Below are positions 1 to 64,000 of a stretch of DNA of 64,000 bases, in pieces. Each line of letters begins with the position of its first letter. Position 1 is the stretch's first letter. Below the pieces are notes generated by a model. The model was given only the letters and a program-made list of their open reading frames with translations, searched no databases and was not told where the DNA came from. Origin of the DNA: Bacteroidota bacterium (GTDB taxonomy: Bacteria; Bacteroidota; Bacteroidia; 2-12-FULL-35-15); contig JAFLBF010000001.1 of assembly GCA_017303895.1 (NCBI GenBank), forward strand, positions 186,001-250,000. Direction: 5' to 3'. A program made the translations under genes and the position numbers.

Positions 1-2774
1 GATGGAGCAAAAACATTAAGTGTTGACGCTTTTAATGTTATGGAATCAGTTGGTACTATTGCGAATTCATATGGATAAACAGGTGCTATCAAGCCCCCAT
101 CAATTTGAAACTCTAGATCAGAAGTTGTTTCATTATTAAACTCATTTAACTCTTCCACTTCACTATAGGCATCCAATCTTACTTTGATCTTATTCAAACC
201 AATGGTTCTTGCCGGATCGATCCAAACCTTAAATGATACAGTGTCTTTAAATTTTGGCTGTACATCTCTCAAAAAATACGATAGCGTATCCCCATTGGGC
301 AGTGTATGTATCACCTCAGTAAAAACGGAGTCATCGGATGTCCTTCCTATATTGGTACGGATGACATATACCGTAAACGAATCTATTTGAGCAGTTAGGT
401 CAACGCTTACATCCGAATTTGAAATTTTAAAATCAGGTACACGCTGAGCATTCAGCTTAATTGCAGGATCGCCATGCAATGTCATTTCATAGCAAGTGGA
501 ACGCACAAGTGGATCAACACTTGCATTAGGCTGAATAGCAGCAATCGTGTTCTTTATAGAACTTCCTACACCGTTACCATAATTGACTAATGAAAATTGA
601 CGATAAAATTCAGAAGAAAATGTATTCAGTGCATACGGAACGCCCAACTTAATAGAACCTAAAAAACCTATCAGTCCTTTATTTTGGACCAATACATATT
701 CTTCAGAAGAAGATACCGATCCGGCATGTATATCACCGGAATAACATGCATTAGAAAGCATAAAAGGATATCGTCCCTGAATCGGATTAAAAGAAGTGAT
801 TTGATCAATACTTTGATCAAAACTATTGGCTGATGCATGACCAAAAAAGTTTAAAAAAGAAACCCCATTATTAATAAGATCCTCTAATGTATCTGCAATA
901 TTGATTTGAATAGGTGCTGTACTTGTCTTCCAAAACTCTTTAATCACAGTTCCACCATACAAAGAATCCTGAAAAATTGTTTTATAACCATCCAAATAAG
1001 AACGTAATTGTTGTTGCTCAGCCAAACTACCACCTCCACCGAAATGTAATCCATACTTCATCCATTCATCCGGACTTGCACTTTCATAATCTTGAACTTT
1101 GTCCAGATATGTGGTAACATCTGCTGCACTCCTTGCTGCTAATCGTCCAACAGGAACATATGGAAACATTTGTGTTCCATTGATCCCTTCGGTTAATAAA
1201 TTATCACTGGAAGGATTTCCGAAAGAAGGAACAAGACACAAATTATAATTAGAGGAATTTGTTCTGCAATTGGAAAGATGTATCGACTTACCTATGATAA
1301 ACATATTTTGTGGAGCACTTGGATAAGTATCAACCAAATACTCCGTAAAGCGTTTGATTGAAAGCGGACTTTTTACTATCCCAAATGCAAATTGATCATA
1401 TAACTCGTCAATATCTGCCAACACAACATGATGTGATCCCCCTAAAGAAGAGGTCCGGTATTGTTTATATAAATTAGCTTCCGACATGAGATCTTTGTGT
1501 GAAATGATCAAATATGCAGAGTCAACAGATTGAATTGAATAATCTGTAAAAAAGCCTGTAGTTGTAACCGGTACAAGTGTACTTACATTACGAACAGTTG
1601 TTTCCGAAAATACATAACAATGTTTCTCCTGGCCTGAATTCGGAACCAATGCTTTATAGTTAAGCCCATCAAAAATTACCGGGATCCTTTTATTGTTTGT
1701 CAAATCATAGATCGCTGTTCCGGATGTACCATTAAAATTCTGAATATTCAAAAACGATTTCGATTGCAAGGTATTATCCGGCTGGAATAGATCAAACTCC
1801 GGTTTCCCTTCTAGATCAAATGTGTGTGGATACCTGATCTTGATGTAAGATACAACTGTTCTGTTTGAAACAAAGTTGGTATCTGCAACACTCGTATATA
1901 AAAAATCGGTAAACGTATTTCCAAGAGAAGAAGTTGGAATTGCAACATTAAAACGATTTGCTTCATAACCCATAAAAAGCGTATCTGCTATTGTTGCATA
2001 CGATCCGGATGAGCCTCTAAAATCAATCTTTAAATGATGGTCAGGTAAATTTTGACTGATCAGATTACTAGCCTTTGAAGCTCCCACAACCACCGAAGTA
2101 ATAAGAGCAGATGGTCCTGCTGTATAGGCATTAGAAGTATTTAATAATGATGTATAACTTACACTACCGCCTAATGTAAACACTTGATTATCGAACCAAC
2201 CTTCCGATCTGGTGTATCTCGAATCTGTACCTCCCACAATATCCGTCTCCCCTTCATAATAAGCATTCGAAAAGGACTTGATCTCTTCTTTAAAAAAATA
2301 ATTATCAGGAGTAAATGCACTAAAAGCGGTATCAGTCTCGATTTGAAATCGCCTGTTAGAGAGAGAAGCATTCCAAGTTAAATAATAAACAGCTGTATCA
2401 TTTATCAGACTGTAATAAGGATTAGGGACAAAAGCACTATTGACATATAGTGCCGTATCGCCTTTCCCATCATTCCTTTCACCATAAAATTCGATATGAT
2501 CAGTAGCATTCAGAATTCCATCTGATTCCCCTTTCACATAAATATATTGCTCCATCCCATCATGAAACAATTGAAAATTACGGGGATCTACTGTGGCAAG
2601 ATCTATTCCGGCATTTGCCAGTGCAAGAGAATCCACTCTATACACTCCTGTTTGAGCAACTTTTATCTTGAAATATTTTTGAGAATAGTTGATCCATTCA
2701 TTGCCATAAGGTTGAGCCTTTGCGACAATAAAAACAAAAAATAAAACACTAAGCAGGAGTAGCCGTTTTATCAT
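1..2774 (-). CDS. porU: T9SS sortase PorU, C25 (gingipain-like) peptidase, 3' end cut by window edge
   Basis: PorU is the cell-surface sortase of the type IX secretion system; it cleaves the C-terminal sorting signal of cargo and links the cargo to A-LPS. I translated the minus strand from an ATG at 2774 and found an open frame to the left edge, about 924 codons. It begins with a signal peptide ending near AKAQ. The peptidase C25 motifs are present: FFGHAS with His646 (codon 837-839) and SNACYSGD with Cys677 (codon 744-746), close to the Cys690 known for Porphyromonas PorU. The start overlaps the stop of the upstream PorV/PorQ gene by ATGA, so the two are translationally coupled. The missing C-terminus lies left of base 1. 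The family is clear; only the end is unseen. Confidence 0.9.
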   Translation of the reverse strand, partial: MIKRLLLLSVLFFVFIVAKAQPYGNEWINYSQKYFKIKVAQTGVYRVDSLALANAGIDLATVDPRNFQLFHDGMEQYIYVKGESDGILNATDHIEFYGERNDGKGDTALYVNSAFVPNPYYSLINDTAVYYLTWNASLSNRRFQIETDTAFSAFTPDNYFFKEEIKSFSNAYYEGETDIVGGTDSRYTRSEGWFDNQVFTLGGSVSYTSLLNTSNAYTAGPSALITSVVVGASKASNLISQNLPDHHLKIDFRGSSGSYATIADTLFMGYEANRFNVAIPTSSLGNTFTDFLYTSVADTNFVSNRTVVSYIKIRYPHTFDLEGKPEFDLFQPDNTLQSKSFLNIQNFNGTSGTAIYDLTNNKRIPVIFDGLNYKALVPNSGQEKHCYVFSETTVRNVSTLVPVTTTGFFTDYSIQSVDSAYLIISHKDLMSEANLYKQYRTSSLGGSHHVVLADIDELYDQFAFGIVKSPLSIKRFTEYLVDTYPSAPQNMFIIGKSIHLSNCRTNSSNYNLCLVPSFGNPSSDNLLTEGINGTQMFPYVPVGRLAARSAADVTTYLDKVQDYESASPDEWMKYGLHFGGGGSLAEQQQLRSYLDGYKTIFQDSLYGGTVIKEFWKTSTAPIQINIADTLEDLINNGVSFLNFFGHASANSFDQSIDQITSFNPIQGRYPFMLSNACYSGDIHAGSVSSSEEYVLVQNKGLIGFLGSIKLGVPYALNTFSSEFYRQFSLVNYGNGVGSSIKNTIAAIQPNASVDPLVRSTCYEMTLHGDPAIKLNAQRVPDFKISNSDVSVDLTAQIDSFTVYVIRTNIGRTSDDSVFTEVIHTLPNGDTLSYFLRDVQPKFKDTVSFKVWIDPARTIGLNKIKVRLDAYSEVEELNEFNNETTSDLEFQIDGGLIAPVYPYEFAIVPTDSITLKASTLNVFAP

Positions 2775-3850
2775 TTAGTCTTTTTGTTGATATCCACTTT
2801 TATTGAAAACACATTGGAGTATAGTGCCACTGATTGATCACCAATATCCGTTAAAGCATAATCAATGGTTACTGACTTTATTCTAACACCAACACCAATA
2901 TTTGGCTGAAACGTTCTTACTTTCCCTCCCACAGCATCGGTATAGGATTGATAATTACCAATACCGGCACGCAAAAATACCATATTCATGTAGGATGCCT
3001 CCAATCCCAAATGAGGATCAAAACTAACTGCCTTGCTTTTGATCAACACATTTCTTTTACCATCAAAGGTTGCATCAAAATTAATTTCTGATAACAATGA
3101 AAACTTCTGATTGAAATCAAACTTTCTTGCTGCTCCTAATAATAATTTTGGAAGTGTTATCTCAACCGAATTATCGGGGATCTCATTACCGGTAGCAATG
3201 AATGTAGCTTTCATTTCATCGGAAAGATTAAAACTCCATGCATTGAAGGTGGTGGTGATATCACGCGCCATGGCGCCAAATTTCCATTTTTTATAATCGT
3301 ATTGTGCTCCCAGATCTAAGCCAAATCCCCAGGCCCCTGCAAAATCACCTACTTTTCGTCTTATGATCTTCGCATTGGCTCCCACTCTTAATCCCGGTAT
3401 TTTCATTTGTTTCGCATAAGAAACAATAAAACCCCAGTCTACTGCCGAAAAAGTCGTTATCCTGCTATAATCCACATTACCATTTGCATCAATTAATTCA
3501 GTAGTATTGGGGATATCATCCACTCCAAAACGGATCACACTTACTCCTAAAACACTGCTACTGTCCAAGCGTTGTGCATAAGCACCGTAATCATATTTTG
3601 CTATTCCGGCAAAATACTCACTATGCATCAAAGCTACCTGATGTTGATTTCCAATACCAAGTAATCCTGCCGGATTCCAATAACCGGCAGTAACATCATT
3701 CGCTGATACAACATATGAATTAGACATTCCCAATGCTCTTGCACCAACACCTAAGTTCAAAAATTCATTACTATATTTTGGTGCTTGTGCATTCGCTACA
3801 GAAATGCTACCTAAAAATCCCACCAATAAGGATACGATCGATCTGGTCAT
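2771..3850 (-). CDS. PorV/PorQ family outer-membrane beta-barrel protein
   Basis: This 359-residue protein has a signal peptide ending near ANAQ, then the FLNLGVGARALGMSNSYVV region and the YWNPAGL motif that mark the PorV/PorQ (UPF0164-like) outer-membrane family. The rest alternates in the pattern of a beta-barrel. It is the first gene of an operon with porU, sharing an ATGA overlap. In the T9SS, PorV shuttles cargo from the translocon to PorU, so a role at that step is likely. The N-terminus differs from classical PorV, which carries an ITTAVPFL-type segment, so this is better described as a PorV paralogue. Its exact role is inferred from its position. Confidence 0.85.
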   Translation of the reverse strand: MTRSIVSLLVGFLGSISVANAQAPKYSNEFLNLGVGARALGMSNSYVVSANDVTAGYWNPAGLLGIGNQHQVALMHSEYFAGIAKYDYGAYAQRLDSSSVLGVSVIRFGVDDIPNTTELIDANGNVDYSRITTFSAVDWGFIVSYAKQMKIPGLRVGANAKIIRRKVGDFAGAWGFGLDLGAQYDYKKWKFGAMARDITTTFNAWSFNLSDEMKATFIATGNEIPDNSVEITLPKLLLGAARKFDFNQKFSLLSEINFDATFDGKRNVLIKSKAVSFDPHLGLEASYMNMVFLRAGIGNYQSYTDAVGGKVRTFQPNIGVGVRIKSVTIDYALTDIGDQSVALYSNVFSIKVDINKKTK

Positions 3851-3932
3851 AATTGGTATAAAATTAAACTAATTTGGCTTGAAATACAAGCCTTTTGGAA
3901 ACGATTTAAAAGCATAATTATTGCCCTTAAAC

Positions 3933-5423
3933 CTATTTTTTAAGGCCGAACTTATTTCTGAAAGAGCTCCATTTTCCGGGATCGAAAATGATCAGTAATA
4001 AAATGCCAAAAAAAGGTGCCACAACTACTTTATAACGAACGATTGCACCAATAACGGGACTTGTAAAACCAACCAGCGAGTACAAAGAACAGATAACTGC
4101 CATCATAAAAAGCACTAAAACAAGCTGATCCTGTTTTATCCTGCCAAAGCAAATCACGAATATTAGGCCCAACAGATAAAAACTGCTTTCCAATACAGCT
4201 AAACAAATTAACCATCCCGATTGTTTATAGGCATCTGTCAGTAAAAACACAGATACAATTTTTTTCGGGATCAACAGTAAAAATTGTCCTAAAGTGCCAT
4301 CCAATTGATCGCTCTGAACATAACTACCTGCCGGACGCGAATCATAAACGATCTTGTAATCTAAACTGTAATCTTGAGAAGCAAGCGACAAGGTGTCTTC
4401 CGTATTTAAAATGAATTTTTTATAGGGATACCCCGGCTTCAAACGGCAAGTAGAATCATTCACATATTTCAAAGCACTATCCCGATTGGCTTGATCAACA
4501 TATATATGGTAGCCTGACGCAAAAAGATAAATCCCACCTCTGGATTGTTTTATAAATAACATTTGTTTTTGCTGCAAAATTCGAATTAGATCATGCTTGG
4601 GACTAATAAAATGTACCCCAATGATCAAAAAAACTATAGAACCACAAAATAGTGCATATACTTTCAGGACCCTCCTCCACTTAAATTTCACGATCAACAT
4701 ATTGATCAATAAAAATGGCAAAAACACCAGTAGAAGATATGATTTTATTATCAAGAGCAAAAAAGTGCTCAAGATCGAATAAAACAATGTTTTCCTTGAA
4801 TAATAAGCCCGCATTCCGAATTCCGTATAATAAAGCAACATGCCTATTGCTAAAAAAACTAGTGCTTCTTTTAGAACCAAAGAACTCCAAAATAAAACCG
4901 ATGGCGCTAAAAATACAATTACTAATAGGATCTTTCTATTCACTGCAACTTTTGGTAAAACTGCTCTATAAATAAAAGTCGATCCCAATAAGGATATAAA
5001 GCAAAAAACAATTGTATGCACATGAAATACACCAAAAGAGAAAAAACGGATGAGCGCATTGAACCTTACAATTGTTCTGGAGTCATTTACAACAAAATCC
5101 ATATACCCATCATCCCATGCCATCATACCTGACAACGAGGGGTGTGTGTTATCTGATCCAAAAAGCAAGTTAAAGAAAGCATTCTTGTCGGTAAAAAAAA
5201 GTTCGTACAACAACTCCCCATCATGAAAAAAACCAATAGCATCATTTGAAGGATAATATCTGACATACAACATCCAACCGAAAACACCAATGCATACTTT
5301 TAAATAGAAGACAGATAAAAAATAGATCTTAGAAACTCCTTCCATTTTAAAAAAAGAGGATCTCCATATCAGCACCGAGAAAAGTGCAATAAAAACGAAA
5401 GTAATAAGTACTTGAAAAAACAT
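3933..5423 (-). CDS. Polytopic membrane protein, possibly polysaccharide polymerase-like
   Basis: This 496-residue protein has about ten hydrophobic segments. Between residues 55 and 120 there is a soluble loop, and a larger hydrophilic loop spans roughly residues 285-375. A WSSLVLKEALVFLAIG stretch after the mid-protein helices recalls membrane polymerases and GT-C enzymes of polysaccharide synthesis, but I recognise no diagnostic motif. It is divergent from an acyltransferase-3 gene, with a perfect 21-base palindrome between them, which hints at a shared envelope-glycan role. I treat it as a hypothetical membrane protein; the polymerase idea is an inference from topology and neighbourhood. 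Confidence 0.6.
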   Translation of the reverse strand: MFFQVLITFVFIALFSVLIWRSSFFKMEGVSKIYFLSVFYLKVCIGVFGWMLYVRYYPSNDAIGFFHDGELLYELFFTDKNAFFNLLFGSDNTHPSLSGMMAWDDGYMDFVVNDSRTIVRFNALIRFFSFGVFHVHTIVFCFISLLGSTFIYRAVLPKVAVNRKILLVIVFLAPSVLFWSSLVLKEALVFLAIGMLLYYTEFGMRAYYSRKTLFYSILSTFLLLIIKSYLLLVFLPFLLINMLIVKFKWRRVLKVYALFCGSIVFLIIGVHFISPKHDLIRILQQKQMLFIKQSRGGIYLFASGYHIYVDQANRDSALKYVNDSTCRLKPGYPYKKFILNTEDTLSLASQDYSLDYKIVYDSRPAGSYVQSDQLDGTLGQFLLLIPKKIVSVFLLTDAYKQSGWLICLAVLESSFYLLGLIFVICFGRIKQDQLVLVLFMMAVICSLYSLVGFTSPVIGAIVRYKVVVAPFFGILLLIIFDPGKWSSFRNKFGLKK

Positions 5424-5430
5424 ATACCTG

Positions 5431-5451
5431 AATTACATTTTAAATGTAATT
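5431..5451. promoter_or_regulatory. Perfect 21-base palindrome between divergent genes
   Basis: The half-site AATTACATTT is followed by one central T and its exact reverse complement. It lies 8 bases upstream of the 3933-5423 start codon and directly before the -7 box of the acyltransferase promoter. The minus strand also reads TACATTTA, one base from the -7 consensus. An operator for a dimeric regulator is the simplest reading. Confidence 0.5.
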
Positions 5452-5456
5452 AAAAA

Positions 5457-5464
5457 TAACTTTG
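5457..5464 (+). promoter_or_regulatory. TAnnTTTG promoter -7 box for the acyltransferase operon
   Basis: TAACTTTG matches the Bacteroidota -7 consensus TAnnTTTG. It lies 29 bases before the TTG start at 5494. I see no clear -33 TTTG at the usual distance; the palindrome occupies that space. Confidence 0.5.
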
Positions 5465-5493
5465 TATAGACACTTTTATGAATTAAGCAGATT

Positions 5494-6615
5494 TTGAATC
5501 CTATTAAAATCAAATATTTTAATCACCTCGATGCACTCCGTCTGATCTGCTTTGGCTTTATTTTCTTTCGCCATGGCTTATTTACGAATGACCAGTCCAT
5601 TGAACAGGATTTTTTAAAGGGTTGGCGAGAAGACTATTTTAGCGTTTCTGCTGTTGGATTGGACTTTTTTTCTGTACTATCCAGCTTTCTCATTACTTGG
5701 CTGATCTTAAAAGAATATAAACTCATTGGTGGTTTTAACTTGAGAAATTTTTACATCCGCAGAATTTTAAGAATATGGCCACTTTACTTTTTAATACTCG
5801 CAATTGGCTACATTGCCATTCCTGTTGTATGCCACTTCACAGGATATGCAACACCTCAACTTCCGCCTGCTTTTTGGATGATCAGCTTTACCACTAATTA
5901 CTATGCAGGATACATCAACGAACATTTTTTATTCTTCCTTTTATTCTTATGGTTCATTGCTGTGGAGGAGCAATTTTATTTGGTATGGGGATTTCTTTTG
6001 AAGTATTTCAAAAAGCATCTCACGATCATTAGCATTGCTTTTATTGTCAGCTTTCTGATCATTAAAATATTTTTAGGAAGCCCTACATTTCCCGCTTTTT
6101 ACGACACCATCAACTACATTCCCAATTTTGTGATCGGGGCATTTTTTGCACGACTGAGCATTGAACAAAACAATCTCTTTTCAAACTTAACAATGTGGAC
6201 AAAAACGAGATGGATATCCGTTTACATCGTATTGCTTTTAGTACTCGTTTTTTATAAGCCACTTTTTACCGGACCGATGGATCATCTCAAACATATCCTT
6301 TTATCTGTACTCTTTGGACTTGTTATTTTTGAAAACACCTGTATCGAAAAACCGCTATTTAACATTGGGAAATACAAGTTTATCAATTACCTTGGAAAGA
6401 TCAGTTTTGGCTTGTATTGCTGGCATGGGGTGATCATTACGATCATTCTAAAAACAATGGAAGCGGTAGGTCATCAAGACAATCTATGGGATGTTTTTGT
6501 ATTCTATCCAATAATTAGTTTATCCTTAACGATCATTTTATCCATTGCTAGTTTTGAGTTATATGAAAAACGATTTTTAAAATTAAAGCAGTATTTTAGC
6601 GCTCTCGAACAATGA
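5494..6615 (+). CDS. Acyltransferase family 3 (OafA/YrhL-like) membrane protein
   Basis: This 373-residue integral membrane protein begins with HLDALRLICFGFIFFRH, the family-3 acyltransferase signature with an Arg and a His about ten residues apart, followed by about ten membrane helices. Such enzymes transfer acetyl or other acyl groups to sugars of O-antigen, peptidoglycan or exopolysaccharide. The frame has no ATG near the family N-terminus and an upstream stop at 5479, so the TTG at 5494 is the probable start. Its stop overlaps the pssA start, so it leads an operon with pssA and the DinB-like gene. The acceptor sugar cannot be told from sequence. Confidence 0.85.
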   Translation: MNPIKIKYFNHLDALRLICFGFIFFRHGLFTNDQSIEQDFLKGWREDYFSVSAVGLDFFSVLSSFLITWLILKEYKLIGGFNLRNFYIRRILRIWPLYFLILAIGYIAIPVVCHFTGYATPQLPPAFWMISFTTNYYAGYINEHFLFFLLFLWFIAVEEQFYLVWGFLLKYFKKHLTIISIAFIVSFLIIKIFLGSPTFPAFYDTINYIPNFVIGAFFARLSIEQNNLFSNLTMWTKTRWISVYIVLLLVLVFYKPLFTGPMDHLKHILLSVLFGLVIFENTCIEKPLFNIGKYKFINYLGKISFGLYCWHGVIITIILKTMEAVGHQDNLWDVFVFYPIISLSLTIILSIASFELYEKRFLKLKQYFSALEQ

Positions 6616-7469
6616 ACATAAAAAAACATATCCCCAATGCTATCACTTGCGGCAACTTGTTTTGCGGCTGTTTAGCAATTGTTAGCGCATTTAACGGCAA
6701 TCTGATCGCCAGCGCTTATCTTGTAGGTATTGCTGCTGTACTCGATTTTTTTGATGGCTTTGCTGCCCGCATCTTAAAAGTAAGCGGAGAGCTCGGCAAA
6801 CAGCTTGATTCATTGGCCGACATGGTAACATTTGGCGTAGTGCCGGGTGTGATGATGTTTCAAATGATCAAAACATCGCTTTTATTTCAACTGATCAATA
6901 ATGCCAGTGGAAATGGCAATTTTATTCCGGACACATCTGCCATTGCATACGACTCGATCGCTATTTCACTTTTACCGTTTATCGCTTTCTTCATAACAGT
7001 TTTTTCCGGATTAAGATTAGCTAAATTCAATATTGATACCAGGCAAACGACTTCATTCATTGGCGTTCCAACACCGGCTAATGCAATACTAATCGGTTCT
7101 TTCCCTTTAATACTGAACATGAAAGGGTTTGCTAATTCCTTTAATAATAATTTTGTTGGTCTGGAATATGAACAATATGGTTTCGGAGGGAACATCGATT
7201 TCAACTCCATTCCTTTTCAAGTTATACTCAATCCATACTTTCTTGTAGGACTTACAATACTCATGTCGTATCTGCTTGTTGCCGAGCTCCCCTTATTTGC
7301 GCTTAAATTCAAAAAATTTAGCTGGGCAGACAATAAACTCCGTTTCTCTTTTTTGATCATTTCAGTGCTCTTATTAGCATTATTTCAATTCATCGCTATT
7401 CCATTTATCATCTTCTTGTACATTGTACTTTCTGTGATCAACAACATGTACACAAAAAATAAAATATGA
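6612..7469 (+). CDS. pssA: CDP-diacylglycerol--serine O-phosphatidyltransferase
   Basis: PssA makes phosphatidylserine, the precursor of phosphatidylethanolamine, at the inner membrane. The 285-residue protein carries the CDP-alcohol phosphotransferase motif near residues 45-80: DFFDGFAAR, then a Gly eight residues on, and then QLDSLADMVTFG with its two Asp. Several membrane helices follow, in keeping with the Bacteroidota type of PssA. It overlaps the upstream acyltransferase (ATGA) and the downstream DinB-like gene by 4 bases, so the three are probably one transcript. Confidence 0.93.
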   Translation: MNIKKHIPNAITCGNLFCGCLAIVSAFNGNLIASAYLVGIAAVLDFFDGFAARILKVSGELGKQLDSLADMVTFGVVPGVMMFQMIKTSLLFQLINNASGNGNFIPDTSAIAYDSIAISLLPFIAFFITVFSGLRLAKFNIDTRQTTSFIGVPTPANAILIGSFPLILNMKGFANSFNNNFVGLEYEQYGFGGNIDFNSIPFQVILNPYFLVGLTILMSYLLVAELPLFALKFKKFSWADNKLRFSFLIISVLLLALFQFIAIPFIIFLYIVLSVINNMYTKNKI

Positions 7470-7975
7470 ACCTACAGGAAAAAATAAAAGCCAATACCGA
7501 ATTGCTATTGGCATCTATAAAAGATGTTTCAGAAACCAATGCTACGTTCAAACCCACAGCTGACAGCTGGAGTATTTTAGAATGTCTGGAACATATTTTT
7601 TTAGTGGATGTAGGCGTATCCAAAACATTGACAGTGGGTCCCAATCAGGAGATCAGCAATGATAAAACAGAATTGATCGGTGCCGATAAATTACATCATA
7701 TCCTTGTCAACAAACGTAAAGAATTTAAAGTGCCCGCTCCCGATTTTGTAAGTCCTACCGGACGTTTTCAATCATTAGCGGAAGCCACACAAAGCTTGCA
7801 GATCATTTTGGATAAGATACAAGCCCATTTAAAGGAACAGGATGTTACAAAAGAAACACAAACCGTGAAACATCCACGTTTGGGCGAGATGACCAAAACC
7901 GACTGGATACACTTCTTGATCGCTCATACAAACAGACACATAGAGCAAATGGAAGAAGTAAGGAAATTATTCTAA
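7466..7975 (+). CDS. DinB-like (DinB_2) putative metal-dependent protein
   Basis: This 169-residue soluble protein is of the DinB/YfiT four-helix type. The pattern WSILECLEHI supplies one His near residue 44, and IAHTNRHIEQM near residue 155 supplies two more, the usual metal-binding triad. Family members include thiol-dependent transferases such as those using bacillithiol, but the substrate here is unknown. It overlaps pssA by 4 bases and ends convergently inside the stop region of the TonB gene at 7967. Confidence 0.8.
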   Translation: MNLQEKIKANTELLLASIKDVSETNATFKPTADSWSILECLEHIFLVDVGVSKTLTVGPNQEISNDKTELIGADKLHHILVNKRKEFKVPAPDFVSPTGRFQSLAEATQSLQIILDKIQAHLKEQDVTKETQTVKHPRLGEMTKTDWIHFLIAHTNRHIEQMEEVRKLF

Positions 7976-8776
7976 GGTAAATTTAAAGGTGTACGTACCA
8001 CGTTGCTCGGTAATACCTTCCGGACTTGCATTAAATTTTACACTCAAAGCCGCCTGACGGGCTTTTGCATATAGATTAGAACTGGTAGTGGTAGAACCTC
8101 TCATACCAGGAGTTGCTTTGATCACTTTTCCCGCTTCGTTAACAATGATCTCTACTACCACAATTCCTTCTTCTTCTGAATCGGTCATTTTCTCAGGTTT
8201 TTTCACAAGCATACGTCCTTTTAGATCGTATCCGCCACCACCATTATAACCGGGCGTATTATTACCATGCCCCGTTCCATCACCATCTCCAACACCTTTT
8301 TGTGAACCAGATCCCGATCCACCTGTATTGCCATCGCCCTCTCCTTTTCCATCGTGTTTGTTCTTATTTTTTAATGCTGCCAATGCATTTAATAATTCTG
8401 TATTCGGCTTTGGTTCTTCTACAGGATTCGCATCTGTTTTTGCATCATTCTTATTATTCGGATTGGTTTTCACAACAGCACTTTCTTCCGTATCATCTGT
8501 AATAATGTTCGGTGAATTATTCGTAACAGCAGGTGCAACTGCCGCTTCTTCGCTCGTTGCAATATCATCATCATTCTGTCCGCTTCCGCCTGCATTCGTA
8601 TTTCCTAAGCCTTCCATGCCTAAACCGATCTCGATTTCAGGAACAGGTTTAATTTCAAAGGGAGGAATAGGTGTAATGATCTTCCAAAAGAAAATGAACA
8701 ATAACAGCAAGCCAAAAATGAGTGCTGAAAAGCCCATCGCCTGTAACTTACTTCTATTTTCTAATGTTGTATCCAT
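7967..8776 (-). CDS. TonB-like energy transducer
   Basis: This 269-residue protein has one N-terminal membrane helix (about residues 15-33), a long low-complexity periplasmic linker rich in Asn, Asp, Gly and Lys (to about 175), and a C-terminal domain ending in RGTYTFKFTLE with the EEGIVVVEIIVNEAGKVIKA strand-helix typical of TonB. It would pass proton-motive force from ExbB/ExbD to outer-membrane receptors. It is the last gene of an exbB-exbD-tonB run, 2 bases after exbD. The linker is glycine/acidic rather than the proline-rich type of enteric TonB. Confidence 0.85.
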   Translation of the reverse strand: MDTTLENRSKLQAMGFSALIFGLLLLFIFFWKIITPIPPFEIKPVPEIEIGLGMEGLGNTNAGGSGQNDDDIATSEEAAVAPAVTNNSPNIITDDTEESAVVKTNPNNKNDAKTDANPVEEPKPNTELLNALAALKNKNKHDGKGEGDGNTGGSGSGSQKGVGDGDGTGHGNNTPGYNGGGGYDLKGRMLVKKPEKMTDSEEEGIVVVEIIVNEAGKVIKATPGMRGSTTTSSNLYAKARQAALSVKFNASPEGITEQRGTYTFKFTLE

Positions 8777-8778
8777 TA

Positions 8779-9180
8779 TTATTTCTCTGTTGACTTGGTT
8801 GCTAATACCATTTTTACACCCAACTTATAACCTATTTGCATCACATCCGCCAGATCCTGAACAGTGAGTGAATTATCTAAACGCAAAACTACCGTTGGAG
8901 ATTGTGTACGTTCTACTTCAATTCTGATGGCATTTTCCAAATCCGCAAACGGGATCTTGGTCTTATTCACTGCATACTCATGATCAGCACTGATATCTAC
9001 AGTTACTTGCTGCAAATTCATCTGTTGTGCCGACTTTGAATTCGGCAAGGTCAATTTTAACACACTCGGATTCGCCAAGGTGGAGATGATGAGGAAGAAT
9101 AAAAGCAAGAAAAACATGATGTCATTCAATGATTCCGTACTTACTTCGGCTCCTTCTCTATGTCTACGTTTTAATTTCAT
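8779..9180 (-). CDS. ExbD/TolR family biopolymer transport protein
   Basis: This 133-residue protein has a short cytoplasmic N-terminus, one membrane helix (about 21-40) preceded by the conserved Asp (LND at residue 20) that carries protons in ExbD, and a periplasmic domain. Together with ExbB it forms the inner-membrane motor driving TonB. Length and motif fit the family. It lies between exbB and tonB on the same strand. Confidence 0.92.
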   Translation of the reverse strand: MKLKRRHREGAEVSTESLNDIMFFLLLFFLIISTLANPSVLKLTLPNSKSAQQMNLQQVTVDISADHEYAVNKTKIPFADLENAIRIEVERTQSPTVVLRLDNSLTVQDLADVMQIGYKLGVKMVLATKSTEK

Positions 9181-9210
9181 TTTACAAGATTTAGTAATAA
9201 TTGATCTTTA

Positions 9211-9963
9211 TTATTTACCCGGACCGTGTAAAATGTCCATAAATTCAACCGATGCTGTTTCCATTTTATTGATGGTTCTGTCGAGCATCGTATTTAAGAT
9301 ATAATAGAAAATGAAAGCCAATAATCCGATCACCAAACCTGTTGCACTGGTGATCATCTTTTGATACAAACCTGTTGAAATAACACCAATACTGATATTA
9401 TCGGTTAAGGATATATCATAGAAAATTTTGATAACACCTGCAATTGTTCCGATAAAACCAAAGATAGGAGCAATACGTCCGATCAAACTCAATACATTCA
9501 AATTTTTCTCCATGCGGTTGATCTCCAATTTACCAACACTTTCCATGGCCTCTTCAATTTCTTTGATCGGTTTACCCAAGCGACTCAAACCTTTTTCTAC
9601 CATTCGTGCTGCAGGTGCAGTTGTATTTTTACACAATGCTTTTGCTGCATCAATGTTTCCATTATGAATATAATCTTTGATGTTATTCATAAAGTTCTTG
9701 TCCATTTTTGATAGTTTGCTGATTACCATCAAACGTTCGAAGAAATAGAAAATGGTTAGTAGTAACAGGATCGCCATAGGGATCATGATAAAACCACCTT
9801 TCATTACCAGGTCGAATACCGAAAGCGTTGCTTCCTGAGCAGGAGGGGGTAATGTTACTGCAGCAGCAGGAACTTGTGCAGCAACTGTTGCTGCGCTATC
9901 AACTACTTGTGTGGCGGTATTCGTACCACTCACCACCATTTGAATCAAAACAGAATTAAGCAT
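9211..9963 (-). CDS. ExbB/MotA/TolQ proton channel family protein
   Basis: This 250-residue protein has a first membrane helix near residues 52-72, a cytoplasmic helical domain, and two C-terminal helices near 165-185 and 205-228, the ExbB topology. The IGRIAPIFGFIGTIAGVIKIF segment is the conserved second-helix region. It heads the exbB-exbD-tonB run; a terminator hairpin just upstream (9991-10020) separates it from the other TonB gene. The N-terminal extension rich in Ala/Val/Gln is seen in many Bacteroidota ExbB proteins. Confidence 0.92.
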   Translation of the reverse strand: MLNSVLIQMVVSGTNTATQVVDSAATVAAQVPAAAVTLPPPAQEATLSVFDLVMKGGFIMIPMAILLLLTIFYFFERLMVISKLSKMDKNFMNNIKDYIHNGNIDAAKALCKNTTAPAARMVEKGLSRLGKPIKEIEEAMESVGKLEINRMEKNLNVLSLIGRIAPIFGFIGTIAGVIKIFYDISLTDNISIGVISTGLYQKMITSATGLVIGLLAFIFYYILNTMLDRTINKMETASVEFMDILHGPGK

Positions 9964-9990
9964 GTATGTTGTTTTTTGTTTTTATATATG

Positions 9991-10020
9991 TAAAAAAGCA
10001 ATCGCTGGATTGCGATTGCT
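9991..10020 (-). terminator. Intrinsic terminator between tonB and exbB
   Basis: Read on the minus strand, a perfect 9-base stem (AGCAATCGC and its complement) with a 6-base loop is followed by a run of six T. It lies 63 bases after the tonB stop at 10083 and 28 bases before the exbB start, so it ends the tonB transcript or attenuates read-through into exbB. Confidence 0.75.
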
Positions 10021-10082
10021 AAATTAAGTGATGCTTATCCTGTTTTTGTGCTACTTGGATGAACTTATAAACACTGCAATGT

Positions 10083-10859
10083 TTATTTTAGCTTGAACTT
10101 AACAGGCAAATTACATTGCACACGCACCGGATTTCCGTGATTAATACCGGGCTTCCATTTGGGCATCATTTTCACAACTCTCATCGCCTCCTGTTCACAA
10201 CCATCGCCAATTCCTTTTAAAATTTTCACATCAGAAATAGCACCGTCTTTCTCCACTACGAATGTTAAATAAACCGTGCCGGTTGTCCCATTTTCCTTAG
10301 CGATATCCGGATAAACTAAATTATTCGCTATAAACTGAGCCATTCCTTCCATCTCCGGCATTTGCTGAACAACCAATTCAATTTTCTCTGGCTCAATAGG
10401 CTTTTTCACAAAAATGGTAGGAATATCTGTTTTCTTTTCCGTGCTATCCACCCCATCCGGATTTGCATCTTTTCTGATCAACAATTGATCGGTGGTCTGA
10501 TCTAAGGTTTTAGTCTTATCATCGGATGCTACCATTTGTCCTGAAAACGATTTTGGAGGCTCGGGCTTATCAGGTGTTTTTATAGGTTCCACTTTTTTAT
10601 CGGGTGTCACATCGATTACAGTTCCCATATCAAAAACATCAGGAATGATATTTTCAGTAGTAGCAATTTCAACTTTTTCGCTCCGGTTGGAAAACCAATA
10701 AGCACCAAAGGCTATTAAAGCAAAGAACGATAAAGAAGAAAACATGGCAATCAATAAATTATCGCTTTGTGATCTTCGGATGGCATAAGCGCCATAATTT
10801 TTATTCTTGTTCTCAAATAAGAGATCGTTGAATTTTTCGGAGTTGTTGCTGAAGTTCAT
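10083..10859 (-). CDS. Energy transducer TonB
   Basis: TonB links the inner-membrane proton motor to outer-membrane TonB-dependent receptors. I chose the ATG at 10859 (258 residues) because the protein then begins with the family's cytoplasmic segment FNDLLFENKNKNYGAYAIR, followed by one membrane helix near 37-57. A linker with TPDKKVEPIKTPDKPEPPK follows, then the TonB C-terminal domain from about 165, with YPDIAKENGTTGTVYLTFVV and a final VQCNLPVKFKLK strand. A longer frame to 10949 exists but adds no family sequence. It is monocistronic with its own downstream terminator. Confidence 0.92.
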   Translation of the reverse strand: MNFSNNSEKFNDLLFENKNKNYGAYAIRRSQSDNLLIAMFSSLSFFALIAFGAYWFSNRSEKVEIATTENIIPDVFDMGTVIDVTPDKKVEPIKTPDKPEPPKSFSGQMVASDDKTKTLDQTTDQLLIRKDANPDGVDSTEKKTDIPTIFVKKPIEPEKIELVVQQMPEMEGMAQFIANNLVYPDIAKENGTTGTVYLTFVVEKDGAISDVKILKGIGDGCEQEAMRVVKMMPKWKPGINHGNPVRVQCNLPVKFKLK

Positions 10860-11097
10860 GGCTATAAATTTTAAATGGTTAAACTTGGTTTTGATAAAAA
10901 GATGCTTGATCGTTTTGTATTCCATAAATGAAAAGCAAAAAAATTTCATTTATTAAAAACCAATTAAGCAGGGGAATCAAAAACAGTTTATTCCATTTTT
11001 GTACTTAAGCCATTAATTCGTAAAGGTAATTGTAGGGGATGCGTTATGCGGTTTTGATATGATAACGCAGAACAAAATCCATTTATTGTACAGATGT

Positions 11098-12195
11098 CTA
11101 TTTTTTCATTAAAACAGTGGTAGTAGGATAAGCAAAACTAGTTCCATGTGCTTTTACGATCTCAATGATCTTGTAATTGATCTCTTGACGAACATCCAGG
11201 TAAACATCATATTCCAATGTATCTACAAAATACAAAACCATAATATTGATAGAGCTGGAACCGAATTCATTTAAACGGACACGAGTCTCTTCTTTTAAGA
11301 TATGAGAATGATTATCGATATATTGTTGTATGTCAGCAACGATCAATTTAATTTTCTCGGAAGGGGTATCATATTCTAAACCGATATCAAATTTTGCTCT
11401 GCGTTGAATGCGTAATGATAGATTGTCCAATTCCGAATCCACCAGCTTTTTATTAGGAACCGTGACATAACTTTTTTCAAGGGTCCGGATACGTGTGCTT
11501 CTGAAACCGATCTTTTCCACATGTCCTTCGAGCGAACCGATCCGGATCAGATCACCGATCACAAAGGGCTTATCTAAAAAGATGGTAAAGGAGCCTAGTA
11601 AATTCTCGAGTGATTCTTTAGCGGCTAAGGCAATCGCCAAACCTCCAATTCCCAAACCGGCAATCAAAGAGGCGATGTTCAATTTGAAAACTGCACCCAA
11701 TGTAAAGAAGATTGATAAGATCACAACGATTACTTTAATAGCTTCTTTTATAAATGGCACCAGTTGATCATCTGTTTTAGATTCCGTTAATGAAGCCCGG
11801 TGCATTAAGATCAAACCGAAAAAATCGACAATACGGAGAATAATCCAGGTGATAGAAATGGCGATCCCTACTTGAAAAGCACGGAGAATGACCATACGCA
11901 ATCCAAAATGTTCTACCGAGCCTATCTTCCATTCAACTGGAAAGTCGAGCCTATCGAAGGCGATATAGAACGTGATGAGAAGAATAAGCAGTCGCATTGG
12001 TTTTTTTGTCAATGCCAATAACTTTTCAAAGCCAACTTCCGTAGAATACTTCTGAACAACCTTAAATACAAACAAGGTCAGCAATTTGGAAAGGAGTCGC
12101 TGAAATATTAGTCCGAGTAAAATGATCCCGGCAAACCAGCAATAACTTTCTACGCTGTTTCCTAAAAATGTACGATGTAAAATATTTTCAACCAT
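11098..12195 (-). CDS. MscS-family mechanosensitive ion channel
   Basis: This protein of about 365 residues opens under membrane tension to release solutes during osmotic downshock. It has four to five membrane helices up to about residue 185, ending with the pore helix IAGLGIGGLAIALAAKESLENLLGS, then the MscS beta domain (FVIGDLIRIGSLEGHVEKIGFRSTRIRT) and a cytoplasmic alpha/beta domain. I chose the ATG at 12195; a longer frame to 12246 adds a non-hydrophobic lead that does not match the family. It stands alone, and its downstream region carries a weak inverted repeat but no clear terminator. Confidence 0.9.
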   Translation of the reverse strand: MVENILHRTFLGNSVESYCWFAGIILLGLIFQRLLSKLLTLFVFKVVQKYSTEVGFEKLLALTKKPMRLLILLITFYIAFDRLDFPVEWKIGSVEHFGLRMVILRAFQVGIAISITWIILRIVDFFGLILMHRASLTESKTDDQLVPFIKEAIKVIVVILSIFFTLGAVFKLNIASLIAGLGIGGLAIALAAKESLENLLGSFTIFLDKPFVIGDLIRIGSLEGHVEKIGFRSTRIRTLEKSYVTVPNKKLVDSELDNLSLRIQRRAKFDIGLEYDTPSEKIKLIVADIQQYIDNHSHILKEETRVRLNEFGSSSINIMVLYFVDTLEYDVYLDVRQEINYKIIEIVKAHGTSFAYPTTTVLMKK

Positions 12196-12369
12196 TTTAT
12201 AATCATTATAAATAACAAGAAACCTTGGATTTGCAAAAGTAAACATACGCTGAATTTTTTTCTAATATTTTTTTGTTTCAAAAATATTTTTTCAGAGTTT
12301 TGTATATATAAACAGTTTTAATCTTAAAAAAACAAACATTTGATTTTGTAAAACAAATTTTGATTTACA

Positions 12370-12612
12370 ATGAAAAAGCCAAGCACGTCAAAAAAGAGTC
12401 CTGCTAAAAAGACTGAAAAATCTAAGGATTCGGGGGAATTAAGAAAGCCAACTAAGCTTAAACCCTTAAAAGAGAAAGAGAAAAAAAATTGGAAAAACGC
12501 CCTCGAGGATGACGATGAAGATTTCAATTTAGATGATGATGACCTTAGATTAGACAGCAGTTTTGACGATGATGATGACGAAGATGACGACTATTATGAT
12601 GATAATTATTAG
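12370..12612 (+). CDS. Small protein with basic N-terminal half and acidic C-terminal half
   Basis: This 80-residue protein is strikingly bipolar. Residues 1-45 are rich in Lys, Ser and Pro, and residues 46-80 are almost all Asp and Glu, ending in DDDYYDDNY. No known domain is visible and it is probably disordered. Similar small charged proteins occur across Bacteroidota, but I know no function. The ATG at 12370 follows an AT-rich leader and a strong terminator follows the stop, so it is a free-standing gene. A chaperone-like or nucleic-acid-binding role would be speculation. Confidence 0.7.
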   Translation: MKKPSTSKKSPAKKTEKSKDSGELRKPTKLKPLKEKEKKNWKNALEDDDEDFNLDDDDLRLDSSFDDDDDEDDDYYDDNY

Positions 12613-12623
12613 TCAACGACCAT

Positions 12624-12656
12624 AAAAAAGACCTCCAAATTTTGGAGGTCTTTTTA
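12624..12656. terminator. Bidirectional terminator
   Basis: A stem AAAAAGACCTCCAA with its complement, a loop of a few bases, and T-runs on both strands. It lies between the convergent 80-residue gene and anmK. Confidence 0.9.
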
Positions 12657-12664
12657 TTTATATC

Positions 12665-13756
12665 CTATCTAGATAAAGCCGGAGAATAAATGCTTCCACC
12701 CGAGCTATCCTCCCGGGCTCCTGTAACACTCTTCAAGCAGTTCACCTCTCCCCTCCAGCGCAATACCCCCAAAAAAGCAAAGATCAATGCTTCTTTGAAG
12801 TTGATAGTGTCATTATCGGCTACAATAATTTCGACCTTACTCAATGCTTTGATCCTTTCCATTAAAAAATCGTTGTGAGTGCCACCTCCCGTTACCAGCA
12901 TGCGGGAATATGGTTTTACATTTATCACACGTGCTACCTGAAAGGCAATGTGTTCGGTAAATGTGCGCATGAAGTCGGTATCTTCCAACTCATACTTTTC
13001 AATAAGCGGATCGATATTATTGATCACCCATTCCTTCCCTAATGATTTAGGAGTATGTGGCAATATGCGGTAATGCGATAAATTATCGAATTCATTCAAA
13101 AGGTAATTACTGATCAGTCCGCTACGGGCTATTTCGCCTTTATCATCATACTTTTTGCCGAAACGGGCTGCAAAAGCATTCAGCACAATGTTTACCGGAC
13201 AAATATCAAATGCGATCCTTTTTCCGAAATGATCATAGGAAATATTGGCAAATCCGCCCAGGTTCAAACAAAAATCGTATTCTCCGAACAATTGTTGATC
13301 GCCAATCGGCACCAACGGAGCACCTTGTCCACCCAAAGCCACATCCAGCGTCCGGAAATCACATACCACCGGCAATTTACAATTTGCAGCGATGGCCGCT
13401 CCCGAACCCACCTGAACAGTTAGTTTTTTATCCGGTTGATGAAAAATGGTATGGCCGTGCGAAGCCACAAAATCGGGTTTTATGCTATTTTTTATGATAA
13501 AATCAGCTACCAAACGGCCTATAAACTGACCATATTCGGCATGAATAAGCTGAAAAGTAAGTGCATCGGCTGTTTCGAGCGATAATAGCTTCTGTTTCCA
13601 TACATCTGAATATTCAATGGTTTCGGCACAAACAATTTCATATTTCCATTGTTTATTATCAACAGAAAATTGACAAAAAGCAATATCCAGCCCATCAAGT
13701 GAGGTACCCGACATTAAACCGATCACATCATATTTTTGTTGCAGGATATTTGTCAT
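12665..13756 (-). CDS. anmK: Anhydro-N-acetylmuramic acid kinase
   Basis: AnmK phosphorylates and opens 1,6-anhydro-MurNAc to MurNAc-6-phosphate during recycling of peptidoglycan. The 363-residue length is typical. The ATP-binding motif GLMSGTSLDGLDIAFC sits at residues 13-28, ASHGHTIFHQP near 100, CDFRTLDVALGGQGAPLVPIGD near 127-150, and LVTGGGTHNDFLMERI near 287, all characteristic of the family. It is single, convergent with the small acidic protein and divergent from the acyl-CoA dehydrogenase. Confidence 0.95.
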   Translation of the reverse strand: MTNILQQKYDVIGLMSGTSLDGLDIAFCQFSVDNKQWKYEIVCAETIEYSDVWKQKLLSLETADALTFQLIHAEYGQFIGRLVADFIIKNSIKPDFVASHGHTIFHQPDKKLTVQVGSGAAIAANCKLPVVCDFRTLDVALGGQGAPLVPIGDQQLFGEYDFCLNLGGFANISYDHFGKRIAFDICPVNIVLNAFAARFGKKYDDKGEIARSGLISNYLLNEFDNLSHYRILPHTPKSLGKEWVINNIDPLIEKYELEDTDFMRTFTEHIAFQVARVINVKPYSRMLVTGGGTHNDFLMERIKALSKVEIIVADNDTINFKEALIFAFLGVLRWRGEVNCLKSVTGAREDSSGGSIYSPALSR

Positions 13757-13784
13757 AACATTAGCAAAATTTGATTATAAAAGT

Positions 13785-13792
13785 TACATTTG
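13785..13792 (+). promoter_or_regulatory. TAnnTTTG promoter -7 box for acyl-CoA dehydrogenase
   Basis: TACATTTG matches the Bacteroidota -7 consensus, 47 bases before the ATG at 13840. No clear TTTG is found at the -33 distance. Confidence 0.5.
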
Positions 13793-13839
13793 CCTTCATC
13801 CAAAAGTAAAATAAAATTAACACATAAATTATTCATACA

Positions 13840-14979
13840 ATGTTTTTTGATTTAACAGAAGAGCACTTAATGATCCAGAAGGCGGCTCGTGATTTTGCAA
13901 ACGATGTATTAAAGCCTGGCGTAATTGAACGCGATGAACAACAAAAATTTCCTACCGAGGAGATCAAACAAATGGGACAATTGGGTTTCATGGGAATGAT
14001 GGTAGATCCAAAATACGGTGGTGGCGGAATGGATGCAGTATCCTACGTATTGGCTATGGAAGAGATCTCTAAAGTGGATGCTTCCTGCTCCGTGGTAATG
14101 TCGGTAAACAATTCATTGGTATGCTGGGGATTGGAAAAATTCGGAACCGAAGAACAAAAACAAAAATATTTAGTGCCTTTGGCAAAAGGTGAGATCATTG
14201 GCGCATTCTGTTTATCAGAGCCGGAAGCAGGTTCGGATGCAACATCTCAAAAAACCACTGCTATCGACAAAGGAGATCATTATCTATTGAACGGTACAAA
14301 AAACTGGATCACCAACGGTAATTCAGCATCAGTTTATCTGGTGATTGCACAAACCGATGTGGCAAAAGGACACAAAGGCATCAATGCCTTGATCGTTGAA
14401 AAAGGGATGCCAGGATTTGTGGTAGGGCCAAAAGAAAACAAAATGGGTATCAGAGCATCGGATACACACTCATTGATGTTTACCGATGTAAAAGTTCCGA
14501 AAGCAAACCGTATTGGTGAAGATGGATTCGGATTTAAATTCGCAATGCAAGTGCTTTCAGGCGGACGTATCGGTATTGCATCACAAGCATTAGGAATTGC
14601 GTCAGGCGCTTATGAATTGGCATTGGCTTATTCAAAAGAGCGTAAAGCATTCGGAAAAACAATTAACCAGCATCAGGCTATTGCTTTCAAATTAGCAGAC
14701 ATGGCTACAAAGATTGAAGCAGCACGTTTATTGTGTTTAAAAGCTGCCTGGTTAAAAGATCAGCATTTGAACTTTGATAAAGAAAGTGCAATGGCAAAAG
14801 TATTTGCTTCTGAAACAGCCATGTGGACAACAGTAGAAGCAGTGCAGATACACGGAGGATATGGTTTTGTGAAAGAATACCATGTAGAACGTTTGATGCG
14901 TGATGCGAAGATCACTCAGATCTACGAAGGAACATCAGAAGTACAACGTATCGTTATTTCACGTTCGGTATTGGCGTAA
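13840..14979 (+). CDS. Acyl-CoA dehydrogenase (short-chain/butyryl-CoA type)
   Basis: This 379-residue flavoprotein oxidises acyl-CoA to enoyl-CoA in the first step of beta-oxidation. Motifs include GAFCLSEPEAGSDATS near 126-141, the FAD-binding WITNGNSA near 158, and the C-terminal IYEGTSEVQRIVISR, in which the Glu is the catalytic base of short-chain dehydrogenases. Length and motifs match the butyryl-CoA-dehydrogenase-like enzymes common in Bacteroidota. It is monocistronic, with a promoter box upstream and a strong terminator downstream. Confidence 0.95.
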   Translation: MFFDLTEEHLMIQKAARDFANDVLKPGVIERDEQQKFPTEEIKQMGQLGFMGMMVDPKYGGGGMDAVSYVLAMEEISKVDASCSVVMSVNNSLVCWGLEKFGTEEQKQKYLVPLAKGEIIGAFCLSEPEAGSDATSQKTTAIDKGDHYLLNGTKNWITNGNSASVYLVIAQTDVAKGHKGINALIVEKGMPGFVVGPKENKMGIRASDTHSLMFTDVKVPKANRIGEDGFGFKFAMQVLSGGRIGIASQALGIASGAYELALAYSKERKAFGKTINQHQAIAFKLADMATKIEAARLLCLKAAWLKDQHLNFDKESAMAKVFASETAMWTTVEAVQIHGGYGFVKEYHVERLMRDAKITQIYEGTSEVQRIVISRSVLA

Positions 14980-15000
14980 ATCAACTAATTGATACAAATA

Positions 15001-15040
15001 AAAAATCCCTGTTTCGAAATGAAACAGGGATTTTTTTTTA
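15001..15040. terminator. Bidirectional terminator
   Basis: A perfect 15-base stem (AAAAATCCCTGTTTC) with a 5-base loop and a long T-run. It lies between the convergent acyl-CoA dehydrogenase and recQ. Confidence 0.93.
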
Positions 15041-15058
15041 TTTAGTAATTGTTTGTGA

Positions 15059-17278
15059 TTAATTTCCAAACTCACTCAGGAATTTAATACGCATCAATCG
15101 CATTTCTTCTTCGGTATATTCATCTTCACCTAACTCTTTTAAAGCTTCATTGATAGAGTCGCTTTCCGATTCTTTGAAATATTCCAAAGCTTCTTCCTGC
15201 TTGTCTTCATCCATGATATCATTCAAATAATAGTTGATGTTTACTTTGGTGCCTGAATGGACAATGCTTTCAATCTCTGAGATCAGATCATTCAATGCCA
15301 ATCCTTTTGCTTTGGCTACATCTTCTAATGGTAATTTTCTGTCAATACTTTGAATGATGTACACCTTTAATCCGGATTTGTTGACAATGGATTTTACTAC
15401 CATGTCCAACGGACGCTCGATCTCATTTTCCTCTACATATTTTGCAATAAGGTCGATGAATGGTTTACCGAACTTTTGTGCTTTCCCTTGTCCAACTCCT
15501 GTAATGTTCACCAACTCATCCATTTTAATTGGATATTGAATGGCCATCTCTTCCAAGGATACTTCCTGGAAAATAACATAAGGAGGTAATTTTAATTTAT
15601 GAGCTGTTTGTTTAAGCAAGTCTTTTAATGCGGCAAACAATACTTCATCAGCACCGGAACCACCTTTGTTTCCGCCACCTGATCCACCTTCATCATCATC
15701 ATCACTTTCTGTTCCTTCATAATCATGATCTTTGGTAACCATCATTGAATACGGCTCATCCAAAAATTTATTTCCTTCTTTGGTCACTTTTAACAGACCA
15801 TAGTTCTCAATATCTTTTGATAATAATCCGGAAACTAAGGCCTGGCGGATAACGGCATTCCAGTATTTCTCTGTTTTGTCGTCTTCAGCACCTTTTCCAA
15901 AACACTCCAATTCATTGTGTTTGTATGTTTTTACGGTAGAAGTGATGTTTCCTAACAATACATTGATCACATCCTTGGTCTTGAATTTCTCTTTCACATC
16001 CAACACCGCTTCAATTGCCAAAGCAATATCATCCATGCCTTCAAACTTTTGTTTCGGGTTACGGCAATTGTCGCACATACCACCACATCCTGCTTCATCA
16101 AACTCTTCACCGAAATAGTGCAGTAAGAATTTTCTGCGGCAGCTGGATGTTTCGGCATACGAAACGGTCTCCAACAATAATTGTTTTCCAATCTCCTGTT
16201 CAGCAACAGGTTTTCCTTTCATAAATTTTTCCAACTTCACAATATCATCATAGCTATAGAAGGTAACGCAATTTCCTTCGCCACCATCACGTCCGGCACG
16301 ACCGGTTTCCTGGTAGTATCCTTCTAATGATTTAGGAATATCGTGGTGGATCACAAAACGCACATCCGGCTTATCGATACCCATACCAAAAGCAATGGTT
16401 GCAACGATCACATCAATGTCTTCCATAAGGAAAGCATCTTGTGTCTTAGCACGTTCTTTTGCTTCCAATCCTGCATGGTAAGGCAATGCTTTGATGCCGT
16501 TCACACGAAGTGTTTCAGCCAACTCCTCTACTTTCTTTCTGCTCAAACAATAAACAATACCTGATTTGCCTTGCTGTGATTTGATGTATTTGATCACTTC
16601 TTTGATCACATTTTGTTTTGGCCGAACCTCATAATACAAATTGGATCTGTTGAATGACGATTTGAACACATTGGCTTTCGTCATTCCTAAGTTCTTTTGA
16701 ATGTCCTGCTGTACTTTAGGTGTAGCAGTTGCTGTTAAAGCAATGATCGGCACTTTACCAATTTGTTCGATGATCGGACGTAATCTGCGATATTCCGGAC
16801 GGAAATCATGTCCCCATTCCGAGATACAATGTGCTTCGTCAATCGCAAAGAAAGAGATCTTTATTTCGTGGAAAAATGCAACATTATCTTCCTTGGTCAA
16901 ACTCTCAGGTGCAACGTATAATAGTTTTGTTTTACCTGCTTTGATATCCTGTTTTACTTTTGCTATTTCAGCCTTTGTTAAAGATGAATTTAAAAAGTGA
17001 GCGATACCATCTTCATTACCGAAATTACGTAAAGCATCCACCTGATTTTTCATCAATGCAATTAATGGTGAAATAATAATTGCAGTTCCTTCACTTACTA
17101 AAGCCGGTAATTGGTAACATAATGATTTACCACCACCGGTAGGCATGATCACAAAAGTATCTTTCCCTTCCAGCACGCTGCTAATAATTGCTTCTTGCTG
17201 GCCTTTAAAACTATCGAATCCGAAAAACTTTTGTAAACAATCGTGAAGTGATGTTTCTACTTCGAGCATTTTTATCAA
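15059..17278 (-). CDS. recQ: ATP-dependent DNA helicase RecQ
   Basis: RecQ unwinds DNA in recombination and replication repair. The 739-residue protein has the helicase domains with Walker A MPTGGGKS (about 45-52), Walker B DEAH, and the arginine-finger region QETGRAGRDG near 330. The RecQ-Ct zinc site is formed by CRRKFLLHYF and CGGMCDNC near 378-405, followed by the RQC winged helix. An HRDC domain lies near 545-620 with VNITGVGQGKAQKFG. A Gly/Asp/Ser-rich linker near 525-545 separates RQC from HRDC. The extended C-terminus after HRDC is usual in Bacteroidota. Confidence 0.95.
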   Translation of the reverse strand: MIKMLEVETSLHDCLQKFFGFDSFKGQQEAIISSVLEGKDTFVIMPTGGGKSLCYQLPALVSEGTAIIISPLIALMKNQVDALRNFGNEDGIAHFLNSSLTKAEIAKVKQDIKAGKTKLLYVAPESLTKEDNVAFFHEIKISFFAIDEAHCISEWGHDFRPEYRRLRPIIEQIGKVPIIALTATATPKVQQDIQKNLGMTKANVFKSSFNRSNLYYEVRPKQNVIKEVIKYIKSQQGKSGIVYCLSRKKVEELAETLRVNGIKALPYHAGLEAKERAKTQDAFLMEDIDVIVATIAFGMGIDKPDVRFVIHHDIPKSLEGYYQETGRAGRDGGEGNCVTFYSYDDIVKLEKFMKGKPVAEQEIGKQLLLETVSYAETSSCRRKFLLHYFGEEFDEAGCGGMCDNCRNPKQKFEGMDDIALAIEAVLDVKEKFKTKDVINVLLGNITSTVKTYKHNELECFGKGAEDDKTEKYWNAVIRQALVSGLLSKDIENYGLLKVTKEGNKFLDEPYSMMVTKDHDYEGTESDDDDEGGSGGGNKGGSGADEVLFAALKDLLKQTAHKLKLPPYVIFQEVSLEEMAIQYPIKMDELVNITGVGQGKAQKFGKPFIDLIAKYVEENEIERPLDMVVKSIVNKSGLKVYIIQSIDRKLPLEDVAKAKGLALNDLISEIESIVHSGTKVNINYYLNDIMDEDKQEEALEYFKESESDSINEALKELGEDEYTEEEMRLMRIKFLSEFGN

Positions 17279-17429
17279 TTTTTTTAGTTTTTTGATTATT
17301 ATATTATTTCAATTGAAAAAACTAATTTTACCCCTAAATATTACTTTTTATCAATCGTAATGTAAATATATAATAAAAATTTGTTACAAATTCAAACATT
17401 TCTCTACTTTAATTTAAAAATTCTACGAA

Positions 17430-18398
17430 GTGAATAAATCCATCGATAAAATAATTGAGCTTGCAAAAACTACCATCAACATTGAGGCAGATTCGATCAG
17501 TAATTTGAAGAATTTCATCAATGAAGATTTTGCAGCTTGTGTGCAATTGATCCACAACTCAAAAGGCAGAGTAGTGATAACAGGAATTGGGAAGAGTGCC
17601 ATCATTGCACAAAAGATCGTTGCCACGATGAATTCGACAGGTACTCCTGCAATTTTTATGCATGCGGCCGATGCTATTCATGGTGACTTAGGAACGATCC
17701 AAAAAGAAGATGTGATCATTTGTATCTCCAAAAGCGGAAACACGCCTGAAATAAAAGTGCTTGTTCCTTTATTAAAGAATGGTGGGAATAAATTGATCGC
17801 ACTGGTTGGAAATACGGATTCTTATTTAGCACAACAGGCTGATCATATTTTAAATTGTACAGTAGAGAAAGAAGCTTGTCCGAATAACCTGGCACCCACA
17901 TCGAGCACTACTGCTCAATTGGCAATGGGCGATGCGTTGGCAGTTTGTTTATTGGACTATAAAGAATTTACGAGTGAAGACTTTGCAAAATATCATCCGG
18001 GAGGAGCATTGGGTAAAAAATTGTATTTGAAAGTAGGTGATGTTTCTATTCAAAATCAAAAGCCACAAGTAAAGCCCGATGATTCGATCAAAGCAGTAAT
18101 TGTTGAGATCTCTTCTAAAAGATTAGGTGCAACAGCTGTAGTGGAGAACAACAAACTGGTGGGTGTGATCACCGATGGTGATATTCGTAGAATGTTAGAA
18201 AAAGCAGATTCGATCAATGCGATCAAAGCAGCAGATATCATGAATAAAACGCCAAAGCAGATCGATGCCGGAGAATTAGCAGTAAATGCCATGCAGTTAT
18301 TGGAAAAACATAACATCTCTCAATTGATCGTAACCGATAATGGCAATTACCATGGATTTATCCATTTGCACGACCTTATCAAAGAAGGATTGTTATAG
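17430..18398 (+). CDS. kdsD: KpsF/GutQ-family sugar isomerase, D-arabinose 5-phosphate isomerase
   Basis: This enzyme makes arabinose 5-phosphate from ribulose 5-phosphate for KDO and lipopolysaccharide synthesis. The 322-residue protein has an SIS domain (about 30-190) with ITGIGKSAIIAQKIVATMNSTGTPA and CISKSGNTPEIK, and two CBS domains after about 205. HPGGALGKKL joins the two parts, as in KdsD. The start is GTG at 17430; an in-frame upstream ATG is absent. The 150-base gap to recQ is AT-rich and contains the palindrome TTTCAATTGAAA at 17307. Confidence 0.92.
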   Translation: MNKSIDKIIELAKTTINIEADSISNLKNFINEDFAACVQLIHNSKGRVVITGIGKSAIIAQKIVATMNSTGTPAIFMHAADAIHGDLGTIQKEDVIICISKSGNTPEIKVLVPLLKNGGNKLIALVGNTDSYLAQQADHILNCTVEKEACPNNLAPTSSTTAQLAMGDALAVCLLDYKEFTSEDFAKYHPGGALGKKLYLKVGDVSIQNQKPQVKPDDSIKAVIVEISSKRLGATAVVENNKLVGVITDGDIRRMLEKADSINAIKAADIMNKTPKQIDAGELAVNAMQLLEKHNISQLIVTDNGNYHGFIHLHDLIKEGLL

Positions 18399-18647
18399 TA
18401 TCTACTAATTACGAATTACTACGAAAAATACGAATTACGAATTTAGGAACTACGAATACGAATTAGTGCTAAATTACGAATTAGAAGGTTGGAAAGCAGA
18501 TCATTCTGATTGAATGGATAAATGGGGATTGGAGATGGAAATTATAAATGATGGATTATAAATTATAGATGAGGAGTAGATGATTGGTGAAGGGTTATTA
18601 GTGAAGAAATGGATTGACAAAACAAAAATTACATCTGATCAATAGTA
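18399..18647. repeat. Intergenic tract with seven TACGAA-centred degenerate repeats
   Basis: Between about 18405 and 18486 the hexamer TACGAA occurs seven times, mostly as ATTACGAATTA, in partly tandem array. The remainder (18487-18647) is purine-rich with repeated ATTATAAAT and GATGGATTATA-like words and holds no gene. No stem with a T-run is visible. Confidence 0.75.
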
Positions 18648-19364
18648 ATGAAACGAATAGCAGCAGTAGTTCCGGCTTACAATGAAGAAAAAGCAATTGC
18701 TGCTGTTGTTGCAGATATTAACTCAGCACCATTACCCGCAGGATATTCTATTACAGCAGTGGTGGTGAATGATTGTTCGAAAGACAGTACCTCCGAAGTT
18801 ATTTCCAAATTAAATTGTATTGCACTCAACTTGCCTATCAATTTAGGAATTGGCGGTGCGGTGCAAACTGGATTCAAATATGCTTTTGAAAATGGATTCG
18901 ACTTTGCCATTCAAATAGATGGTGATGGTCAGCATCCCGCCTCTGAAATTCGCAAGCTGGTTAACCATGCAATAGAACATAACTATGATGTGGTGATCGG
19001 CTCGCGTTTTATTTCAAAAGAAGGATTTCAATCATCGGCATTGCGCAGATTCGGCATCAATTATTTTAAATGGCTGAACCGTTTTTTAGTGGGCGTTACC
19101 ATTACAGATAGCACATCGGGCTTCCGCTTGATCAACAGAAAAGTACTGGAAGTGGTGAATGACTATTATCCGGATGAATATCCTGAACCGGAAGCCATCA
19201 TTCTGTATTCATTAAATCATTTTAAAACCGGAGAGGTGCAGGTGCAAATGAAAGAGCGACAAGGGGGGGTGTCTTCCATCGGTGCTTTCTCTTCTATCTA
19301 TTATATGTTCAAGGTAAGCTTGGCAATTTTTTATACATTTATACGTATCAAATTCAAAAAGTAA
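18648..19364 (+). CDS. Family 2 glycosyltransferase (dolichol-phosphate mannosyltransferase-like)
   Basis: This 238-residue GT-A enzyme begins IAAVVPAYNEEKAI, has a nucleotide-sugar site with the DGDGQHP motif (about 88-94), and continues with SRF and DSTSGFRLINRKVLE, the pattern of DPM1/GtrB-like polyprenyl-phosphate glycosyltransferases. It lacks the C-terminal membrane helices of GtrB. The next gene, one base apart, encodes a DUF2304 membrane protein that could anchor it; this pairing is common in Bacteroidota. It probably makes a lipid-linked sugar for envelope glycans. Confidence 0.88.
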   Translation: MKRIAAVVPAYNEEKAIAAVVADINSAPLPAGYSITAVVVNDCSKDSTSEVISKLNCIALNLPINLGIGGAVQTGFKYAFENGFDFAIQIDGDGQHPASEIRKLVNHAIEHNYDVVIGSRFISKEGFQSSALRRFGINYFKWLNRFLVGVTITDSTSGFRLINRKVLEVVNDYYPDEYPEPEAIILYSLNHFKTGEVQVQMKERQGGVSSIGAFSSIYYMFKVSLAIFYTFIRIKFKK

Positions 19365-19365
19365 A

Positions 19366-19707
19366 ATGGCAAAAATTCAGATCATAGCAATTGCTACCAG
19401 TTTATTATTCCTGCTTTATATTGTCCGACTGATCATCAAAGGAAAGTTAAGAGAAGAATACTCTATTGTATGGATCGTATGTACTGTTGTGTTGATCCTG
19501 TTTTCTTTCTGGAGAGATGGTTTGGAAATAATGGCCAATCTGCTAGGTGTGTATGAAGCACCCAATCTGATCTTTACGGGAGCGATCTTTGCCATCTTTA
19601 TTTATTTATTGCACCTATCCGTAGTGGTATCAAAACTACAATCACAGAACAAACAGCTGGCACAGGATATTGCTATGCTGAAAGAAAAGATGGAGAAAAA
19701 ATCCTAA
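19366..19707 (+). CDS. DUF2304 small membrane protein
   Basis: This 113-residue protein has three hydrophobic helices (about 5-22, 35-48 and 62-88) and a charged coiled-coil tail. The sequence KLREEYSIVWIVCTVVLILFSFW fits DUF2304. It lies one base after a soluble family-2 glycosyltransferase, so it probably anchors that enzyme at the membrane; this is an inference from context. Its stop overlaps the stop region of the convergent SDR gene by 4 bases. Confidence 0.85.
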   Translation: MAKIQIIAIATSLLFLLYIVRLIIKGKLREEYSIVWIVCTVVLILFSFWRDGLEIMANLLGVYEAPNLIFTGAIFAIFIYLLHLSVVVSKLQSQNKQLAQDIAMLKEKMEKKS

Positions 19708-20387
19708 ACCAATCCACCATTCAGATCGATACAAGAGCCTGTTAAATAAGGCGTATCGCGAATGTATTGAATGGTATTAAAAATATTCTGAGGGTCGCCA
19801 AACTCTTTGTAAGCAATTTTGTCTTTGATCTTATCCTGCATTTCAACCGGAACAGTATTGATCATTCCTACATTAAAATAACCTAGATTGATATTGTTGA
19901 TGGTTACTCCTTTTTGAGCATTTTCCAATGCAATACTTTTGATCATTCCATTTAAACCTGCTTTAGATGCAGCATAGGCACTTGTTCCCATCACACCGGT
20001 TTGACCAACAATAGAAGAAAGATTAATGATGCGCCCGTAATTTTGTTCACGCATGCTTGGCAACACCGCACGAATCATATTGAATGGCCCGTTCAAATTT
20101 ACATTGATCACATGATTCCAATCGTTCACATTTGTTTTATGTGCAAACGAACTATGAGTTACACCAGCACAATTGATGAGTGTTAAATTCACAAATGCCT
20201 TTTTATGATGCGCCATGAATTGCTCCACAGCATGATAATTGGTTACATCAAGTGCATGACAATCTTCATATCCTTTTTCTGCAGGAATATTTTGATGATA
20301 GGTTCCCAATACATGTTCTCCTACATTTTTAAATGCATGGTATAAGTAATTGCCTATTCCACCTGTGATGCCTGTGATGATGATCAT
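19704..20387 (-). CDS. Short-chain dehydrogenase/reductase (SDR) family protein
   Basis: This 227-residue NAD(P)-dependent oxidoreductase has the Rossmann motif ITGITGGIGNYLYHAF (TGxxxGxG) at 4-20, NCAG near 85, the catalytic Ser in NLSSIVGQTG near 123, and YAASK with the catalytic Tyr and Lys near 138. It resembles FabG-like reductases but is shorter. The substrate is unknown. It lies 10 bases after the end of hflX on the same strand. Confidence 0.88.
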   Translation of the reverse strand: MIIITGITGGIGNYLYHAFKNVGEHVLGTYHQNIPAEKGYEDCHALDVTNYHAVEQFMAHHKKAFVNLTLINCAGVTHSSFAHKTNVNDWNHVINVNLNGPFNMIRAVLPSMREQNYGRIINLSSIVGQTGVMGTSAYAASKAGLNGMIKSIALENAQKGVTINNINLGYFNVGMINTVPVEMQDKIKDKIAYKEFGDPQNIFNTIQYIRDTPYLTGSCIDLNGGLV

Positions 20388-20397
20388 GATCTATAAT

Positions 20398-21600
20398 TTA
20401 GTATAAGAACTTATTATATGGATAACGCTTTTCGTGTAGCTCTTTGATATTATCGTAAAGCACTTTTTTAAACTCTTCAATGTTTTGTTTGTTGGCCGCT
20501 GAAATAAACAAGCAAGGAGAATTCAAATTATTCATCCATGATTTTTTCAGTTGATCCAAACTCAGATTCTTACGTGTCATAGGCGTTAGATCATCCGCTT
20601 CTTTTTCTTCAAACGTAAAAGCATCGATCTTATTAAACACCAGAATGGTTCGTTTATCTCCTGCTCCAATATCGGTCAAGGTCTGGTTCACCACATTGAT
20701 CTGATCTTCAAATCCGGCATGTGAAATATCTACCACATGCACTAAAATATCGGCTTCACGTACTTCATCCAAAGTAGATTTAAACGATTCTACCAATGTT
20801 GTTGGCAATTTGCGGATAAAACCTACTGTATCGGAAAGAAGAAAAGGAAGATTTTCGATCACCACTTTTCTAACGGTTGTATCCAAGGTAGCAAACAATT
20901 TATTTTCGGCAAACACTTCGCTTTTGCTCAACATGTTCATGATGGTAGATTTGCCTACATTGGTATAACCTACCAAGGCTACACGGATCAACTCTCCCCT
21001 GCTCTTGCGTTGTGTTTCCATCTGTTTATCGATGGTCACCAAACGTTCTTTTAAAAGTGCAATTCTATCGCGAACAATACGCCTGTCGGTTTCGATCTCT
21101 TTCTCACCGGCACCTTTCATACCGATACCACCTTTGATCCTATCGTGGTGACTCCACATTTTAGTCAATCGTGGAAGTAAGTATTGGTATTGTGCCAGTT
21201 CTACTTGCGTTTTAGCATGCGCAGTACGTGCGCGGGCAGCAAAAATATCAAGGATAAGTGTGGTACGGTCGAGCACCTTCACTTTTTGGTCTTTATCGGT
21301 CTTCACCTCTTTTTCGAGGTTACGCTGTTGAGCAGGACTTAACTCATCGTCAAATATAACAATGTCAACAGCATTCTCTTTCACAAAAACACGGATATCA
21401 TTTAATTTACCGGAACCTACAAAGGTTCTGGAATCGGGATGTTCCAAACGTTGTGTAAAACGTTTCAGGATCTTCGCACCGGCAGTGTCGGCCAAAAACT
21501 CCAACTCATCCAGGTATTCCGTTACCTTTTCATCATCCTGGCTCTTGTTGATCAATCCAACGAGAACCGCTGTCTCCTGTTTTTTTCCGGTATCAAACAT
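20398..21600 (-). CDS. hflX: GTPase HflX
   Basis: HflX splits stalled 70S ribosomes under stress. The 400-residue protein has the HflX N-terminal domain with a glycine-rich GGIGMKGAGEKEIETDRR linker (about 157-175), then a TRAFAC G domain: G1 GYTNVGKST near 210, DTVGFIRKLP near 257, NKID near 325. Its ATG directly follows the stop of the cytochrome gene upstream, so they share a transcript, though a functional link is not evident. Confidence 0.93.
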   Translation of the reverse strand: MFDTGKKQETAVLVGLINKSQDDEKVTEYLDELEFLADTAGAKILKRFTQRLEHPDSRTFVGSGKLNDIRVFVKENAVDIVIFDDELSPAQQRNLEKEVKTDKDQKVKVLDRTTLILDIFAARARTAHAKTQVELAQYQYLLPRLTKMWSHHDRIKGGIGMKGAGEKEIETDRRIVRDRIALLKERLVTIDKQMETQRKSRGELIRVALVGYTNVGKSTIMNMLSKSEVFAENKLFATLDTTVRKVVIENLPFLLSDTVGFIRKLPTTLVESFKSTLDEVREADILVHVVDISHAGFEDQINVVNQTLTDIGAGDKRTILVFNKIDAFTFEEKEADDLTPMTRKNLSLDQLKKSWMNNLNSPCLFISAANKQNIEEFKKVLYDNIKELHEKRYPYNKFLY

Positions 21601-22233
21601 TTATTTTTTCAGACTTTCTACGTAGGCAGTAACCGCTTCTATTTCCTTTTCATTCAACACATCTTTGAATCCGGGCATAGAGCTGGCGCCATTTTTAATG
21701 CGTTCTAATTTTGTAACATGATCGGTTTGTGTAACAGTCAAGTCTAATCCACCAGCACCATTGGCACCACCAGCACCATGACAACTTTGGCAATAAGCCG
21801 TGTAAACCGATTCACCATGTTTTACAGCATCATAATTTGCATCCTCTGTATTTGCAACAGAAGCATCTACCGTTTGTTTATCGATCTTCTTTTTGTTCAT
21901 TTCCGCCAAACCATAAGCAGCAATGATCATTACCAGGGAAAGAACTGCCAATACTTTGTTGCTTTTCTTGAAACCAATAATAGCCACAGGAATGGAAAGC
22001 ATTACGATCACAATCTTAATGATCAACAAAGTGGTAGTGCCAATTTGAGTAAGCAAATAGATCCCTGATAGCAAGAACAAAGTGCTGATGATCATTTCCG
22101 GCACTTTATTGATCTTGGTGAATTTGGCTAATGCTTCATTCTTATTTGCCACTAAAAGAATCGTTTTTACAAGATAAATCAGTAGAAATAAATTTACTGC
22201 TACCAAATGGGTATAAAATATTGCTTTGAACAT
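21601..22233 (-). CDS. Membrane-anchored c-type cytochrome
   Basis: This 210-residue protein has four hydrophobic helices in residues 1-110 and a C-terminal cytochrome c domain from about 130. That domain has the haem motif CQSCH and a distal Met in GASSMPGFKDVL, the usual axial ligand. It would carry electrons at the outer face of the inner membrane. It abuts hflX with no gap. The membrane half resembles small Bacteroidota integral-membrane modules of unknown role; the partner oxidase is not in this window. Confidence 0.85.
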   Translation of the reverse strand: MFKAIFYTHLVAVNLFLLIYLVKTILLVANKNEALAKFTKINKVPEMIISTLFLLSGIYLLTQIGTTTLLIIKIVIVMLSIPVAIIGFKKSNKVLAVLSLVMIIAAYGLAEMNKKKIDKQTVDASVANTEDANYDAVKHGESVYTAYCQSCHGAGGANGAGGLDLTVTQTDHVTKLERIKNGASSMPGFKDVLNEKEIEAVTAYVESLKK

Positions 22234-22327
22234 GATTTTTGGGTTTAGAGTTAATCAGGGCAAAAGTAATAAAAATACCGCTATACAACCGCTCATCAAG
22301 TTTTATTAATTTGTTGATTTAAAACAC

Positions 22328-22335
22328 TATTTTTG
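22328..22335 (+). promoter_or_regulatory. TAnnTTTG promoter -7 box for the amidohydrolase pair
   Basis: TATTTTTG matches the consensus, about 29 bases before the ATG at 22365. TTTG words occur upstream but at shorter spacing than usual. Confidence 0.45.
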
Positions 22336-22364
22336 TTATACCCGATAAAAATTAAATGACAATT

Positions 22365-25300
22365 ATGAAAAAATTAATTCAAGTGTTTATTTGCCTGATG
22401 GTAACGTATGGAGCAAACGCACAAGAAACATTTCCAAACAATGGAACCTCCAATCCGAATCATAGCATCTATGCCTTTGTAAATGCAAAGATCATTGTTG
22501 ATCCGGAGCAAACCTATGATAACGGAACTCTGGTGATCAAAGACGGATTGATAGCTGCTGTAGGAACAAAGATCAATATCCCGAAAGGAGCTATCATTGT
22601 AGACCTGAAAGGAAAATCGATCTACCCTTCCCTGATCGATGCTTATACCACTTATGGAATGCCGGAAGTAAAGAAAAGCAATGCCTGGGGTGTTCAAATG
22701 AATAGCAATATAAAAGGAGCATACGGCTGGAATCAGGCCGTAAAAGCCGATATAGAAGCGTATAAATTATTTGTTGCCGACAGCAAAGCTGCTGAAGAAT
22801 TAAGAAAATTAGGATTTGGAACAGCTTTAACATTTCAAAAAGATGGTATCGTTCGTGGATCGGGTGCAGTAGTGAGTTTGGCTGATGGGAAAGAAAACAG
22901 CTTGATGCTATTGGATAAAGCTGCAGCCATGTATTCCTTCGATAAAGGAAGTTCTACTCAGGATTACCCTTCGTCTTTAATGGGCTCGATCGCTTTGTTA
23001 CGTCAAACTTATCTGGATGCGGAATGGTACAAAAATGATAAAACAAAAAAGGAATATAACATTTCGTTAGAGTCGTTTAACAACATTCAAACCTTACCAC
23101 AAATATTCGAAACCACCGATAAATTAAATGCTTTGAGAGCGGATAAGATCGGTGATGAATTCAAAGTAAAATACATCATCAAAGGAAGCGGAAATGAATA
23201 TCAGCGCTTGGACGAGATCAAAGCCAGCAATTGCAAATTCATTATCCCGTTAAATTATCCAATGGCCTATGATGTGGAAGATGCTTATGATGCAAAAAAT
23301 GTTTCCCTGACGGAATTAAAACATTGGGAAATGGCTCCTGTGAATCCTTTTGCTTTGGAAAAGTATTTTATTCCATTTGCGATCACTACATCCGACCTGA
23401 AAGAGAAAAAAGATTTTTGGAAGAACCTACGCAAAGCCATTGAATATGGATTAAGTGAAAAACAAGCATTAAAGTCATTAACCACTATTCCTGCTGAAAT
23501 GTTGAATATTTCAGATAAAGTAGGAACACTAAAACCGGGAATGCTTGCTAATTTCATCATCACTTCAGGTAATATTTTCAGCGAAAAAACAGTGATCTAC
23601 GAAAACTGGATACAAGGGAATAGCTACAAAATAAACGACTTCAACACGATTGACATTAGAGGAAATTATGATTTTACCTATGGTAATAGCCGAGTGCTGT
23701 ACCAATTAAAAGTGGATGGGGAGTTTGAAAAATTAAAAACCACACTTTTGGCTGACACCGCTAAAACACCTGTGAATGTTACTTTAACGGGCAACAATGT
23801 ATCGATCTCCTTCTTTTCAAAAGATGCGAACGGCACCGTACGGTTAAGTGGAAATGTGAGTTCAGAACCACTTAAAATGAATGGGAAAGGACAAATGCCT
23901 GATGGCAGTTGGATCGATTGGAATGCTACTTACAACGCGCCTATCAAAGCGGAAGTAAAAGAAGTCGCGACCGGCACAGCGAAAGATACAGCCAAGAAAA
24001 CCGAAGAGCCTAAATTCGGAGATGTGATCTATCCATTCACGGCCTACGGACAAAAACTAAATGACAAAACAGGATTTGATAGATACTGGACCGATTTCAA
24101 AACCCGTTACGATGCTATTTTGATCAAACATGTAACGGTTTGGACCAATGAAAAAGAAGGAGTGTTGAAGAATCAGGATGTGTATATGACCGAAGGCAGA
24201 ATTGTTCGTATTGCTGATGATATTGGTGCACCGAAGCTTGCATTTGCCAAAGTTATTGATGGAACCGGCAAACATTTAACAGCAGGCATCATTGATGAAC
24301 ATTCACACATTGCTGTTGGTGGAGGCGTAAATGAAGGAACACAAGCATCAAGTGCAGAAGTAAGAATTGGTGATGTGATCAACTCCGAAGATATTAATAT
24401 TTACAGACAATTATCAGGAGGGGTGACATCTGCACAATTATTACATGGATCTGCTAACCCGATCGGTGGTCAATCAGCTCTGATCAAATTACGCTGGGGA
24501 AAATCACCGGAAGAAATGAAATTCGAAAAAGCAGATGGCTTCATCAAATTTGCTTTAGGTGAAAATGTAAAGCAAAGCAATTGGGGCGATATGAACACGG
24601 TACGTTTCCCGCAATCGAGAATGGGTGTAGAACAAGTGTATTACGATTACTTTACAAAGGCCAAAGAATACGATGCCAAACAAAAAGCATTTGCTGCACA
24701 ATCAGCAAAAACAAAAGCAGCAGCAGCACCTTTCAGAAGAGACCTTGAGTTAGAAGCAATCGCTGAGATCGTAAATAGCAAACGTTTTATTACTTGCCAT
24801 TCTTACGTTCAATCGGAGATCAACATGTTGATGCATGTAGCGGACTCAATGGGTTTTAAAGTAAATACATTCACCCATATTTTAGAAGGATATAAAGTGG
24901 CAGATAAAATGAAAGCGCATGGTGTTGGCGCCTCTACTTTCAGCGACTGGTGGGCCTACAAAATGGAAGTAAAAGAAGCGATCCCATACAATGCGGCATT
25001 ACTTACACAAATGGGAATTACCACTGCTATTAATTCAGACGATGCTGAGATGGGAAGACGATTGAATCAGGAAGCTGCGAAAGCTGTGAAGTATGGCGGA
25101 TTATCAGAAGAAGAAGCATTAAAACTGGTAACATTGAATCCTGCCAAACTATTGCACATCGACAACAAAGTGGGAAGTATCAAAGTAGGTAAAGAGGCTG
25201 ATGTTGTTTTATGGTCGGATCATCCACTATCGGTTTATGCAAAAGCTGAAAAGACGATCATTGATGGACAGATCTATTATGATATTGAGGAAGATGCCAA

Positions 25301-25454
25301 ATTACGTGAAAACATTCAAAAAGAAAGAGCACGCATTATACAAAAATTGTTGAAGGAGAAAAAAGATGGTGCTCCGACACAAAAACCAACAATGAAAAAA
25401 CGTTCCTTGTATGAATGTGATTCCATGGAAGAAGATTATTTGGATGAATACTAA
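22365..25454 (+). CDS. Secreted two-domain amidohydrolase-family protein
   Basis: This protein of about 1029 residues has a signal peptide (MKKLIQVFICLMVTYGANAQ), two tandem amidohydrolase-fold halves and an intervening beta-rich region (about 430-545). The C-terminal half, from about 585, keeps the metal site: DEHSH (HxH), then His in ITCHSYV and FTHILEG, and Asp in NSDDAEMG. The N-terminal half reads DAYTTYG where HxH should be, so it seems to lack metal. The end is charged, with EEDYLDEY. I chose the second ATG (22365); 22356 is also possible. It is co-directional with another amidohydrolase-fold gene. The substrate is unknown. Confidence 0.88.
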   Translation: MKKLIQVFICLMVTYGANAQETFPNNGTSNPNHSIYAFVNAKIIVDPEQTYDNGTLVIKDGLIAAVGTKINIPKGAIIVDLKGKSIYPSLIDAYTTYGMPEVKKSNAWGVQMNSNIKGAYGWNQAVKADIEAYKLFVADSKAAEELRKLGFGTALTFQKDGIVRGSGAVVSLADGKENSLMLLDKAAAMYSFDKGSSTQDYPSSLMGSIALLRQTYLDAEWYKNDKTKKEYNISLESFNNIQTLPQIFETTDKLNALRADKIGDEFKVKYIIKGSGNEYQRLDEIKASNCKFIIPLNYPMAYDVEDAYDAKNVSLTELKHWEMAPVNPFALEKYFIPFAITTSDLKEKKDFWKNLRKAIEYGLSEKQALKSLTTIPAEMLNISDKVGTLKPGMLANFIITSGNIFSEKTVIYENWIQGNSYKINDFNTIDIRGNYDFTYGNSRVLYQLKVDGEFEKLKTTLLADTAKTPVNVTLTGNNVSISFFSKDANGTVRLSGNVSSEPLKMNGKGQMPDGSWIDWNATYNAPIKAEVKEVATGTAKDTAKKTEEPKFGDVIYPFTAYGQKLNDKTGFDRYWTDFKTRYDAILIKHVTVWTNEKEGVLKNQDVYMTEGRIVRIADDIGAPKLAFAKVIDGTGKHLTAGIIDEHSHIAVGGGVNEGTQASSAEVRIGDVINSEDINIYRQLSGGVTSAQLLHGSANPIGGQSALIKLRWGKSPEEMKFEKADGFIKFALGENVKQSNWGDMNTVRFPQSRMGVEQVYYDYFTKAKEYDAKQKAFAAQSAKTKAAAAPFRRDLELEAIAEIVNSKRFITCHSYVQSEINMLMHVADSMGFKVNTFTHILEGYKVADKMKAHGVGASTFSDWWAYKMEVKEAIPYNAALLTQMGITTAINSDDAEMGRRLNQEAAKAVKYGGLSEEEALKLVTLNPAKLLHIDNKVGSIKVGKEADVVLWSDHPLSVYAKAEKTIIDGQIYYDIEEDAKLRENIQKERARIIQKLLKEKKDGAPTQKPTMKKRSLYECDSMEEDYLDEY

Positions 25455-25505
25455 ACAAAAAACTTGAATCAAATTAAGAAGCGTTCCGATAAACATATAA
25501 AAAGA

Positions 25506-26792
25506 ATGAAAAAAATATTTTTAATACTCTCCATTGTTAGTAGCGTAGTTTGTACTGCTCAAAACAAAAGCATCGTGATCATGAATGCCACTATCCATAT
25601 TGGGAATGACAGTGTTATTCAAAATGGTATTGTAGGGATCAAAAATGAAAAGATCGTAGAAGTGATCGATGCTTCCAAAAACAAAGTTGAACTTGGCAAT
25701 TACGATGAAAAGATCGATGCTACAGGGAAGCATGTGTACCCGGGATTGATCGCACCAAACTCCACATTGGGGTTAACAGAAATTGAATCGGTTAGAGCAA
25801 CAAACGATTTTAGAGAAGTTGGCGCTACACTACCGAATGTTCGCTCGGTGATCGCTTATAACACCGACTCGAAGATCATCCCAACCGTTAGAACAAACGG
25901 AGTGCTCCTAGCACAGATCACACCTCGTGGCGGACTAGTATCCGGCACATCAAGTGTATTGATGCTGGATGGCTGGAATTGGGAAGATGCTGCATACAAA
26001 ATAGATGATGGAATTCATGTGAACTGGCCACGAATGCAAACACGCAATTGGAATGATAATGAGTCGACTTTGGGTGCACCTGAGAAAAACAAAGAATATG
26101 AAAAACAGGTGAATGAACTTAAAAAATTATTTTCTGAAGCAAAAGCGTATAATGAGTTAGAAACAAAAGAAGAAAAGAATATCCGTTTTGAATCGATGGC
26201 TGATCTGTTTAGTGGGAAACAGAATTTGTACATACATGCCAACAATGTAAAAGAGATCGTAGAAGCGGTGAATTTTTCAAAATCATACAACATCAAACAC
26301 ACGGTGATCGTGGGTGGTCAAGATAGCTGGATGGTAACTGACCTATTGAAAGAAAATAATGTATCCGTGATCGTCAATCGTGTTCATGATCTGCCGGGCA
26401 AACCTGAAGATGATGTGGATCTTCCGTTCAAACTTCCTTACTTGCTTCACAAAGCAGGAGTTTTGTTTTGTTTGAATAATGAAGGTGACATGGAAGCCAT
26501 GGGAACACGCAACTTGCCTTTCATGTCTGGAACTGCAGCTGCTTATGGTTTAACAAAAGAACAAGCCTTGGCAGCTGTAACATTAAACACTGCTAAAATT
26601 TTAGGTATTGATAAAACAACAGGTAGTATTGAAGCCGGCAAAGATGCCAATCTCTTTATTTCAACCGGTGATGCATTGGACATGAGAAGTAACAATGTAA
26701 CACATGCCTTCGTAAAAGGAAAACAGATCGATCTGAATAATGAACAAAAAGAGCTATACGAAAAGTACAAAAACAAATATGGCATCAAATGA
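25506..26792 (+). CDS. Secreted amidohydrolase-fold protein lacking the metal-binding motif
   Basis: With the ATG at 25506 this protein of about 428 residues starts with a clear signal peptide (MKKIFLILSIVSSVVCTAQ). It has the amidohydrolase beta-sandwich start, with GNYDEKIDATGKHVYPGLI, and the C-terminal LAAVTLNTAKILGIDKTTGSIEAGKDANLFI region, but the HxH position reads APNSTLG and no SDD-type Asp is visible. It therefore looks like a pseudoenzyme, and it resembles the N-terminal half of the preceding protein. A TTG-initiated longer frame from 25464 would bury the signal peptide and is unlikely. The two genes are probably co-transcribed. Confidence 0.85.
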   Translation: MKKIFLILSIVSSVVCTAQNKSIVIMNATIHIGNDSVIQNGIVGIKNEKIVEVIDASKNKVELGNYDEKIDATGKHVYPGLIAPNSTLGLTEIESVRATNDFREVGATLPNVRSVIAYNTDSKIIPTVRTNGVLLAQITPRGGLVSGTSSVLMLDGWNWEDAAYKIDDGIHVNWPRMQTRNWNDNESTLGAPEKNKEYEKQVNELKKLFSEAKAYNELETKEEKNIRFESMADLFSGKQNLYIHANNVKEIVEAVNFSKSYNIKHTVIVGGQDSWMVTDLLKENNVSVIVNRVHDLPGKPEDDVDLPFKLPYLLHKAGVLFCLNNEGDMEAMGTRNLPFMSGTAAAYGLTKEQALAAVTLNTAKILGIDKTTGSIEAGKDANLFISTGDALDMRSNNVTHAFVKGKQIDLNNEQKELYEKYKNKYGIK

Positions 26793-26796
26793 TCTC

Positions 26797-27150
26797 ATGA
26801 AAAATTTTATTCTGCTGATATTTGTATTATTGTTATTCTCATGCAAGAAAGAGGAGAAAACGTATTCGGTGATCTATAAGATCATTGAAAAGAGTTCTTC
26901 TTCTCCAAGCTACATCGCACGCTATACACTGCCCGATGGTTCCACTCAATCGCTAACAAGTTCAAAAGAAATGTGGATTTCTGAAAAGATCGTTGATTAC
27001 AAAGCCAATTCCTTTATCTCACTTTCCGTTGAAGGAAGTGGTGGTGGCGAGTATGATATGTATATCTATATCAATGGTACGCTTGCAAAAACACGCCCTG
27101 CAAGCGATGGTTTCGGAGCACAAACCTTGGAAATGCAGATCACTAATTAA
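26797..27150 (+). CDS. Small lipoprotein of unknown function
   Basis: Starting at the ATG at 26797, the protein has about 117 residues and a lipoprotein signal (FILLIFVLLLFSC) with the lipid-bearing Cys about residue 16. The mature part is beta-rich: VIYKIIEKSSS, IARYTLPDGSTQ and MYIYINGTL. This recalls small MmpS-like beta domains, but weakly. An upstream in-frame start at 26779 would spoil the signal. It starts 4 bases after the pseudo-amidohydrolase stop and ends overlapping the convergent trpS by 8 bases. Confidence 0.75.
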   Translation: MKNFILLIFVLLLFSCKKEEKTYSVIYKIIEKSSSSPSYIARYTLPDGSTQSLTSSKEMWISEKIVDYKANSFISLSVEGSGGGEYDMYIYINGTLAKTRPASDGFGAQTLEMQITN

Positions 27151-28120
27151 CCTTAAATCCTAACTTTTCACGCACACGCTTTAAAGTAGCAGTCGCTATT
27201 TTGCGTGCTTTATCGGCACCAATCTGCAACTTCGCTTCCAACTCTGCTCTGTTGTTCATGTAGTAATTATAGGACTCTCTTTGGGTTTTGAATTTATCCA
27301 GAATCAATTCGTACAATGCTGTTTTAGCATGACCGTAACCATAACCACCTTTCAAATAATTCTCACGCATGATCGCAACTTGCTCAGCACTCGCCAATAA
27401 TTTATAGAGTGCAAACACATTACATGTATCCGGATTTTTGGGGTCTTCCAAAGGGGTTGCATCCGTAACAATACTCATCACTACTTTCTTCAATTCTTTT
27501 TCAGGAAGAAAAATATTAATAAAGTTATTGTAGGACTTACTCATTTTTTGTCCGTCAATTCCGGGAACGATCATCACTTGCTCATCTACTTTTACTTCAG
27601 GAATTACGAATGTTTCACCAAAACGGTTATTGAATTTCTCCGCAATATCGCGGGTCATTTCCAAATGCTGAATTTGATCTTTTCCAACAGGAACATAATT
27701 TGCATCATACAAAATAATATCTGCGGCCATAAGAACAGGGTATGTAAATAAACCTGCATTTACATCTGCCAAGCGTTCTGATTTATCTTTGAAAGAATGT
27801 GCATTCGCCAACATTGGGAATGGAGTCATACAGTTCAAATACCAGGTGAGTTCACACACTTCGGGCACATCACTCTGGCGGTAAAAAATATTCTTATCGG
27901 TATCAAAACCAAAAGCCAACCAGGTTGCAGCAACAGCATCTGTACTTTCTTTCAGCAAATTGATATCTTTTACTGAAGTAAGTGTATGCAAATTGGCAAT
28001 AAAAAAAAGAGAGTCGTTCCCGGCCTGCTTAGACAATTCAATAGCAGGCATCACCGCCCCAAGGATATTTCCCAAATGAGGAATGTTTGTACTCTGAATT
28101 CCGGTTAGTATTCTGGCCAT
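27143..28120 (-). CDS. trpS: Tryptophanyl-tRNA synthetase
   Basis: TrpS charges tRNA-Trp. The 325-residue class I synthetase has the HIGH-like motif in TGIQSTNIPHLGN at 6-18 and KMSKS in GQKMSKSYNN near 193. The length matches the bacterial short form. A TATCTTTG promoter box lies 25 bases upstream on the same strand. The gene overlaps the end of the convergent lipoprotein gene by 8 bases, and there is no separate terminator. Confidence 0.96.
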   Translation of the reverse strand: MARILTGIQSTNIPHLGNILGAVMPAIELSKQAGNDSLFFIANLHTLTSVKDINLLKESTDAVAATWLAFGFDTDKNIFYRQSDVPEVCELTWYLNCMTPFPMLANAHSFKDKSERLADVNAGLFTYPVLMAADIILYDANYVPVGKDQIQHLEMTRDIAEKFNNRFGETFVIPEVKVDEQVMIVPGIDGQKMSKSYNNFINIFLPEKELKKVVMSIVTDATPLEDPKNPDTCNVFALYKLLASAEQVAIMRENYLKGGYGYGHAKTALYELILDKFKTQRESYNYYMNNRAELEAKLQIGADKARKIATATLKRVREKLGFKVN

Positions 28121-28144
28121 TATAGTTAATTTTTAAATAGAGGT

Positions 28145-28152
28145 CAAAGATA
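28145..28152 (-). promoter_or_regulatory. TAnnTTTG promoter -7 box for trpS
   Basis: On the minus strand this reads TATCTTTG, ending 24 bases before the trpS ATG at 28120. Transcription would start about 18 bases before the codon. Confidence 0.5.
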
Positions 28153-28197
28153 AACTTTATTTAAAAATCAGGAATGTCGACAGCCATTAAAAAAATG

Positions 28198-28205
28198 TAA
28201 CTTTG
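28198..28205 (+). promoter_or_regulatory. TAnnTTTG promoter -7 box overlapping a false TTG start of the PlsC-like gene
   Basis: TAACTTTG ends 6 bases before the ATG at 28212, so transcription would start at or next to the start codon. The TTG at 28203 lies inside the box and cannot be a translated start from this promoter. Confidence 0.45.
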
Positions 28206-28211
28206 TGCCTC

Positions 28212-28973
28212 ATGTTCTATTTAGGGATCATACCGCGTGCACTTTGGAAAGTGTTATTCTTACTCAATTTCGTTTTGGGTTTGATCGTACTGTATCCTCT
28301 TTTTGCACTCTTCCTGTCAAGAAAAGAATGGTTTCCACGCGCTTTCCAATTAAAACGTTTTTGGGCGCAATGGATCTGTTTTACTCCGGGATTGGTGGTG
28401 CGTTCGGAATGGAAAACAAAAAAAGAAGAGTTGCCACACCCCTGTGTGTACATCGCCAATCATGTTTCATATCTGGATATAATTGCTAGCTACATTGTTA
28501 TCCCCAAATACTTTGTATTTATGGGAAAGCAGGAGCTGGACAAAGCACCTTTGTTCCGTATCTTTTTCAAAGAGATGAATATATTGGTCGATAGAAAAAG
28601 TAATGTCGGTTCGCATCGTGCATTTTTAAGAGCAGGAAAAGATCTGGAGGAAGGGAACAGTGTGTTTTTATTTCCGGAAGGAACAATATCAAGTAAAGGT
28701 CAGTTAAGAGGATTTAAAAATGGCGCATTCAAATTAGCCATTGAAAAACAAGTTCCAATTGTACCTGTTGTATTTTTAAATAACTGGAAATTATTACAGA
28801 ATGGTGGCTTTTTTAAAGCTAGCGGAAGACCTGGAATTAGCAGGGTTGTCGTTCAAAAACCCATTTCTACTATTGGTCTTACTGAAAATGATTTATTATC
28901 TTTGCGGGGCAAGGTTCATCAGATCATACAAGATGAATTAAATAAATACAATTTAGAACATGAAGATCGATAA
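28212..28973 (+). CDS. 1-acyl-sn-glycerol-3-phosphate acyltransferase (PlsC family)
   Basis: This protein of about 253 residues adds a second acyl chain in phospholipid synthesis or acylates a related lipid. It has an N-terminal membrane helix pair and the catalytic HX4D motif in IANHVSYLDI near 83-92, then FPEGTISSKGQLRGFKNGAFKLA near 155-177 and VPIVPVVF. I chose ATG 28212 because the TTG at 28203 falls within the promoter box. Its end overlaps the gatC start by 14 bases. Confidence 0.88.
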   Translation: MFYLGIIPRALWKVLFLLNFVLGLIVLYPLFALFLSRKEWFPRAFQLKRFWAQWICFTPGLVVRSEWKTKKEELPHPCVYIANHVSYLDIIASYIVIPKYFVFMGKQELDKAPLFRIFFKEMNILVDRKSNVGSHRAFLRAGKDLEEGNSVFLFPEGTISSKGQLRGFKNGAFKLAIEKQVPIVPVVFLNNWKLLQNGGFFKASGRPGISRVVVQKPISTIGLTENDLLSLRGKVHQIIQDELNKYNLEHEDR

Positions 28974-29250
28974 CGAAACAGTAGATAAGATCGCACATTT
29001 GGCACGATTAGAATTTGAGAATGAAGCCAAACAAGAGATCATTAAAGACATGAATAATATGCTTTCGTTCATCGAAAAGTTAAATGAACTGGACACGCAG
29101 AATATTGAGCCGTTGATCTATATGAGTGATGAAGTGAATGTGTTGAGAGAGGATGATGTGAAGCACGAGATCACACAAGATGAGGCACTCAAAAACGCTC
29201 CAAAAAAGGATTCCGATTATTTCAAAGTTCCAAAAGTACTGGAAAAGTAA
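28960..29250 (+). CDS. gatC: Asp-tRNA(Asn)/Glu-tRNA(Gln) amidotransferase subunit C
   Basis: GatC stabilises GatA in the complex that converts misacylated Glu-tRNA(Gln) or Asp-tRNA(Asn) to the correct form. The 96-residue length is typical. Motifs are VDKIAHLARLEF at 8-19, MNNMLSFIEKLNELDT at 31-46, and LREDDV near 67. It overlaps the PlsC-like gene by 14 bases and is followed convergently by a small membrane protein. gatA and gatB are not nearby. Confidence 0.94.
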   Translation: MKIDNETVDKIAHLARLEFENEAKQEIIKDMNNMLSFIEKLNELDTQNIEPLIYMSDEVNVLREDDVKHEITQDEALKNAPKKDSDYFKVPKVLEK

Positions 29251-29253
29251 GTT

Positions 29254-29622
29254 CTATCTTCTTGGCTTATGGCCGTGTCCGTGATGTGCTCTATCACCAT
29301 GTAGCTTTGCCATAATGCGCTGTTTCTCTTCTGCATCTTTTTTGGCTTTTTTACGGGCAAGCATCGTGGAAACCCAGGCAATAGCAACCACAATTGCAAA
29401 TCCAATGGATATATAAACGATCTCTTTAATGAGCTGCTCTTGGGCCATTTTTTCCTGCTCTTCCTTTAAAGCTGCAGCTGTTTTCTTTATGTTTCCTAAA
29501 GAGGGGCTATCATCCTGAGCAATTGACAGGAAAGTGGAACTAATAAAAAGGGTAAGAAACATTAGTTTTTTGTTGTAAAACCTGACTGCAGGCTCTAAAA
29601 CACTGATTATTAGCGTTTTCAT
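29254..29622 (-). CDS. Small membrane protein with histidine-rich tail
   Basis: This protein of up to 122 residues has a hydrophobic N-terminal segment ending in SIAQ (probable signal peptide, perhaps starting at the ATG at 29562), a short coiled region (AAALKEEQEKMAQEQLI), a membrane helix near residues 68-85, and a basic, histidine-rich tail HGDRAHHGHGHKPRR. I do not recognise a family. The tail could bind metal ions. It is divergent from the rimP operon and ends 3 bases from gatC. Confidence 0.6.
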   Translation of the reverse strand: MKTLIISVLEPAVRFYNKKLMFLTLFISSTFLSIAQDDSPSLGNIKKTAAALKEEQEKMAQEQLIKEIVYISIGFAIVVAIAWVSTMLARKKAKKDAEEKQRIMAKLHGDRAHHGHGHKPRR

Positions 29623-29722
29623 AATATTTTATTTTTATTCTGAAAGAAATAAACGGGCGTTTTTCCTCTCCGAAATATACCTTTTAGACGACAAATGTAC
29701 ATCAGAAGTTGCCTAAAATAAA

Positions 29723-29754
29723 TTTGGTAGATAAAAAAGATAGCCGTACATTTG
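29723..29754 (+). promoter_or_regulatory. Promoter of the rimP-nusA-infB operon (TTTG - 20 bases - TAnnTTTG)
   Basis: TTTG at 29723-29726 and TACATTTG at 29747-29754 are separated by 20 bases, a full match to the Bacteroidota -33/-7 arrangement. The start of transcription is expected near 29761, just before the leader hairpin. Confidence 0.7.
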
Positions 29755-29780
29755 CATTCACAATTAAGGAAAATGATTTC

Positions 29781-29807
29781 AAAGAGGGGACAGCAGTCCC
29801 CTCTTTT
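29781..29807 (+). terminator. Leader hairpin with T-run upstream of rimP, possible attenuator
   Basis: An 11-base perfect stem AAAGAGGGGAC closes on an AGCA tetraloop and is followed by TTTT. No gene ends upstream on this strand, so it lies in the 5' leader of the operon and could cause partial termination before rimP. Confidence 0.65.
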
Positions 29808-29820
29808 ATTTCTCAAACCT

Positions 29821-30285
29821 ATGATCACAAAAGAGAAAATAGAAAAACTGGTAGAAGAGAAAATTGCGGAGGGCAGCAACTTCATTGTAGATGTAGCGGT
29901 TAAACCCGGCAATAAGATCTTTATCCTGATCGACAATGTAAATGGCTTACCTATATCTGATTGTGTGGCGGTAAGCAGACATGTAGAATCGAATTTAGAC
30001 CGTGAGCAGGAAGATTTTGAGTTGAATGTATCTTCTCCGGGCTTGGATCAACCGTTCAAAGTACTTAAACAGTACAAAAAGAATATCGGGAAATATGTGG
30101 ATGTGAAAACGAAAGAAAACCAGAAACTATCAGGTAAGTTAATTTCTGCTGATGAGAATGGAATTGTGATCGAGACCAAAAGCAGCGAACGTGTAGAAGG
30201 TAAAAAAGGGAAACAATTACTTATAAATAATATCAATTTAACATTTAATCAAATTAAAGAAACGAAAGTTGTAATATCATTTTAA
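29821..30285 (+). CDS. rimP: Ribosome maturation factor RimP
   Basis: RimP assists 30S assembly. With the ATG at 29821 the protein has 154 residues, the usual length. It has the N-terminal alpha/beta domain (ITKEKIEKLVEEKIAEG, IDNVNGLPISDCVAVSRHVESNLD), the linking SSPGLDQPF motif near 79-87, and the C-terminal SH3-like domain. A longer frame to 29752 would translate the leader hairpin and is rejected. It is first in rimP-nusA-infB, followed by nusA after 15 bases. Confidence 0.95.
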   Translation: MITKEKIEKLVEEKIAEGSNFIVDVAVKPGNKIFILIDNVNGLPISDCVAVSRHVESNLDREQEDFELNVSSPGLDQPFKVLKQYKKNIGKYVDVKTKENQKLSGKLISADENGIVIETKSSERVEGKKGKQLLINNINLTFNQIKETKVVISF

Positions 30286-30300
30286 TTAATACTTAAAACA

Positions 30301-31551
30301 ATGGAAAGCATCAATTTAATTGAATCATTCTCAGAATTCAAAGAGATTAAGAACATCGACAGACCAACCTTAATGAGCATCATCGAAGATGTGTTTCGTA
30401 GCATGCTAATTAAAAAATATGGTTCAGAAGATAATTTTGATATCATCGTAAACCCTGATCGTGGAGATATCGAGATCTGGCATAACCGTGAAGTAGTGGA
30501 TGATGAATTTGCTGAAGATAGTTTTGATTATGATGAAGCAAAACACATCGGATTAAGTGCTGCTAAAAAAATTGATGAGGATCTGGAGATCGGTGAAGAG
30601 ATCACTACACCTGTAAAATTGGATGATTTCGGAAGACGTGCTGTATTGGCGGTTCGTCAGAACCTTGTTTCTAAGATCTTAGAATTAGAGAAAGACGGCA
30701 TCTACAAAAAATACAAAGAGCGTGTTGGTGAGATCATGACCGGTGAGGTTTACCAGATCTGGAAAAAAGAATTATTGATCCTGGATGAAGATGGAAATGA
30801 ATTGTTATTACCAAAATCAGAGCAAATTCCTTCTGATTTCTACAAAAAAGGCGATACGATCCGTGCAGTGGTTCAACGTGTAGAAATGAAAAATAACTCT
30901 CCTGTTATTATTCTTTCCCGTACATCACCTGCTTTCTTAGAGCGTTTATTTGAATTAGAAGTTCCGGAAGTATTTGACGGATTGATCACTATTAAGAAGA
31001 TCGTTCGTGAGCCGGGTGAGAGAGCAAAAGTTGCTGTTGAATCGTATGACGATAGAATTGATCCGGTTGGAGCATGTGTTGGTATGAAAGGTTCACGTAT
31101 CCACGGTATCGTTCGTGAGTTACGCAATGAGAACATTGACGTGATCAACTACACCAGCAATGCACAATTATTCATTACACGTGCTTTAAGTCCTGCAAAG
31201 ATCACTTCTGTTAAAATTGACGAAGAGAGCAAACGTGCAGAAGTATATTTAAAACCAGATCAAGTTTCATTAGCAATTGGTAAAGGCGGACATAATATCA
31301 AATTAGCCGGAAAATTAACGGGATATGAGATCGATGTATACCGTGATACAGATGTAGATGTAGAGGATGTTGACTTAGAAGAATTTGCAGATGAGATCGA
31401 AAGCTGGATCCTTGATGAATTAAAAGCTATCGGTTGCGATACGGCAAAATCAGTATTAGAACTTTCAGTAGATGAATTAGTAAAACGTACAGATCTTGAA
31501 GAAGAAACCATCAAAGAAGTACGTAATATTTTACAGGCAGAATTCGAGTAA
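30301..31551 (+). CDS. nusA: Transcription termination/antitermination factor NusA
   Basis: NusA binds RNA polymerase and nascent RNA and affects pausing, termination and antitermination. The 416-residue protein has the N-terminal domain (about 1-130), S1 domain (about 130-200), and two KH domains with GMKGSRIHGIVRELRNENID and AIGKGGHNIKLAGKLTGYEID. A C-terminal acidic segment and a helical end domain (LDELKAIGCDTAKSVLELS) follow. The length without the extra AR repeats is normal for Bacteroidota. It is co-transcribed with rimP and infB. Confidence 0.96.
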   Translation: MESINLIESFSEFKEIKNIDRPTLMSIIEDVFRSMLIKKYGSEDNFDIIVNPDRGDIEIWHNREVVDDEFAEDSFDYDEAKHIGLSAAKKIDEDLEIGEEITTPVKLDDFGRRAVLAVRQNLVSKILELEKDGIYKKYKERVGEIMTGEVYQIWKKELLILDEDGNELLLPKSEQIPSDFYKKGDTIRAVVQRVEMKNNSPVIILSRTSPAFLERLFELEVPEVFDGLITIKKIVREPGERAKVAVESYDDRIDPVGACVGMKGSRIHGIVRELRNENIDVINYTSNAQLFITRALSPAKITSVKIDEESKRAEVYLKPDQVSLAIGKGGHNIKLAGKLTGYEIDVYRDTDVDVEDVDLEEFADEIESWILDELKAIGCDTAKSVLELSVDELVKRTDLEEETIKEVRNILQAEFE

Positions 31552-31571
31552 TCAACGATTACTGCTTCATA

Positions 31572-31607
31572 ATACCTTTTGCAGACAAACCTGTTTGTAA
31601 AAGGTAT
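31572..31607 (+). promoter_or_regulatory. Strong intercistronic hairpin between nusA and infB
   Basis: ATACCTTTT at 31572-31580 pairs with AAAAGGTAT at 31599-31607, and inside it ACAAAC pairs with GTTTGT, leaving a GCAG bulge and a tight CT loop. No T-run follows directly. It may be an mRNA processing or stability element. Confidence 0.55.
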
Positions 31608-31634
31608 CAATAAAAACGATTTTTAAAACAAAAT

Positions 31635-34481
31635 ATGTCAGATAACAAAGTACAACGATTAAGTAAAGTTGCTAAAGAATTTAATGTTAGTGTCGGCACT
31701 ATATTAGATTTTTTAAAGAGCAAAAACATCGCTATTGAAAATAGCCCAATGGCTAAGGTCACAGAGGATGTGTATGCCGTTCTAATGAAGGAGTATCAAA
31801 GTGAGAAAGCCGCGAGAGAAGAAGCTGAAAAAGTTTCGAATATTACGCGTGCTAAAAAAGAAACGGTTGTATTAGATGAAGAGATAAAAAAACCGGAAAC
31901 TCCTAAAAAAGAAGAAGAAGAGATCATTATCAAAAACATCCAAACGGTAGAAACCCCTGTTGCAAAAGCAGAAGAAAAGCCTGCTAAAACAACAAAGAAA
32001 GCGGCAAAGAAAGAAGAAGAAGCGGATGATGTGATCAAGGCAAAAGCAGAAAGCGATGTAAAACTGAAAGTTGTTACCAAGATCGATCTGGATTCTCTTA
32101 ACTCTAAAACGAAGCCGGGTAAAAAATCAAAAGAAGAAAAAGAAGAAGAGAAAAAAGCAAAAACAACTACTAAAGGAAAATCAAAAAGTAAAAAAGCTGC
32201 AGAAGAAGAAGTTGAAGAAGAAAAAGTAGAAACAGCTGCAACTGTTGTTGAAGAAAAAGCTCCTGAAGTAATTACTCCGGAACCGGCTAAAGAAGACTTC
32301 TATGAAACAAAAGTAGAGAAGTTAGAAGGTCCGAAAATTATGGGTAAGATCGAATTACCTGTAAAAGACGACAAGAAAAAACCGGTTGCATCATCCTCTG
32401 CAAACAATGCATTTGATGACAAGAAGAAAAAACGTAAACGTATTAAGAAAAGCTTTGGTGGAACTACCATTGGCGACTCTGTAAATCCTGGAACACAATC
32501 GGATAACAAAGATAAACCAAGATTTAACCAAGGTGGTGGTGCCGGAAAAGGAAAATTCCAAAAACACCAAAAAGCTGAATTAACTCCTGATGAAATTCAG
32601 GCACAGATCAAAGAAACATTAGCACGTTTAAGTGGTGGTGGTAAATCAAAAGCTTCTAAACACAGACGTTTAAAACGTGATGCCGTTAGTGAGCGTTTAC
32701 AGGAAGAAGCGGAATTACAAGAAGCAGAAAAGAAGATCATTAAAGTAACGGAGTTCGTTTCGGCTAATCAGTTAGCTCAAATGATGAACATCTCGGTGAA
32801 TGAGATCATCTCTACTTGTATGAGTTTAGGAATGTTCGTATCCATCAACCAACGTTTGGATGCTGAAACGATCGCTATCGTTGCTGAAGAGTTTGGATAC
32901 AAACTGGAGTTTGTTAGTGTTGAAGTACAGGAAGCGATCAAAGAAGAAGAAGATAAACCGGAAGATCTATTATCACGCTCACCAATTGTAACTGTGATGG
33001 GTCACGTTGACCATGGTAAAACATCATTATTGGATTATATCCGTAAAGCGAATGTAATTGCCGGTGAGGCGGGTGGTATCACTCAGCACATTGGTGCTTA
33101 CAATGTAAAATTAGAAAATGGTAAAACAATTACCTTCTTGGATACTCCCGGTCACGAAGCGTTTACCGCGATGCGTGCACGTGGTGCCAAGGTAACAGAT
33201 ATTGCGATCATTGTGGTTGCTGCCGATGATAGTGTAATGCCTCAAACAGTGGAGGCGATCAATCACGCGCAAGCAGCAGGTGTACCGATCGTTATTGCGA
33301 TCAACAAGATCGATAAGCCGGGTGCGAATCCGGATAAGATCCGTGAAGCATTAGCGAACATGAATATCTTGGTGGAAGAATGGGGTGGTAAATATCAGTG
33401 TCAGGAGATCTCTGCGAAGATGGGTAAAAACATTGATGTGTTATTAGATAAAGTACTATTGGAAGCAGAAATGTTGGATCTTAAAGCAAATCCAAACAAG
33501 AATGCGAGTGGTACTGTTATCGAGTCTGAGCTTGACAAAGGAAGAGGATATGTAAGCACCATCCTTGTTGAAACAGGAACATTACATGTTGGAGATATTG
33601 TATTAGCAGGTTGTTTCAGTGGTAAAGTAAAAGCGTTACACAATGAGCGTGGACAAGTAGTAAAAGCTGCAGGTCCTGCCATGCCGGTGATCCTATTGGG
33701 ATTAAGCGGTGCACCACAAGCAGGTGATAAATTCCATGTAATGACTGATGAGCGTGAAGCACGTGAGATCGCGGCAAAACGTTTACAATTACAACGTGAA
33801 CAAGGTATCCGTACTCAAAAACACATTACGTTGGATGAGATCGGGAGACGTTTGGCGATCGGTGATTTCAAAGAATTGAATGTGATCGTAAAAGGTGACG
33901 TGGATGGATCTGTTGAAGCATTAGCGGATTCATTACAAAAACTTTCTACAGATAAAGTACAAGTGAAGATCGTTCACAAAGCGGTGGGTGCGATCAGTGA
34001 ATCGGATGTATTGTTAGCTTCTGCTTCCAATGCGATCATTGTCGGTTTCCAGGTTCGTCCTTCACAAAGTGCACGTAAGATCGCTGAAACAGAACAGATC
34101 GACATCCGTTTATACTCTATCATTTACAAAGCGATTGAAGAGATCAAAGCTGCGATGGAAGGTATGTTAGCTCCAGAGTTTGAGGAGAAAGTAGTATGTA
34201 ACATCGAGATCCGTGAGGTATTCAATATTACGAAAGTAGGTACAATTGCAGGATGTTATGTATTAGACGGTAAAGTAACACGTAATACTAAAGTTCGTAT
34301 CATCCGTGATGGAATTGTTGTACACGATGGATCATTAGGTTCATTGAAACGTTTCAAAGACGATGTAAAAGAAGTGAATAAAGGATTTGAGTGTGGATTG
34401 AACATCGAAGGATTCAACGATATCAAAGTTGGAGATATCATTGAAGGATATGAAATGGTAGAGATAAAAGCTAAGTTATAA
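31635..34481 (+). CDS. infB: Translation initiation factor IF-2
   Basis: IF-2 brings initiator tRNA to the ribosome. The 948-residue protein starts with an N-terminal IF2 domain ([25 protein letters not shown] cut short here), then a long Lys/Glu-rich disordered region to about residue 345. After a second IF2_N domain comes the G domain: GHVDHGKT at 456-463, [15 protein letters not shown]. Domains II to IV follow. The large charged linker is usual in the phylum. A strong terminator closes the operon. Confidence 0.97.
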
Positions 34482-34494
34482 AACAAGCAGATAA

Positions 34495-34530
34495 AAAAAA
34501 TCCCCCTTCGGTTTCGAAGGGGGATTTTTT
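34495..34530. terminator. Bidirectional terminator after infB
   Basis: Perfect 16-base stem AAAAAATCCCCCTTCG with GTTT loop and T-runs on both strands, between infB and the convergent MORN-repeat gene. Confidence 0.95.
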
Positions 34531-35281
34531 ATTTCTTTAATTCACCATTTTTATATTGTTCTGTTTTAATGACTTTGCCTTCCTCATCAAACTCTTTCCA
34601 GGCTCCTTCCTTCTTCCCTTTCACGTATTTGCCTGTGATCTTCAACTTTCCAAACTCTGTGTATTCTTTATACTCTCCTTCTTCTAAATTATTTTTCATG
34701 AACACTTCTGAATTGGTATTCCCGTTTTTATAGAATGTTTTCTGCATTCCTTCCAGATTTCCATCTTTATAATTATACAACACACTTACACTTCCTTCCT
34801 GATAATACCATTTGGTTGTACCATCTCTCAGGTCGTTCTTAAATGTGCCTTCTTCCTGAATGGTTCCTTCGGTATAATATATTTTTTTCATCCCGTTGAT
34901 CTTCCCCATTTTGTATTCGATCTTACTCTTTAAACGGCCTCCCGAACTGTAAGATGAACAAATTCCATTTAATGTATCATTCGTATAGGAATCTGTTTGG
35001 TAAACAAATCCGGTTTTATCGATCATTACAGACACTCCATTCTTTTTTCCGTTTTTATACTCTTCGATGTTGCTAATGATCCCATTGGAGTAATAACCGG
35101 TCCAGGAGCCTGTTTTCAGACCATTTTCATAATGCCCATACCAATCGATCTGATTATTCTTCTCTTTCCATAAACCTACTTTTAATCCTTTTGCATCTAC
35201 TTTATTGGTATCTGCAACATTTCGTGCTATCATCCCGAAAGCAGAAAAAAAGATAGCGATAGATAAAATTACTTTTTTCAT
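34529..35281 (-). CDS. MORN-repeat (YwqK-like) secreted protein
   Basis: The ATG at 35281 gives about 250 residues with a signal peptide (MKKVILSIAIFFSAFGMIA). The mature part is a chain of about eight MORN-like repeats, such as WYGHYENGLKTGSWTGYY, EYKNGKKNGVSV, GTFKNDLRDGTTKWYY and GKYVKGKKEGAWKEF. Such proteins are often labelled YwqK-family antitoxins, but no toxin partner is near and export argues against that label. It may be an envelope scaffold; function unknown. It stands alone on the minus strand, downstream of corA. Confidence 0.82.
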   Translation of the reverse strand: MKKVILSIAIFFSAFGMIARNVADTNKVDAKGLKVGLWKEKNNQIDWYGHYENGLKTGSWTGYYSNGIISNIEEYKNGKKNGVSVMIDKTGFVYQTDSYTNDTLNGICSSYSSGGRLKSKIEYKMGKINGMKKIYYTEGTIQEEGTFKNDLRDGTTKWYYQEGSVSVLYNYKDGNLEGMQKTFYKNGNTNSEVFMKNNLEEGEYKEYTEFGKLKITGKYVKGKKEGAWKEFDEEGKVIKTEQYKNGELKK

Positions 35282-35312
35282 AGCATTGATTTTTAATGAT
35301 AACATTACAAAA

Positions 35313-36386
35313 TTACAACCATTTTTTCTTTCTGAAATAGATCAATAATGATCCCATAATAATGATCATTACCGCCCAGGTGAGCGGATATCCCCACTTA
35401 GAATGCAGCTCCGGCATAAACTCGAAATTCATTCCATATACTCCGGCAATAAAAGTAACGGGAACAAAAACCGTTGTGATGATCGTTAACACTTTCATCA
35501 CCTCATTCATTTTATTGCTGACACTCGAAAGATAAATATCCATCATACTGGATAAAAGATCACGATAGGTTTCCACTGTATCAATTACACGGATAGTATG
35601 ATCATGTACATCTCTTAAATATATATCCGTTGTTGGTTTTATCAATTCAGTTTCACAGCGCTCCATATTATTGATCAATTCACGCATTGGCCAAACAGCT
35701 TTACGGATAAAGATCATTTCTCTTTTTAAGTGATGTAGTTTCTGAAGTGTTTCACGGGTAGGTTCATTCATAAGATCTTCTTCCAATACTTCAATTCGAT
35801 CCCCCATTTTTTCTAAAATGGTAAAGTAAAAATCCACTACTGCATCTAGAAGTGCATAAGCAAGATAGTCGGCACCCATTTTACGAATACGTCCTTTTCC
35901 CTGACGGAGTCTGTTTCTGATATAATCAAATGCATCTCCACCTTCTACTTCTTGAAAAGAAATAACAAGTCCATCCATCAAAACAACGGTTAATTGTTCT
36001 GAATGAATTTCGTTATTCTCATGTGTTACCATTTTCATAATGGAAACTACATAATTATCATATTCTTCGAATTTAGCCCGCTGATTAGGGTTTACAATGT
36101 CTTCCAGTGTTAAAGGATGTATATTAAATCGTTTTCCGATCGCTTCAATAAGCTCTGCATTGTGAATACCATCTACATTGATCCATTTCACCATTCCATT
36201 TTTCACATGATCCATACATTCAGAAAGGTCATAAAATTCCTTCTCAATAAACTCTGTATCATTATATTCGATCAAAGAGATCTTCACCCGCTCATCACGT
36301 GTTTGACCCGAATACACAATTGTTCCCGGAGGAGCACCTACTTTATGATTCCTCTTTTTGATACTAAATGGATTAATGCTCTTCAT
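35313..36386 (-). CDS. corA: CorA-family magnesium/cobalt transporter
   Basis: This 357-residue protein would import Mg2+ as a pentamer. It has the long cytoplasmic N-terminal domain, a long stalk helix near 235-290, and two C-terminal membrane helices separated by the signature YGMNFEFMPEL. The GMN motif sits near residue 319 and the loop MPELHSKWGYP is typical. The start codon at 36386 lies 14 bases inside the end of rsmI, so the two genes are coupled. Confidence 0.95.
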   Translation of the reverse strand: MKSINPFSIKKRNHKVGAPPGTIVYSGQTRDERVKISLIEYNDTEFIEKEFYDLSECMDHVKNGMVKWINVDGIHNAELIEAIGKRFNIHPLTLEDIVNPNQRAKFEEYDNYVVSIMKMVTHENNEIHSEQLTVVLMDGLVISFQEVEGGDAFDYIRNRLRQGKGRIRKMGADYLAYALLDAVVDFYFTILEKMGDRIEVLEEDLMNEPTRETLQKLHHLKREMIFIRKAVWPMRELINNMERCETELIKPTTDIYLRDVHDHTIRVIDTVETYRDLLSSMMDIYLSSVSNKMNEVMKVLTIITTVFVPVTFIAGVYGMNFEFMPELHSKWGYPLTWAVMIIIMGSLLIYFRKKKWL

Positions 36387-37077
36387 CTTCTTCCTCCTTT
36401 TTCTTAGTCTGTTTTATTCCTTCTAAAACGATCACTATTTCACCTTTGATAGTCTTGGATTTAAAATGATCCAATAACTCTTGCAATGTTCCCCGTTTAT
36501 TCTCCTCATACATTTTAGTCAACTCTCTTGAAACGGAAGCTTTTCTATCCGCTCCAAAAAATTCAATGAATTGCTCCAATGCTTTTACCAAGCGGTGAGG
36601 CGATTCATAAAAAACCATGGTACGATGCTCATTGACCAAGGATTTGATCTTTGTTTGACGACCTTTTTTTTGAGGCAAAAAACCTTCAAAACAAAATGTG
36701 TCACAAGGCAAACCGGAATTTACTAAAGCAGGAACAAATGCGGTTGCGCCCGGTAAACATTCCACTTCTATTCCATTGGCAATACATTCACGGACCAATA
36801 AAAATCCGGGATCAGAAATGCCCGGAGTTCCGGCATCTGTTACCAAGGCGATCTTTTCACCGTTCGCAATACGTTCAGCGATCATGGCCACTGTTTTGTG
36901 TTCATTGTGTTGATGATGAGCAAACAAACGTTTTTCTATCCCTAAATGCCTCAACAAATTACCGCTGGTGCGTGTATCTTCCGCTAATATCACATCAACT
37001 TCTTTTAAAATACGTATCGCACGAAGTGTAATATCTTCGAGGTTTCCGATGGGTGTTGGGACGATGTATAGTTTCAA
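36373..37077 (-). CDS. rsmI: 16S rRNA (cytidine-1402-2'-O)-methyltransferase
   Basis: RsmI methylates C1402 in the ribosomal decoding centre. The 234-residue protein has the tetrapyrrole-methylase fold with VPTPIGNLEDITLRAIRIL at 5-23, EDTRTSG at 34-40, and VTDAGTPGISDPG near 78-90. A FYESPHRL motif lies near 157. The C-terminus ends in a charged KKKEEEDEEH tail, shorter than proteobacterial RsmI, as is common in the phylum. It overlaps corA by 14 bases. Confidence 0.95.
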   Translation of the reverse strand: MKLYIVPTPIGNLEDITLRAIRILKEVDVILAEDTRTSGNLLRHLGIEKRLFAHHQHNEHKTVAMIAERIANGEKIALVTDAGTPGISDPGFLLVRECIANGIEVECLPGATAFVPALVNSGLPCDTFCFEGFLPQKKGRQTKIKSLVNEHRTMVFYESPHRLVKALEQFIEFFGADRKASVSRELTKMYEENKRGTLQELLDHFKSKTIKGEIVIVLEGIKQTKKKEEEDEEH

Positions 37078-37087
37078 GTTCTAAAAT

Positions 37088-38353
37088 TTAATTCTGTAAA
37101 TAATTTCCAAATTGAGTGATCAATTTAAAGAGATCCTCAAATTCATTCAAAGGTAATGTTTCCGGACGGTCATAAATATCATGGTAGGCTTTTATTCCAC
37201 CCATGGTATAAATAAAGAATGCTTTCACACCTTTTTCAGAAAAATAATAGTGATCGCTATTGGCGGCTTTGCCTCTGCTCTTAACCTCTTTAATAAAATT
37301 ATTCTCGGTATTGATCTGTTTTAATTTATCAAACTCTGCTTTGAATACCGAGCCATTTACCACCGTAATGCCATCCTCCCCTGTTCCCATAATATCCATG
37401 TTGAATACAAATTTTGTATTCTTAAGTGGGAATAGAGGGTGTTCCGTAAAATATTTTGATCCCAGCAAGCCTACCTCTTCGGCTGCAAATGCAATAAATA
37501 CGATAGAGCACTTTGGTTTATTCTCCGGCTGGGAATAATGCTTTGCTAAATTCAGTAACATCGCACAACCACTGGCATTATCATTCGCTCCGGGGAAATA
37601 TACTGTTGATCCCATTTGTCCGAGATGATCGTAATGCGCAGAAAAAACAATAAAGGAATCGGGATAAACGGAGCCTTTCACATAACCAATTACATTTTGT
37701 GATTGATAATCGGGAATAAATTTGTGTTGAATATCAACCTTGATCTTTTTTGCATCTTTAGGAATAATAGAATCGACAAGCTTTATAGCCGGCACATTGA
37801 AATAATTCCATTCCAGATCATGGGTTAATTTTTTATCGGTCACATAAATTATTGGCCCTTTTGATGAATGCATTATTGGCATTTTTTTATTCTCATCAAC
37901 AACAACTGCAAACCGCTTGTCTTTCTTTGGAACCTCAACAAACCCTTCTTTATTCTCCGTATACTTTTTTAGAATGTACTCTCCTTTACCGGAGCCTGAA
38001 CGTTCACTCACGATGTAGTCTTTTCCGGGAACCAATTCTTTCCCATCGATCGCAACATACATTTTACCGGGAAATGTATTGATTGGAAAACTGAATGTTT
38101 GATAATAGGAATCGGAAAATGATTGTAGTCCCGATTTTTGAAATTCTGATCTGATATAATTAGCCGCTATTTTATCTCCATCATTCACATAGCCTCTGCC
38201 ATGCATACTTTCAGAGGCCAGTGTATCCACTATTTTGCGGGCATATTGATAAACCTGACCTTGAGAAAAGGAAAAGAGATTGAAAAATAAAAAGCAAAAA
38301 AGCAGGACAAATTGATTGAACAACTTTATATGGATATATTGTCCTTTAGCCAT
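37088..38353 (-). CDS. M28-family zinc metallopeptidase, secreted
   Basis: With the ATG at 38353 this protein of about 421 residues carries a signal peptide ending in FSFSQ. It has an M28 aminopeptidase domain with the zinc ligands in FSAHYDHLG, GANDNASG, FAAEEVGLLGS and NMDIMG, and a late His in MGGIKAYHDIYD. Two zinc ions are expected. A protease-associated-like insert lies between about residues 130 and 230. It follows a gene of unknown function and precedes rsmI by 10 bases. The substrate is unknown. Confidence 0.9.
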   Translation of the reverse strand: MAKGQYIHIKLFNQFVLLFCFLFFNLFSFSQGQVYQYARKIVDTLASESMHGRGYVNDGDKIAANYIRSEFQKSGLQSFSDSYYQTFSFPINTFPGKMYVAIDGKELVPGKDYIVSERSGSGKGEYILKKYTENKEGFVEVPKKDKRFAVVVDENKKMPIMHSSKGPIIYVTDKKLTHDLEWNYFNVPAIKLVDSIIPKDAKKIKVDIQHKFIPDYQSQNVIGYVKGSVYPDSFIVFSAHYDHLGQMGSTVYFPGANDNASGCAMLLNLAKHYSQPENKPKCSIVFIAFAAEEVGLLGSKYFTEHPLFPLKNTKFVFNMDIMGTGEDGITVVNGSVFKAEFDKLKQINTENNFIKEVKSRGKAANSDHYYFSEKGVKAFFIYTMGGIKAYHDIYDRPETLPLNEFEDLFKLITQFGNYLQN

Positions 38354-38360
38354 AAGATCA

Positions 38361-39020
38361 CTAAGAATATCTACGTTCAACCAATTCCAGAAGTCTTTTT
38401 ACAGTATCATTCTCTGCATCCCAGTTGTATAACTTCTGAAGACTGCCAAAATAGATCATTGCAGAATCCAGGTTTTCAGAGGAATTTAATTGTTGTATGG
38501 CAATATCATACTCTTGCATGTTTCCTTGAAACAGGTCGTTTGAAAATTGAAAACGATCATTGATCCCAATTGCTATTTTTATATCCGAAATGGATGGTTT
38601 TTGAATGTTTACGGTTGTTTTAGGTTTTTCTACCTGTACCGGAGGAGCTTCTACTTTCGGTGGTTCAATCACTTCTTTTTTCTCTTCCACAATAGGTTCT
38701 GCCTCTTTCACCGGCTCCTCGATCGTCTCAATAGCTTGTACCTCTTCCTTTACTTTTTCTTCTGCCTTTGAGATCTCTACCATTATCTTTTCTTCAATAT
38801 TCACCTTGGGTTCAATCAACTTAGCGATCTCATTTTCAAGCGTATTTTGAGAGTTCAGGTAATTAAAAACGATGGATTTTTCATATAAAGCAGCTATCTT
38901 TTTAAGAATTAGCTCCAATTCTAATTGAGGAATGTGTTTTTTATCTCCAATATCATCGGAATGCTGCTTAATACTATTGATCAACTCTGCAATTTCTTTC
39001 CTGATCTTATGCTTCTCCAT
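38361..39020 (-). CDS. Hypothetical protein with Glu/Pro/Lys-rich linker
   Basis: This 219-residue soluble protein has a helical N-terminal part (about 1-70), a low-complexity Glu/Val/Pro/Lys linker (about 80-140), and a conserved-looking C-terminal helical domain: ISDIKIAIGINDRFQFSNDLFQGNMQEYDIAIQ followed by a final charged helix. A similar C-terminal domain (IGINDKF, ELF, YN.AI..LN) occurs in many Bacteroidota hypothetical proteins. No function is known to me. It lies 7 bases upstream of the M28 peptidase gene. Confidence 0.7.
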   Translation of the reverse strand: MEKHKIRKEIAELINSIKQHSDDIGDKKHIPQLELELILKKIAALYEKSIVFNYLNSQNTLENEIAKLIEPKVNIEEKIMVEISKAEEKVKEEVQAIETIEEPVKEAEPIVEEKKEVIEPPKVEAPPVQVEKPKTTVNIQKPSISDIKIAIGINDRFQFSNDLFQGNMQEYDIAIQQLNSSENLDSAMIYFGSLQKLYNWDAENDTVKRLLELVERRYS

Positions 39021-39040
39021 ACAAATTTTATTTGGACCGA

Positions 39041-39074
39041 TTTGAACTAAAACAACGCTTTTTTAGTAGATTTG
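39041..39074 (+). promoter_or_regulatory. Promoter of tdk (TTTG - 22 bases - TAnnTTTG)
   Basis: TTTG at 39041-39044 and TAGATTTG at 39067-39074. The ATG of tdk follows at 39125. Confidence 0.55.
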
Positions 39075-39124
39075 TTATTCTTAAATCACATATAAAAATA
39101 CATTAATTTTTTCATTCTAAAAAA

Positions 39125-39700
39125 ATGTTTCTCGAAAACACGATCCATCCACATAAACGCAGAGGCTCCATTGAAGTGATCTGCGGTTCGATGTTTTCAG
39201 GGAAAACGGAAGAATTGATCCGTAGGATGAAAAGAGCTCAATTTGCCAAGCAATCGGTTGAGATCTTCAAACCGGCTGTTGATACCCGTTATGATGATGT
39301 AAAGGTGGTATCGCACGACAGCAACTCCATACATTCTACCCCTGTTCCTGCTTCTTCCAATATTTTACTATTGGCATCGGAGGTGGACGTGGTAGGCATT
39401 GATGAAGCCCAGTTTTTTGACATGGGATTGGTGGATGTATGCAATCAGCTTGCAAACAGTGGTGTTCGTGTGATCGTTGCCGGACTGGATATGGATTATT
39501 TAGGAAAACCATTCGGTCCTATGCCTGCCTTATTGGCCATTGCAGAATATGTTACCAAGGTACACGCCATTTGTATGCGTTGTGGCAATTTAGCCAATCA
39601 CTCACACCGTATGACAGCTGAAGAACAATTGGTATTGTTGGGCGAAACAAACAATTACGAACCATTGTGTAGAGATTGTTTTGTGGAGGCAAAAAAATAA
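39125..39700 (+). CDS. tdk: Thymidine kinase
   Basis: This enzyme phosphorylates thymidine in nucleotide salvage. The 191-residue type II thymidine kinase has the P-loop [14 protein letters not shown] (about 22-35), the DEAQFFD Walker B (about 98-104), and two zinc-binding Cys pairs, CMRCG near 155 and CRDCF near 185. The length is normal. It ends 2 bases before the start of the murF-alr fusion, so the two are co-transcribed from the tdk promoter. Confidence 0.96.
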
Positions 39701-39701
39701 T

Positions 39702-42185
39702 ATGAATTATAAGATCTCTGATATAGCATCTATCATTGCTGCCAAAACAAATGGCAATGGCGATCCGGATGCGCTCATAAAAAATTTACTGATCGATAGC
39801 CGCAAACTATCCAATGCGGAAACATCATTATTCTTCGCCATTAAAGGCGACAGACATGACGGGCATTCCTATATTCATGAACTGTATGAAAAAGGTGTTC
39901 ATCATTTTGTTGTTTCCAAACTACCTGAGAACATTGAGCAATACAAAGCTGCATCCTTTTTATTGGTCAATGATACCTTACTTGCTTTGCAAGTGTTGTG
40001 TGCACATCATCGCAAACAGTTTCATATCCCCATAATAGGGATCACCGGAAGTAACGGGAAGACCATTGTGAAAGAATGGTTGTTTCAATTGATGCGGGAA
40101 GACAAGAACATTGTTCGCAGTCCGAAAAGTTTTAACTCACAGGTAGGTGTTCCACTTTCGGTATGGCAAATAAGTGCAGAGCACAATCTGGGTATTTTTG
40201 AAGCAGGTATTTCCATGCCTAAAGAAATGCGATCGCTGGAATCCATCATTCAACCCACCATTGGATTATTAACCAACATTGGTCAGGCACATGATGAAAA
40301 TTTTGAGAATCAGGATCAGAAAGTAAAAGAGAAACTAAAGCTGTTTGTCAATACCGAAGCACTTGTTTATTGTAAAGATTATTTAAGTGTTCATAATCAT
40401 ATTCAGGAAGACCGCACATTACAGGAAGTAAAACTATTTACCTGGTCAAAAAAGACACGAGCTGATCTTTTGGTTGGAAGGATCACCAAATCATCGAACG
40501 ACACCGAAATTCAAGGGATCTACAAAAATGATTTTATCCGTATCACCATTCCGTTCACGGATGAAGCAAGCATTGAAAATGCTATTCATTGCTGGTCAAT
40601 GATGTTGTATCTGGGATACGAGAACAGTGTTATTGCTGAACGGATGAAATTCTTGAGTCCGGTAGCGATGCGACTGGAGTTAAAAGAAGGCATCAATAAC
40701 TGTTCGATCATCAATGATAGTTACAATTCCGATCTTGGATCCTTGAGTATTGCATTGGATTTTTTAAATCAGCAAAAACAGCATCCAAAGAAAACATTGA
40801 TCCTTTCCGACATTTTGCAAAGTGGTAGAAATGAAGAAACACTGTATAAAGAAGTAGCTGAGCTGATCCATAAAAAAGGTATCTCCCGCTTGATCGGTAT
40901 TGGAGAAGCTATTTCAGGGCAAGCACATCAATTCAATATCGAAAAAACATTTTACCGTTCCACCAATGAATTTTTGCAACAATTCAATAATTCATTCTTC
41001 AGAGATGAAACGATACTGTTGAAAGGCGCACGTGCTTTTGGTTTTGAAGCCATCAGTAAAGTGATCCAGCAAAAAGCACATGAAACGGTGTTGGAGATCA
41101 ATCTAAATGCAATCGTACATAATTTGAATTATTTCCGTTCCAAAATAAAAGCCGATACCAAGATCATGGCCATGGTAAAAGCATTCTCTTATGGCAGTGG
41201 TAGCTTTGAAATAGCCAATATACTTCAGTTTCACAGGGTTGATTATTTGGCGGTTGCTTATGCCGATGAAGGAATTGAATTACGCAAAGCCGGAATTACC
41301 ATGCCGATCATGGTGATGAACCCCGAGGAGCAAAGCTATGATGCCATGATCCACTACAACCTGGAGCCGGAGATCTATAGCTTTAGAGTATTGAATTTAT
41401 TTGAAGAAACATTAAAACGCAGCGAAAGAGCCAATCAGCAACCCATTCCTATCCATTTAAAATTGGATACCGGTATGCACCGTTTGGGATTTGAAGAGAA
41501 TGATATCAATGAGTTGATCGTGCGGATCAAGAACAATAAACATTTAACCATCCGATCTATCTTCTCGCATCTGGCAGCAAGTGATGAGCCGGAGCACGAT
41601 GACTTTACCTGGTTTCAGATCAAAAAGTTCAATGCGATGAGTGAACAGATCAAAGCCCATTTTTCGCAACCTATCATCAAACATATTTTAAACTCTGCAG
41701 GCATCTCGCGTTTTCCGGATGCACAATTTGAAATGGTACGTTTAGGCATTGGTTTGTATGGCATTGGAGCAAATGCAACAGAGCAGACACAGCTACAAAA
41801 TGTGAGCACACTAAAAACAAGCATTTCACAGATAAAAAATATCCCTGCCAATGAAACGATCGGTTACAGTCGCAAAGGAGTGGCAACACGCGATATGCAA
41901 ATAGCAACGGTGCCTATTGGCTATGCCGATGGGTTGAGTAGAAAGTTGAGCAATGGTAAAGGAAAAATGATGATCAAAGGACAGTATGCCCCAATAGTTG
42001 GGAATGTGTGTATGGATATGTGTATGATCGATATTACAGATATTAAGGCCAATGAGAATGATGAAGTGATCGTGTTTGGAGATAATTTATCTATCACAGA
42101 AATTGCAAAAGATGTGGGCACTATTCCTTATGAAGTGCTTACCAATGTATCAAGACGCGTAAAACGGGTGTATTATCAGGAATAA
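39702..42185 (+). CDS. Bifunctional UDP-N-acetylmuramoyl-tripeptide--D-Ala-D-Ala ligase / alanine racemase
   Basis: This protein of 827 residues from ATG 39702 is a natural fusion of MurF (about 1-455) and alanine racemase Alr (about 456-827), joining D-Ala production and its use in peptidoglycan precursor synthesis. The MurF half has GITGSNGKTIVKEWL (P-loop) and NDSYNSDLGSLSIAL. The racemase half has AMVKAFSYGSG with the PLP lysine at residue 493, HLKLDTGMHRLGF, and VGNVCMDMCMID near the C-terminus, close to the usual catalytic Tyr region (IGYSRKG). The fusion is typical of Bacteroidota. Confidence 0.95.
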   Translation: MNYKISDIASIIAAKTNGNGDPDALIKNLLIDSRKLSNAETSLFFAIKGDRHDGHSYIHELYEKGVHHFVVSKLPENIEQYKAASFLLVNDTLLALQVLCAHHRKQFHIPIIGITGSNGKTIVKEWLFQLMREDKNIVRSPKSFNSQVGVPLSVWQISAEHNLGIFEAGISMPKEMRSLESIIQPTIGLLTNIGQAHDENFENQDQKVKEKLKLFVNTEALVYCKDYLSVHNHIQEDRTLQEVKLFTWSKKTRADLLVGRITKSSNDTEIQGIYKNDFIRITIPFTDEASIENAIHCWSMMLYLGYENSVIAERMKFLSPVAMRLELKEGINNCSIINDSYNSDLGSLSIALDFLNQQKQHPKKTLILSDILQSGRNEETLYKEVAELIHKKGISRLIGIGEAISGQAHQFNIEKTFYRSTNEFLQQFNNSFFRDETILLKGARAFGFEAISKVIQQKAHETVLEINLNAIVHNLNYFRSKIKADTKIMAMVKAFSYGSGSFEIANILQFHRVDYLAVAYADEGIELRKAGITMPIMVMNPEEQSYDAMIHYNLEPEIYSFRVLNLFEETLKRSERANQQPIPIHLKLDTGMHRLGFEENDINELIVRIKNNKHLTIRSIFSHLAASDEPEHDDFTWFQIKKFNAMSEQIKAHFSQPIIKHILNSAGISRFPDAQFEMVRLGIGLYGIGANATEQTQLQNVSTLKTSISQIKNIPANETIGYSRKGVATRDMQIATVPIGYADGLSRKLSNGKGKMMIKGQYAPIVGNVCMDMCMIDITDIKANENDEVIVFGDNLSITEIAKDVGTIPYEVLTNVSRRVKRVYYQE

Positions 42186-42219
42186 AAAAAGCCTCTTTCA
42201 AAATTGAAAGAGACTTTTT
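42186..42219. terminator. Bidirectional terminator
   Basis: Stem AAAAAG-CTCTTTCA with one C/A mismatch, AAAT loop, and T-runs on both strands, between the convergent murF-alr and fbp genes. Confidence 0.9.
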
Positions 42220-42234
42220 ATGATCCTATAATTT

Positions 42235-43254
42235 TTATTTCACTTCCGCAGTAGAATGTTTAGCCATGTATTCGCAAGCCATATCTACCATATCAGCAGA
42301 ACCTAAGAATAATGGTGTACGCTGGTGCAATTCTTTCAGATCCAATTCCATAATTCTACGGAAACCATCTGTAGCCTTACCACCCGCCTGCTCAATAATA
42401 AATGCCAATGGATTACATTCGTATAACAGACGTAATTTTCCTTTTGGTGATTTAGATGTTGTAGGATAGATGTAAATACCGCCTGTGATCAAATTACGGT
42501 GAATATCAGCTACACCCGAACCGATATAACGTGATGAATACGGACGGTTGGTTGCTTTGTCCTCTTCCTGACAATATTTAATATATTTTTTTACGCCATC
42601 AGGAAAGTGAACATAGTTCCCTTCGTTGATAGAGTATGTTTTTGCCATTTTTGGTGTTTGCATGTTTGGATGTGATAAACAGAACTCACCAATGGATGGA
42701 TCCAGCGTAAATCCATTCACTCCTTTTCCGGTAGTATATACCAGCATACATGATGAACCGTAGATCACATAACCTGCTGCTACCTGCTCGGTACCATGCT
42801 GTAAAAAATCCTCCAATGTTCCCGGCCCGGAAAGCGATGTTCTGCGGTAAATAGAGAAGATCGTTCCAACCGATACATTCACATCAATATTGGATGACCC
42901 ATCCAATGGATCCATTGCCACTACATATTTCGCATTTTTTGATTGCTCGTTATCAATAATGATAATGTCTTCATTCTCTTCAGATGCAATGGCACAACAC
43001 TCTCCACCCACACGTAATGCCGCAATGAACTGTTCATTGGCAAATACATCCAGCTTTTTTACATTCTCTCCCTGCACATTGATCTCGCCTGCATCACCCA
43101 GGATATCCGCCAAACCGGCTTTACTTACTTCACGGTTAACGATCTTTGCTGCAATACCGATATCACGTAACAAACGGGATAATTCACCTTTTGCATAAGG
43201 GAAATCGGCTTGTTTTTCAATAATGAACTGTCCAAGGGTTTTAACTCTACTCAT
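42235..43254 (-). CDS. fbp: Class I fructose-1,6-bisphosphatase
   Basis: This gluconeogenic enzyme hydrolyses fructose 1,6-bisphosphate. The 339-residue length fits class I. Metal-binding [12 protein letters not shown] lies near residue 115, and [21 protein letters not shown] near 280-300 forms part of the sugar site. It is single on its strand and convergent with murF-alr. Divergent from the GNAT gene, with a 96-base AT-rich gap between. Confidence 0.96.
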
Positions 43255-43343
43255 TGCTTTATATGTTATAATTTAGACAAATATCGTAATATTTTTCAAT
43301 GGGAAAAATGATTATTTAAAGAGCTATAAATCCGATAATTAAA

Positions 43344-43351
43344 TACCTTTG
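43344..43351 (+). promoter_or_regulatory. TAnnTTTG promoter -7 box directly before the GNAT start
   Basis: TACCTTTG ends 5 bases before the ATG at 43357, which puts the transcription start at the start codon. The GTG at 43351 uses the last base of the box and is not a likely start. Confidence 0.5.
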
Positions 43352-43356
43352 TGGCT

Positions 43357-43830
43357 ATGAATTTCAGTATCAGAAAAGGTGTACAACAGGACTTACCACA
43401 GGTATTGGGACTTATCAAAGAATTAGCTGAATATGAAAAGGCACCTTTGGAAGTTACCGTTTCTGTTGCTGATATGGAACGTGATGGCTTTGGAGAACAT
43501 CCAATTTTTCAATTCTTTGTTGCCGAAACGGAAGGAAAGATAGTGGGCATTTCCCTCTATTACATCAAATATTCCACCTGGAAAGGGAAATGTGTGTTTC
43601 TGGAGGACATCATTGTTACAGAAGCATACCGTAAATTCGGGATCGGCAAAAAGCTGTTTGATGAAGTGGTTAAAGTAGCCAAGGAGATGAAGGTAAAACG
43701 ACTGGAATGGCAAGTATTGGAATGGAATGAGCCCGCTATTAAATTTTACAAAAAATTAAATTCGCATTTTGATAGTGAATGGATCAATTGCAAACTGACG
43801 GACAAAGAAATCCAGGAATATAAATTTTAG
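43357..43830 (+). CDS. GNAT family N-acetyltransferase
   Basis: This protein of 157 residues uses acetyl-CoA to acetylate an amine. The GNAT core is present: FFVAETEGKIVGISLYYIKYSTWKGK cut here as beta strands, then LEDIIVTEAYRKFGIGKKLFDEV with the acetyl-CoA loop (RKFGIGK, about 93-99), and WNEPAIKFYKKL. It resembles diamine N-acetyltransferases. The start is ATG 43357, directly behind a promoter box. The aspartate kinase gene follows after 3 bases. Confidence 0.9.
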   Translation: MNFSIRKGVQQDLPQVLGLIKELAEYEKAPLEVTVSVADMERDGFGEHPIFQFFVAETEGKIVGISLYYIKYSTWKGKCVFLEDIIVTEAYRKFGIGKKLFDEVVKVAKEMKVKRLEWQVLEWNEPAIKFYKKLNSHFDSEWINCKLTDKEIQEYKF

Positions 43831-43833
43831 TGT

Positions 43834-45087
43834 ATGAAAGTATTCAAATTTGGTGGAGCATCGGTGAAGGATGCAAATGCAGTAAAGAATGTTGGGAGAA
43901 TTTTAAACCTTTTTCCTAATGAAGATATCATTGTGGTGATATCAGCCATGGGTAAAGTAACCAATGCGCTGGAGCGCCTAACTGACGCTTTTTTTTACAA
44001 AAAAGAAAATGCAGCCGATGTATTAAATGAAATTAAACAATATCATTTTGATATTGTTGATCAATTGTTCAGCAACAAACAACATCCCATCTATGATGAA
44101 TTGAACAATACGTTTGTTGAGCTGGAATGGGCTATTGAAGATGACCCTACCCATTCCTACAACCATGAATACGACCAGATCGTAAGCATGGGCGAATTGA
44201 TCTCTACCAAAATTGTGAGCGCTTATTTGAATGAAGCAAACATTAAAAATCAGTGGCTGGATGCACGCGGAATCATACAAACTGACAATACTTACCGCGA
44301 AGGAAGGGTGGATTGGGAATTGACACAAAAGTTATCGGAGAACCTTTCACAGCAAAAAGGAATAACCATTACACAAGGATTTATTGGTGGCACTTCTGAA
44401 AACTTTACAACCACACTGGGACGTGAAGGAAGTGATTACACCGCTGCTATATTAGCATTTACGACCAATTCAGAAAGTGTAACCATCTGGAAAGATGTTC
44501 CCGGTGTGTTGAATGCCGATCCAAAATGGTTTGATGAAACAAAAAAGTTGGAACAGATCTCTTATCAGGATGCGATCGAATTGGCTTATTACGGAGCAAC
44601 GGTGATCCACCCTAAAACGATCAAACCACTGCAAAATAAGAAGATCCCATTGTATGTAAAATCATTCATTGACCCGAATGAAAAAGGAACAGTGATCAAT
44701 GAGATCCAATCACCATTGCCTATCCCATGCTTTATCTTTAAGGTTAATCAGGTATTGATCTCCATTTCACCGAAAGATTTTTCATTCATCATTGAAGAGA
44801 ATTTAAGCGATATTTTCAATTTGTTTGCTGAAAAACAAGTGAAAGTAAATGTGATGCAAAATTCTGCGATCAGCTTTTCGGTGAGTGTGGATAATGATGA
44901 ACGAAAGCTTCCTGACTTGATCAAAACACTTCAAAAAGATTACAGAGTATTGTATAATGATAACCTGGAATTGATCACCATCCGCTATTATGATCAGGCA
45001 ACCATTGAACGTGTTACCATCGATAAAAAGATCTTACTGGAAGTGAAGAGTAGAAATACGGTGCAGTTGGTTGTAAAAAACGCTTAG
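43834..45087 (+). CDS. Aspartate kinase
   Basis: The enzyme phosphorylates aspartate, the first step towards lysine, threonine and methionine. The 417-residue monofunctional protein begins VFKFGGASVKDANAVKNV, the nucleotide-binding KFGG motif, has GREGSDYTAAILA near 190-202, and a C-terminal ACT region (about 300-417). The end overlaps the convergent hydroxyacid dehydrogenase gene by 4 bases. No leader regulating element is visible upstream; it probably shares the GNAT transcript. Confidence 0.93.
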   Translation: MKVFKFGGASVKDANAVKNVGRILNLFPNEDIIVVISAMGKVTNALERLTDAFFYKKENAADVLNEIKQYHFDIVDQLFSNKQHPIYDELNNTFVELEWAIEDDPTHSYNHEYDQIVSMGELISTKIVSAYLNEANIKNQWLDARGIIQTDNTYREGRVDWELTQKLSENLSQQKGITITQGFIGGTSENFTTTLGREGSDYTAAILAFTTNSESVTIWKDVPGVLNADPKWFDETKKLEQISYQDAIELAYYGATVIHPKTIKPLQNKKIPLYVKSFIDPNEKGTVINEIQSPLPIPCFIFKVNQVLISISPKDFSFIIEENLSDIFNLFAEKQVKVNVMQNSAISFSVSVDNDERKLPDLIKTLQKDYRVLYNDNLELITIRYYDQATIERVTIDKKILLEVKSRNTVQLVVKNA

Positions 45088-46019
45088 ACTATTGCTAAAA
45101 TTTTTCCGGCAAGCACTGATGCTATCTTCTCATTGCTTTCATGTGTCCATCCTGCAATATGAGACGAGAGCATTACATTTTCACATTCTATCAATTGTTT
45201 AAATGCTTCTGGAGTGCTTTCCGAATCAATGTTTTCAAAGGAAACAGCTTCGTATTCCAACACATCGATACACGCACCCAATACTTTCCCTGAATGTAGA
45301 TTCTTCACCAGATCAGCTGTATTCAAACATTTACCACGTGCAGTGTTGATGATATAGATCTTCTTTTTAAAGGACTGAAAAAACGCATCATTCAGTAGAT
45401 AATGTGTTTCATCGGTGAGAGGTGTATGTAAACTTAACACATCTGCCTTTTCAAAAAGTTCTTGAAGAGAAGATTCTATTATAAACTCATTCCCAAAACC
45501 TTTTTTGTATTTATCATATACCATCACTGTTACTCCGAAACCTCTTAAACGTTGAGCAAATGCAGAACCCATGTTGCCATAACCAATGATGCCAACAGTT
45601 TTCCCCATCAACTCCACTCCCCTGTTTCCTTCACGGATCCATTTCCCTTCACGCACTTCTTTGTTAGCTCTGCATAAGTTATTAAAGAGCGATAATAACA
45701 TTCCGAGTGCATGTTCAGCCACAGCATCCTTGTTCCCTTCGGGCGCATGAAGACATGCTATTCCTTTGCTCTCGGCATACGCCACATCAATATTCTCCAT
45801 GCCGGCACCGGCACGGGCAATGAATTTTAAGCGAACTGCTTTATCAATAAGTTCCTTTGTAAGTTTGATCCTGCTGCGGATCACTACACCATCATACAAA
45901 TGAATGTTTGCAATGATCTCTTCTTTTGTCCAATGATAGTTCAGGTCACAAGTATGACCGGCATTCATTAATGTTTCATGAAGTACAGAATGATTCGAAT
46001 CAATAAATAGAATTTTCAT
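45084..46019 (-). CDS. D-2-hydroxyacid dehydrogenase (phosphoglycerate dehydrogenase-like)
   Basis: With the ATG at 46019 the protein has 311 residues. It has the NAD-binding motif GIIGYGNMGSAFAQRL, INTARGKCLNT with the catalytic-region Arg, and LSSHIAGWTHES with the active His in the usual place. It lacks an ACT domain. It could be a SerA-type enzyme or one acting on other 2-ketoacids. A longer frame to 46145 runs into the coding region of the PorE-like gene and is rejected. It starts 11 bases downstream of that gene. Confidence 0.9.
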   Translation of the reverse strand: MKILFIDSNHSVLHETLMNAGHTCDLNYHWTKEEIIANIHLYDGVVIRSRIKLTKELIDKAVRLKFIARAGAGMENIDVAYAESKGIACLHAPEGNKDAVAEHALGMLLSLFNNLCRANKEVREGKWIREGNRGVELMGKTVGIIGYGNMGSAFAQRLRGFGVTVMVYDKYKKGFGNEFIIESSLQELFEKADVLSLHTPLTDETHYLLNDAFFQSFKKKIYIINTARGKCLNTADLVKNLHSGKVLGACIDVLEYEAVSFENIDSESTPEAFKQLIECENVMLSSHIAGWTHESNEKIASVLAGKILAIV

Positions 46020-46029
46020 TGCAATGAAA

Positions 46030-48078
46030 TTACTTCCATTTATCCTGGATAACACCTTCTTTGATAGGACGGAAGGCTGTTCTACGATTCTTTTGATGCT
46101 CTTCTTCGGTTGAAGCGTTAGGAACCAATAGCTTGGTCTCACCATAACCCTGGGCCACTAAACGATCTTTCGAAATCCCTTTTTCGATCAAATAATCCAC
46201 CACCGATTTAGCACGGTCTTGTGATAAACGTAAGTTATAAGAATCACTACCACGAGCATCGGTATGAGAACTGATCTCAACACTTAAGTTGTTGTTCAAT
46301 ACCAAGAACTCAACAAGATCATCAAGGATCTTTTTAGAAGCAGGACGTAATGTTGCTTTGTCGTAATCGTACTCAATTCCAGGAATTACGATATCTCCCT
46401 GAGGAATTGGTGATAAGAAGAAATCTTTTTCAAAGTGTTGTGACTCTGTTAAACCAAAAGTGGAAACGTTACCAGCATCACCAAAGAATTTATTCTTTTG
46501 AGCTTTGATGTAAAGCTCCATTCCTTCTTCTAATGGAGTGAAGTATTTACCTTCTGCATCCGTGATCAAATAGAATGGCTCTTTTTCCCCTCTGATATCT
46601 TTAAATGTCAATAATGAATTAGCGATCACTTCATTTGTCTCAGCATTGTAAACAACCCCTTTTAAGTCGTACACATTTGGCTCTTTATCAATTGCATAAA
46701 TTCTAAAACAAGCTCCACCTGTACAATCAGCACAATCTTTTCTATCAGATGTAACAAATCCCTGACGTTGGCTTCGCTCTAACACAAAGTATGCATCATC
46801 TTTACTGGAGTTCACCGGAGATCCTAGATTTTTAGGCATGCTCCATAATGAATCGGAGTTGAATGATGATTTGAAAACATCTAGGCCACCATATCCTGCA
46901 TGTCCGTCTGAACTGAAATATAAAGTAGAAGTATAATAATGGAAGAATGGTGTCACCTCATCTTCAGATGTATTGAACATCTTGCCCATATTGATCGGTG
47001 CGCCTGTAGGCCGGCCTTCTTCATCCAAATTCACATACCAAAGATCCATTTTACCATATCCACCCGGACGGTTAGAAGAAAAATACAAGATACTTCCATC
47101 AGGTGATAATGCAGGATGCATGGTTTTGTAGCCGGCAAGGTTGATATTATCGTTTAGTTTTTCTGCAGCCAACCATTTATCATTCATTTGTTTTGATAGA
47201 TAAATAGCACATTCATTTTTGTTAGTGGTTGACCAGCGGGTAAAATAAAAACTTGTTCTATCCAATGTCAAGAAACCCGCACCTTCGTGCATATCGGTAT
47301 CGACAGGACCTTCCACTTTTTTAAGATCGGTCCAGCCATTGTTTGTTTTCTTTAAGGTATAGATATCGCAGATAAATTTAGCTTGTTGTTTATCAGGATC
47401 TGTTACGGTGTTTGTTTCACGGGCAGTGGTAAACTGAATGGTGTTTGCATCACCATAATAGTTAACAGCAAAATTAGAAGTTCCGGCATTAAATAGAGAA
47501 TCCAATTCTTTTATAATAATTCCCTTCTTAATGTTATTGGTATCGATCGCAAGATAACAACCCGCAATTTTCAATTTTGCCTGATTGAATACCACAGAGT
47601 CCTTCCCCTCGGAAAGTGTCATGGCTTCATCAAACTGTAAATTCGCAGCAGGATATTTTTGATTTTTCATCAAGGCTTCGCCATACCATAATGATTCGTA
47701 AGGATATTGTTCAGAATTATTTTCTTTGGAGCGTTTATACCACACCTCTGCATTTTTATAATCACGGATCTGACGGTAACATTCAGCTACTTGATGCACC
47801 ACATATACTTCTCTTGGATCAACAACTTTTTTTGCCTTAGCCGTATCTTTTGCATCCTTCGATTTTTTAGGAGGAGGAGTATATGGTCTCACCTCATAAG
47901 GTCTTGAAAAATCATCTGCCGTTGATTTATCGATCACCTTTAAATAAAAATTCAAGGCAGTATTATAGTCGCCATTTTTATAAGCAGCATCGCCATACTC
48001 CAGCCATTCTCTTTTTGTTTGTGCAAAAGAGGACAGAGTAAGTGATAATAAAAATAAAACTACAACTACACGTTTCAT
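46030..48078 (-). CDS. PorE-like OmpA-family protein (TPR - PD40 - CarbopepD_reg - OmpA)
   Basis: This 682-residue protein has a signal peptide, N-terminal TPR-like helices (about 25-135), PD40/WD40-like beta-propeller repeats (about 215-440, with SPDGSILYFSSNRPGGYGKMDLW), a carboxypeptidase-regulatory-like domain near 470-540, and a C-terminal OmpA domain that binds peptidoglycan (VEISSHTDARGSDSYNLRLSQDRAKSVV cut here). This is the PorE architecture of the T9SS, which anchors the system to the cell wall. The gene follows PorP/SprF in an adhesin-PorP-PorE operon. Paralogues are common, so I write PorE-like. Confidence 0.88.
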   Translation of the reverse strand: MKRVVVVLFLLSLTLSSFAQTKREWLEYGDAAYKNGDYNTALNFYLKVIDKSTADDFSRPYEVRPYTPPPKKSKDAKDTAKAKKVVDPREVYVVHQVAECYRQIRDYKNAEVWYKRSKENNSEQYPYESLWYGEALMKNQKYPAANLQFDEAMTLSEGKDSVVFNQAKLKIAGCYLAIDTNNIKKGIIIKELDSLFNAGTSNFAVNYYGDANTIQFTTARETNTVTDPDKQQAKFICDIYTLKKTNNGWTDLKKVEGPVDTDMHEGAGFLTLDRTSFYFTRWSTTNKNECAIYLSKQMNDKWLAAEKLNDNINLAGYKTMHPALSPDGSILYFSSNRPGGYGKMDLWYVNLDEEGRPTGAPINMGKMFNTSEDEVTPFFHYYTSTLYFSSDGHAGYGGLDVFKSSFNSDSLWSMPKNLGSPVNSSKDDAYFVLERSQRQGFVTSDRKDCADCTGGACFRIYAIDKEPNVYDLKGVVYNAETNEVIANSLLTFKDIRGEKEPFYLITDAEGKYFTPLEEGMELYIKAQKNKFFGDAGNVSTFGLTESQHFEKDFFLSPIPQGDIVIPGIEYDYDKATLRPASKKILDDLVEFLVLNNNLSVEISSHTDARGSDSYNLRLSQDRAKSVVDYLIEKGISKDRLVAQGYGETKLLVPNASTEEEHQKNRRTAFRPIKEGVIQDKWK

Positions 48079-48083
48079 AAATA

Positions 48084-49109
48084 TTAAAGTCTTGGACAGT
48101 TTGCGTATGGATTTGGTTTGCTCTTTCTGGCAATGTATGTCAATGATATTTCAAAACCACCACGGTAATTCGAAGCATTTTTTAAGGACGATGTATTTAC
48201 ATCATAACTAATACGGGCAGTATAACTTCCTTTCTTGATCCCCGCTTCAATGATCGCAGCATCTTTATTTCTGTAGGTTGGGCCAAAGATCAAATACGTT
48301 CCTGAATCCTGAAGGAAATAATGCAACAATAAGGTAGCTGTTACTTCTTGCGCATTCACCTGTTTCATATAAATGAATTTAGGCAACAGCTGAATTTTTG
48401 CATTCACATTTACTTTTGTCCCACCATGAATATAATAGCGGATCGGTAGTTTATTGTCATTACCGTAGAATGTTTCGTTCGGCTGTGTTAAATGAAATGC
48501 AGAGAAACCAATGAATGGATTCAAACGAACATTCTCTTTTGCATAGTAGTACAATGCTCCTGCATTGATATCATGCAACAAATAGTTCGTGTTAGAATAC
48601 GTTTCTCCGTTAGGAATGCTGGTATCAAATGTTCCGCCACCGGCAGTGGTGTATTGATTACCAAAGGTTAATTTATCGAAGTTCACACTTTTTTGAACAA
48701 TACCTCCTTGTACACCCAATGCTAAGTGATGGTTTTGTGCTTTATCAAAAACAACATCATATCCTACCGAAAGAAGTGCACTGAACACATTGAATTGTCC
48801 GGCTCCAGCTCTGTAGTTAAACACCTGTAAACCCGCACCAAATTTTTTGATCGGCATATCAAAAGACAAACCTGCTGTTGTAAATGGTTTCGATGCCACT
48901 GCAGCCCACTGTGTTCTGTAATGACCATGCAAACGGAAGTGTCCATCAAACATTCCTGTCATAGCAGGATTAAGGAACATAGGAGGAGCATCGTATTGCG
49001 ACAAGTGAAAATCCTGAGCACTTATCTGCTGAGCAGATACAAAGCACATCAAGACCAGCAAGCTCTTAACCAGTTTCTTTTTAAATGATATAATGAATGT
49101 ATTGATCAT
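48084..49109 (-). CDS. PorP/SprF family T9SS outer-membrane protein
   Basis: This 341-residue protein has a signal peptide ending in ISAQ, then FHLSQYDAPPMFLNPAMTGMFDG, the signature of the PorP/SprF family, and a beta-barrel pattern to the end. SprF helps deliver SprB-type adhesins with type B C-terminal domains. It lies directly downstream of a large CHU_C-terminated surface protein and upstream of the PorE-like gene, the usual arrangement. It probably serves that particular cargo. Confidence 0.92.
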   Translation of the reverse strand: MINTFIISFKKKLVKSLLVLMCFVSAQQISAQDFHLSQYDAPPMFLNPAMTGMFDGHFRLHGHYRTQWAAVASKPFTTAGLSFDMPIKKFGAGLQVFNYRAGAGQFNVFSALLSVGYDVVFDKAQNHHLALGVQGGIVQKSVNFDKLTFGNQYTTAGGGTFDTSIPNGETYSNTNYLLHDINAGALYYYAKENVRLNPFIGFSAFHLTQPNETFYGNDNKLPIRYYIHGGTKVNVNAKIQLLPKFIYMKQVNAQEVTATLLLHYFLQDSGTYLIFGPTYRNKDAAIIEAGIKKGSYTARISYDVNTSSLKNASNYRGGFEISLTYIARKSKPNPYANCPRL

Positions 49110-49118
49110 AATATTCCA

Positions 49119-52100
49119 CTAACGTAATAAAGTAACATCACCGGATAGTTTATGTTCTAAACCATCTTCTGTTACACCTTCCACTGTATAAACGTAAACA
49201 CCAACCGGCTGGTCAACACCATCACGTTTTCCATCCCACCCTTTTGATTGGCTGTCTGATTCAAATATTACTTCACCCCAATTGTTATAGATCTTGAATT
49301 TTAAGGTACGGAACGGTCCACCATACACATAGAACACATCATTTTGTCCATCGCCATTCGGAGAGAATCCTGAAGGAACATCCGGTGGCATGGTAACGAT
49401 CTCAGTTCTGCAAATGGTATCTGTACAACCGTTTGTATCGGTTACGATCAAACAAACATCATAGAATCCACCTTGAGAATAAACATGTGTTGGATTTTGC
49501 ACGGTGGAAGTTGAATCGGAAGAGGAATCACCAAAATCCCAGAACCAGCTAACGGCACCATTGGTAGAAAGATCCGTAAAGTTTACAGGTTGATTCACAT
49601 CCGCAATCGCATCGTCCACAGTAAATGCAGCTGCAGGTCCGGCCAATACTCCAATTGTTTGTGTAATGGTATCCGCACAACTTTGAGCCGATTGAACGAT
49701 TAAGGTAACGTTATAATTTCCGCTAGATGGGTAATTGTGTGTAGGGTTTTGAATAGTTGAGTTGCTCGCATCACCAAAATTCCAATTCCAGGAAGTAATG
49801 GTTGAACCTGTAACTGTAGATGTATCTGTGAACACAGTTCCATCGCTTACACAAATTCCATTTGCATTGTAGCCGGCATTCGGTTGATAATATACATTCA
49901 CAATTTGATTCAAAGTATCAGGACAACCATTGGTTGAGGTAACAACTAAAGAGACATTGTACGGACCACCCACAGAATACGGGTGTGTTGGATTTTGAGT
50001 TGTACTGATAGGACTTCCATCACCAAAATTCCAGTTCCAGCTGACAACACTTCCTACAGCAGATGTACTTGCCTCAGTAAATACTACCGGAACGAACGGA
50101 CAAGCACTTGTACTTGTAAACACTGCGGTTGGTGAAGGGATCAATGTAACATCAATGGTATCATACGTTGCTCTACAACCACCATTATTTGTAGATGTAA
50201 ACAATAGAGTAACATTTCCGGAAGCATCATCTGCTGCACTAGGGTAATATGCACCATTTAGGGTTGTATCATTAGGAGCAAAAGTTCCTGTGCCGCTACT
50301 AGTCCAAACTCCTGAACCGGTAGTTGTATTAACGCCCAACAGAATTGGATTGCTTTGACAAGAGGTGTCGTTAGATGTAATTGTCGCAACAGGTGTAGGA
50401 GTAAATGTAACCAACACAGAATCGTTTGCCGCCAAACAATTACCATTGCCTGTAGTTGTTAAATACAGAATAACTGAACCAGAAGCCGTATCTGCCAGAC
50501 TCGGAATGTAATTCGTACACAATAAATTAGGATTAGTAAATACACCCGAACCCGTAGTTTGCCAAACGCCACCAGAAGCTACGCTAATCGTTGCACAAAC
50601 AGGAACACTAACCGTGTCTTTACACACTAAAATATCTGCTCCAGAGTTGGCTGTTGGTCCGGCATAGAAAGTAATTATCACTTGATCTGTATCGGCAGGA
50701 CATAATGCATTGCTGGTGGAGATCAAAAACAAGGTATCTGCACCATTCGCTACCGCAGTAGCAGAAGGAGTATACGTAGCATTAAGGGTTGAATCGTTTG
50801 GCGTAAATACACCACCACCGCTCCAAAGACCGCCTCCTGCATTTAATATCGTTCCACCTAATCCTACTGTTGGATTATTCGTACAACTAATTGTGTCGTT
50901 TCCGGCATTTGCGATTGGTAATCCTTGAATTGAAACAGGGAAAAAGATCGTATCCTTACATCCTGCTGCTGAAGTGGCAATTAATGAAACGTTATAAGTA
51001 CCACCGGCATTATAAGGATGAACAGGGTTTTCTAAGGTAGAAGTATTACCATCACCAAAATTCCAATCCCAGCCAACAATCGTGCTACTTGGATCAACAT
51101 TGGATGTATCGGTAAAATTAATCGGAACACCTTTACAAGCGGGACCGTCATGAATAAAGTTCGCTTGAATATAAGATACATTTACCGGCAATATTGCTGT
51201 ATCGGCACAAGGCGTTCCTCTATTGATGATTAGCGTTGCTGTATAATTTCCCAAAGACGGATAATTATACGTTGGATTCAATAAATTAGATGTATCAGAA
51301 AGTGTTGATCCATCACCAAAGTCCCAAAAATAGGAATTCGCAGGTGGCGAAGTTGTATTATTAAAGGTAATAGCAGTTCCATTACATGCGCCTAAGGAGT
51401 TAAAACTTGCTACAGCTAATGGAGGGCAGTTCACCACATTAAATTGGAAGTCACGCAAGATCTCACCGATCTTCACTCCATTTCTCCACTCTTCACATTT
51501 TACTCCTGCCACAAACTGTCCGATCGTAGGCGGAACTCCGTTTAAAATACCAGAAGGACTTATCGTTAATGAATTAGGAGTAGCAGGATCCAGAGGATTG
51601 TTAGCACCATAAGTACTTGACCAGGTAACAGTAGGTGTTGTAAAAACATTTCCGGGATAAGTGATTGCTTGATCGGTATAAGGGGTGTACAATGAATAGG
51701 CTAAAGAATCGCCATCAGCATCTGTAGCGCTATGGTTCACACTCATATTGTTGCCTTGACAAACAAACACAGGCGGAGGATTTACCCATTTAGGACTGCT
51801 ATTAGAAATAACAGAAGCATTTTCAGGAATATGAGCATACCACGTTTCACCGGCTGCTAAAGGATTTACAATATTTTGTAAAGTAGAGTTACGGCAGCAA
51901 TATTGGTAATACATATGATATCCACCATTACCGGGAGGTAAACCGGAAACTACAGTTGTGTAGATCGCTTCCTCTAAACAAATACCAGGATTTACAGCAC
52001 AAGTATCAATATTTGGCGGAACTAATGAGGCACCCGGGAATGGAATGTTCACCGTTGTATGAGCTGTCCCATTATTTTTTCTGATGGTGATCGTAACGGG

Positions 52101-52277
52101 ATTAGGAAACGCTGCACTACCCGGTTTACAATCCCTGTAAAGCTTCAGTGTTACACGGTAAGTAGAACCACTTAACTGCTCATAGGTTAAAGAACCTCCA
52201 ACAATATGGGTCGCAAAACCACCCAAAGGCAGCATTAATAAAACGAAATAAAGAAGTAAAAATCTATGCTTCATCAA
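49119..52277 (-). CDS. Large secreted PKD-domain surface protein with gliding-motility C-terminal domain
   Basis: This 1052-residue protein has a signal peptide, an N-terminal region of the type IVGGSLTYEQLSGSTYRVTLKLYRDC, at least five PKD domains with the W(D/N)FGDG motif, spacer repeats of the ADTLFLISTSN/GNVTLLFTSTNNG type, and a C-terminal CHU_C domain with SGFSPNGDGQND, YNNWGEVIFES and WDGKRDG. That end is the type B T9SS signal of SprB-like proteins. It is first in an operon with PorP/SprF and PorE-like genes. A role in adhesion or gliding is likely but not shown. Confidence 0.9.
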   Translation of the reverse strand: MMKHRFLLLYFVLLMLPLGGFATHIVGGSLTYEQLSGSTYRVTLKLYRDCKPGSAAFPNPVTITIRKNNGTAHTTVNIPFPGASLVPPNIDTCAVNPGICLEEAIYTTVVSGLPPGNGGYHMYYQYCCRNSTLQNIVNPLAAGETWYAHIPENASVISNSSPKWVNPPPVFVCQGNNMSVNHSATDADGDSLAYSLYTPYTDQAITYPGNVFTTPTVTWSSTYGANNPLDPATPNSLTISPSGILNGVPPTIGQFVAGVKCEEWRNGVKIGEILRDFQFNVVNCPPLAVASFNSLGACNGTAITFNNTTSPPANSYFWDFGDGSTLSDTSNLLNPTYNYPSLGNYTATLIINRGTPCADTAILPVNVSYIQANFIHDGPACKGVPINFTDTSNVDPSSTIVGWDWNFGDGNTSTLENPVHPYNAGGTYNVSLIATSAAGCKDTIFFPVSIQGLPIANAGNDTISCTNNPTVGLGGTILNAGGGLWSGGGVFTPNDSTLNATYTPSATAVANGADTLFLISTSNALCPADTDQVIITFYAGPTANSGADILVCKDTVSVPVCATISVASGGVWQTTGSGVFTNPNLLCTNYIPSLADTASGSVILYLTTTGNGNCLAANDSVLVTFTPTPVATITSNDTSCQSNPILLGVNTTTGSGVWTSSGTGTFAPNDTTLNGAYYPSAADDASGNVTLLFTSTNNGGCRATYDTIDVTLIPSPTAVFTSTSACPFVPVVFTEASTSAVGSVVSWNWNFGDGSPISTTQNPTHPYSVGGPYNVSLVVTSTNGCPDTLNQIVNVYYQPNAGYNANGICVSDGTVFTDTSTVTGSTITSWNWNFGDASNSTIQNPTHNYPSSGNYNVTLIVQSAQSCADTITQTIGVLAGPAAAFTVDDAIADVNQPVNFTDLSTNGAVSWFWDFGDSSSDSTSTVQNPTHVYSQGGFYDVCLIVTDTNGCTDTICRTEIVTMPPDVPSGFSPNGDGQNDVFYVYGGPFRTLKFKIYNNWGEVIFESDSQSKGWDGKRDGVDQPVGVYVYTVEGVTEDGLEHKLSGDVTLLR

Positions 52278-52374
52278 AAATGATCCTGTTATCTTATTGA
52301 AACGTAAATGTAATAATTTTTTTTATCCCGCAAATTTTTATCTGATAAAATGCATTTCTTGTGATAAAAAAGAT

Positions 52375-52382
52375 TAGTTTTG
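52375..52382 (+). promoter_or_regulatory. TAnnTTTG promoter -7 box for the SBBP protein
   Basis: TAGTTTTG ends 21 bases before ATG 52404. The TTG at 52380 lies within this box, so ATG 52404 is the better start. Confidence 0.45.
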
Positions 52383-52403
52383 ACTAAACTATTTTCAATT
52401 TCC

Positions 52404-54917
52404 ATGAAGAGATATATACTACTATCTGTATTTTTTTCTACGATCACTTTTTATTCCTTGGGACAGGTAAATATCCAGTGGCAAACCCGCTATACTAGCT
52501 CCGGAAGCAATGTGGACAGGGCCGAAGATATGGTAATTGATGCAGCTGGAAATGTATATGTAACAGGTATCGGGCAAGGAACAAGCGGAAATTTCGACTT
52601 TGTGACCATAAAGTATGATAATAACGGCAATCAACAATGGATCGCCCAATACAATGGTCCCGGAAACGGTCTTGATGAGGCACATGCTATCGCAGTTGAT
52701 GCCAGTGGGAACGTTTATGTGACCGGCTGGAGCTATGGAAATGCAACAACGGGATTTGATTATGCTACTGTTAAATATAATTCAGCGGGAGCGCAACAGT
52801 GGGCATCACGATACAATAACACAACCAATGGAACGGATGAAGCATGGGATATCGGTGTAGATAATTCCGGTAACGTTTACGTTACAGGAACAAGTGATGG
52901 CAGTGGTAGTAATAGCGCTGCGACTTCTGTAAAGTATAACTCATCCGGGGTTCAACAATGGGCTAATCGATTCGATGGCGCAGGCGGTGCAATTGATGCC
53001 GGATACGCTATTTTTGTGGACATTGCCACAGGCGATTCATATGTAACCGGCTATACCTTTCAAAGTACTGCTCAAAGCTATAATTATATTACTATAAAAT
53101 ATAATACTGCAGGTGCCCAACAATGGGCAACAACATACAATGGTCCGGATTCAAAACATGATGAAGCCAGAGCAATTACCGTAGATGCTTCGGGCAATGT
53201 ATATGTTACAGGCTATAGTCAAACCGCTGTATTGACAAACTATGACTATGCAACTGTAAAGTATAATTCGGCAGGGGCTCAACAATGGGCACAACGTTAC
53301 AATGGAACCGGAAACGATTATGACAGAGCAAATGCGATCGTACTAGACGCTACTTCCAATGTTATCGTTACAGGGAAAAGCGTGGGAGCTTCTACTGCTG
53401 CGGAAGACATTGTTACTATTAAATATGATAATGCCGGCACACAGCAATGGCTACAAAGGTACAATGGTCCATCTAACGGATATGACGAGGGGAAAGGACT
53501 AACTACTGATGCAACAGGTGCTGTTTATGTAACCGGTTATAGCTTTACCTCCGGAGCCAACAATGACTACATCACCATGAAATACGATGCAGCAGGAACA
53601 CAGGAATGGATCACAAAATATAATGGAACTGGAAACAATGCCGATCAAGCGGCAGCTATTGGAGTTGACAATATTGGCAATGTTTATATTTCAGGATTAA
53701 GTAAGGGTTCCGGAAGCAATGAAGATTATCAAACTATTAAATATTGTCAACTGACTGCTGATGCAGGAAACGATACAAGTATATGTTTAGGAGCCAGCGC
53801 GCAACTTAACTCATCAGCCATTGGTGCTGTGAGCTATGCTTGGCTACCAAATGATGGCACATTGAATAACTTGACCATTGCCAATCCCATTGCAACACCT
53901 AGCACAACAACAACTTATTATGTTGCTATTACGAATACCAATGGATGCACTGATTTAGACACAGTGGTTGTAACAGTTGTGCCTTTACCATCTCCCATCA
54001 TTACACCAAGTGGTCCTACCTCTTTCTGCGTTGGAGGCAATGTAACACTTAGCTCAAGCACAGAAAATGAATATCAATGGAGTACGGGGGCAAATGACAC
54101 ACTTCAATTTATTACAGTAAATGCCAGTGGAATCTATACTGTAACCGTTACAAACATTTACAGTTGTTCAAGTACTGCTTCTCAAACAGTAAGCGTTTAC
54201 AGTTTGCCACCTATTGATGCCGGATTAAATGATAGCACTTGTTTAAGCGTAAACATCAACTTACAAGCTACAGGTGGAGTAAGTTATATTTGGCATCCGG
54301 GAAGTACATTGAGTGATTCAACCATTGCCAATCCAGTTGCAGGTCCCGTACTTACAACCACATACACTGTTATTGGTACTGATGCCGGTGGCTGCCAGAA
54401 TACTGATTCTGTGACCATCACTGTTTTAGGAAATCCAAGCCTTCCTTCTATTGTAAAAGGGAATGACACGCTATATTGTACTCCTGCTTCTTATGCAGCT
54501 TATCAATGGTATTTAAATGGATCTCCAATCTCCGGTGCAACGAATGCTACTTATGTTTATACTCAAAATGGAACATATTATGTAGAAGTATTTAATGCTT
54601 TAGGTTGCTCCTCCGTATCCACTACTATCAGTGTAAATGATGTTGGGATCAGTGAAATATCAAAAACGCTAGTGGCAAATATTTATCCTAATCCTGCTCA
54701 ACAAGAGTTGAATATTGATCTTTACAGTCAATCACAAAACACGATCATCATAGAATTAATAGACATTTCCGGCAGATTAGTTCTATCCGAGCAATATCAG
54801 ATCTCTATCGGTCTCAACAAAAAGCAGATCACAATTGATCACATTCAAAAAGGTCTTTACATGTTAAAGTTGAGCTCTGAAAACGGGATTAGTACAGAGA
54901 AGATAATCATTCAGTAA
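52404..54917 (+). CDS. SBBP-repeat surface protein with type A T9SS sorting domain
   Basis: With the ATG at 52404 the protein has about 837 residues. A signal peptide ends near YSLGQ. Eight SBBP-like beta-propeller repeats follow, each with a GNVYVTG-type turn and a QQW(A/I) strand (about 20-450). Ig-like segments follow, with NDTSICLGASAQL and repeated TYYV/TYTV strands. A type A C-terminal sorting domain ends the protein: IYPNPAQQELNI, LIDISGRLVLSEQ, KGLYMLKLSSENG. It should be exported by the T9SS and cleaved by PorU. It is divergent from the adhesin operon and followed by a terminator. Confidence 0.92.
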   Translation: MKRYILLSVFFSTITFYSLGQVNIQWQTRYTSSGSNVDRAEDMVIDAAGNVYVTGIGQGTSGNFDFVTIKYDNNGNQQWIAQYNGPGNGLDEAHAIAVDASGNVYVTGWSYGNATTGFDYATVKYNSAGAQQWASRYNNTTNGTDEAWDIGVDNSGNVYVTGTSDGSGSNSAATSVKYNSSGVQQWANRFDGAGGAIDAGYAIFVDIATGDSYVTGYTFQSTAQSYNYITIKYNTAGAQQWATTYNGPDSKHDEARAITVDASGNVYVTGYSQTAVLTNYDYATVKYNSAGAQQWAQRYNGTGNDYDRANAIVLDATSNVIVTGKSVGASTAAEDIVTIKYDNAGTQQWLQRYNGPSNGYDEGKGLTTDATGAVYVTGYSFTSGANNDYITMKYDAAGTQEWITKYNGTGNNADQAAAIGVDNIGNVYISGLSKGSGSNEDYQTIKYCQLTADAGNDTSICLGASAQLNSSAIGAVSYAWLPNDGTLNNLTIANPIATPSTTTTYYVAITNTNGCTDLDTVVVTVVPLPSPIITPSGPTSFCVGGNVTLSSSTENEYQWSTGANDTLQFITVNASGIYTVTVTNIYSCSSTASQTVSVYSLPPIDAGLNDSTCLSVNINLQATGGVSYIWHPGSTLSDSTIANPVAGPVLTTTYTVIGTDAGGCQNTDSVTITVLGNPSLPSIVKGNDTLYCTPASYAAYQWYLNGSPISGATNATYVYTQNGTYYVEVFNALGCSSVSTTISVNDVGISEISKTLVANIYPNPAQQELNIDLYSQSQNTIIIELIDISGRLVLSEQYQISIGLNKKQITIDHIQKGLYMLKLSSENGISTEKIIIQ

Positions 54918-54932
54918 CATTTTACTTTTCAT

Positions 54933-54964
54933 AAAAAAAGGCAGATAAATGATCTGCCTTTTTT
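54933..54964. terminator. Bidirectional terminator
   Basis: Stem AAAAAAGGCAGAT with its complement ATCTGCCTTTTTT and a short loop, between the convergent SBBP and J-domain genes; it reaches the J-domain stop codon. Confidence 0.9.
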
Positions 54965-55472
54965 ATTTTTGAATTTTCACCCCTTTATTAAATGTCCTTT
55001 CTATATCAGGATTTTCAGTCTTCCTCCCATTTGCATAAGAGATAATAAAGTACAACAAAAGCATCGCCACACCCACGCTTACCAAGATCTGATAGCGCTC
55101 TTTAAACTCTTTCTTATCCTGCTCAACAGGCTTGCTAGAGTTAGCTTGTGTTGACCGGGCTCTGCTATATTGCGCTTGTTGTTGAGCATACTGATAAGCA
55201 TTCCCGGTATAAGCTGCATTCGATCTTCTTTGATTATAATTAGCTGTATAGGAATTGGACGCAAAATTTAGATCATACTTTCTTCTTTTATCTGCGTTAG
55301 ACAAAATCGCATAGGCTTCCTGAATCTCTTTGAATCGCTCTTCCGCTTCTCTATTCCCCTGATTTTTATCCGGATGGAACTTTTTAGCCAATTCACGATA
55401 AGCTGCTTTTATTTCATCAAGAGAAGCAACGTTTTTAATGCCAAGTATCAGATAAAAATTCTTAAAAGCCAT
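54963..55472 (-). CDS. Membrane-anchored J-domain protein
   Basis: This 169-residue protein has an N-terminal J domain (about 4-67) with the HPD motif in FHPDKNQG, which stimulates DnaK ATPase. A Tyr/Gln/Arg-rich linker (about 70-125) follows, then a single membrane helix near 130-150 and a short tail. It lacks the zinc and substrate domains of DnaJ, so it would recruit DnaK to the membrane. The ATG at 55472 shares one base with the stop region of the DUF4139 gene. Confidence 0.9.
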
Positions 55473-57154
55473 TAAAATTTAGCGCGGTATTTGCGTTTCA
55501 TATTCTGCGAATTGATGGTAGCATTTCGCGGATATTTGATAGAAAAAGACAATGTTATTTTTTTTACTTCTCCCGGCTGAACCGTCTGAGCCCAGGTAAG
55601 TTTACCGGTTTTGGCATCCAACTCTCCTTTACTGATTTCAAGGGGTTCAACAGTGATGTCACTCTTTGTTGATATTGGAAGTTGGTCTTCCAGATCGATC
55701 TGAACAGCAGTTTTTCTATTGTTCTTGATCACCATTTCGTAAGCAAAGGTTTCTTTGGTTGTATTGCCCAATAGTTTCTTGCTGCTATACTCTTTTATCT
55801 TACTGCGTGTTACAAGCACTTTATTGTCGCGCCCAAGGGAAAGGTCGAGAGTATCATCCGTACTACGAGTGTAGACATACGATTGACCTACATATGTTCC
55901 TGAAAAATATACATTGGCAGGGCCTTCCACTAAATTTAAATCTTCCCAACCGGTAATTCGTGCTAATAAAAAGGCATCGCGATCCAACTTCGCAACACAA
56001 TAATGTTTGTAGGTTGCCGGTAACTTATACTCAGTAACATCAACAATATAAGGTTTGGCATCAGAAGGAACCGTATAATTGGTTTTTATATCAAATTCAG
56101 CACTTAGTTCCGATACTTGGATCTCTTCAAATTCAATTGGTTGTTTTATCTGCTGCTGCATCTTTTGTTTTGGCTTTTGCATTTCCAATTCTCCGCTTAT
56201 AGCATTTTGCATATACCCTTCGTTCAATTGCATAGCAGGTGCGTTATTCGAATATTCATTATACTTTTTGTAAGCTGTATTATTCATCACATAATCCAGA
56301 TTCCATGTTTCAAGAATAGGTTTTGCAGCACTTTGAGAAGGATCGGCAGTAGAAAGTTTTATTTTTATATCGTTCCAATCTACACCTGTATTATTAAATA
56401 CTTTTGCTCTGTATTTTAATTCGATAGGCTGATTAATATCTTCTGCTTTCAGATCATAGCTTGGGGCCCAGCCGGCATCCATCACAATATATTTCAGATC
56501 AATTGTTGCGCTGACTTTGGTCGGGCTATACAACAATATAGTGATCTCTGATGTAGGCTGATTACTTTTTGCGTTAAGTTCGTTTAGCTGCTGATTGATC
56601 TTTGAAATATTTTCATTCAACAATTTTGTTTTTTTCTCTAATTTATAGAGCTCTGTATTGATCTCTTTTATTTTGGTTCTGTAAAAATCGGAAGCCAATT
56701 TTAATTCTGCCACAGCAACACCTTTATCCGTACCACCGATCTCCTGATTCTTAAGTAGCATATTCTTTTCTGTCGAATAGGCATCTATATCATAGTTGGT
56801 AAGCGCAACGGCCTCGCTCAACAATTGAAGGGAGTCTTTCAATTGTTTTATTTTCTGACTTTCTTTTTGATTAGCCATGTAGTTAACGGCATCTGAAATA
56901 GATAATATGGAAACGCTATTCCCAACATTCACCTGAATACTTTTTGAAACGATCTTAGGAGAAAGTCCAATAAAAACTATCTTGTTGCGCCCTTGATTAA
57001 GAGCAACCTGCTTAGAATGGTTCACTTCCGCACCGTATAAGTAGATTATTGCGGACTGGACAGGAGAATTAACCTCTTGTGTAAACTCGGTAGTTTGGGC
57101 ATTCATTCCCAAAACGGCAAACAATATTGCCAAAGATGCTACTATTTTTTTCAT
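55472..57154 (-). CDS. DUF4140/DUF4139 (mucoidy-inhibitor MuiA-like) secreted protein
   Basis: This 560-residue protein has a signal peptide ending in GMNAQ, an N-terminal DUF4140 region with [20 protein letters not shown] (about 35-55) and a coiled-coil stretch (about 85-200), then DUF4139 with [12 protein letters not shown] and [12 protein letters not shown] through to [11 protein letters not shown]. Members of this family are often called mucoidy inhibitor MuiA. The biochemical role is not known. It lies upstream of the J-domain gene by the shared stop/start; a terminator separates it from the SBP gene. Confidence 0.88.
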
Positions 57155-57165
57155 GAGTAATGTAT

Positions 57166-57215
57166 AAAAAAAGCCCTGACAGTTGATGTTAATACAATTT
57201 GTCAGGGCTTATTTA
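57166..57215 (-). terminator. Terminator after the peptide-binding lipoprotein gene
   Basis: Read on the minus strand, the 11-base stem AAGCCCTGACA and its complement enclose an 18-base loop and are followed by a T-run. It lies between the lipoprotein stop at 57229 and the next gene start at 57154. Confidence 0.85.
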
Positions 57216-57228
57216 TTTTTTTAAAATA

Positions 57229-58989
57229 TTATTTTTTCTCTTCGCCTTCTTTTCCAGCTGTAGCAGGTGCTACATCTTTTAGATAGATTGTAGAATAATC
57301 TCTGTAACGCATAGGGTTAGAATATAATCCATGCACATTTGATTTAACCAAACGGTAGCTTTCTTCGTACCACAACATTAAAACAGGCGCATCATTGATC
57401 ATCAATTGTTCTGCTTTTAAGAACGCAGCATAGCTATCTTCAATCGTTTTTGCAGCCTTTCCTTCTTCGTATAATTTGTCGAATTCAGGGTTTTTATAAC
57501 GTGGAGTGTTCGGGAAGGATGGCTGAGTCGCATCAGCAGGAACACCGGCACCGTATAATGTCCATAAGAAATTCTCCGGACTAGGGAAATCTGCGATCCA
57601 AGCTGCACGGAACACCTCTGCGCGACCGTATTTAGCATCTTCTAATTTTTGTTTTTGTGGAACTACTTCAAAGTCGACATTCACATTTAATACTTCCATC
57701 AATTGTTTTTGTATTTCCAAAACAACGTTCGCGTTCTTAGAACCACCACTATTTAATTCGATCTTCACTTTTGGGAATCCTTTACCATTTGGATAACCTG
57801 CTTCTGCCAATAATTTTTTAGCTTTTTCAGCATCAAAATCATAACCGGTGATCTTTGTAATATCATACCCTTTAAATGAAGGAGGGCAAATACCATTTAC
57901 ACCAGGTCCGTAAGCTTCTCCTTTTAATACATCTTCAATGATCTTGTTTCTGTCAATTGCATAGCTGAATGCCTGACGAACTTTTACGTTATTGAAAGGC
58001 TCTTTTGTCAAATTAAATTCATAATACTGACTAGCCATTTCAGGAGAGCGCTCCAAAATGAATTTTGGTGGCTTATTTTGGAAATTCGCGATCTGGCTCT
58101 CCACCATGTCTTTGATCGACTCAGAAGGTAAGCCGATAACCATTGCTAGATCACCATTTTGGAAGTTATCTAATTCCTGTTTTTTAGTAGGAAGGAAGGT
58201 CACAACAATTGAATCCAAGAACGGTAACTGATTACCCAAAGAATCTGTTCCGTGATAATTATCGTTTCTTTTTAGGATCAATTTATCAGTTGCTTCATTT
58301 TGAACATACATAAAAGGACCTGTTCCCACTTTCATCTCTACACCATATTTTTCAACTGCTTCTTTAGCAACAACACTAGCCGCAGGAGAAGCAAGAATAT
58401 ATAAGAAAGAAGAACTTGGTGAGGTAAGTGTAATAGATAAGGTATAATCATCGACCACTTTGATGCCTTCAAGGCTACCATTCGGTTTTCCCTTACTCGC
58501 TTCAAAGAATTTGTTGGCACCTAGCACTCTGTCTTTAAAAGTAGCTCCAAAGTTGGAGTTATCTTTACTATCAGTACACAACAATTCAAATGCATATTTG
58601 AAGTCAGCAGCCTTTACTTCTCTGCCTTTTCCACCTTCAAAACAGTCATTGTCTTGAAACAAAACACCTTTCTTTAAATTGAAGGTATAGGTTGTACCCG
58701 TAGCATCAACCGACCATTTCTCAGCCAAACTTGGGATAATAGAAAGATCCTTTGGATTAAAACGTACCAAACCTTCATAAATTTGATTAGCGATATGAGC
58801 CGAACTGATATCCGTAATAGCTGTAGGATAAAGCGTTTGAACCTGCTCTGTTTCATTGATTCTTAAGGTTCCACCATACACTTTATCGCCTTTTGCAACT
58901 CTATCTGCTGAGCCTCCATCTGAGGTTGAATTGGAGCAGGAATACAATAATACCGTTAATGACAGGGCAAACAATAAGGATTTTTTCAT
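57229..58989 (-). CDS. Peptide/oligopeptide ABC-transporter substrate-binding lipoprotein
   Basis: With the ATG at 58989 the protein has 586 residues. The lipoprotein signal LTVLLYSCSNSTSDGG gives a lipidated Cys near residue 18. It is an SBP_bac_5 (OppA/DppA-like) protein: RVRQAFSYAIDR-type motif (here KVRQAFSYAIDRNKIIEDV), ENFLWTLYGAG, and a C-terminal LMINDAPVLMLWYEESYRLV. It would capture peptides or similar solutes in the periplasm. No permease or ATPase genes are near. A longer frame to 59034 has no support. Confidence 0.93.
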   Translation of the reverse strand: MKKSLLFALSLTVLLYSCSNSTSDGGSADRVAKGDKVYGGTLRINETEQVQTLYPTAITDISSAHIANQIYEGLVRFNPKDLSIIPSLAEKWSVDATGTTYTFNLKKGVLFQDNDCFEGGKGREVKAADFKYAFELLCTDSKDNSNFGATFKDRVLGANKFFEASKGKPNGSLEGIKVVDDYTLSITLTSPSSSFLYILASPAASVVAKEAVEKYGVEMKVGTGPFMYVQNEATDKLILKRNDNYHGTDSLGNQLPFLDSIVVTFLPTKKQELDNFQNGDLAMVIGLPSESIKDMVESQIANFQNKPPKFILERSPEMASQYYEFNLTKEPFNNVKVRQAFSYAIDRNKIIEDVLKGEAYGPGVNGICPPSFKGYDITKITGYDFDAEKAKKLLAEAGYPNGKGFPKVKIELNSGGSKNANVVLEIQKQLMEVLNVNVDFEVVPQKQKLEDAKYGRAEVFRAAWIADFPSPENFLWTLYGAGVPADATQPSFPNTPRYKNPEFDKLYEEGKAAKTIEDSYAAFLKAEQLMINDAPVLMLWYEESYRLVKSNVHGLYSNPMRYRDYSTIYLKDVAPATAGKEGEEKK

Positions 58990-59259
58990 AATTTGAGAAT
59001 ATATTCGTTTTAAATAAGCTAAAATCAATTGCAAGATTACTGCAACTTTGCCAAAATTCCAAGTAAATATACAAATTTAACCTAAATTAAAGAAAAATGA
59101 TTTTATAACTCGAATTAACTATAAGAATAGACAAATTTGATTATTTTTGTGACCAATTAAAAAAAAAGGCAATTTTATTTTGAAATTGACAAATAACATT
59201 ATAATATTGCGTTCGAAAATAAGTAACGAGTAAACAGTTCTTGTTTTTATACTATAAAA
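58990..59259. other. 270-base intergenic region, two promoters expected
   Basis: It separates divergent genes and is very AT-rich. I can support one promoter box, TATTTTTG at 59142-59149 on the plus strand. I see no RNA gene or strong hairpin. Confidence 0.5.
59142..59149 (+). promoter_or_regulatory. TAnnTTTG promoter -7 box for the 59260 gene
   Basis: TATTTTTG matches the consensus, about 110 bases before the ATG. A long leader of about 100 bases would result. Confidence 0.4.
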
Positions 59260-60069
59260 ATGAAAATGAAAAAGATATTTTTTGCAGTTATTAGTTTAGT
59301 TATTTCAACAACAGGTTTTGCTACCGGAGTGATTGTGTTGGAAGGAAACTATCAAGGTAAAAACCTTTATATACAAAATCCATTTGCCGGATCAGGTGTT
59401 GGTTTCTGCGTACAAGAAGTTCGCGTAAACGGAAACGTTACTACCGATGAGATCGCATCAAGTGCATTTGAAATTGATTTTAGAAATTTACAATTAAAGG
59501 TTGGAGATAAGGTAGAAGTAAAAATTACCCACAAAGATGATTGCAAGCCTAAAGTATTAAATCCTGAAGTTTTAAAACCAAAGAGTACATTTGAAGTAGT
59601 TTCTATGAGTGTTGATAAAGATCTTACTTTTAAATGGACCACAAAAGGAGAAACAGGAAAGTTAGCCTTTACAATAGAACAGTTCCGTTGGAACAAATGG
59701 GTAAAAGTTGGTGAAGTAGAAGGAAATGGAACATCAGGTGAAAACAACTACTCTTTCAAAGTTGCACCTCACTCCGGCAAAAATCAATTCCGTGTAAAAC
59801 AAGTTGATTACACAGGTCAGCCTAAATTATCTAAAACAGTAGATTATATGTCAACCGCAGCTGAGGTAACATTCTCTCCTGCAAAAGTTTCTAAGGAGAT
59901 TGGTTTCTTTGCAGGAACTACGCCTGTAGAAACAATGTTCGAGATCTACGATCAATTTGGTAATATTGTTAAAAAAGGATTTGCTTCTACTGTTGATGCA
60001 TCTAACCTTGCTAAAGGAGCTTACTACTTGAACTACGACAATAAGATGGGCGAGTTCATTAAGAAATAA
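59260..60069 (+). CDS. Secreted beta-rich protein with degenerate T9SS-like C-terminus
   Basis: This 269-residue protein has a signal peptide (ISTTGFATG). The mature protein is beta-rich, with an N-terminal part of the type VIVLEGNYQGKNLYIQNPF, two Cys near residues 50 and 95, and a fibronectin-like middle part. The C-terminus EIYDQFGNIVKKGFASTVDASNLAKGAYYLNYDN cut short here resembles a type A T9SS sorting domain but lacks the usual YPNP motif. The function is unknown. It is flanked by a promoter box and a terminator, so it is monocistronic. Confidence 0.75.
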   Translation: MKMKKIFFAVISLVISTTGFATGVIVLEGNYQGKNLYIQNPFAGSGVGFCVQEVRVNGNVTTDEIASSAFEIDFRNLQLKVGDKVEVKITHKDDCKPKVLNPEVLKPKSTFEVVSMSVDKDLTFKWTTKGETGKLAFTIEQFRWNKWVKVGEVEGNGTSGENNYSFKVAPHSGKNQFRVKQVDYTGQPKLSKTVDYMSTAAEVTFSPAKVSKEIGFFAGTTPVETMFEIYDQFGNIVKKGFASTVDASNLAKGAYYLNYDNKMGEFIKK

Positions 60070-60087
60070 TTTAAAACTTATTACTAG

Positions 60088-60119
60088 AAAAATCCCGGTA
60101 TTCATCGGGATTTTTTTTT
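60088..60119 (+). terminator. Intrinsic terminator
   Basis: AAAAATCCCG and its complement around an 8-base loop, followed by nine T, after the 59260-60069 gene. Confidence 0.92.
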
Positions 60120-60143
60120 GCAAATAACTTAATCATCATCATT

Positions 60144-60548
60144 ATGTTAAAAATCGAACACCTAGGCATTGCAGTAAAGAACATTGAGCAATCCAATGAA
60201 CTATTCAGTAAACTATTCAATAAAGCGCCCTACAAATTAGAAAAAGTAGAAAGCGAAGGTGTTTCTACATCATTCTTCATGATAGGTGAAAGTAAGATCG
60301 AACTGTTGGAAGCAACGAATCCGGATAGTGCTATCGCAAAATTCATAGAGAAAAAAGGAGAAGGTATTCACCACATTGCTTTTGAGGTGCAAGACATTTG
60401 TGCAGAAATGGAGCGACTGAAAAAAGAAGGATTTACACTATTAAATGAACAACCTAAAAAAGGGGCCGACAACAAACTGATCTGCTTCCTTCATCCTAAA
60501 TCATCTAATGGAGTGCTAATTGAACTTTGTCAGGAGATACGAGGATAA
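60144..60548 (+). CDS. mce: Methylmalonyl-CoA epimerase
   Basis: This enzyme interconverts (R)- and (S)-methylmalonyl-CoA in propionate metabolism. The 134-residue VOC-fold protein has IEHLGIAVKNIEQS at 4-17, with the metal His, SKIELLEATNPDSAIAKFI with the catalytic Glu, GIHHIAFEVQDI with a second His, and FLHPKSSNGVLIELCQ with the last Glu. Length and motifs are typical. It stands alone, convergent with the DAHP synthase gene and 1 base from it. Confidence 0.94.
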   Translation: MLKIEHLGIAVKNIEQSNELFSKLFNKAPYKLEKVESEGVSTSFFMIGESKIELLEATNPDSAIAKFIEKKGEGIHHIAFEVQDICAEMERLKKEGFTLLNEQPKKGADNKLICFLHPKSSNGVLIELCQEIRG

Positions 60549-60549
60549 A

Positions 60550-61641
60550 TTATTTGTTATTCATAATATCCGTTTGTCTGCGGATGGACTCATCATGTAT
60601 CAATTGATACAAGCCTTTGATGAAATCGTGTGGGAGTCCCAAAAGTTTAGCCGTTTCTGAACTTCTTTCAAACAAAGCCTTCCAATGATTCAGTTGAAGT
60701 ATCGTAATGTTATTCTCCCGCTTATAGTTACCGATCTGCTCAGACACGGCCATTCGTTTTGCTAACAATTCTAAGAGATCATCGTCCAACTTTCTGATCA
60801 AACTTCTTAACTCGTCTAATTTGGATTTCAACTCCAAACTTTCAATGGAAGCACAACGTATTTGAAGATCCTGAATGATCTTTTTTAACTGCATTGGTGT
60901 TACTTGCTGTTTAGCATCACTGAGTGCATTTGCTGGATCCATATGCGTTTCTATCATCAAACCGTCCATATCCATGTCCATCGCTTTCTGAGCTATGTAG
61001 GGAATCAATTCAGGAGAACCACCAATATGTGAAGGATCGCAAATGATAGGAAGATCAGGGCAAGTAGACTTTAGGTCAATCGCCAATTCCCACTTTGGTG
61101 AATTTCTGAAAGGACCATTATCGTATGAATGGAATCCTCTGTGTATAGCCGCTATTTTCGTTATTCCGGCATTGTTGATCCTTTCCAATGCTCCTGCCCA
61201 AAGCTGCACATCGGGATAGATCGGATTTTTTACAAAAACCGGAATGTCTACTCCTTTCAAAACATCTGCAATATCTTGAACAGAAAACGGATTGACGGTG
61301 GTTCTTGCTCCGATCCAAAGAATATCAATCCCTGCTTTCAAGCATTTTTCAACATGTTCCGCTGTTGCAACTTCTGTTGCGGTCACTAAGCCCGTTTCAG
61401 TCTTTACCTTTTGCATCCATTCCAAGCCAATATCACCAATTCCTTCAAACGTATTCGGGCGTGTTCTGGGCTTCCATATACCTGCTCTAAAAATAGCATT
61501 GGGAAAATGTGAGACAATATCTGCAGCAGTATGCAACATTTGTTGCTCATTTTCGGCACTGCAAGGGCCTGCAATTAGCAATGGTCGTTCAAATGAAGGA
61601 AGCCATTGCTTTAGGGGAGTTATGTTAAGATCTAAATTCAA
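60550..61641 (-). CDS. Bifunctional DAHP synthase / chorismate mutase (type II)
   Basis: This 363-residue protein fuses the first step of the shikimate pathway with the first committed step of Phe/Tyr synthesis. The N-terminal DAHP synthase (about 1-260) has IAGPCSAENEQQML, AGIWKPRTRPNTFEGIG, IGARTTVNPF, FVKNPI, IAAIHRGF and ICDPSHIGGS. A C-terminal AroQ-type chorismate mutase (about 265-355) has LRSLIRKLDDDLLELLAKRMAVSEQIGNYKR and IRRQ near the end. The order DAHPS-AroQ is usual in Bacteroidota and allows feedback through the mutase domain. Confidence 0.95.
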   Translation of the reverse strand: MNLDLNITPLKQWLPSFERPLLIAGPCSAENEQQMLHTAADIVSHFPNAIFRAGIWKPRTRPNTFEGIGDIGLEWMQKVKTETGLVTATEVATAEHVEKCLKAGIDILWIGARTTVNPFSVQDIADVLKGVDIPVFVKNPIYPDVQLWAGALERINNAGITKIAAIHRGFHSYDNGPFRNSPKWELAIDLKSTCPDLPIICDPSHIGGSPELIPYIAQKAMDMDMDGLMIETHMDPANALSDAKQQVTPMQLKKIIQDLQIRCASIESLELKSKLDELRSLIRKLDDDLLELLAKRMAVSEQIGNYKRENNITILQLNHWKALFERSSETAKLLGLPHDFIKGLYQLIHDESIRRQTDIMNNK

Positions 61642-61653
61642 TTGTTATCAATA

Positions 61654-61683
61654 AAAAACTCCCGCAAAGTTACGGGAGTTTTT
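61654..61683 (-). terminator. Terminator between the deoxyhypusine-synthase-like gene and the DAHPS gene
   Basis: AAAAACTCCCG and its complement around an 8-base loop, with T-runs in both directions. It lies after the stop of the upstream minus-strand gene (61706). Confidence 0.9.
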
Positions 61684-61705
61684 CGAATGAACACTTAAAA
61701 TATAA

Positions 61706-62680
61706 TTACCAGCCTAATATCCATGCAAACATCAATGGAGCAACAATCGTTGCATCACTTTCTACGATGAATTTAGGTGTATGAATATCTAATTTCCCCC
61801 ATGTGATCTTCTCGTTAGGCACAGCTCCAGAGTAAGAACCATAGCTGGTTGTAGAATCAGAGATCTGGCAGAAATAGCTCCAGAAAGGAATGTTTTCCAT
61901 TTCCATATCCTGATAAAGCATTGGAACAACACAAATAGGGAAATCGCCCGCAATACCACCACCGATCTGGAAGAAACCAACACCTTTGCCTTCTGAATTT
62001 TTCACGTACCAATCAGCCAACCATGCCATGTACTCAATCCCCGATTTCATGGTTGAAGCTTTGATCTCACCTTTAATAACATAAGAAGCGAAGATATTTC
62101 CCATGGTTGAATCTTCCCAACCCGGAACTACTATTGGCAAATTGCGTTCTGCAGCAGCCAGCATCCACGAATCTTTTGGATCGATCTCATAGTATTGCTT
62201 TAATTCTCCGCTCAATAATATTTTATACATATACTCATGCGGAAAAAAACGCTCTCCTGCAGTATCCGCATCTTTCCAAATTTTATGAATATGCTTTTGC
62301 AATCTGCGAAATGCCTCTTCTTCCGGAATACAAGTATCTGTTACACGGTTATAGTGGTTTTCCAATAGATCCCACTCATCTTGCGGAGAAAGATCACGGT
62401 AATTAGGTACACGCTTATAATGTGAGTGTGCCACCAAATTCATAATATCCTCTTCCAGATTAGCTCCAGTACAAGAAATGATATCCACTTTTCCCTGACG
62501 GATCATTTCCGCCAAAGATTTTCCAAGTTCTGCCGTACTCATAGCACCAGCAAGGGTTACCATCATTTTTCCTCCTTCGGTCAAATGTGTTTCATATCCT
62601 TTGGCTGCATCCACCAATGCAGCTGCATTAAAGTGTTTATAATGTTTTTCAATAAACTGAGAGATCGGTCCTTTATTCAT
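61706..62680 (-). CDS. Deoxyhypusine synthase-like protein
   Basis: Eukaryotic and archaeal deoxyhypusine synthase uses spermidine and NAD to modify a lysine of eIF5A, a protein bacteria lack. This 324-residue protein keeps the fold: MVTLAGAMSTAELGKSLAEMIRQGKVD near 38-60, ISCTGANLEEDI near 63-74, ADWYVKNSEGKGVGFFQIGGG near 215, and NEKITWGKLD near 292, where the Lys matches the catalytic WGK lysine. In bacteria related proteins may make homospermidine or modify other targets; this is known only for some. The substrate here is open. It is monocistronic. Confidence 0.88.
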   Translation of the reverse strand: MNKGPISQFIEKHYKHFNAAALVDAAKGYETHLTEGGKMMVTLAGAMSTAELGKSLAEMIRQGKVDIISCTGANLEEDIMNLVAHSHYKRVPNYRDLSPQDEWDLLENHYNRVTDTCIPEEEAFRRLQKHIHKIWKDADTAGERFFPHEYMYKILLSGELKQYYEIDPKDSWMLAAAERNLPIVVPGWEDSTMGNIFASYVIKGEIKASTMKSGIEYMAWLADWYVKNSEGKGVGFFQIGGGIAGDFPICVVPMLYQDMEMENIPFWSYFCQISDSTTSYGSYSGAVPNEKITWGKLDIHTPKFIVESDATIVAPLMFAWILGW

Positions 62681-62850
62681 GATTCGTAATTTTTAATTGG
62701 ACAGCAAAAGTACATTATATAAGTAATTTTAAAAAATAAAAAATAGCCTTATCTGTAATCCTTTCAAATAGGGCACTTTACCATTCCTTAATACCATCTT
62801 AACCTTATTTTTTCAATTGAAATATACCTTCGTAAAATAAAAATGCAAGC

Positions 62851-63210
62851 ATGAGTTTAAGAAGAAAAAAGGTACTGCTGGTTTACGAGAATGTGAACGA
62901 GATGGAAGAAGCAGAAAAGTATTTGATAAGTAATGGCTATCAAACTTCTAAGGCCAATGAATTGGAAAATGCATATATGTCGGCTATTGATATGGCACCC
63001 GATCTTATTGTACTGAATTTATCAAAGAATGTACATGAAATAGAACTGTTCAATAAAAAAATAACCGCTAGCATCCATAAAAAAGTAGAATTGCTAAATA
63101 TTGTTGATTTAGAGTCTTATTTGAGGATCACAGTAAATGAACATGTTGCGATAAAACCAGTTAAACCCGGACTATTGCTGCATTTGGTTCGATTAATCGC
63201 AAAAAACTGA
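62851..63210 (+). CDS. Receiver-like protein without the phosphorylation site Asp
   Basis: This 119-residue protein has the response-regulator outline: strand 1 RKKVLLVYENV, helix NEMEEAEKYLISNGY, strand 3 APDLIVLNLSK, and IKPVKPGLLLHLVRLIAKN, in which the Lys-Pro fits the conserved receiver Lys. The phospho-acceptor Asp after DLIVL is Asn, and the acidic pair after strand 1 reads EN. It is therefore probably a pseudo-receiver. There is no output domain. The palindrome TTTCAATTGAAA and a near-consensus box TACCTTCG lie just upstream. Confidence 0.6.
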   Translation: MSLRRKKVLLVYENVNEMEEAEKYLISNGYQTSKANELENAYMSAIDMAPDLIVLNLSKNVHEIELFNKKITASIHKKVELLNIVDLESYLRITVNEHVAIKPVKPGLLLHLVRLIAKN

Positions 63211-63212
63211 AA

Positions 63213-63229
63213 ATGAACAAATTGTTCAT
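63213..63229. promoter_or_regulatory. 17-base perfect palindrome upstream of the last gene's promoter
   Basis: ATGAACAA, central A, TTGTTCAT. It lies right after the receiver-like gene stop (63210) and 43 bases before the -7 box. An operator is possible; the lack of a T-run argues against a terminator. Confidence 0.45.
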
Positions 63230-63272
63230 AATTGTTTAATTATTTTCTAACCTATTCTGCTTTTTTTTACTA

Positions 63273-63280
63273 TATATTTG
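63273..63280 (+). promoter_or_regulatory. TAnnTTTG promoter -7 box for the 63467 gene
   Basis: TATATTTG matches the consensus. Transcription near 63287 would give a leader of about 180 bases containing both tandem elements. Confidence 0.5.
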
Positions 63281-63305
63281 TGCAGGAAATTTAAATCGTT
63301 TCCCC

Positions 63306-63363
63306 AAAAGTGATCACCCTACAAGAGATCTTTTCTTCAAAAGATTATTCCGAAACCACTTTT
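63306..63363 (+). ncRNA. Putative structured leader RNA element, copy 1
   Basis: AAAAGTG at 63306-63312 pairs with CACTTTT at 63357-63363. Within, ATCTTTT (63328-63334) pairs with AAAAGAT (63339-63345) around a CTTC loop. The 5' side of the internal loop reads ATCACCCTACAAGAG and the 3' side TATTCCGAAAC. I know no family with these sequences. The call rests on the fold and the second copy. Confidence 0.6.
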
Positions 63364-63377
63364 AGTTGAAATACTAA

Positions 63378-63437
63378 AAAAGTGAACACCCTACAAGAGA
63401 TCTTTCTTAAATAGAAAGATGATTCCGAAACCACTTT
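63378..63437 (+). ncRNA. Putative structured leader RNA element, copy 2
   Basis: The same fold 72 bases downstream: AAAGTG (63379-63384) with CACTTT, and ATCTTTC (63400-63406) with GAAAGAT (63414-63420) around a 7-base loop. Internal-loop sequences are nearly identical to copy 1, while the hairpin's last pair is C-G instead of T-A and the loop differs. Confidence 0.6.
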
Positions 63438-63466
63438 GTTAACTGTTTGATCAATTACAATTGAAC

Positions 63467-64000
63467 ATGAACGAAGCCACTCTTGAAAAATATAAGCAAC
63501 TACGAATTGTTTGGTTGTTTGCCCTTATTGTTTGGGCGGGCTTCAGTTATGGGCAAGCGACTTTACCTGTTTCAAGAACAACCTGGAATTCCACACCAAC
63601 AGGGTGGACTGATGCTTCGGGCGGGAGCTACCTGACCACATTTGCTTGTTCAGGAAATAATGGAGGTCGATTTGATGCGACTAATCAGACCTACCTTGTA
63701 AACTTTACTGGAAGTCCTGATCAACTAACATTTGTTGTAAAATCAAACGCTGCCACAACCTCTACCCTATTAGTCGAAGAGTCTGCCGATAATATCAGCT
63801 ATACCACTGTAGTTTCACTTAATGGTACAGCAAATCTTCCAACAACCTGTACAACTAAAGGTCCATATACATTGAATAGTACAAGTAGATATGTTAGGTG
63901 GACTTTTACAAAAGGAACTTCAAATATGACATTTGACGATGTAAATATTAGTGCATCTGTGTCTGCACCCACCCTAACAGCAAATCCTACATCACTTACG
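63467..64000 (+). CDS. Secreted, probably T9SS-exported surface protein, cut by right edge
   Basis: An ATG at 63467 opens a frame that runs to the window end (178 codons). The N-terminus has a charged lead (MNEATLEKYKQLR), then a hydrophobic helix IVWLFALIVWAGFSYGQ with a signal-peptidase site. The following part is a beta-sandwich-like domain (TTWNSTPTGWTDASGGSYLTT, LVNFTGSPDQLTFVVKSN, SRYVRWTFTKG) and then the spacer SAPTLTANPTSLT. This design, with ANPTSLT-type linkers, is common in large Bacteroidota proteins ending in T9SS sorting domains. The end is not seen. Confidence 0.75.
   Translation, partial: MNEATLEKYKQLRIVWLFALIVWAGFSYGQATLPVSRTTWNSTPTGWTDASGGSYLTTFACSGNNGGRFDATNQTYLVNFTGSPDQLTFVVKSNAATTSTLLVEESADNISYTTVVSLNGTANLPTTCTTKGPYTLNSTSRYVRWTFTKGTSNMTFDDVNISASVSAPTLTANPTSLT

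Follow-up and report, generated by a model that had tools for sequence, protein, structure and literature searches.

Naville and Gautheret 2010 (PMC2965389) described the general form of the rimP-leader: according to their main text, a terminator hairpin with a T stretch stands 4-130 nt before rimP, in the same operon and without an antiterminator, and NusA is named as the best candidate. That main text makes no mention of Bacteroid*, although Bacteroidota may be among the matches in the supplements. In E. coli, terminators upstream of rimP are reported, together with regulation by NusA of its own operon (PMC6511841); the hairpin just before rimP there has the form GGGC...GCCC with TTTTTTT. 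The gammaproteobacterial rimP leader of Rfam (RF01770) belongs to the same operon, but is a larger, tandem structure. For B. subtilis, NusA-stimulated attenuation of nusA is reported in a review (PMC12288461), the intrinsic terminator lying in an operon 5' leader of ~180 nt. RNA-seq of the rimP operon of Streptococcus agalactiae is reported to show a single start site that yields transcripts of two lengths, short and long, with intrinsic termination 31 nt downstream of that site, and feedback by NusA was proposed (PMC4448216). Within the Bacteroidota, a structured 5' element of rimP in Flavobacterium psychrophilum, kept in other Flavobacteriaceae and without an Rfam hit, is listed in one sentence that gives no mechanism (PMC9723704). 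No closer treatment of a Bacteroidota rimP leader was found in the literature searched, which covered few subscription papers.

Comparison with the known leaders

The leader described here lies in a 64-kb window, the whole stretch of DNA analysed. It is a Bacteroidota member of this known kind of element, and the brake that it suggests is one already described for the operon in other bacteria; what the sequences appear to delimit is its extent across the phylum, the signature of its stem and its fixed spacing from the promoter. The earlier note could not say whether the leader was related to the rimP element of other bacteria. That doubt is narrowed as regards the form of Naville and Gautheret, which agrees in its place, its operon, the G-rich 5' arm, the U tract and the absence of an antiterminator; their stem is GGGc...gCCC, whereas the one found here is mostly GAGGGGAC...GTCCCCTC (GGGGAC...GTCCCC), and the common polarity of the arms (G-rich 5', C-rich 3') is reversed in some classes. 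Membership of RF01770 was rejected, the window giving no match at gathering score: its opposite strand reached only 13.1 bits against a threshold of 47, and E. coli, the positive control, 102 bits. The intrinsic terminator in the 5' leader is shared with B. subtilis, NusA stimulation being a feature reported there, but the leader is only ~60 nt long here. The S. agalactiae leader, from a different phylum, and the F. psychrophilum element, from the same phylum and gene, are likened to it by description, the present leader being known from sequence alone.

Features of the leader and operon

Table 1. Features at the rimP-nusA-infB locus, in window coordinates
Feature	Position	Strand	Description
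Nearest upstream + strand gene	28960-29250	+	GatC-like from reading of its sequence
Upstream neighbour gene	29254-29622	-	small, divergent; hydrophobic stretch and His-rich end
Bacteroidota-type promoter	29723-29754	+	-33 element TTTG (29723-29726); 20 nt; -7 box TAnnTTTG (TACATTTG, 29747-29754)
Terminator hairpin	29781-29806	+	11 bp, perfect; arms 29781-29791 (AAAGAGGGGAC) and 29796-29806 (GTCCCCTCTTT); loop AGCA (29792-29795); core GAGGGGAC/GTCCCCTC
U tract	29804-29811	+	interrupted; TTTTATTT, from sequence
rimP	29821-30285	+	first operon gene; ATG at 29821
nusA	30301-31551	+	second operon gene; proposed source of the feedback factor
infB	31635-34481	+	third operon gene; named by position and sequence
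Terminator 3' of infB	34495-34530	+	16 bp, strong on both strands; operon end

The earlier note had proposed an attenuator in this leader from a full promoter, an 11-base perfect hairpin with TTTT and the absence of a gene ending upstream on the same strand. The hairpin is borne out: the leader folds at -22.9 kcal/mol, compared with a shuffle mean of -10.3 (z -5.3; none of 200 shuffles as good), and 14 nt separate the end of its stem from the rimP ATG. The T tract is short (TTTT A TTT), which counts against reading the hairpin as a terminator. The promoter is there too, as one of Bacteroidota type; it is not sigma-70-like and does not appear in the list of sites predicted for the window. The statement on upstream genes holds closely enough, as the neighbour lies on the minus strand and the GatC-like plus-strand gene ends ~530 nt ahead of the leader stem.

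Transcription would start near 29757-29761, and the -7 box is separated from the stem by 26 nt. TAnnTTTG is reported as the -7 box in F. psychrophilum (PMC9723704). The window holds six distinct hairpin-plus-T sites on the plus strand and six on the minus strand, mostly the same sites read both ways, and only the rimP leader among them has TAnnTTTG within 60 nt upstream.

A further ATG in the reading frame of rimP occurs at 29773, ahead of the hairpin (MISKRGQQSPLLFLKP-M...), and gene callers may set the rimP start there, inside the terminator. Translation of rimP from this codon was rejected, the ATG being absent in one of the other loci (L029).

Conservation across the Bacteroidota

The comparison of leaders in relatives that the earlier note had called for was made on 140 regions upstream of rimP (30 from the window's own genome and its relatives, 80 named loci and 30 from the phylum), of which two were dropped as the own genome again (L001, L117) and three for want of rimP or because of a contig end (L027, L050, L079). 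A hairpin was called terminator-like at -10 kcal/mol or better if followed directly by a T-rich tract (5 of 8 T). By sequence, such an intrinsic terminator is present in the 5' UTR of rimP, on the same strand, in 130 of the 135 remaining loci (in the window at 29781-29811), compared with 9 of 270 shuffled regions; the loci are not independent, 16 being from the window's own genus, the window included. A stricter scan for unbroken stems gave 111/135, against a mean of 1.0/135 per shuffle set and 1/135 for control regions inside nusA. The proposal of an attenuator, which the earlier note would have taken as refuted had no hairpin been conserved, is thus supported, as far as sequence goes, by this conservation, by the covariation given below and by the literature on the operon.

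The five loci in which the scan found no terminator are counted against the main reading: L041, just under the cut-off at -9.7, L055, L056, L101 and L137. Both L056 and L101 have a hairpin with a poor T tract. In L101 (Arenibacter) the hairpin is long and at the expected place, with no T tract, and either loss of the terminator or an altered mechanism is possible there.

Of 36 loci scanned, 5 have a tRNA-Gln upstream of rimP (L037:1898-1971, L044:1896-1967, L052:1709-1780, L057:1852-1923 and, with two copies, L101:1349-1627). In L037 and L044 the tRNA is separated from the hairpin by just a few tens of bases, and no TAnnTTTG was seen in between. Upstream tRNAs also occur in L096 and L110, and E. 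coli has metY at the same place.

Promoter spacing and leader anatomy

Further comparisons were made on 99 leaders with a perfect core, some of them from classes outside Bacteroidia. In 91 of the 99, TAnnTTTG is found no more than 75 nt ahead of the stem, compared with 20 of 684 control windows, and the gap between box and stem in these 91 is 12-42 nt (median 23). The distance from the inferred start site to the stem is ~20 nt. From the stem to the first in-frame ATG it is 8-67 nt, with a median of 17 (85 leaders). The hairpin thus keeps its distance from the promoter no less strictly than its distance from the start codon, and this favours a role in transcription. Sequence and conservation together show a promoter, a hairpin and a T tract in fixed order, with no competing structure.

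No visible antiterminator was found: in none of 91 leaders does the upstream spacer, the only part considered, pair with either arm within 4 kcal/mol of the hairpin, and an antiterminator was accordingly rejected. A spacer of ~20 nt with no competing pairing could hold neither a riboswitch nor an antiterminator. A short ORF of at least 5 codons precedes the terminator in only 27 of 91 leaders, and no Rfam match was found in the window; on these grounds a riboswitch, a T-box and a leader-peptide attenuator were all set aside.

Unbroken T runs average 4.4 in 98 leaders and 5.6 in 21 3' terminators (p 0.002), in a comparison whose rows are not independent and whose 3' set includes 10 sites from the window, several single sites counted on both strands and a few that may be no terminators. 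T counts do not differ between the rimP leaders and the same 21 (p 0.19), and neither T counts nor energies differ from those of 28 3' terminators, a set that contains some rimP leaders. L026, one of the 99, was left out of the spacer, ORF and T-run analyses, as a wrong upstream hairpin had been taken. The shorter runs fit a terminator that needs help from a factor. In B. subtilis, NusA and NusG are reported to help at suboptimal hairpins and U tracts (PMC8060035).

Sequence of the stem

In Bacteroidia the core is mostly GAGGGGAC-loop-GTCCCCTC, with freely variable loops of 3-8 nt. GGGGAC occurs in 62 of the 99 leaders and in none of the 21 3' terminators, and a 5' arm containing GGG is seen in 92 of 99 and 1 of 21, respectively. 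Compensated changes are seen as GAAGGGAACG/CGTTCCCTTC in several Chitinophagaceae, GAGCGGAC/GTCCGCTC in L096 and GAGGCACGC/GCGTGCCTC in L110. In an alignment of 16 Bacteroidia rows, hand-picked from 38 for perfect stems in one register, so that the 100% pairing is by choice and the evidence lies in the changes on both sides and not in the pairing rate, both-side changes occur at 6 of 8 stem pairs, a number reached in none of 500 shuffles.

Other classes have different stems, such as GTGAGCGTC...GGCACTCGC, TAGCCCG...CGGGCTA and TTCGCCCC...GGGCGA, some with longer T runs, up to TTTTTTTT, and in some the C-rich arm precedes the G-rich one. What all classes retain is thus the position, the pairing and the T tract, and the GAGGGGAC stem is characteristic of Bacteroidia. 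An internal mismatch of the stem, C opposite A, followed by TTTTTTTT, was observed in five loci outside the window's class (L124, L127, L128, L129 and L130).

Of 31 genomes, 22 contain the pattern AGGGGACN{3,8}GTCCCCT, at 23 sites in all (a site read on both strands counts once). Judged by nusA positions, 21 of these are at rimP, so that the motif marks one operon. The other two follow a sucC-like gene (L142) and a gene for a secreted protein (L161), both named from reading of their sequences; they stand at gene ends, as terminators do, which argues for the terminator reading. A regulon was rejected, given 21 sites at rimP and two placed like 3' terminators. A covariance model (R1) finds rimP best by far in the window's own genome (41.7 bits; next 31.0), but lacks specificity for rimP and carries no weight as evidence here: across 60 genomes of the phylum, most of the matches listed lie away from rimP, and in 15 genomes of the same class, the own genome included, the best match listed is at rimP in eight, elsewhere in five and not listed in two.

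Proposed mechanism and alternatives

The most probable reading, considered likely, is that a promoter-proximal intrinsic terminator limits transcription of its own operon, most likely under stimulation by NusA; the terminator is read from the sequence, and the part of NusA is inferred. Together, the hairpin and T tract would make up an intrinsic terminator around +45 to +55 of the rimP-nusA-infB transcript, which polymerase starting at the TAnnTTTG promoter would reach almost immediately. Some polymerases would stop there, freeing a leader of ~50 nt, and others would continue into rimP, nusA and infB. Because no antiterminator was found, the stopping fraction probably depends on polymerase-bound proteins, NusA above all. 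More NusA would then give more termination and so less NusA, and such a feedback loop of NusA on its own operon is, by analogy with the other bacteria, the best guess for this locus. Termination itself, its partial extent and its control by NusA are inferences. The earlier note was right in its observations and plausibly right on the mechanism.

The stem sequence of Bacteroidia is more conserved than a plain terminator needs, which tells against the main reading. The excess of GGGGAC and of GGG over 3' terminators would be unneeded for a plain NusA effect, and it favours an attenuator set by something other than NusA, be it a different bound protein (RimP, IF2 or NusG) that reads the stem or a fixed leak that sets the level of the operon. 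This alternative is unlikely, although by no means negligible: the stem differs in other classes, even to the C-rich arm coming first, so that a universal protein reading its sequence is hard to expect, and the operon literature points to NusA (PMC4448216, PMC12288461). A bolder version of the main reading, speculative and thought quite improbable, is that the leader acts as a sensor in promoter escape. The stem, which begins at an almost constant 10-25 nt from the start site, would lie where termination is decided as sigma leaves and NusA arrives, and NusA or some other bound factor would read the GAGGGGAC stem itself as the mark of one operon.

Since the stem lies close to both the inferred 5' end and the first in-frame ATG, it could instead shield the mRNA or adjust rimP translation, with no termination involved. 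This is very improbable, as the T tract is kept along with the stem and is lengthened in some other classes, and the distance to the ATG varies widely. The hairpin might also end an upstream transcript or a small RNA and have nothing to do with how the operon is controlled; this would fit the 59 of 130 loci in which the upstream gene runs in the same direction, some within 100 nt, and the two loci, L037 and L044, in which a tRNA-Gln ends shortly before the hairpin. In 64 of the 130, and in the window, the upstream gene is divergent, so that the hairpin there is no 3' terminator, and the -7 box upstream of the stem in most leaders points the same way; an upstream-transcript origin is accordingly considered extremely improbable.

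Implications

In the rimP-nusA-infB operon, ribosome maturation is tied to transcription termination and to translation initiation. A terminator at the head of this operon throughout the phylum suggests that feedback by NusA is very widespread in bacteria. The leader marks out a family that was unmatched here by Rfam release 15, and is a very small candidate reporter of NusA for Bacteroidota.
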